From the IMG/VR virus record IMGVR_UViG_3300035182_001716, positions 1 to 20,913 of that record: a stretch of DNA of 20,913 bases, one strand, 5' to 3'. The notes under the pieces were generated by a model. The model saw only the letters and a program-made list of their open reading frames with translations, was not told where the DNA came from and searched no databases. The stretch comes from a virus. Positions 1 through 20,913 of the stretch are shown piece after piece (within the stretch, counting starts at the first letter, position 1; every line of letters starts with the position of its first letter). Position numbers and translations under genes: made by a program.

Positions 1-355
1 ATTCTTTCTTTACTATTTGAAATATTCCAGCATCTGTCTCTGGATTATAAATTTTCCAGGAAGTCCATTTGTCACTGATATCAAATTTTTGTTTGATATT
101 TTTACGAAAACAAAGGTACTGTTTACCACAAACAAAAAGGTATTTAATTTGGATATCTTCAATGCCACGGTTAAAATTTAACTTAAATTCTTGAACCTTT
201 AAAGGAACTAGCAAATCATAGCTAAATTCAAAGTTTAATTGTTTTTTAGCTCCTTCTAAAGATATTTTATTGCGAAGGTAGACAGTGTTAGTGTCTACCC
301 CGAATTGTGTCGAACAGTAATCATAGTAGTCTTTATATTTACTAACAATTTTCAC
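1..355 (-). CDS. Hypothetical phage protein, 3' part beyond the window edge
   Basis: An open frame of 118 codons starts at a GTG (353-355) and runs off the left edge without a stop. The start is chosen because a strong AAAGGAG ribosome binding site (365-371) lies about 9 bases upstream. The protein begins MKIVSKYKDYYDYC and continues with GVDTNTVYLRNK. This opening resembles a hypothetical protein common in large phages, which begins with a K-Y-K-D-Y-Y-D-like motif; that comparison is from memory and gives no function. It lies 55 bases downstream of the Ro60-like gene on the same strand and is probably co-transcribed with it. No membrane segment or catalytic motif is visible. The function is unknown. 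Confidence 0.8.
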   Translation of the reverse strand, partial: MKIVSKYKDYYDYCSTQFGVDTNTVYLRNKISLEGAKKQLNFEFSYDLLVPLKVQEFKLNFNRGIEDIQIKYLFVCGKQYLCFRKNIKQKFDISDKWTSWKIYNPETDAGIFQIVKKE

Positions 356-410
356 CTAGAATTTCTCCTTTAGTTAAATTGCAAAGACTACCATGACACT
401 GTTGAGGTGT

Positions 411-2003
411 TTACAGTTTGCCTGTAGCGAAGTTGCTAATCAGTTGCGGAACAGCTGAATCAAAACCAACAATATCCAAAGAATGGCTATCAGTTGGGTC
501 AGCTACGGAAAAGTTAGTGACCGTAGTACCACAAATGACATATCTAGCTTCTTTGTTGAATGAACCGCGGAACTGCTCCAATGCTTGACGTGGGTGGCAA
601 CCACGATTAACTTCATTGTCAGTGATTGACACGAAACAATCCACTGGCAATTTATTTGCAATTGCGTAATCGACTGGAGCGGCCAAGTTGGTAGAGCTCC
701 AATTAAAACGACGTACAACTTCCATTGCTTCATTCAAACTCATTCGGTCATGAATGTTCAGCTCGCTAAAGCCAGTGCTAAAGCCACAGATAACATAGTT
801 TTTCTCGGTTTTCATGATAGCCATCGCGATAACAGTAGCCGCTTCAGCCGCAGTGATGTTGTCCAAACCATATACGTGAGTGTTAAACATTGAGCCAGAG
901 CAGTCTATGCCAAGCAAGAAATTTTTGCCGGTTGGCTCAACATTTTTGAAGGCTTCATAAAAAGCTGCGTCCAGTGCACTAACGATACGTTGGTTTGGTT
1001 GCCAAGTCAAAGAACCTTTAACACTACGTCCAGAACTGTAAGTTTTCAATGCAGCCAATACGTTGATTGGGTGAATACGAGAGCGCTTCAGTAATTCAGT
1101 ATCAGAAAGTAAGTTGATAACAGTTTTTGATGCATCAGACAATGAGCCTAACATACCAATGCTTGACATACGACCAAGGTTACGTAGCAACGCGGTATAA
1201 CCGATTTTTTCAATTAGTTTTTCCCAGATTTGAGAATTACGTAATAGCTGAGTTGGCAGCATTTCCCAAGTTAATCCGTCGTTTTCGATTGCTATGATTG
1301 CATTTTTAACCGTTGGGTTTGCATGCAGTTCAGAGAAGACGCGAACAATTTTAGGAGAAGTTTCAGTGACTTCTTTTGTCACTGCCCAACGATACGCATT
1401 TGAGCGCTCTTCGGTATCTGGTTTAACGTGAGCCAAGCGCAATACGTCACGGTGTGACCAACCATCACGGCTTTGGTATTTCAGCATTTGGAAAACAACT
1501 TTGTCGAGTTCTTTTTTGTTGTACCAGGCAGAGATACCACGTTTTGCAACTGCATTCCATTTACCTAACTGATTAACCGTCTCAACGAATTGAAACAAGT
1601 GTGTACCGATGCGGCAAACTTTTGGCAGAGCGTCATATGCAGCTTTACGACCAGCTTCATCAGCATAGATGGAAGTCAATGCCAAAGCGAAGATTGCTGG
1701 GTCATTTTTAGGTGCGCGACCGCCATTTGAAATTTCAACGATACGGTTAACAACAGTGATTGCGTCTTGTTTGATGAGCTTAATTACATTTGTCGCGGCA
1801 GCTTCAGTCAGTTTTTTTGCTGAAGTGTAGTACGTTGGGCGGTCACTTCCCAATATCAAAAATCTGTCCAAATAGCCCCAGTCATCAAGCTTAAACGTAT
1901 AGCCACCAGTTGAGTTGACAACCATTTCAGCTTCACGACCAACGATAGAACAAGTTACTGGAGTATTTTGAGTTGCTTGCTTGAGGGTTTTTGCATATGA
2001 CAT
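411..2003 (-). CDS. rsr: Ro60/Rsr-type RNA-binding protein (TROVE domain plus vWA)
   Basis: The 530-residue protein has the usual Ro60 length and order. A HEAT-like TROVE ring occupies about residues 15-355, with the signature stretch KYQSRDGWSHRDVLRLAH (175-192) and ALLRNLGRM (271-279). A von Willebrand factor A fold follows from about 360. Its metal-ion-dependent adhesion site is complete: D367-x-S369-x-S371, T438 and D462. Ro proteins bind misfolded RNA ends in the ring and Y RNAs on its outer face; in bacteria, Rsr with a Y RNA can tether an exoribonuclease. The start is supported by GGAG just upstream of the ATG. The leader upstream of the gene (2058-2264) is a dense run of stem-loops and is the obvious candidate for the RNA partner. 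The family call is firm; the role in phage infection is inferred. Confidence 0.96.
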   Translation of the reverse strand: MSYAKTLKQATQNTPVTCSIVGREAEMVVNSTGGYTFKLDDWGYLDRFLILGSDRPTYYTSAKKLTEAAATNVIKLIKQDAITVVNRIVEISNGGRAPKNDPAIFALALTSIYADEAGRKAAYDALPKVCRIGTHLFQFVETVNQLGKWNAVAKRGISAWYNKKELDKVVFQMLKYQSRDGWSHRDVLRLAHVKPDTEERSNAYRWAVTKEVTETSPKIVRVFSELHANPTVKNAIIAIENDGLTWEMLPTQLLRNSQIWEKLIEKIGYTALLRNLGRMSSIGMLGSLSDASKTVINLLSDTELLKRSRIHPINVLAALKTYSSGRSVKGSLTWQPNQRIVSALDAAFYEAFKNVEPTGKNFLLGIDCSGSMFNTHVYGLDNITAAEAATVIAMAIMKTEKNYVICGFSTGFSELNIHDRMSLNEAMEVVRRFNWSSTNLAAPVDYAIANKLPVDCFVSITDNEVNRGCHPRQALEQFRGSFNKEARYVICGTTVTNFSVADPTDSHSLDIVGFDSAVPQLISNFATGKL

Positions 2004-2057
2004 ATTACGGCTCCATTTATTAGGGCAAAATATAAAACAACTTAGACAGCAAGTAGT

Positions 2058-2264
2058 GAAATCGGGAATTTCAGTTTACACCCTATCTTTCCATGCCGAA
2101 ACAGAGGGTAAAGTACCACAGAGGTCATAACCTATCCTCACAAAGGGAGTAAGGAATCCCGTCGACAATTAACGTAGTGTCAACTCACGCTTAATAATTC
2201 GCTACTAAAAGCTAGTTATGATTTAGCTCATAACGGCATCCCTGTCACCTGCAGGTCTGGGTGC
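2058..2264 (-). ncRNA. Candidate structured (Y-like) RNA upstream of the Ro60 gene
   Basis: No frame is open for more than about 20 codons here, yet stems are packed end to end: GAAAT/ATTTC (2058-2072), ACCCT/AGGGT with an inner TTTC/GAAA (2080-2109), AGGT/ACCT (2122-2133), GGGA/TCCC (2145-2160), a 7-base-pair stem at 2161-2184, GTTATGA/TCATAAC (2215-2234), and GCACCC/GGGATGC enclosing ACC-TGCA-GGT (2236-2264). The 2161-2184 stem pairs fully only in the minus-strand RNA, as a G-U wobble; the plus strand has an A-C mismatch. That and the Ro60 gene downstream suggest minus-strand transcription. Bacterial Y RNAs are typically encoded next to rsr. I could not match the known Y RNA binding motif or a tRNA-like module with certainty. 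The rest of the 2004-2497 gap shows only the terminator at 2438-2484. Confidence 0.55.
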
Positions 2265-2437
2265 TCTTGAAGTCGGTCATCCTTTCGAATCCAAACCTTG
2301 CAAAAGCATTTATTAGTGACAGTTAAGATAACCAATTTCGATCGGCAATCTAAGTTGTAGTTTTTATCTGAACATTAAGTTCAAATTCGTTTCAAGCCAG
2401 AAAAGAGTAATTACTTATCAACCTGAAAAAAGGATAT

Positions 2438-2484
2438 TATAACACCACGTAAAATATTTTTACATTTTAGAACGTGGTGTTATA
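2438..2484 (-). terminator. 13-base-pair inverted repeat, probable terminator of the 2498-3061 gene
   Basis: The arms TATAACACCACGT (2438-2450) and ACGTGGTGTTATA (2472-2484) are perfectly complementary across a 21-base AT-rich loop. The structure begins 13 bases after the stop of the gene ending at 2498. Reading in the minus direction, a run of six T follows within a few bases. The loop is long for an intrinsic terminator, so an operator or processing role is possible. Confidence 0.6.
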
Positions 2485-2497
2485 ACTTTGACAGGAA

Positions 2498-3061
2498 TTA
2501 AGCGTCTTTAGTCATCAGTACATCGTCAAACGCACCACCAGCTCCAAAATGAGCTTTAAGCTGATTATAAGCACGTTGATAAAAATTAAACATTTTGTCA
2601 ATGTTCGTTTTTAATTTATTCATTGCCGTTGTATCACCACCTTTTGCGGCTTCTAACTGAGCACGCCATGCTTTCGCTAATGATGGGGCATGAGTTGCTC
2701 CAATATCTTGAAGTAGCTCATCAGCATTACGCTTTTCACTAAATTCTTTGGGCGCATGCGGGTTATCTAAGCCGTCTAAGAATTTAAAAAAGTTTTTAGA
2801 AGCACCTGATTGGTCAATCTTAGAAAAATCGTCTATAACGTCACGATCGTCTTTACGACCTAATAGCTGTAGCCCAGCTAGTGCGTTTGACATCTCGTCT
2901 AATTCATTATCTTCTAAACTTTCAAGTGGGTTTTCATTTTTCAAACCAAACTGCGCATGAAGATGTCCAAGGAACTTATCAACTCGTTCCATCAGAATAA
3001 ATTCTTGCTTATGCTCGTCTCGAATGGTTTGCAACTCTACCAAGAGTTCAAGTGCAGCCAT
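2498..3061 (-). CDS. Uncharacterised helical phage protein, probably late
   Basis: This is a 187-residue soluble protein with no signal peptide or membrane segment. It is rich in charged and leucine residues and looks almost entirely helical, with an acidic middle around LEDNELDEMS and a glycine-rich turn (FGAGGAFDD) near the C-terminus. The ATG is preceded at good spacing by AAAGGAG. A perfect TATAAATA late promoter lies at 3126-3133, and a strong inverted repeat closes the gene at 2438-2484, so it appears to be a single-gene late transcript. The family is not recognised. Late expression would fit a virion or assembly role, but nothing in the protein itself shows this. Confidence 0.85.
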   Translation of the reverse strand: MAALELLVELQTIRDEHKQEFILMERVDKFLGHLHAQFGLKNENPLESLEDNELDEMSNALAGLQLLGRKDDRDVIDDFSKIDQSGASKNFFKFLDGLDNPHAPKEFSEKRNADELLQDIGATHAPSLAKAWRAQLEAAKGGDTTAMNKLKTNIDKMFNFYQRAYNQLKAHFGAGGAFDDVLMTKDA

Positions 3062-3125
3062 GTGTATCTCCTTTAAAAAGTATGTTTTTCAATTTGCAAA
3101 TTGAGCTATAATTTAGCCATAACAC

Positions 3126-3133
3126 TATTTATA
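3126..3133 (-). promoter_or_regulatory. T4-like late promoter (TATAAATA)
   Basis: The exact T4 late consensus TATAAATA lies on the minus strand 65 bases before the ATG of the 187-residue gene. A palindrome CAATTTGCAAATTG (3090-3103) lies in the leader between them. The call is by motif and position only. Confidence 0.6.
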
Positions 3134-3353
3134 TGCTTGCATAATGGAACTGCTACGAAAACTGACAGACTAAGGGTCTTGTCTCTGTCTCTGCGCGCTT
3201 ATCTTCAGCTTTTCAAAAACGTAGCACTCATAAAAGGAGATTTAATTGCCTCTTTTTTATGAACTAATGAAGTACTATGAAAACTGACAGACTAAGGGTC
3301 TTGTCTGCGTCTCTGCGCGCTTATCTTCAGCTTTTCAAAAACGTAGCCTTTAT

Positions 3354-3513
3354 GAAATTCACTTCTATGCAATTTTAAAATTCAGCAAATAGGTTCATTT
3401 ATAATTTCAATTAAAATTGCACAGAAGTGACCTGCGTCATTCAGATCAATCAAATTTCTTTTTTTCTTTTTGACTTATCTAGCATCATCTTTGTCTTTTT
3501 CCAAAACATAGCG
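3354..3513 (+). repeat. B module, copy 1 (promoter/leader-like)
   Basis: This 160-base element follows the second A unit of composite unit 1. It contains AATAGGTTCAT followed by TATAAT, then AGTGACCTGCGTCATTCAGA, then a pyrimidine-rich tract. Its last 40 or so bases resemble the 3' half of an A unit, so it looks like an A unit whose 5' half was replaced by leader-type sequence. TATAAT is a perfect sigma70 -10 element, but no good -35 lies 17 bases upstream. Confidence 0.8.
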
Positions 3514-3763
3514 TTTTTGAAAAGACGGATTATTTTGCCCTCTTTTTGTATCGATGAACTACTACGAAAACTGACAGACTAAGGGTCTTGTCTCTGTCTC
3601 TGCGCGCTTATCTTCAGCTTTTCAAAAACGTAGCACTCATAAAAGGAGACTTAATTTTCTCTTTTTTGTATCAGGGGAACTGCTACGAAAACTGACAGAC
3701 TAAGGGTCTTGTCTGCGTCTCTGCGCATTTCTTTTTTCGTCTTTTTAAAAACGTAGCGTTCAT

Positions 3764-3923
3764 GAAATTCACTTCTGTGCAATTTTAAAATTCAACAAAT
3801 AGGTTCATTTATAATTTCAATTAAAATTCAACAGGGGTGACCTGCGTCATTCAGATCAATCAAATTTCTTTTTTTCTTTTTGACTTGTCTCGCATCATCT
3901 TTGTCTTTTTCCAAAACGTAGCG
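3764..3923 (+). repeat. B module, copy 2
   Basis: This copy has the same 160-base length as the first and is nearly identical to it from AAATTCACTTCTGTGCAATT through the TATAAT box and GGGGTGACCTGCGTCATT to the terminal CAAAACGTAGCG. It sits after the second A unit of composite unit 2. Confidence 0.85.
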
Positions 3924-4138
3924 TTTTTTGTGAACTACTACGAAAACTGACAGACTAAGGGTCTTGTCTCTGTCTCTGCGCGCTTATCTTCAGCTTTTCA
4001 AAAACGTAGCACTCATAAAAGGAGATTTAATTGCCTCTTTTTTGGGACCAATGAACTGCTATGAAAACTGACAGACTAAGGGTCTTGTCTCGCTTGCAAA
4101 TATTCTCTCTCTCGTCTTTTCAAAAACGTAGCCTTTTT

Positions 4139-4307
4139 AAAAATCACTTCTGTGCTATTTTAAAATTCAGCAAATAGGTTCATTCATAATTTCAATCAAA
4201 ATTCAACAGGGGTGACCTGTGTCATTCAGATCAATTGAATTTCTTTTTTTCTATTTTAACTTGTCTCGCTTGCAAATATTTCTCTCAGCTTTTTCCAAAA
4301 TGCAGTG
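4139..4307 (+). repeat. B module, copy 3 (more diverged)
   Basis: This copy has the AATAGGTTCATTCATAATTT and GGGGTGACCTG blocks. Its tail carries TTGTCTCGCTTGCAAATATT (4261-4280), identical to 4085-4104 inside the A unit just upstream, which points to gene conversion or unequal crossing-over between A and B elements. Confidence 0.8.
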
Positions 4308-4399
4308 TTTTTGTGAACTGCTATGAAAACTGACAGACTAAGGGTCTTGTCTCTGTCTCGCAATTTCTTTTTTCGTCTTTTTGAAAACGTAGCACTCAT

Positions 4400-4430
4400 A
4401 AAAAAAGAGACAATTAAGTCTCTTTTTTTT
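4400..4430 (+). terminator. Intrinsic terminator in the repeat array
   Basis: AAAAAAGAGAC pairs perfectly with GTCTCTTTTTT across a loop of AATTAA and is followed by further T residues. It is the best-preserved version of the weaker hairpins that follow the other odd-numbered A units (3232-3258, 3641-3667, 4017-4043, 4451-4477). The A-rich 5' arm would let it work in either direction. Confidence 0.8.
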
Positions 4431-4606
4431 GAACTAATGAAGTACTACGAAAAAGGAGATTTAATTGCCTCTTTTTTGTATCAGCGAACTGCTACGAAAA
4501 CTGACAGACTAAGGGTCTTGTCTGCGTCTCTGCGCATTTCTCTCAGCTTTTTTAAAAACGTAGCCTTTCCTCATCGTTGTGTCCTAAATGACATCATTTA
4601 GCCAGT

Positions 4607-4614
4607 GATAAATA
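4607..4614 (+). promoter_or_regulatory. Possible late promoter (GATAAATA) before the nuclease gene
   Basis: GATAAATA matches the late consensus at seven of eight bases and is the same variant as the one at 20743-20750. It lies 121 bases before the nuclease ATG, just after a small perfect hairpin, CTAAATG-ACAT-CATTTAG (4584-4601). Confidence 0.35.
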
Positions 4615-4648
4615 ATTTACAATTTAATAAATTGCGTTTAGTGATGAT

Positions 4649-4735
4649 TTAAATTGTAGTAATAGGTTCACATATCATTTAAATTAAAATTTAACTGAGG
4701 TGATCAGCTTCATTCAGAACAAATAAACTACACCT
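4649..4735 (+). repeat. B module, copy 4: diverged copy forming the nuclease leader
   Basis: AATAGGTTCACATATCATTT, GAGGTGATCAGC and TTCATTCAGAACAA align in order and spacing with the central part of copies 1-3. Here the module leads straight into the ATG at 4736 instead of a pyrimidine tract. TATAAT has become TATCAT. Either this is the ancestral leader from which the other copies were amplified, or the nuclease was captured next to an existing array. Confidence 0.7.
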
Positions 4736-5443
4736 ATGAATAAATTTATTTTTACAATTTTAACATGTTTAAGCCTCAGTTCAGCATATGGATGTACGGA
4801 GGTTGATGAGCAGTTTTTACCAAAGCAAAACATTTCAACGATTGATTTATGCAGGACAGACTATCAGGTTGCATATTCACTTGAGCTAAAAAGTCCGATA
4901 TGGGTTGGAGAAACATTAACGGCTGAAGAGATTAGTGCCGCTATAGTTCGCGTCAATATGTTTAGGGCCGACCCAACTTTAAATCATGGCGAACGCGCGG
5001 AATTGGCTGATTATTCAGATAGTGGATACGATCGAGGTCATTTATTCTCGGCTTTAGATTCAAGCTCTGAAAAGGCTATGGAAGAAAGTTTTTATTTGTC
5101 AAATATGGTTCCACAGTTGCCAGCAAATAATCGTGGCATTTGGAATCAGTTAGAGCGTAGAGTTCGAGACATGGCGGTTAAACAGAGAAAATTAATTATT
5201 TTTTCAGGACCAGTTTTTGTGAGAGATAATCGGACAATTGGCGATAATCATATTCCAGTTCCGATGGATTTGTTCAAGGTAATTTACGACCCAGCCACTC
5301 AAACCGTTTTAACTTTCATTATCCCAAATCAAAAAGTTTCAAATTTTAAGCATTATGTCTCTAATTTAAAAACCTTAGCTGAAAAAACTGGATTGACCTT
5401 TTTTGCCGGTCAACCAGTTAAAGAACTTAATTATATTAACTAG
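4736..5443 (+). CDS. Exported DNA/RNA non-specific endonuclease (NUC family)
   Basis: This 235-residue protein starts with a Sec-type signal peptide: K3, a hydrophobic core FIFTILTCLSLSS, then AYG-C near residue 20. The DRGH motif (residues 99-102) supplies the general-base histidine H102. The downstream segment LPANNRGIWNQLE (128-140) supplies the magnesium-binding asparagine, the conserved W and E. This is the His-Me finger nuclease family of Serratia nuclease and NUC1, which cleaves single- and double-stranded DNA and RNA. The product should act in the periplasm or outside the cell. C20 is not in a good lipobox, so a lipoprotein is unlikely. No strong ribosome binding site precedes the ATG. 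The gene is the only intact plus-strand gene in the left half, has its own repeat-rich leader, and ends overlapping the convergent gene by 8 bases, all of which suggests a self-contained accessory (moron-like) insertion. Confidence 0.93.
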   Translation: MNKFIFTILTCLSLSSAYGCTEVDEQFLPKQNISTIDLCRTDYQVAYSLELKSPIWVGETLTAEEISAAIVRVNMFRADPTLNHGERAELADYSDSGYDRGHLFSALDSSSEKAMEESFYLSNMVPQLPANNRGIWNQLERRVRDMAVKQRKLIIFSGPVFVRDNRTIGDNHIPVPMDLFKVIYDPATQTVLTFIIPNQKVSNFKHYVSNLKTLAEKTGLTFFAGQPVKELNYIN

Positions 5444-5828
5444 GACGTTGATTAATATTAATCTGACGGGAGCGCTCATTCGTAATACCATCGATGTTAA
5501 CATTTCTAATATAGAAAGTTCCATCACCATGAGCAGTTCCAGTAAAAACGATATTTTTAACTATTAGATTACAATAAAGATTTCTACCTTCTTGTTCAGT
5601 CGCGTATTCCTCAATCGCTTTAATTTTTACTAAGAACAACTTATTAAGAGCCTCACTAACTTGCTCTAAATGCTTATATGATGGAAGCTTTTGAAGGTCT
5701 GGAGCAAATTGGTCAATTACGATGTCTACCTTAATTGGAATAGCTCTAGCATATAGAGAACTATTAATTGAGTCAACTAGATGCTGGCAATAAATGTAGG
5801 CTTCAGCCAATGAATGAAATGCTGTCAT
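5436..5828 (-). CDS. Hypothetical protein
   Basis: The reading frame extends to a TTG at 5837, but the ATG at 5826-5828 (MTAFHSLAEAYIYCQ) is preferred; neither has a clear ribosome binding site. It encodes about 130 residues, with a helical N-terminal half and a beta-rich C-terminal half (LYCNLIVKNIVFTGTAHGDGTFYIRNVNIDG). No family is recognised. Its 3' end overlaps the nuclease gene tail to tail by 8 bases, without a terminator between them. Its start lies 10 bases after the hairpin at 5838-5867, which may limit read-through from the upstream operon. Confidence 0.7.
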   Translation of the reverse strand: MTAFHSLAEAYIYCQHLVDSINSSLYARAIPIKVDIVIDQFAPDLQKLPSYKHLEQVSEALNKLFLVKIKAIEEYATEQEGRNLYCNLIVKNIVFTGTAHGDGTFYIRNVNIDGITNERSRQININQRPS

Positions 5829-5837
5829 AGAATTCAA

Positions 5838-5867
5838 AAATAGAGTTAGTTTAAACTAACTCTATTT
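5838..5867 (-). terminator. Perfect 15-base palindrome with T-run: terminator
   Basis: AAATAGAGTTAG and CTAACTCTATTT pair perfectly around TTTAAA. In the minus direction the stem ends in TTTTT. It starts 5 bases after the stop of the gene ending at 5872 and closes the PhoH operon, leaving the 5436-5828 gene dependent on read-through or its own promoter. Confidence 0.75.
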
Positions 5868-5871
5868 AATC

Positions 5872-6162
5872 TTAACTTAAATCTGTTTCAAATTCCATGG
5901 ATGAAAACCATTCTTCTGTATCTGCCCTAAGCTTAGTTTCAGCTTCATAACTTACGTGCGCGTTCAGTTCTTCAAGTTCACGTAAAATTTCAGTTAATAA
6001 AATTTCAGGTATTGGTTTGTCAAGAGTTTTACTTAGTTCAAATAGAACTGTTAATTCAATATCATCTTCAAAGGTAAAAACTTCAGGAGTGAATAATTTT
6101 AGCTTGATGTTGATGATATTGTCATTTGACAATATTGAATAATCGACTTGCGAGTGCTTCAT
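5872..6162 (-). CDS. Hypothetical acidic protein
   Basis: The ATG at 6160-6162 is chosen over the in-frame TTG six bases upstream because GGGAG (6169-6173) is correctly spaced for it. The start overlaps the upstream stop by one base (TAATG), a translational-coupling arrangement. The 96-residue product is acidic, with a helical C-terminal half (EILLTEILRELEELNAH) and the ending EEWFSSMEFETDLS. No family, signal peptide or membrane segment is recognised. It is the last gene of the PhoH operon before the terminator. Confidence 0.78.
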   Translation of the reverse strand: MKHSQVDYSILSNDNIINIKLKLFTPEVFTFEDDIELTVLFELSKTLDKPIPEILLTEILRELEELNAHVSYEAETKLRADTEEWFSSMEFETDLS

Positions 6163-6581
6163 TACCAACTCCCGTAATCAGTAATATCTTCAATGGCTCC
6201 ACATTCGCATGTAGCATATACGTTTTGACCAATTCCACTTTCAGAGGAAACATCGAAAGAAATTTTAAGAAAATTAAGCTCTGCACCAGCTGCTACCTCA
6301 GTACAGACTTTAGTGTGTTTTTTGAGCCAGTTTGCCACTAATAATATCTCTGTAACGCTTAACGCTAATTTAGTTTCAATACTGGCTTTGGGGGTATGTG
6401 TTTTCATTTTGAACTTTGTTGTGAATGGTATAGCGCCAATCACATAGTTAGGGTAAGCTTTGTGAATAGCGCTATTTAAAGTGTTAACATCAAGTGAAAG
6501 CACAATGGCTTGAGTAGACACATCTATTATGTCTATCAAGCCAGGTTGTACCTCATTGATTTTCCAAGTTAATTCTGGCAT
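6162..6581 (-). CDS. Hypothetical protein
   Basis: This is a 139-residue protein of mixed alpha/beta character, starting MPELTWKINEVQPGLIDII. It has two cysteines close to the C-terminus (ATCECGAIEDITD), a possible partial metal or disulphide site, but not a complete zinc finger. It begins 6 bases after the phoH stop and is coupled through TAATG to the next gene, so the three form one operon. The function is not recognised. Confidence 0.78.
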   Translation of the reverse strand: MPELTWKINEVQPGLIDIIDVSTQAIVLSLDVNTLNSAIHKAYPNYVIGAIPFTTKFKMKTHTPKASIETKLALSVTEILLVANWLKKHTKVCTEVAAGAELNFLKISFDVSSESGIGQNVYATCECGAIEDITDYGSW

Positions 6582-6587
6582 TTTCTT

Positions 6588-7352
6588 CTATTGTGTATTG
6601 TATGCCCTTATTATATCTCTAACTATGCCATGGCGTACAATATCTTCTTCTTTAAACTCAACAAATCCAACATTAGCAACATTTCGCATACGATATAGCG
6701 CGTCTCGCAGGCCGGAGGTTCCACTAAGATCACACTGTTCTAAATCTCCATCAATGATAACTTTACAATTTTCATTAATTCTCGTCAAAAACATTTTCAT
6801 TTGCTCAGGAGTTGTATTTTGAGCTTCATCTAAAATTACCACGCAATCATTAAAGTTTGAGCCACGCATGAACGATAATGGCTTTGCGATAATTTGACCA
6901 TGTGTCATGAAATAATTTACTTGGGATTTACCTAAGCGTTTATTAAAGACATCTCTAAATGGCTCAATATATGGTTCATACTTTTCTTCAAGTTCGCCAG
7001 GTAAGAAACCAAAACTTTCACCACACTCTACAGCTGGGCGAGTAATAATGATACGCTCGATTTCACCATCTCTAAGCCGCTCAGCCGCGTGGGCCGCCGC
7101 AACAAAGGTTTTTCCAGTACCGGCTGGTCCTGTAGCAAATGTAATTACGTTATTTTTGATGAGCTGTAAATAAAGCTCTTGACGAGGAGTTAAAGCTTTT
7201 AAAGGCTTTACCTCTTTTTTGACTTGACTGATAGGTTGGAAGAATTCGTCATTTGAGAATTCTTCTGGTCTTAAGTGCAATTTTTGTTTATCCTTTCTTC
7301 TCTCCGATCTTATTTCACGTCTTGCGATTTTTCTAGATTGTGAGTTTTTCAT
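6588..7352 (-). CDS. phoH: PhoH-like ATPase
   Basis: The 254-residue protein has a Walker A motif GPAGTGKT (75-82), a Walker B motif VVILDEAQ (171-178), the family segment ITRPAVECGESFGFLPG (103-119) and the terminal RHGIVRDIIRAYN. PhoH proteins are P-loop ATPases with a helicase-like core, very common in phages and often used as phage markers; their exact role in infection is unsettled. The first 45 or so residues are a basic extension (many K and R) that may bind nucleic acid. AAAGGAAA precedes the ATG. Two small genes follow within 6 bases or overlapping. The leader carries a strong hairpin (7379-7407). Confidence 0.95.
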   Translation of the reverse strand: MKNSQSRKIARREIRSERRKDKQKLHLRPEEFSNDEFFQPISQVKKEVKPLKALTPRQELYLQLIKNNVITFATGPAGTGKTFVAAAHAAERLRDGEIERIIITRPAVECGESFGFLPGELEEKYEPYIEPFRDVFNKRLGKSQVNYFMTHGQIIAKPLSFMRGSNFNDCVVILDEAQNTTPEQMKMFLTRINENCKVIIDGDLEQCDLSGTSGLRDALYRMRNVANVGFVEFKEEDIVRHGIVRDIIRAYNTQ

Positions 7353-7378
7353 AGCTTTCCTTTACTGAGTTAATGTTC

Positions 7379-7407
7379 CTCTACCCTCCATACCACCGAG
7401 GGTAGAG
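7379..7407 (-). promoter_or_regulatory. 10-base-pair hairpin in the phoH leader
   Basis: CTCTACCCTC and GAGGGTAGAG pair perfectly around CATACCACC, 27 bases before the phoH ATG. No T-run follows on either strand, so it is not a standard terminator. RNA stability, processing or translational control are possible. A 20-codon reading frame (from 7432) crosses it but has no ribosome binding site. Confidence 0.5.
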
Positions 7408-7480
7408 ATCGAGTTTCAGTTATCAGTTCCATCTATAGTCAGCTAATATTATTTACAAGTTTTACGCTTAAACCTTCCCT

Positions 7481-7867
7481 TCAGAAATCAATTTTCAAAT
7501 GAGCATTAACTAACGCCCTTGCTCTAGCGTTATCTTTAGCCCTCTCTGGCTCTGCAATACAAAGAGCCTTATTTACTTTTGGTGCAATGTAGATAATGAT
7601 GGCTCTATCTTTATTACTTCGAATTGCTTGTGAAATAGAAAATCCAGTTTCAGCAAGAGAGACCCATTACCAAAAGTTTCAGCGGTAACTTGGAACAAGA
7701 TAATTTCATCATTCACTAAATGCTCAACTTCAACATCAGCAAGCTTAGGGGGTCCAATCAGCAACTTGAGGGTTAAAATAATTAATTTGCAGTCGATCGT
7801 AATTGGATATAAACTCATCATACCATTTGCTACAACCACATGCTCCAAATAAACCAATTGTAGACAT
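7481..7867 (-). pseudogene. Nucleoside 2-deoxyribosyltransferase-like gene broken by two frameshifts
   Basis: The true start is the ATG at 7865-7867, preceded by AAGGAA and separated from the upstream stop by one base (TAACATG). It reads MSTIGLFGACGCSKWYDEF then YFNPQVADWTP before hitting a stop just after a run of five C (7748-7752). Dropping one C continues the protein as KLADVEVEHLVNDEIILF and QVTAETFGNG. A second shift in the AGAGAGA stretch (7656-7662) leads to SLAETGFSISQAIRSNKD, RAIIIYIAPKVNKAL and a TGA at 7481-7483. The joined product is 127 residues and matches the nucleoside 2-deoxyribosyltransferase-like fold: the N-terminal strand-loop GLFGACG, and GSLAETGFS holding the presumed catalytic glutamate. 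The two insertions sum to three bases. It may be a real lesion or a sequence error. Confidence 0.8.
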
Positions 7868-7868
7868 G

Positions 7869-8150
7869 TTATTCCTTTTTAATGGGGTTGATTGCAGTAG
7901 GCTGTTGAGTGCCTGAAGTAAGCTTAGCAGCTAGTTCTTTCATTGCATCATTTCTGCCTTGATTATAGGCATTATTCAACAAAAATGTTACTTTATCAGC
8001 TTCATCACTGTCATAAAGCTCAATTACGACATTGGCCTCAGCTGCTTTTCGATAATTGACATCATTACCATTAGCAACATAAATTTCAACAAACCCATTA
8101 GCCACATTAGCAATGGCACGCAAGATTGTTAAAGCAGAAAAATCTGCCAT
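7869..8150 (-). CDS. Small hypothetical protein
   Basis: A longer frame reaches 8207 but would run through the terminator at 8178-8205. The ATG at 8148-8150 (MADFSALTILRAIANV) with GGA upstream is therefore the better start, giving 93 residues. The protein is helical and ends in a polar tail (TSGTQQPTAINPIKKE). The segment NNAYNQGRNDAMKELA suggests a short amphipathic helix. It lies one base from the broken deoxyribosyltransferase gene and is probably co-transcribed with it. The family is not recognised. Confidence 0.7.
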   Translation of the reverse strand: MADFSALTILRAIANVANGFVEIYVANGNDVNYRKAAEANVVIELYDSDEADKVTFLLNNAYNQGRNDAMKELAAKLTSGTQQPTAINPIKKE

Positions 8151-8177
8151 AAGAATTCCAAATAAAAAAAGGGGGGT

Positions 8178-8205
8178 AAAAAGATAGGGAGGCATTGCAC
8201 CTCCC
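8178..8205 (-). terminator. Intrinsic terminator of the vWA gene
   Basis: In the minus direction GGGAGG pairs with CCTCCC across a 7-base loop and is followed by TATCTTTTT. It begins 22 bases after the stop of the vWA gene. A run of six C and seven T just beyond (8164-8176) is an unusual low-complexity spacer. Confidence 0.8.
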
Positions 8206-8227
8206 ATTAAGCTAGGAGAACAAACGA

Positions 8228-9322
8228 TTATTGAGCTGATTTGCCTTCTTTAAAGGCATGACCAACATTGGCCCAGTAAAGTACTTCAGTATTGACCGGA
8301 AGTTTACGATTTACAGAGGTAGATTGGATAAAAATTTCCCAATCGCCAAGCGTTCCAGGGCGAACTTTTGCATCGCCATAACGTGGTAGACCAATCAGGT
8401 CTCTGGCGGCTTGGCCAGAATAAACTACCCCGGTATTTTTATCGCGGATGATGACCAACTTACTGTCTTGAACTTTATCAGCTGATTTTTTACCGGCCAC
8501 CAATTTGTAAAAAGCACCACCCTTTAACATTGGAGCTCCAAGTTTATGCTCGACGAACTCGCGAATTAAAGCACCTTCAGCTTCAGTCTGAACCGTCCAA
8601 ATTTTAATTTGGCTGGAGATGTCGACCAATTGAGCTCTAACTTCGTCTTTTGACAAGTTTTTGATATCGGCATAGAAAGATTTTGTTGCCGTTTTACCTG
8701 TCGATCTTGCGGTAAAATAGCTTGAGACAGCCACGTTGGTTGAGGTTGAAGATTGTTCCATGCCACGAACTGAAGTTTCCCATTCTTCGATGTTACCGTT
8801 ATAAAGGTTCAAACTTCTTACCAAGTTGCGAGCGTAGCCACGTGGTACCCTAAAGGTAAAGGTCCAACGGTCCGTAGCCTGAAGTTCTTTAATCTTGTTT
8901 GCAAGGTTGAATGCTGACCAATTGGCTGATGAATTTTCTTCACCATCAGTAACGATCAACAGCAAAAAGGCAGTGTTTGGGTCATTAGCATATGGCAGCT
9001 TTTGAAATGATTCAATCAGCAAGCCAACGCTGTCATAAAGTGGAGTGCCATAACCATTTGCTTCATAGCTTTGAGGTTCAATTGTATTGATGCCAGTGAT
9101 TGATGAACCATTGACAACTAGGCGGGCATTTCGAGTACTGCCATAGCCACATTCGGCGACTGACACGATAACGTCTTGGTTGAATTCGATTGCATTTTGT
9201 TTGAATGATGATACAAGACCATTGTAGTCTTTTGCGGCGGCTGAAGCGATAGCGCGCATTGAAGCTGAGTGGTCACGTACAATACCGATAACGGTACGAA
9301 TTGTTGGATTTTGTTCTGTCAT
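8228..9322 (-). CDS. Phage von Willebrand factor A (MIDAS) domain protein
   Basis: The ATG at 9320-9322 has GGAAA just upstream and is preferred over the TTG 12 bases earlier, giving 364 residues. The N-terminal half is a vWA fold with a complete metal site: D17-x-S19-x-S21, T93 and D126 (VTDGEEN). A separate C-terminal domain (about 265-355) contains FYKLV, SKLVIIRDKNTGVVYSG, AARDLIGLP and GDWEIFIQSTSVNRKLP, an arrangement I associate with vWA proteins of phages and their hosts. vWA domains mediate metal-dependent protein binding; the partner here is unknown. A perfect TATAAATA promoter (9378-9385) and a terminator (8178-8205) make it a single-gene late transcript. It is the second MIDAS protein in the window, after Ro60. 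Confidence 0.9.
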   Translation of the reverse strand: MTEQNPTIRTVIGIVRDHSASMRAIASAAAKDYNGLVSSFKQNAIEFNQDVIVSVAECGYGSTRNARLVVNGSSITGINTIEPQSYEANGYGTPLYDSVGLLIESFQKLPYANDPNTAFLLLIVTDGEENSSANWSAFNLANKIKELQATDRWTFTFRVPRGYARNLVRSLNLYNGNIEEWETSVRGMEQSSTSTNVAVSSYFTARSTGKTATKSFYADIKNLSKDEVRAQLVDISSQIKIWTVQTEAEGALIREFVEHKLGAPMLKGGAFYKLVAGKKSADKVQDSKLVIIRDKNTGVVYSGQAARDLIGLPRYGDAKVRPGTLGDWEIFIQSTSVNRKLPVNTEVLYWANVGHAFKEGKSAQ

Positions 9323-9376
9323 AAAAGTTTCCAAAGATAAAGCATTAAAAATAAAGTTAAAATAGCTTGCGCTTAT

Positions 9377-9636
9377 CTATTTATAGATAAAATTATAGTG
9401 CCAAACATCTATTTTGTCATATTCGTTAAGCTCATATTTCTTACTTTTGAACCAAACTTCAATTTGGTCGTGAGCGATATGACCTCTTAATATTAGAATT
9501 TTAAGCACGTTAAGCAGTGTATCAGACCCAATTCTAATTGGGGTTCTGGTGTATTGATAACAGATAACATAAAGTCAAATGCTTTATCATCTGGCACAGT
9601 GATACCATTAATTTGGTCACAAATTACGATTAACAT
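9377..9636 (-). pseudogene. Frameshifted third member of the small paralogous family
   Basis: From the ATG at 9634-9636 the frame reads MLIVICDQINGITVPDDKAF and then DFMLSVINT. It then loses register at an ACAC repeat. Removing one AC gives RTPIRIGSDTLLNVLKILIL, RGHIAHDQIEVWFKSKKYEL and NEYDKIDVWHYNFIYK, ending at TAG (9377-9379). The reconstructed 85 residues line up with the proteins at 9847-10194 and 10227-10523: an opening I-x-x-D-x-x-x-G with P-D nearby, then V-G-S-x-x-L or V-S-T-E-L, then G-x-x-D/H and a late beta strand. The stop lies inside the late promoter of the vWA gene. The gene is disrupted as sequenced. Confidence 0.7.
9378..9385 (-). promoter_or_regulatory. T4-like late promoter (TATAAATA) for the vWA gene
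   Basis: An exact TATAAATA lies 56 bases before the vWA ATG, embedded in a perfect palindrome TTATCTAT-TT-ATAGATAA (9373-9390). The palindrome may add a second regulatory input. Confidence 0.65.
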
Positions 9637-9686
9637 TACTTCATAATCCAGGCTCGTTGAGAGGTATAATTATGAATCTTAAGAGC

Positions 9687-9804
9687 CTATGCTACTTTGT
9701 ACAATGTCAAAGCCATGAGAGGATGAGTAATTATATCATAGATTAAAGCCCAACCTAAGCGTTCTTCGTAGTGTACGCAGTATTGATTGGGGGTCTAACT
9801 TCAT
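9687..9804 (-). pseudogene. Small gene interrupted at a run of five C
   Basis: The ATG at 9802-9804 starts MKLDP. Dropping one C from GACCCCC (9789-9793) continues as NQYCVHYEERLGWALIYD and IITHPLMALTLYKVA to a TAG at 9687-9689, 38 residues in all. The uncorrected frame stops after 22 unconvincing residues. Upstream, another frame reads ERPTKQPLHFKVVKK into the run of six A before this ATG. The original protein may therefore have been longer and carry further single-base shifts. The aromatic, conserved-looking segment suggests a real phage gene; the family is not recognised. Confidence 0.5.
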
Positions 9805-9846
9805 TTTTTCACCACTTTAAAATGCAAAGGCTGTTTAGTTGGGCGC

Positions 9847-10194
9847 TCATTGTGCAATATCCTCTTGAGTGTTAAGTAGAGTTAAATTAGCTCTACGAAA
9901 TTTTAACAACCGATGAACCAACCGCGTTTGTAAATCGCAAAACCCAGGTTGTGGATTAACTAAATCACCATTTTTAAGGTGCTGTACTTGTTTACCATTA
10001 TACCAAAATTCTACATTTGATGGGTCCAAATTCCCTTCGGCAATTTCCGCCCTAAAAGCTAGTATAAGTAATTCTGAACCAACGGTGACTTTAGCATTTC
10101 TGCTATGGTTGACAATGTAGCTCTCAACAAAGCTTTCGACATCTGCATCTGGCACAATTTGCCCATGCTCTGGGTCATACACAATTTTGAACAT
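9847..10194 (-). CDS. Small protein, paralogue of the 10227-10523 gene
   Basis: The 115-residue product begins MFKIVYDPEHGQIVPD after GAGG, which is well placed upstream of the ATG. It shares with the protein encoded at 10227-10523 the pattern I/V-Y-D-P-x-x-G, PD, V-T-V-x-S/T-E-L, x-R-x-x-I-x-x-G and P-x-G-F-C-D, so the two are duplicated copies of one fold. The last 35 residues (from LQTRLVHRLLKFRRAN) are a basic extension that the paralogue lacks. No catalytic motif is recognised. Its TGA overlaps an ATG (ATGA), and coding-like sequence in another frame follows, so the true downstream arrangement may be obscured by indels. Confidence 0.8.
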   Translation of the reverse strand: MFKIVYDPEHGQIVPDADVESFVESYIVNHSRNAKVTVGSELLILAFRAEIAEGNLDPSNVEFWYNGKQVQHLKNGDLVNPQPGFCDLQTRLVHRLLKFRRANLTLLNTQEDIAQ

Positions 10195-10226
10195 AATTAC
10201 CTCACTAAAATTTTATTCTATCACAA

Positions 10227-10523
10227 TCAGAAAAGATTAATTAAACATTCTTCGTAGTAGTCACAGAAGCCTTCGGGCCATTGACTGAGCTTGCCTTTTT
10301 TGTCTGGTTGTAAAATAGTATCTTTGAATTTGATGATAACTTTTGTATGGTCGATGATGCCTTTATTAATTGCAACACGAACTCTCTGAATAAAGAGTTC
10401 GGTACTAACAGTGACGGTAAGGTCTTCTTGGTTTGCTTTTTCTACGATGGCGTAAACTACCTCTTTTGTTTTACCATCAGGATAGGCATCACCTTCAATT
10501 GGGTCGTAAATCACCGTCAACAT
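10227..10523 (-). CDS. Small protein, paralogue of the 9847-10194 gene
   Basis: The ATG at 10521-10523 is chosen over the GTG at 10532 because AAGGTG is well spaced for it and it follows the upstream stop by one base. The 98 residues (MLTVIYDPIEGDAYPD) contain V-T-V-S-T-E-L-F-I and end WPEGFCDYYEECLINLF. It belongs to the same family as 9847-10194 and the broken copy at 9377-9636. All three are small and beta-rich, with the invariant D-P/D-Q ... G turn near residue 10. The function is unknown. Confidence 0.82.
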   Translation of the reverse strand: MLTVIYDPIEGDAYPDGKTKEVVYAIVEKANQEDLTVTVSTELFIQRVRVAINKGIIDHTKVIIKFKDTILQPDKKGKLSQWPEGFCDYYEECLINLF

Positions 10524-10524
10524 T

Positions 10525-10704
10525 TTATTCACCTTTAATCAACAGTTTGAGCTCTTTGCGGTTGATTGGATTACCATCTAAAAAGTATTCATCGCCAGCC
10601 ATACTGAAGCGACCATGACTTGTAGTAAGGTACATCCCATTAAATTGGATGATGCTTATTCCAGCTTTATGAAACAAATTTTTCAATTGAGTTAAGTTGT
10701 GCAT
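10525..10704 (-). CDS. Small hypothetical protein (59 residues)
   Basis: The ATG at 10702-10704 directly abuts the TAA of the upstream gene, and the TAA at 10525-10527 is one base from the next ATG. The product begins MHNLTQLKNLFHKAGISIIQ and has the beta-rich middle FNGMYLTTSHGRFSMAGDEY. The tight packing into the operon is the main evidence that this short frame is real. No family is recognised. Confidence 0.75.
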   Translation of the reverse strand: MHNLTQLKNLFHKAGISIIQFNGMYLTTSHGRFSMAGDEYFLDGNPINRKELKLLIKGE

Positions 10705-10905
10705 TTATTCAGCCTCGGCGTGTTCATCATTGCAATCAGCATATCCATTGTTGTAGCCAAGCTCAATCAAGAATCTTGCCGCTTCAATATCGACTTGTGT
10801 AAGTTTGTCAAATGCTGAAATTGCTTTGGCTTTTAACTCTTCATTGTCATTTTGTGTCCAATGAATGTATGAATAAACTTCATGAAATTCAGGATTTGCA
10901 GCCAT
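10705..10905 (-). CDS. Small hypothetical acidic protein
   Basis: A frame opens at 10929, but the ATG at 10903-10905 has TGGAG six bases upstream and is preferred, giving 66 residues (MAANPEFHEVYSYIHW). The protein is acidic and helical and ends GYNNGYADCNDEHAEAE. It is the first gene of the small-protein operon, 24 bases after the predicted transcription start. No family is recognised. Confidence 0.72.
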   Translation of the reverse strand: MAANPEFHEVYSYIHWTQNDNEELKAKAISAFDKLTQVDIEAARFLIELGYNNGYADCNDEHAEAE

Positions 10906-10935
10906 GTCAATCTCCAATATTTTCAGCATGGAGAT

Positions 10936-10963
10936 ATCTTAACACCTTTTTAGCTTTTGTAAA
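10936..10963 (-). promoter_or_regulatory. Sigma70-like promoter of the small-protein operon
   Basis: TTTACA (10958-10963) and TAAGAT (10936-10941) are separated by 16 bases on the minus strand. This is a reasonable host-type promoter, consistent with early expression of the 10905-to-9377 operon, in contrast to the late motifs elsewhere. Confidence 0.5.
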
Positions 10964-10982
10964 CTTTATTTTTGATAACTGA

Positions 10983-11012
10983 TTAACAGTTTGGGACTAT
11001 CCATTGTATAAA
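10983..11012 (+). promoter_or_regulatory. Sigma70-like promoter, divergent from the small-protein operon
   Basis: TTAACA (10983-10988) and TATAAA (11007-11012) each match consensus at five of six positions, with an 18-base spacer. It points to the decayed gene and the intact gene at 11330. Confidence 0.5.
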
Positions 11013-11059
11013 AAGTGTGATATTATAGAAGATACTCCGACGGTCACCACTTAAGAGAG

Positions 11060-11330
11060 AACTATTGTATTGAGTGGTGTCATTATAGATTTTTTAAAAA
11101 TTGGAATCAATTGCAAGAATGGCATCATATTTGGGATGCTAGTTACAGTAGAATGTGCTGGAACCCTGAGTTGCTGTCATATAAAAAGGCGGATTGCATT
11201 AGTCGAAACATTAAAAGTTGAAGAATATTATGTTGAACAGTGAAAGATTAGGGATAAGTTGGTAACAGCACGTAAAGATTATCTGGAAAAAACTCAACCG
11301 GAACAAATAAGAAACATTATTGGAGATTAA
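11060..11330 (+). pseudogene. Decayed plus-strand gene with a frameshift and an in-frame TGA
   Basis: One frame reads NYCIEWCHYRFFKNWNQLQE, WHHIWDASYSRMCWNPELLS and YKKAD. Around 11175-11215 the coding-like frame changes and continues as ALVETLKVEEYYVEQ, a TGA (11241-11243) where TGG would fit, then KIRDKLVTARKDYLEKTQ and PEQIRNIIGD. The final TAA overlaps the ATG of the next gene by one base (TAATG), which is typical of a true operon junction. No good start codon is visible, so the 5' boundary is approximate. A hairpin, CACCACTTAA/TTGAGTGGTG (11045-11079), overlaps its beginning. The remaining 10930-11060 stretch holds only the promoters. Confidence 0.45.
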
Positions 11331-11665
11331 TGGTGAACCCTGTTAAAATCAATGACATATTTCACTATCAAAAGTCTTACTATAAGGTCATTTCAGTTAA
11401 ACAAATTAATCAATTTACTAAACACGAATTTTATAATGTTATAAAGTGCAATAAAAACGGAGTTGAATTTTCAACAAAAACTAACTTTATCGCATCATTT
11501 GTAGAAAAGGCAGAGCGCTGGCGAGCTATCAAAAATGAAAAAGCATCGATGGCTAATAAAGACATCGGGGAAATGAAGCGACGAGTAAATTATCTAAAAG
11601 GCAAAATTAAAGTTTATTCTGAAGAACTTGCTGAACTTGAAGAACAGTTAAATTCAAGGCAATAA
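11330..11665 (+). CDS. Hypothetical protein with C-terminal coiled coil
   Basis: The 111-residue frame starts at an ATG overlapping the upstream TAA. GGAG lies 4 bases from this ATG, while the GTG codon immediately after is 7 bases away and may be the actual start. The N-terminal 60 residues look beta-rich (IFHYQKSYYKVISVKQ). The last 35 or so residues form a likely coiled coil (GEMKRRVNYLKGKIKVYSEE). No family is recognised. It lies downstream of the decayed gene under the promoter at 10983-11012 and ends directly in a strong terminator. Confidence 0.8.
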   Translation: MVNPVKINDIFHYQKSYYKVISVKQINQFTKHEFYNVIKCNKNGVEFSTKTNFIASFVEKAERWRAIKNEKASMANKDIGEMKRRVNYLKGKIKVYSEELAELEEQLNSRQ

Positions 11666-11689
11666 AAAACCCGCCGAAGCGGGTTTTTT
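11664..11689. terminator. Bidirectional intrinsic terminator
   Basis: CCCGC-CGAA-GCGGG is flanked by six A on one side and six T on the other. It lies directly after the stop of the plus-strand gene ending at 11665 and 25 bases after the capsid gene stop on the opposite strand, so it serves both convergent transcripts. Confidence 0.92.
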
Positions 11690-11714
11690 GAACTTACTAA
11701 CTTACGACTAACTA

Positions 11715-12926
11715 TTATTGGAAAGTTAAATTAGCAATATTAACTCGTCCAAAATAGTCAGCTGAGTTACCTAACGATGTTGCAGTGTTGGTAAATGTAG
11801 CTTTCCCGTAACGAGTCATTAAGCTAACTTGTGGGTTGTAAGTAGTTGGATCGATGATTACGTTAGAGCTCATCAAAGGAACATATGGGCAATAGAAGTA
11901 ACCGCTATCCATTTCACCATTACCACCTTTATAACCTAACAAGACTGGCTCTGAACCTTGGTCGTGGTAGATATAGGTGTAAATTTTGATAGAACCATTC
12001 AAAGTACCAATCAATTTGGTGTTGTTTGGACCTTCAAAAGAACCACTAACTGCAGGTGCGAATACTGATTTTGAAGCAGATTGCAATACAGAAGCGATTT
12101 GAGGAGAAACAACTGCCCAATTAGCAGCGCCACGACGTGTTTTACGAGCGATTTCGTTTGCAACTTTGTTGATCAATACGCCAAGAACCGCGAAACGATC
12201 GCCAACATAGTTAGGAATACCAGTGAATGAGCCAGAAGCCATGTCAAAGGTTTCAACTGTGCCAGCCAAACTAATCAAATCGTTAATGATTTCATTGTCA
12301 ATCTCAGAAACGATCTCTGCAGAAAGAGCTGCAGTGATTTCAGCTTCCAAGTCTAAACCGTGCTGTGCAGATAAATCTTGCATAGCTTCAACAGTCCATT
12401 TAGCTTGTAACTTACGTGAACCAGCAGTAACGGTTTGTTTCAATACTTCTAATTGCAATTGACGTCCGCCGTATGCCTCGAAATCAGAGGTAAGAGCAGC
12501 AAAACCGGTTGCAACGTTAGAACTATCTACACCACCAGAATACCAACGTTTGGTTTTTGAGTTGTTTGAGAACACCTCGGTTGAACCACCAATGATATCT
12601 TCCGCACCAGCACCAGCAGGACTTACGTCTACGTTTTCAGAGAATAAGAAACGTAAAGAGTATGCCAAGCCAACTGGACCTTGCATTGGTTGAATACCAA
12701 CAAGTTCAGTAGCAATTGTACCTGGAATGATACGACGAATCATTGGGATAATGATTTTTTGGAAGTTACCAATTGCACCAGCTGCTGATACACCAGCTGC
12801 CGCGGTTTCCATCAAGTACTGTTTTTGGTTTTCCATCAAAGAAGCCATATAAGCTTTTTTGTTGGCAGGCAGTTCAGTCAAAAGTATTTCTTTTGTTTCT
12901 GCCCAGTTTTCAAATAAGTTTTCCAT
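11715..12926 (-). CDS. Major capsid protein, T4 gp23-like
   Basis: The 403-residue protein contains the gp23 family core GNFQKIIIPMIRRIIPGTIA followed by TELVGIQPMQGPVGLAYSLR. Later come WAVVSPQIASVLQS and a C-terminal segment ending RVNIANLTFQ. It is shorter than T4 gp23 (521). GGAG precedes the ATG at good spacing. A likely prohead protease site of the LxE type occurs in YLME-TAAAG after E40, which would remove an acidic N-terminal propeptide. The gene follows the scaffold gene, in the same order as T4 genes 22-23, with a late promoter variant (12960-12967) overlapping the scaffold stop to give the capsid gene extra transcripts. Confidence 0.95.
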   Translation of the reverse strand: MENLFENWAETKEILLTELPANKKAYMASLMENQKQYLMETAAAGVSAAGAIGNFQKIIIPMIRRIIPGTIATELVGIQPMQGPVGLAYSLRFLFSENVDVSPAGAGAEDIIGGSTEVFSNNSKTKRWYSGGVDSSNVATGFAALTSDFEAYGGRQLQLEVLKQTVTAGSRKLQAKWTVEAMQDLSAQHGLDLEAEITAALSAEIVSEIDNEIINDLISLAGTVETFDMASGSFTGIPNYVGDRFAVLGVLINKVANEIARKTRRGAANWAVVSPQIASVLQSASKSVFAPAVSGSFEGPNNTKLIGTLNGSIKIYTYIYHDQGSEPVLLGYKGGNGEMDSGYFYCPYVPLMSSNVIIDPTTYNPQVSLMTRYGKATFTNTATSLGNSADYFGRVNIANLTFQ

Positions 12927-12959
12927 ATTTGTCTCCTAGTTCAAAAAGATATTTGTAGT

Positions 12960-12967
12960 TATTTATG
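12960..12967 (-). promoter_or_regulatory. Late promoter variant (CATAAATA) for the capsid gene
   Basis: The motif matches seven of eight late consensus bases and is placed 34 bases before the capsid ATG, overlapping the end of the scaffold gene. Confidence 0.5.
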
Positions 12968-13868
12968 AGCTAATGCCCGCAATTCGCTTGATTTGTGAAA
13001 ATTCCACAGTTTTTTTATCAGAACCTTGCTCTTCAACCTTTTCTTTAATTACATCGCCAGTCGCTAAAGTTGTTTTTGGCTCTTCAACTTTAACTTCTTT
13101 AATTACTGGTTTTGGAGTTGAAGTGGCAGCATCTGTTTCTTCTCTTAAGATACGACCTATAAAATAGTTATAAGCCTCATCTAATTTTTCTGTTTCTACG
13201 TTTTGCAAAACGATAGCCATTTGTTCACGTTTTGAACCAGCCAATGGTTTTAACACTTGTTCTAATTTTTGCTCACGTACTAATAATGATTTGGCTTCTT
13301 CACTTTCAGATAAACGAGCTTCAGCATCAGCTAATTTGCTTTCTGTAGCTGCCAATTTAGTCATGATAGAATCTTCATCAATATACGATTTGCTAAATTC
13401 TGAAACAAATGCTTCAAAAACTTTGCGTCCAAATTGATTTTCTTTAACGATTTCGAGATCTTCTTTCATCTCTTCCATCTCTTCAGCTAAACGGATCTCC
13501 AAAAAGCTATCCAATTTATCAACAAGAGCGTCAATCTCTTTTTCAACTTCTTCAGCTAAACGCTGTTTCTCTTCAACTAATTTACCAGCGAATTCGGCTT
13601 CCAAATCACGGAAACGTTCAATATCGCCTTTAAGATCAGCAAGTTCGGCTTCTAGTTGTTCAGAGATGAATTTCTCTGTTTTTTCAACCAAAGCTTCACG
13701 TGCAGCAACGAATTGCTCAGCTAACTCAGCGCGTACTTCCAAAGTAACTTCCTCTCTGATTTCTTGACGAGTAGCTGCAACAGCTTCAGTCCAAGCTTCA
13801 GTGATTTCATTTTTGGTTTCTTCAGCAAGTAGCTCAGAAGACAATAACTTTTCAAGTATTTCTTCCAT
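12963..13868 (-). CDS. Prohead core scaffold protein, T4 gp22-like
   Basis: This 301-residue, strongly acidic, Glu/Ala/Leu-rich protein is helical almost throughout, with coiled-coil heptads over about residues 40-215 (for example EQLEAELADLKGDIERFRDL and RLAEEVEKEIDALVDKLDSF). Composition, length and position immediately before the capsid gene match T4 gp22, the internal core on which the prohead shell assembles and which the prohead protease destroys during maturation. Many L-x-E sites (LLAEE, RLAEE) could serve for cleavage. The ribosome binding region is a run of six G (13878-13883 complement) 8 bases before the ATG, which is unusual. Assignment is by composition and context rather than by a catalytic motif. 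Confidence 0.85.
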   Translation of the reverse strand: MEEILEKLLSSELLAEETKNEITEAWTEAVAATRQEIREEVTLEVRAELAEQFVAAREALVEKTEKFISEQLEAELADLKGDIERFRDLEAEFAGKLVEEKQRLAEEVEKEIDALVDKLDSFLEIRLAEEMEEMKEDLEIVKENQFGRKVFEAFVSEFSKSYIDEDSIMTKLAATESKLADAEARLSESEEAKSLLVREQKLEQVLKPLAGSKREQMAIVLQNVETEKLDEAYNYFIGRILREETDAATSTPKPVIKEVKVEEPKTTLATGDVIKEKVEEQGSDKKTVEFSQIKRIAGISS

Positions 13869-13901
13869 ACTGTTTACCCCCCATAATATACAATCAATGT
13901 T

Positions 13902-13909
13902 TATTTATT
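13902..13909 (-). promoter_or_regulatory. Late promoter variant (AATAAATA) for the scaffold gene
   Basis: It is one base from the late consensus, 34 bases before the scaffold ATG. It includes the stop codon of the homing endonuclease remnant. Confidence 0.4.
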
Positions 13910-14562
13910 CATTTTGAGTTTGTCTTACATAAATATTTCTAACTGATGAATAAGCAATATTAATGCCTAAATCTATCAACCATTTATGTAAAGATCTCCA
14001 AGTCATACCAGTGTTTCTTTTTTCAACTAATTTAGTTCTTAATTCAGGAGCAAGTTTATTATGACTTTTAGCTTGCTTTCTTACAGCTTCAGAATTTTGT
14101 TTATTTCTTCCAGTGAATGTTAAACTTCACTTTTTCGCAGCTTCTACTAATAAGCCAGGTCTATAAGTTCTTTTACAATTTTTATTTCTTGGATAAAATA
14201 AAAAGAGTTATCCTTAAAAGTTTTATTATAAAAGCCATTATTATGACCTGATGTATCACTTCCAAAAAACCCATTTTTTTGATGCTAATGCTTGATTTAT
14301 AAAATCTGGATTTTTAACAACGTTAAATTCTTTATGCAAATTGAGTTCTTTATCTAAAGCTTCTTGCCATGTTTCAAAAACATATAAAATATCAGTTTTG
14401 AATAATTGAGAATTATTTTTATCTCATCATTCCAAATAGATTTATATTTTTAGAACAAACAGAACCTTTATATCCACTTTCAACTTTAGCCACTGAAGAA
14501 GATCCAATATAATATTTTGGTAATTTACTACCAAAATATTCAGTTCTATACACACAAAACAT
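13905..14562 (-). pseudogene. GIY-YIG homing endonuclease remnant
   Basis: From the ATG at 14560-14562 the product starts MFCVYRTEYFGSKLPKYYIG, a GIY-YIG nuclease motif of the T4 Seg type. The coding frame then shifts at four homopolymers: T5 at 14447-14451, T5 at 14416-14420, T7 at 14274-14280 and A5 at 14200-14204 (plus strand). A TGA at 14127-14129 interrupts it once. Joining the frames gives YKSIWNDEIK, NSQLFKTDILYVFETWQEAL, DKELNLHKEFNVVKNPDF, ASKNGFFGSDTSGHNNG and PGLLVEAAKK. The C-terminal DNA-binding helix-turn-helix is WRSLHKWLIDLGINIAYSS. About 218 residues are reconstructed. It sits between the small acidic core gene and the scaffold gene, a typical landing site between essential head genes, with an exact late promoter upstream. 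Confidence 0.85.
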
Positions 14563-14580
14563 AATTTTTTGTTCTGTTTC

Positions 14581-14588
14581 TATTTATA
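14581..14588 (-). promoter_or_regulatory. T4-like late promoter (TATAAATA)
   Basis: This exact consensus lies 19 bases before the endonuclease ATG and could also feed the scaffold and capsid genes downstream. Confidence 0.6.
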
Positions 14589-14612
14589 CAGGTTGACTAA
14601 AAATGCAAGATT

Positions 14613-14801
14613 TTAGTCATCTGTATCACTGTTTTCATCATCAAACTCATCATCCTGCTCGACTGGAGCTGCCTTTTTGGTACCAACCAGTTCTTGCATT
14701 TTTGATGTAATTACTGGGTGCAAGTCAACTTGTGCTGCATCAGAATTATCTTTGATAAGATTCTGAATTACTGATCGAATAGCATCTTTTGTATCTGTCA
14801 T
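14613..14801 (-). CDS. Small acidic prohead core protein (gp67/gp68-like by position)
   Basis: The 62-residue protein has a helical N-terminal part (DAIRSVIQNLIKDNSDAAQ) and a highly acidic tail (EQDDEFDDENSDTDD). AAGGAG precedes the ATG at good spacing. In T4, the small acidic core proteins gp67 and gp68 are encoded between the portal and gene 21; here the gene lies just after the protease gene and before the scaffold gene. Size, charge and location support a minor core role, but sequence similarity to gp67 or gp68 is not evident to me. Confidence 0.7.
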   Translation of the reverse strand: MTDTKDAIRSVIQNLIKDNSDAAQVDLHPVITSKMQELVGTKKAAPVEQDDEFDDENSDTDD

Positions 14802-14843
14802 ATAAGTATCTCCTTATAAGGTTTTAAAAACTGTATTTAATTA

Positions 14844-15473
14844 CTATTTTTTAGTGCAAATAGCTTGCAAAAATTTAGCAATTTCTTTCTTAAAATATTT
14901 CTGTGCTTTATCGTCACTAACAACCGCTTCAGCCAAAGTAACTATCTTTTGATTTTCTTGAGCTTCACGAACTAAGTTTGGATAGCAACCAGGACCTGAT
15001 GGAGTAGAAACTACATCAACTGTGGTAAAGTTAAAGCCTTTTACTCGACCATCTGGTCCTACTGAACCTGTACCACGTGATGATACGCCAAGTTTAACTC
15101 CACCTTCCATAATGCCTTTTACGATATTACCGGCTGGGGTGTTCAAAATTCTCATCTTACCAACAACACGAGTGTTGTCCATTTTCATCTCAGTAATAGC
15201 ATGCGAAACATTCGCAAGGTTAATTTGCAATGAATTTGGATGCTCAAGCTCTCCCATAATTGGGCCACTTGAATTAATTTTTTGCATTGCTGCTTCAACA
15301 ACTTGTTGCATTTCATTTAAAGCGTAAACACGACCATTACCATTCTTCTCCTCAGAAACCATCATAGTTCCACTTAGATAATATGATTTATCGATGCCTT
15401 CGCCTAAAATGCTTTCAACAATTCCAGCTTCATCATAACTAAGGTCTTCGACCAATAGAATTGAATTTGTCAT
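14844..15473 (-). CDS. Prohead maturation protease, T4 gp21-like
   Basis: The second in-frame ATG (15471-15473, MTNSILLVEDLSYDEAGIVE) has GGAG at correct spacing and is preferred over the first at 15485, giving 209 residues. The family marks are NGNGRVY (45-51), the histidine of GELEHPNS (H78) and the serine segment GVSSRGTGSVG (129-139), as in the S77 prohead proteases. The enzyme cuts scaffold and capsid proteins at L/I-x-E sites inside the prohead and then degrades itself. It lies between the portal gene and the core genes, as in T4, with a late promoter variant (15503-15510) just upstream. Confidence 0.94.
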   Translation of the reverse strand: MTNSILLVEDLSYDEAGIVESILGEGIDKSYYLSGTMMVSEEKNGNGRVYALNEMQQVVEAAMQKINSSGPIMGELEHPNSLQINLANVSHAITEMKMDNTRVVGKMRILNTPAGNIVKGIMEGGVKLGVSSRGTGSVGPDGRVKGFNFTTVDVVSTPSGPGCYPNLVREAQENQKIVTLAEAVVSDDKAQKYFKKEIAKFLQAICTKK

Positions 15474-15502
15474 GTTTGTCTCCATTATTTTAGTAGTTTT
15501 TC

Positions 15503-15510
15503 TATTTATG
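15503..15510 (-). promoter_or_regulatory. Late promoter variant (CATAAATA) for the protease gene
   Basis: It matches seven of eight consensus bases, lies in the 52-base gap after the portal gene and is 30 bases before the protease ATG. Confidence 0.45.
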
Positions 15511-15525
15511 TCTAACTACTCTAAA

Positions 15526-17190
15526 TTATAAGCTCAGGTCACCTGCTCCACCACCTGCTCCACCGCCGATGTCTAAATCACCACCAGCTCCAGGTTGTTC
15601 AGGTGGTAATCCTGAATCGCCACCTAAATCATCTTCTGGAGTAGCACCACTGCTCATATCACCTTTTTCAAGCTGCTTTGGCTTCATACTAACTGGCTTT
15701 CTTGCTTCCATTTGAATAGGGTCATAAATCTGTCTAATGTCCGTTAAAGTTGGAGTTGATTCAATACCAAGCTCTTCTTTCAGCATTTTCTCATTCATTT
15801 GCAAATCATCCTCAGAAAAGCCAAGATATTTTTTCAATTTTAAACGAGTTGAAATAACTTTGCTATCTTCGATTGACTTGAAGGTATTAATCAAATCAGT
15901 ATCTAAAGCGTTTTGACGTTGAAGAGCAAATGACTGTGGCTCTGGTAAACGTAGAACAAACAGCCAATGTTCAACGTTGATGTTGATTGCTTTTAAATAC
16001 TTTTTAAACTCTGCATCCATAATACATTCAACTTTGTTTTGCAACCTTCTGATATAGTTAGCAAAACGCAGCTCTTCTTGTAAAGCCATGCCAACTTTAC
16101 CATTATTCATTACTGCTGGCTGCTGTTGATCGGACATCACAAAATAAGAAGATGGAATACGTAAACCATCTACGATTTTAGTTTTAAAGTATTTCAATTC
16201 TTCAAGTTCACCAAGGTTCTCACCACCAGGTAATACCTCAATCCTAGATGAACGACCTGATGAAGTTACTGGTATGAAATAATCTTCTGAGATACTTGCA
16301 GGATTGTATGTTCCATCGATGGTATCTTTATCGTTTGAGGTGTTTGGGATACGCTTTTGGCGTAAATCATTCTTCACGCTTTCAAGATATATCTTCACAC
16401 GTTGTTGAGCCATATTACCAACGTCAACATAAAATATTCGACGTTCAGGGGCGCGAACGATACGATAGATGATGACAGAATCTTCAAGCATTGAAAGTTG
16501 TTTAAATACCCTAAAGATTGGCTGTAAGATTGATTCTCCAAATGGAGCTGCTTCGCCCATATCGTCAGATAATGTAAAGTGAATGATAGATTCAGCAGGA
16601 ACAATCTCAACATCAGTTTGTTTTGAACCAAAGCCTAAAGCACCACCTCCATCACCTTTTAAGTGATAAGCGACTCGATTTCCATCAGGGTCAAGTTCGA
16701 TACCAATAACTTTAGAAGCATCTAGGTATTCCCATTTTTTAGTATCTTTTTCTTTCTTAAAGAAACAGTCGCCATATTTACACATGATGCGTGAAATTCG
16801 AAAGATTCTGTTATTTAAATCTTGAATTCTACTCCACTGTCTTAAGGCCGCTCTTAAAGTTGTCACAATGGTTTCAGATATTTCTTCATCATCTTCCGTT
16901 TGATATTCAATCTCAAATGGTAAATTCGTTGTGTCATCGTCATTTGAAATTTCTTCAGCGATAATGTCAAGTGCGCGCGAAATTAAAATGTCATTATCCA
17001 TACTGTCGTATTGGATATAACGTTGCATCCTTGAGCCAGCACCTTTTAATACCTGTGAGTACCAATTAATGGTACTCATTGCAGCCCCACCAGCTGAATT
17101 AAAATTTTCGCTATCAGTAGCTAATTTGTTATGATTAGTCTTTCTGGCTGATGGGGTAATAATTCTATAATAGCTTTGTAAAATTGCCAT
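15526..17190 (-). CDS. Portal vertex protein, T4 gp20-like
   Basis: The 554-residue protein contains the gp20 family segment RMQRYIQYDSMDNDILISRA followed by LDIIAEEISND, then FRISRIMCKYGDCFFKKE, the stem region RRIFYVDVGNMAQQRVK, and RRLQNKVECIMDAEFKKYLK near the C-terminal wing. It forms the dodecameric ring through which DNA enters and leaves the head and on which the prohead initiates. The last 45 or so residues are a Gly/Pro/Asp-rich tail (PPEQPGAGGDLDIGGGAGGG), probably disordered. AAGGAA precedes the ATG. It starts 14 bases after the tape-measure-like gene and is probably co-transcribed with it. Confidence 0.95.
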   Translation of the reverse strand: MAILQSYYRIITPSARKTNHNKLATDSENFNSAGGAAMSTINWYSQVLKGAGSRMQRYIQYDSMDNDILISRALDIIAEEISNDDDTTNLPFEIEYQTEDDEEISETIVTTLRAALRQWSRIQDLNNRIFRISRIMCKYGDCFFKKEKDTKKWEYLDASKVIGIELDPDGNRVAYHLKGDGGGALGFGSKQTDVEIVPAESIIHFTLSDDMGEAAPFGESILQPIFRVFKQLSMLEDSVIIYRIVRAPERRIFYVDVGNMAQQRVKIYLESVKNDLRQKRIPNTSNDKDTIDGTYNPASISEDYFIPVTSSGRSSRIEVLPGGENLGELEELKYFKTKIVDGLRIPSSYFVMSDQQQPAVMNNGKVGMALQEELRFANYIRRLQNKVECIMDAEFKKYLKAININVEHWLFVLRLPEPQSFALQRQNALDTDLINTFKSIEDSKVISTRLKLKKYLGFSEDDLQMNEKMLKEELGIESTPTLTDIRQIYDPIQMEARKPVSMKPKQLEKGDMSSGATPEDDLGGDSGLPPEQPGAGGDLDIGGGAGGGAGDLSL

Positions 17191-17204
17191 ATGTTAGTGT
17201 TTCC

Positions 17205-20200
17205 TTACTGTTTCTGATGGCTAACCCATTTGCTACTTGACATAAATGGGTCAGAGATGTGTCGCTCTTTAATTCGCACTTCATCCATTTTTTGCATTGG
17301 AGAATTTGCTTTGACAAGTTTTTCCAACAGGTCAACTTGCTGTTTTTCAACCTCAAGAGTGCTACTGGCTGTAGTATTCAATGTAATCAATTGTTCAGCT
17401 AAAGCTTTAATTGTATCAGCATCAAGTTTTATGGTTTGAACTTCGTTATTAATTGATGAAGTTGCGCCGTTTGTAGATGTATTTAATAAATTAGAATTGA
17501 TGCCTTTTCCAATTATCGTTGCTGAAGCTGTGGTCCCACCATTTAAATTAGCTGCATTTAGCCCGCTCCATGCAGTCATACCTAAAGCTTTTGCTGTATC
17601 TATCGTTGCATCAGTAGCTTGATTTGTGGCTTCAACTACGGCCTGCTGTGTTTGTTTAGATTGATCGGCTACTGCAGTTGCAGTTTGTTTTTGTTTTTGT
17701 TGAATCTGCTGTTGTTTTATATGTGCATCAATAGCTGCTTCTCTAGTCGCTATAATTTGAGTTACTTCTGCATCAATTTTTTTCTTTTCTTGTTCTCTTA
17801 ACTGACGCTCATCTTGTACAGTTTTATTAACCTTCCTAATATCATCTACTGAATTATCGAAATCTGATTCAACCTGTGTCGCAAATTGACCTGCTGAAGT
17901 TTTAAAATTAGAAATAGATGTTAATAATCCTTCTGGTAATTTTTCTTTTAAGAAATCTGGGAGCATGTCAATAGCTCCTAATATTGCATCTGAAATTTTT
18001 GAAAAAACACTAACAAAACTGTTAGTCAATAATGATTTAATTCCAGAAACCCCAGAAACCCAACCTGCAATAATACTTTTACCGATATTGAAAATTTCAG
18101 ATCCTGTTCCTTTTACATCGACCCAAGTTTTTTGTAAAAACCCGTAAAATTTAGAAATTGGATTTATAATTGCAGCTTCAATTTGTAACCATACTCCAGC
18201 AAAATCAATATTTGCTACTGTTTTTGTCCAATCATCTATAGTGTCATCTAAAAACCCAAAGGTTATAAATTTCAATAGACTTCCAATGCCAACTACTAAT
18301 TTTTGAGCTACTGATGCAGTGCCTTCTTCTATACCTAATACATCACTTGCATTAAACATATCAGTAAAAATTGAAATTGCTCCCATCATAATTGTCGCGA
18401 TTTCGCCAACAACTGGAACTAATTTAGCAACTTTGCCTAATGCTGCGGATATTGGATTATTAATAAATGACTTTAGGAAACTGAAAATTTTAGAAAATAT
18501 TCCTCCAATTTTACCTAATGCTCCAGCACCTTTTTCAGCAGCTGGTATAATTGATGATGTGGTAGAAATTGCTTCTTCAATTTTAGAAGCTGCTGAAATA
18601 CCAGCTCTTCCAGTTTTTTTTCTGTCACTTACCCATCTAGTTTTTTTAGATGCAATAGATGAATTTTTTCCTGCCATAGTTTTTACGGCCATATTAATAG
18701 AATTTTGCACTTTTGCATCAACTGCTAATTTCTCATTTATGTGCTGCATCTGAGCCAACTCATTATCAGCAGTTGACGCTATTTTATTGTTAATGTCATA
18801 ACGTTTCTTAAACAGTGGTGACAGAATCTTAGGTAACATTCTGTATAATCCAGTAATAACTAATGCTATACCAGCTAAACCACGCAACATTGGATCGGTT
18901 ATGATCTGTTTTAATTGACCTTCTGAATGTAAGGCTTTTGCTAAAATATCTGGTAATTTAGATAATTCTGTTAACGCTTGAGCAGTTTTATCAGACATTT
19001 CACCTACTGATTGCGCTCCAAGTTTTTGCTCTCGACCAGCGTCTAGCATAGACGCTAATGGCCCTTGCATATTATCAGTTAACACATTAGCAATATTTTC
19101 AGCGCCAAAGCTTTGCATTGACATCCTATCGAAAACTTGACTTATGTTACCCATGCTTTTTTGCAAAATAAGTTGCTCGTCAGCAGTTGCTCGTTTCCCC
19201 TTACGATAGATATCTCCAAGCTGCTTGGCGTTAGATAAACCAGCAATAGCGGCAGCTTGTTGTAGTTTAGCTGCTTGATCAAATCGTTCAGTTACTTTTT
19301 GTTTACCAATATCCTGGATTGCTAATAAAGCTTTCTGTGCTGATTGAGCAGACATACCCATATTAGTAAATGTCTGTCTGAGTTTCATCATATCTTCAAT
19401 TTTACTTTGACGCTCATCTTCACTAATTCCATTTAATTGCTCTTGAACTGACGCACTATTAAGTAGTTCATCATTCATAGCTTTAAATTCAGCCATATTA
19501 ATACCAGTAGTAGCACGCAATTTACCAAAAGCCTGAGTTTGAGCTAAAATTGCTTTATTTAATTTACTAGCATCTCTAGCATTTATTCCACTTTTTATGG
19601 TATTTTTAGTAAAATCACTAATTGCTTCAGCAGCTTGTTCTGGAGCCAAACCGAATTTTTCAAGATTCATTTGGCCAGTTCGTAAAATTTTTACAAATTT
19701 ATCTCCGCCAATAGTGCCAACTAAACGAGCATTTTCTGTAAAAATTTTTGTAGCTAATTCAAAACTAACTCCAAGTTGAAATTGTGATTTTTTAATTTGA
19801 GCAAATGAGTTAATCATTCCACTGTCAGCAATAATCTTAAATTGATCCCATGAACCCTTAACAGCGGATAACAACAAAACAAAACCTTCTGTTATTCTTC
19901 CTAATGGCGAAAGTGATCCTTGTAATAATTTTCCAAATACTCCAAATTTATCATTTATCCATTCATTAACCTTTATCATTTTGCTAGTGGTAGCTGCTAA
20001 CTTTTGGAAATTAGTTATTTGAGTTTTTGTTTCAGAAATTAGTCCTTTTATCTCAGAGTTTTCTTTTCCGATCATTTCGTATCTTCTGGCAACTTGCAGA
20101 ATTTCTCTTTCTCCAAGCGTTAAACTTTCTTTATCAATTGCTTCTTTCTTTATCAGATTATCAATTTGCTCTTTTACTTTCCCATTTGTTTCACGCATCA

Positions 20201-20732
20201 TTCTTTCAAAAACGCCAACATCACTTGCCAATTTAGAAATAGATCTTTCCATTTCCCAAGCTGAGTTAATAACCTTATCTGATTGTCGAGTTATTAAATC
20301 AAATGCTTTCATATTTTTATAAATTGATGATACTAATTTATCCTGTGCGTCATTAGAATAATCTATGCCCTCAATTAAACTTGCGGTATAAGAAGCTTGC
20401 TGACGAATTGTACCTTTGGTTAAAACATCTAATTTTGAAAAACTACTATTTGCTCTATTAATGCCTTGACTATATTCTTCAAATGCTTTATTAATTGCAG
20501 AACTTTCACTTTGAATATACTTCGATGCAGTATGAAATGATTTTGATGCACCTTTCATGGCATATGATAAATCATTTGCTTGAGAGATTTGCTCATTAAC
20601 TGCCTTTTTAAAGGCAGATTTTATGTGCTTTACGTGTAAGCCAGTTGCTTCATCGAGTGATTTAATATTTTTGGCAAACGCTGAAAATAATTTTTCAAAT
20701 TGTTTTAAATCGACGTTGTTAGTTGCAGCCAT
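17205..20732 (-). CDS. Probable tail tape measure protein
   Basis: This 1175-residue protein is by far the longest gene here. It is helical and coiled-coil-rich over about residues 1-600. Hydrophobic segments follow near 615-635 (LRGLAGIALVITGLYRMLPK), 767-790 (PVVGEIATIMMGAISIF) and 811-828 (VGIGSLLKFITFGF). A glycine/serine-containing stretch and a Q/K-rich helix around 1000-1045 (KQQQIQQKQKQTATAVAD) come next, and it ends DPFMSSSKWVSHQKQ. Length, helix content and central hydrophobic patches are typical of tape measure proteins, which set tail length and enter the host envelope during DNA ejection. In T4 the gene before the portal is the tube protein, so the order differs. A different internal virion protein cannot be excluded. 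A late promoter variant lies upstream. Confidence 0.7.
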   Translation of the reverse strand: MAATNNVDLKQFEKLFSAFAKNIKSLDEATGLHVKHIKSAFKKAVNEQISQANDLSYAMKGASKSFHTASKYIQSESSAINKAFEEYSQGINRANSSFSKLDVLTKGTIRQQASYTASLIEGIDYSNDAQDKLVSSIYKNMKAFDLITRQSDKVINSAWEMERSISKLASDVGVFERMMRETNGKVKEQIDNLIKKEAIDKESLTLGEREILQVARRYEMIGKENSEIKGLISETKTQITNFQKLAATTSKMIKVNEWINDKFGVFGKLLQGSLSPLGRITEGFVLLLSAVKGSWDQFKIIADSGMINSFAQIKKSQFQLGVSFELATKIFTENARLVGTIGGDKFVKILRTGQMNLEKFGLAPEQAAEAISDFTKNTIKSGINARDASKLNKAILAQTQAFGKLRATTGINMAEFKAMNDELLNSASVQEQLNGISEDERQSKIEDMMKLRQTFTNMGMSAQSAQKALLAIQDIGKQKVTERFDQAAKLQQAAAIAGLSNAKQLGDIYRKGKRATADEQLILQKSMGNISQVFDRMSMQSFGAENIANVLTDNMQGPLASMLDAGREQKLGAQSVGEMSDKTAQALTELSKLPDILAKALHSEGQLKQIITDPMLRGLAGIALVITGLYRMLPKILSPLFKKRYDINNKIASTADNELAQMQHINEKLAVDAKVQNSINMAVKTMAGKNSSIASKKTRWVSDRKKTGRAGISAASKIEEAISTTSSIIPAAEKGAGALGKIGGIFSKIFSFLKSFINNPISAALGKVAKLVPVVGEIATIMMGAISIFTDMFNASDVLGIEEGTASVAQKLVVGIGSLLKFITFGFLDDTIDDWTKTVANIDFAGVWLQIEAAIINPISKFYGFLQKTWVDVKGTGSEIFNIGKSIIAGWVSGVSGIKSLLTNSFVSVFSKISDAILGAIDMLPDFLKEKLPEGLLTSISNFKTSAGQFATQVESDFDNSVDDIRKVNKTVQDERQLREQEKKKIDAEVTQIIATREAAIDAHIKQQQIQQKQKQTATAVADQSKQTQQAVVEATNQATDATIDTAKALGMTAWSGLNAANLNGGTTASATIIGKGINSNLLNTSTNGATSSINNEVQTIKLDADTIKALAEQLITLNTTASSTLEVEKQQVDLLEKLVKANSPMQKMDEVRIKERHISDPFMSSSKWVSHQKQ

Positions 20733-20742
20733 TTTTATGCTC

Positions 20743-20750
20743 GATAAATA
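20743..20750 (+). promoter_or_regulatory. Late promoter variant (GATAAATA), rightward
   Basis: It is one base from the late consensus and 44 bases before the ATG at 20795. It lies within the leader of the oppositely oriented tape-measure-like gene. Confidence 0.45.
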
Positions 20751-20765
20751 GTTCTATAGACATTA

Positions 20766-20773
20766 TATTTATC
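20766..20773 (-). promoter_or_regulatory. Late promoter variant (GATAAATA), leftward
   Basis: It is the same variant as 20743-20750 on the other strand, 33 bases before the tape-measure-like ATG. The two divergent motifs are only 15 bases apart and face away across each other. Confidence 0.45.
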
Positions 20774-20794
20774 ATACAAACAATAGGACAGATT

Positions 20795-20913
20795 ATGACT
20801 GATCAACAAATTAACCCGCTTCTTTCTAAACTTAAACTTCCAGGTCGTATTTTTCAATTACCATCTAGAGGACTTTTTTATTCAAATGGAGAATTAGATG
20901 CTTCAGCTACAGA
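20795..20913 (+). CDS. Probable T4-type baseplate hub protein, N-terminal fragment
   Basis: The open frame starts at an ATG (20795-20797) with AGGA about 8 bases upstream and runs off the right edge after 39 codons. The protein begins MTDQQINPLLSKLKLPGRIF and continues QLPSRGLFYSNGELDASAT. The segment L-P-G-R-x-F-x-L-P-S-x-G-L-F-Y-x-x-G-E-L is one I associate with the T4-like baseplate hub protein family (gp26/gp51 group). The family call is from memory of that motif only. It is transcribed divergently from the tape-measure-like gene. Confidence 0.65.
   Translation, partial: MTDQQINPLLSKLKLPGRIFQLPSRGLFYSNGELDASAT

Follow-up and report, generated by a model that had tools for sequence, protein, structure and literature searches.

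A tandem repeat array in an uncultured T4-like phage lineage as a possible expansion of intergenic control cassettes

The viral DNA analyzed here (IMG/VR record IMGVR_UViG_3300035182_001716, positions 1 to 20,913; hereafter the window, 20,913 nt in all) carries at 3152-4735 a tandem array that we tentatively read, with a probability of roughly 0.4, as an expanded form of intergenic control cassettes in an uncultured T4-like phage lineage, built on a motif that resembles a protein-binding site and present in copies that recombine with one another. The 15-nt motif, AAAACTGWCAGACTA, precedes a pyrimidine-rich tract located on the same strand. It is the part common to the three clades in which such cassettes were found, and we take it to be the older part of the repeat, of which the array is the expanded form.

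A preliminary description of the window had proposed an array of A units, terminator hairpins, and B modules running into a nuclease gene, with composite periods of 409, 376, and 383 nt; these components, their order, and the periods were all recovered. The array holds 8 A units, 6 hairpins with runs of A and T, and 4 B modules. The A units, 73 nt long in their usual form and all on the plus strand, lie at 3153-3225, 3275-3347, 3562-3634, 3683-3757, 3938-4010, 4059-4132, 4321-4393, and 4492-4564, at uneven spacings of 122, 287, 121, 255, 121, 262, and 171 nt, and three of them (3275, 4059, and 4321) carry the CTATG variant. A 116-nt stretch recurs in eight copies, each at least 62% identical to the reference copy, which is far above chance. 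The terminator-like hairpins were identified by folding at 3232-3258 (A run 5' and T run 3', such that either direction is possible), 3519-3547 (with one mismatch, 3' of a truncated A unit), 3641-3667, 4400-4429 (stem GAGAC/GTCTC), and 4450-4477 (3' of a CTACG stub), and at 4017-4043 by identity in sequence to the first. The B modules, on the plus strand, occupy 3359-3454 (with long inverted repeat arms at 3359-3378 and 3411-3430), 3769-3864, 4144-4239, and 4648-4727.

The fourfold order A-terminator-A-B given earlier holds for the first three periods, with the addition of an element that had been missed. By inspection, each of B modules 1-3 is followed by a 5'-truncated A unit, A', on the plus strand, at about 3473-3512 (with equivalents in the contig G001), about 3883-3922, and about 4260-4305 (weak profile matches in the G001 copy, E 0.017 and 0.0015, respectively), and the period is therefore A-T-A-B-A', where T is the hairpin. 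An additional hairpin lies 3' of the first A', and the fourth period departs from the pattern by also containing a CTACG stub and a hairpin at 4441-4477. Its B module is diverged (78%) and constitutes the leader of the nuclease gene, directly before the start of the DNA/RNA non-specific endonuclease (PF01223; 4736-5443, plus strand), which has, by eye, a signal-peptide-like beginning. On the other side, and divergent from the array, is a gene of 187 aa with no assigned function (2498-3061, minus strand), the orthologue of which (54%) adjoins the motif in clade 2, followed by a Ro60-like protein with TROVE and vWA_Ro60 domain matches (411-2003, minus strand). Reading the A unit as coding sequence was ruled out, as the first 32 nt change only at position 4 (C/T) and lengths of 70-75 nt disrupt the frame. 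The B modules end in a small hairpin, the stems of which vary by eye (CAGG/CCTG, CTGA/TCAG, and AACAG/CTGTT), and the wobble evidence on strand from their long arms is, by eye, mixed. Searches with a B motif found 12 stretches in viral contigs (3 of them on contigs already known and 9 judged unrelated by eye), 15 phage records of which the 12 listed all have an E value of 4, and no match in plasmids.

The window includes genes for a T4-type portal protein and prohead protease, along with PhoH, Ro60, and Endonuclease_NS genes, and among phage records its capsid protein is closest to that of Xanthomonas phage XacN1 (54%). This contrasts with the Ro60-like protein, for which 348 of the 352 matching phage records are named for actinobacterial hosts. 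The related sequences are metagenome contigs. One of them, the 164-kb IMG/VR contig G001, matches the window at 99.93% identity over its positions 58659-79571, and a unit profile search located 37 full A units, 22 of them distinct, in nine records; 21 are in G001, among which the eight of the window recur. The array is thus not unique, G001 having four: A1 at 96-1057, at the contig start, A2 at 61811-63222, which is that of the window, A3 at 99302-100210 on the minus strand, and A4 at 140828-141160. The contig begins about 95 nt ahead of A1, rather than within it. Directly before A4, at 139043-140401, is a gene for an exported-looking protein with, by eye, a metalloprotease-like HExxH sequence, such that this protein and the nuclease of the window are both exported-looking and near an array. 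ARAGORN predicts 11 tRNA genes in G001 and 20 in the clade-2 genome G011.

Single A units adjoin the terminase gene in the contigs G003, G006, and G008, and a tail gene in G004 and at the corresponding place in G002. The terminase family PF17289 matches G002 and G004 among eight records, and the terminase of G004 belongs to phrog_10250; the same family also misses G006 and G008, though PHROG profiles recognize the G003 copy of that terminase, and it is therefore uninformative on G001. Proteins of G011 match both G001 (60) and G006/G008 (19), which makes it probable that G001 and the terminase contigs represent a single type of genome. With a different terminase and, at the protein level, a single weak match to the lineage (23%, E 2e-12), G002 and G004 look like a different and apparently unrelated phage that shares the unit. 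Positions 3267-3310 of G002, between two of its genes, hold a hairpin resembling the end of a B module (GGTGATCTG-CTTCATT-CAGATCACC). A gapped end-to-end pattern of the unit retrieved four further contigs, all four of which were judged unrelated by eye.

Among the 22 distinct A units, the first 32 nt, the TAAGG stretch among them, are the same but for one C/T position, in line with the invariant core noted earlier, and the 3' part is variable. A 17-nt piece of the core found 42 stretches in viral contigs, 12 known and 30 new. All 30 new stretches lie in look-alike cassettes, many identical to one another, that make up clade 2; protein kinship was checked for the records behind nine of its loci (L110, L114, L116-L122) and the terminase loci. 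By eye, about two-thirds of these cassettes contain the pair AAAAACTGACAGACTATATAAT and AAAAACTGACAGACTAAGGGTATAT, separated by 61 nt and followed by a pyrimidine-rich stretch. In clade 3, found at three loci of a single metagenome by a search whose other two hits (of five) are unrelated, AAAAAACTGTCAGACTATTGG is followed by a longer pyrimidine-rich tract. Two observations on the clade-2 records stand apart from the motif: the cassettes at L114 and L116-L121 also contain, by eye, another dispersed module in which a hairpin accompanies GTTGATTTTATTACT-type repeats, and the Rfam permuted tmRNA family scores above its gathering threshold (64 versus 47 bits) at L116:3361-3583 and L122:3484-3706, in phage records G009 and G015, where ARAGORN lists nothing.

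What distinguishes the motif is its strictness. Its one variable position lies at the center of the dyad CTG-W-CAG, and exact copies number 21 in G001, 4 in G011, and 1 each in G006, G008, G002, and G004. A mismatch count independent of the exact-pattern search returned no copies with one mismatch in these six records; the single site with two mismatches listed for G001 and G011 is inside an ORF, and there are none in the other four. When 31 terminase loci were collected on the basis of protein similarity, the exact motif (W allowed) was present in 14, its strand with respect to the terminase being the same in every case. The motif is limited to the lineage, because the remaining 17 are without it; they include three (L047, L048, and L052) at 64-66% terminase identity, close to the 67% of clade 2.

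Protein matches together with synteny place the motif at orthologous gene borders. It adjoins the terminase gene and the A3 gene in clades 1, 2, and 3, and in clades 1 and 2 it also adjoins the Ro60-side gene, lies at the A1 border, and precedes the nuclease gene. Its orientation is alike between clades at each of these shared borders; at one further border, compared between L121 and L124, the orientations are opposite. Identities between the matching flanking proteins of different clades are 66 and 73% for terminase, 54% for both Ro60 and the 187-aa gene product, 36 and 63% for the A1 genes, 42% for the nuclease, and 43 and 46% for the A3 gene (with 67% in clade 3 for the 1221-aa gene flanking it on the opposite side). 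G011 and the genomes of the G001 type are otherwise distant, with 79 of 197 G011 ORFs matched at a median of 42%. The neighbors across the motif also differ: the gene next to the nuclease gene across the motif is the Ro60-side gene in G001 and the A3 gene in G011, and in G009 the motif separates the Ro60-side gene from a 769-aa ORF that has no blastp match in G001. Such differences fit with exchange at the motif, although they could also have arisen by the gain or loss of genes.

The units themselves appear to exchange sequence, with recombination the likely cause of differences that fall in blocks. Comparison of G006 with G008 gives 9 differences in the unit, all confined to a single 13-nt block, and 8 across 6734 nt of flanking sequence, a case most simply explained by gene conversion from other units. 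Between G006 and G003 there are 10 differences in the unit and 14 in 6927 flanking nt, and between G008 and G003 there are 1 and 3, respectively. For G001 and G007, the counts are 5 in the 391-nt array and 53 in the remainder of 17,248 nt. Counting against exchange, all 14 differences between the window and G001 lie outside the array, and the one between G005 and G001 is outside the unit. G002 and G004 present the opposite pattern to that of the terminase contigs, with 1 difference in the unit and flanks that differ more (395 differences in the alignment used for the unit; 95.3% identity over 2539 nt in a separate comparison).

The analysis also considered whether the A unit acts as RNA or DNA. 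An RNA function had been favored in the preliminary description on the grounds that the paired ends of the CTATG copies remain paired, through G-U, in plus-strand RNA alone. The pairing of CTAYG with YGTAG is indeed seen in all 22 distinct units, and the strand argument survives on this larger set: the five outer pairs are kept in 22 of 22, and each of the 11 cells that change is a G-U pair in plus-strand RNA. Covariation over the copies, the check suggested at the time, did not follow, as none of 13 pairs shows a two-sided change in the 22 distinct units and the covariation term of RNAalifold is 0, but 11 of the 13 pairs are uninformative in this respect because they never vary. The hairpin drawn around TAAGG is specific to the clade of the window, being absent in clades 2 and 3. 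Overall, the earlier interpretation has partial support.

The signals around the motif point both ways. Taking offsets picked for each clade after inspection, and copies that are not independent, the pyrimidine share of the 50 nt after the motif is 0.68 (23 copies), 0.71 (12 copies), and 0.84 (3 copies), against a background of 0.50 (S.D. 0.08) in 2018 intergenic windows on both strands. At 6 of 16 loci, three of these six being one locus in three clades, a late-promoter-like word occurs on the opposite strand 26-34 nt ahead of the motif; 11 of 16 have one within 400 nt and the other 5 have none. The background of 0.11 per 400 nt is genome-wide, coding sequence included, rather than intergenic. 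In the window this word is the ATAAATA at 3126-3132 (minus strand), which precedes the first core motif by 32 nt, and ATAAATA-type words are enriched before genes in G001. By a consensus scan, σ70-like promoters at 2450-4760 number 4, where 6.8 (S.D. 2.4) are expected in shuffled sequence, and a σ70 promoter reading of the array is unsupported, its sites being not above chance. A terminator scanner gave 6 hits against 1.4, all in A units and B modules and none on the A/T-run hairpins. The stems of these hairpins differ between copies with compensation, as seen by inspection of 14 that were folded, and their mean folding energies of -9.95 (plus) and -10.25 (minus) kcal/mol indicate no strand preference. 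At the single-unit loci, no clear terminator was seen by eye. In sum, the 11 wobble cells, the compensated hairpin stems, and the fixed strand of the pyrimidine tract point toward a plus-strand RNA, whereas the strict dyad, the loss of the hairpin in other clades, the lack of a promoter above chance and of covariation, and the late-promoter-like word on the opposite strand point toward DNA. On this evidence, a control cassette with a protein-binding motif is favored over a structured RNA.

A cassette would then consist of the strict motif, the same-strand pyrimidine-rich tract, and, in arrays, the A/T-run hairpins. We envisage the motif as a binding site for a phage protein, through which expression from the gene border would be set, in part by action on the late promoter of the opposite strand. 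The hairpins would end transcription crossing the border in both directions, their stops giving rise to short pyrimidine-rich plus-strand RNAs. Recombination between copies would homogenize the units and make the genes on either side exchangeable. On the best reading, by analogy, such cassettes would work most like the PeSLs, mobile regulatory cassettes of T4-type phages reportedly described by Arbiol et al. in 2010. PeSL cassettes are reported to have a strong σ70-like early promoter and a terminator stem-loop, and to occur as dispersed, recombining intergenic copies associated with the shuffling of modules. Common to both are dispersed intergenic cassettes with stem-loops and the apparent shuffling of neighboring genes, recombination being our inference here. 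Unlike the PeSLs, the array has a strict motif, a pyrimidine tract, long tandem arrays, and a motif kept at orthologous loci over deep divergence, and it is without a σ70-like promoter detectable by consensus scan; because this promoter was sought and not found, we do not class the array among them.

Unlikely, to our minds, is the proposal that the units encode small trans-acting phage RNAs, with a fixed 5' part, an intrinsic terminator, and a variable region, rich in pyrimidines, for pairing with purine-rich ribosome-binding sites. The asymmetry of outer-stem wobble on the plus strand (11 cells to 0), the same-strand pyrimidine-rich tract in three clades, the terminator-like hairpins 3' of many units and within some clade-2 cassettes, and the varying stems (by eye) of the hairpin ending the B modules would all be in keeping with this. 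The consensus scan, however, gives no promoters above chance in the array, single-unit loci have no clear terminator, the core hairpin is not conserved between clades, and no Rfam family reaches its gathering threshold in the stretches scanned at these loci. A bolder form of the idea, in which lineage-wide small RNAs with a fixed 5' motif and a pyrimidine-rich, variable middle swapped between copies are exchanged by unrelated phages of the same habitat and bind ribosome-binding sites or an RNA-binding protein, strikes us as improbable. The suggestion that the array is a sponge for the phage Ro60 found no support: the array of the window and one clade-2 locus (two records) are on the Ro60 side and the other loci are not, and no Y RNA family is among the matches listed at E values up to 5 in 3050-4760. 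No Rfam family reaches its gathering threshold in the window; the 22 matches at E values up to 5 in 3050-4760, many on A/T hairpins, are all below it and were taken as chance. The C4 antisense RNA of Acinetobacter, also considered, is not among the Rfam matches listed. Least probable of all, we would say, is a leader and attenuator of the nuclease gene, another earlier suggestion. It is possible because the clade-2 nuclease orthologue (42%) is also downstream of the motif, such that an array or motif pair precedes the gene in clades 1 and 2, and it gains from the B module that serves as nuclease leader and from the B-like hairpin between two genes in G002, but the loci at terminase, at A3 (clades 1 and 3), and on the Ro60 side (clade 2) have no downstream gene on that strand.

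Two further alternatives invoke DNA. That the units are iterons, sites for replication, recombination, or packaging present several times per genome, seems to us rather unlikely. A strict dyad motif in tandem copies at several loci per genome, including one that in three clades lies 3' of the terminase gene, would suit such a role, and in its account of T4 oriE PMC3016281 describes 12-nt, evenly spaced direct repeats at one origin, with an ill-defined role, that lie in syntenic regions of close relatives. Direct repeats in syntenic regions of related phages are thus shared with that example, from which the array differs, as far as that account goes, in its 73-nt units, their uneven spacing, and its several loci. 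The same source describes a shift in nucleotide composition for three T4 origins, and no marked shift occurs at the arrays (slope-change percentiles of 0.0, 0.36, and 0.79 in G001 and 0.1 in G011, with array A1 excluded); nor are a pyrimidine-rich strand and terminator-like hairpins expected of iterons. A selfish, MITE-like element spreading among phages would account for the sharp common ends of the unit, its dispersed copies, its presence in an apparently unrelated phage, and terminal inverted repeats (CTAYG/YGTAG in 22 of 22 distinct units; GCTAYG/YGTAGC in the proposed element). We regard this as very doubtful, as the core is spread more widely than the ends, clades 2 and 3 keeping it at orthologous loci without them, and no target-site duplication was seen by eye.

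Nor was support obtained for the earlier impression of a repetitive element shared with bacterial hosts in the genome contigs, genome sets, or plasmids searched. A 23-mer had 0 hits in bacterial genome contigs, the 12 hits of a looser 21-nt pattern were all in unrelated context by eye, and copies were found in 0 of 398 and 0 of 369 bacterial genomes (overlapping sets with no positive control, their groups not chosen for host). The suggested BLAST comparison gave no match of the array to phages or of the unit to plasmids, a 41-nt piece had none in phages at E values up to 10, and the peptide MKTDRLRVLS was not found in the literature searched. Elements such as RU-1 to RU-3, presented in PMC2759123 as small mobile intergenic repeats of enterobacteria whose open reading frames were examined, are likewise small, dispersed, and intergenic; on that description they differ from the A unit, which was found in phage records only and in none of the bacterial genomes searched.

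Arrays of this kind may break assemblies, as illustrated by contig G005, which ends within one. A strict non-coding motif is found at the same gene borders across clades in which the matching flanking proteins are about 36-73% identical, and both the motif and its putative partner protein can be sought directly. The pattern suggests that the repeats act as joints for the exchange of genes.
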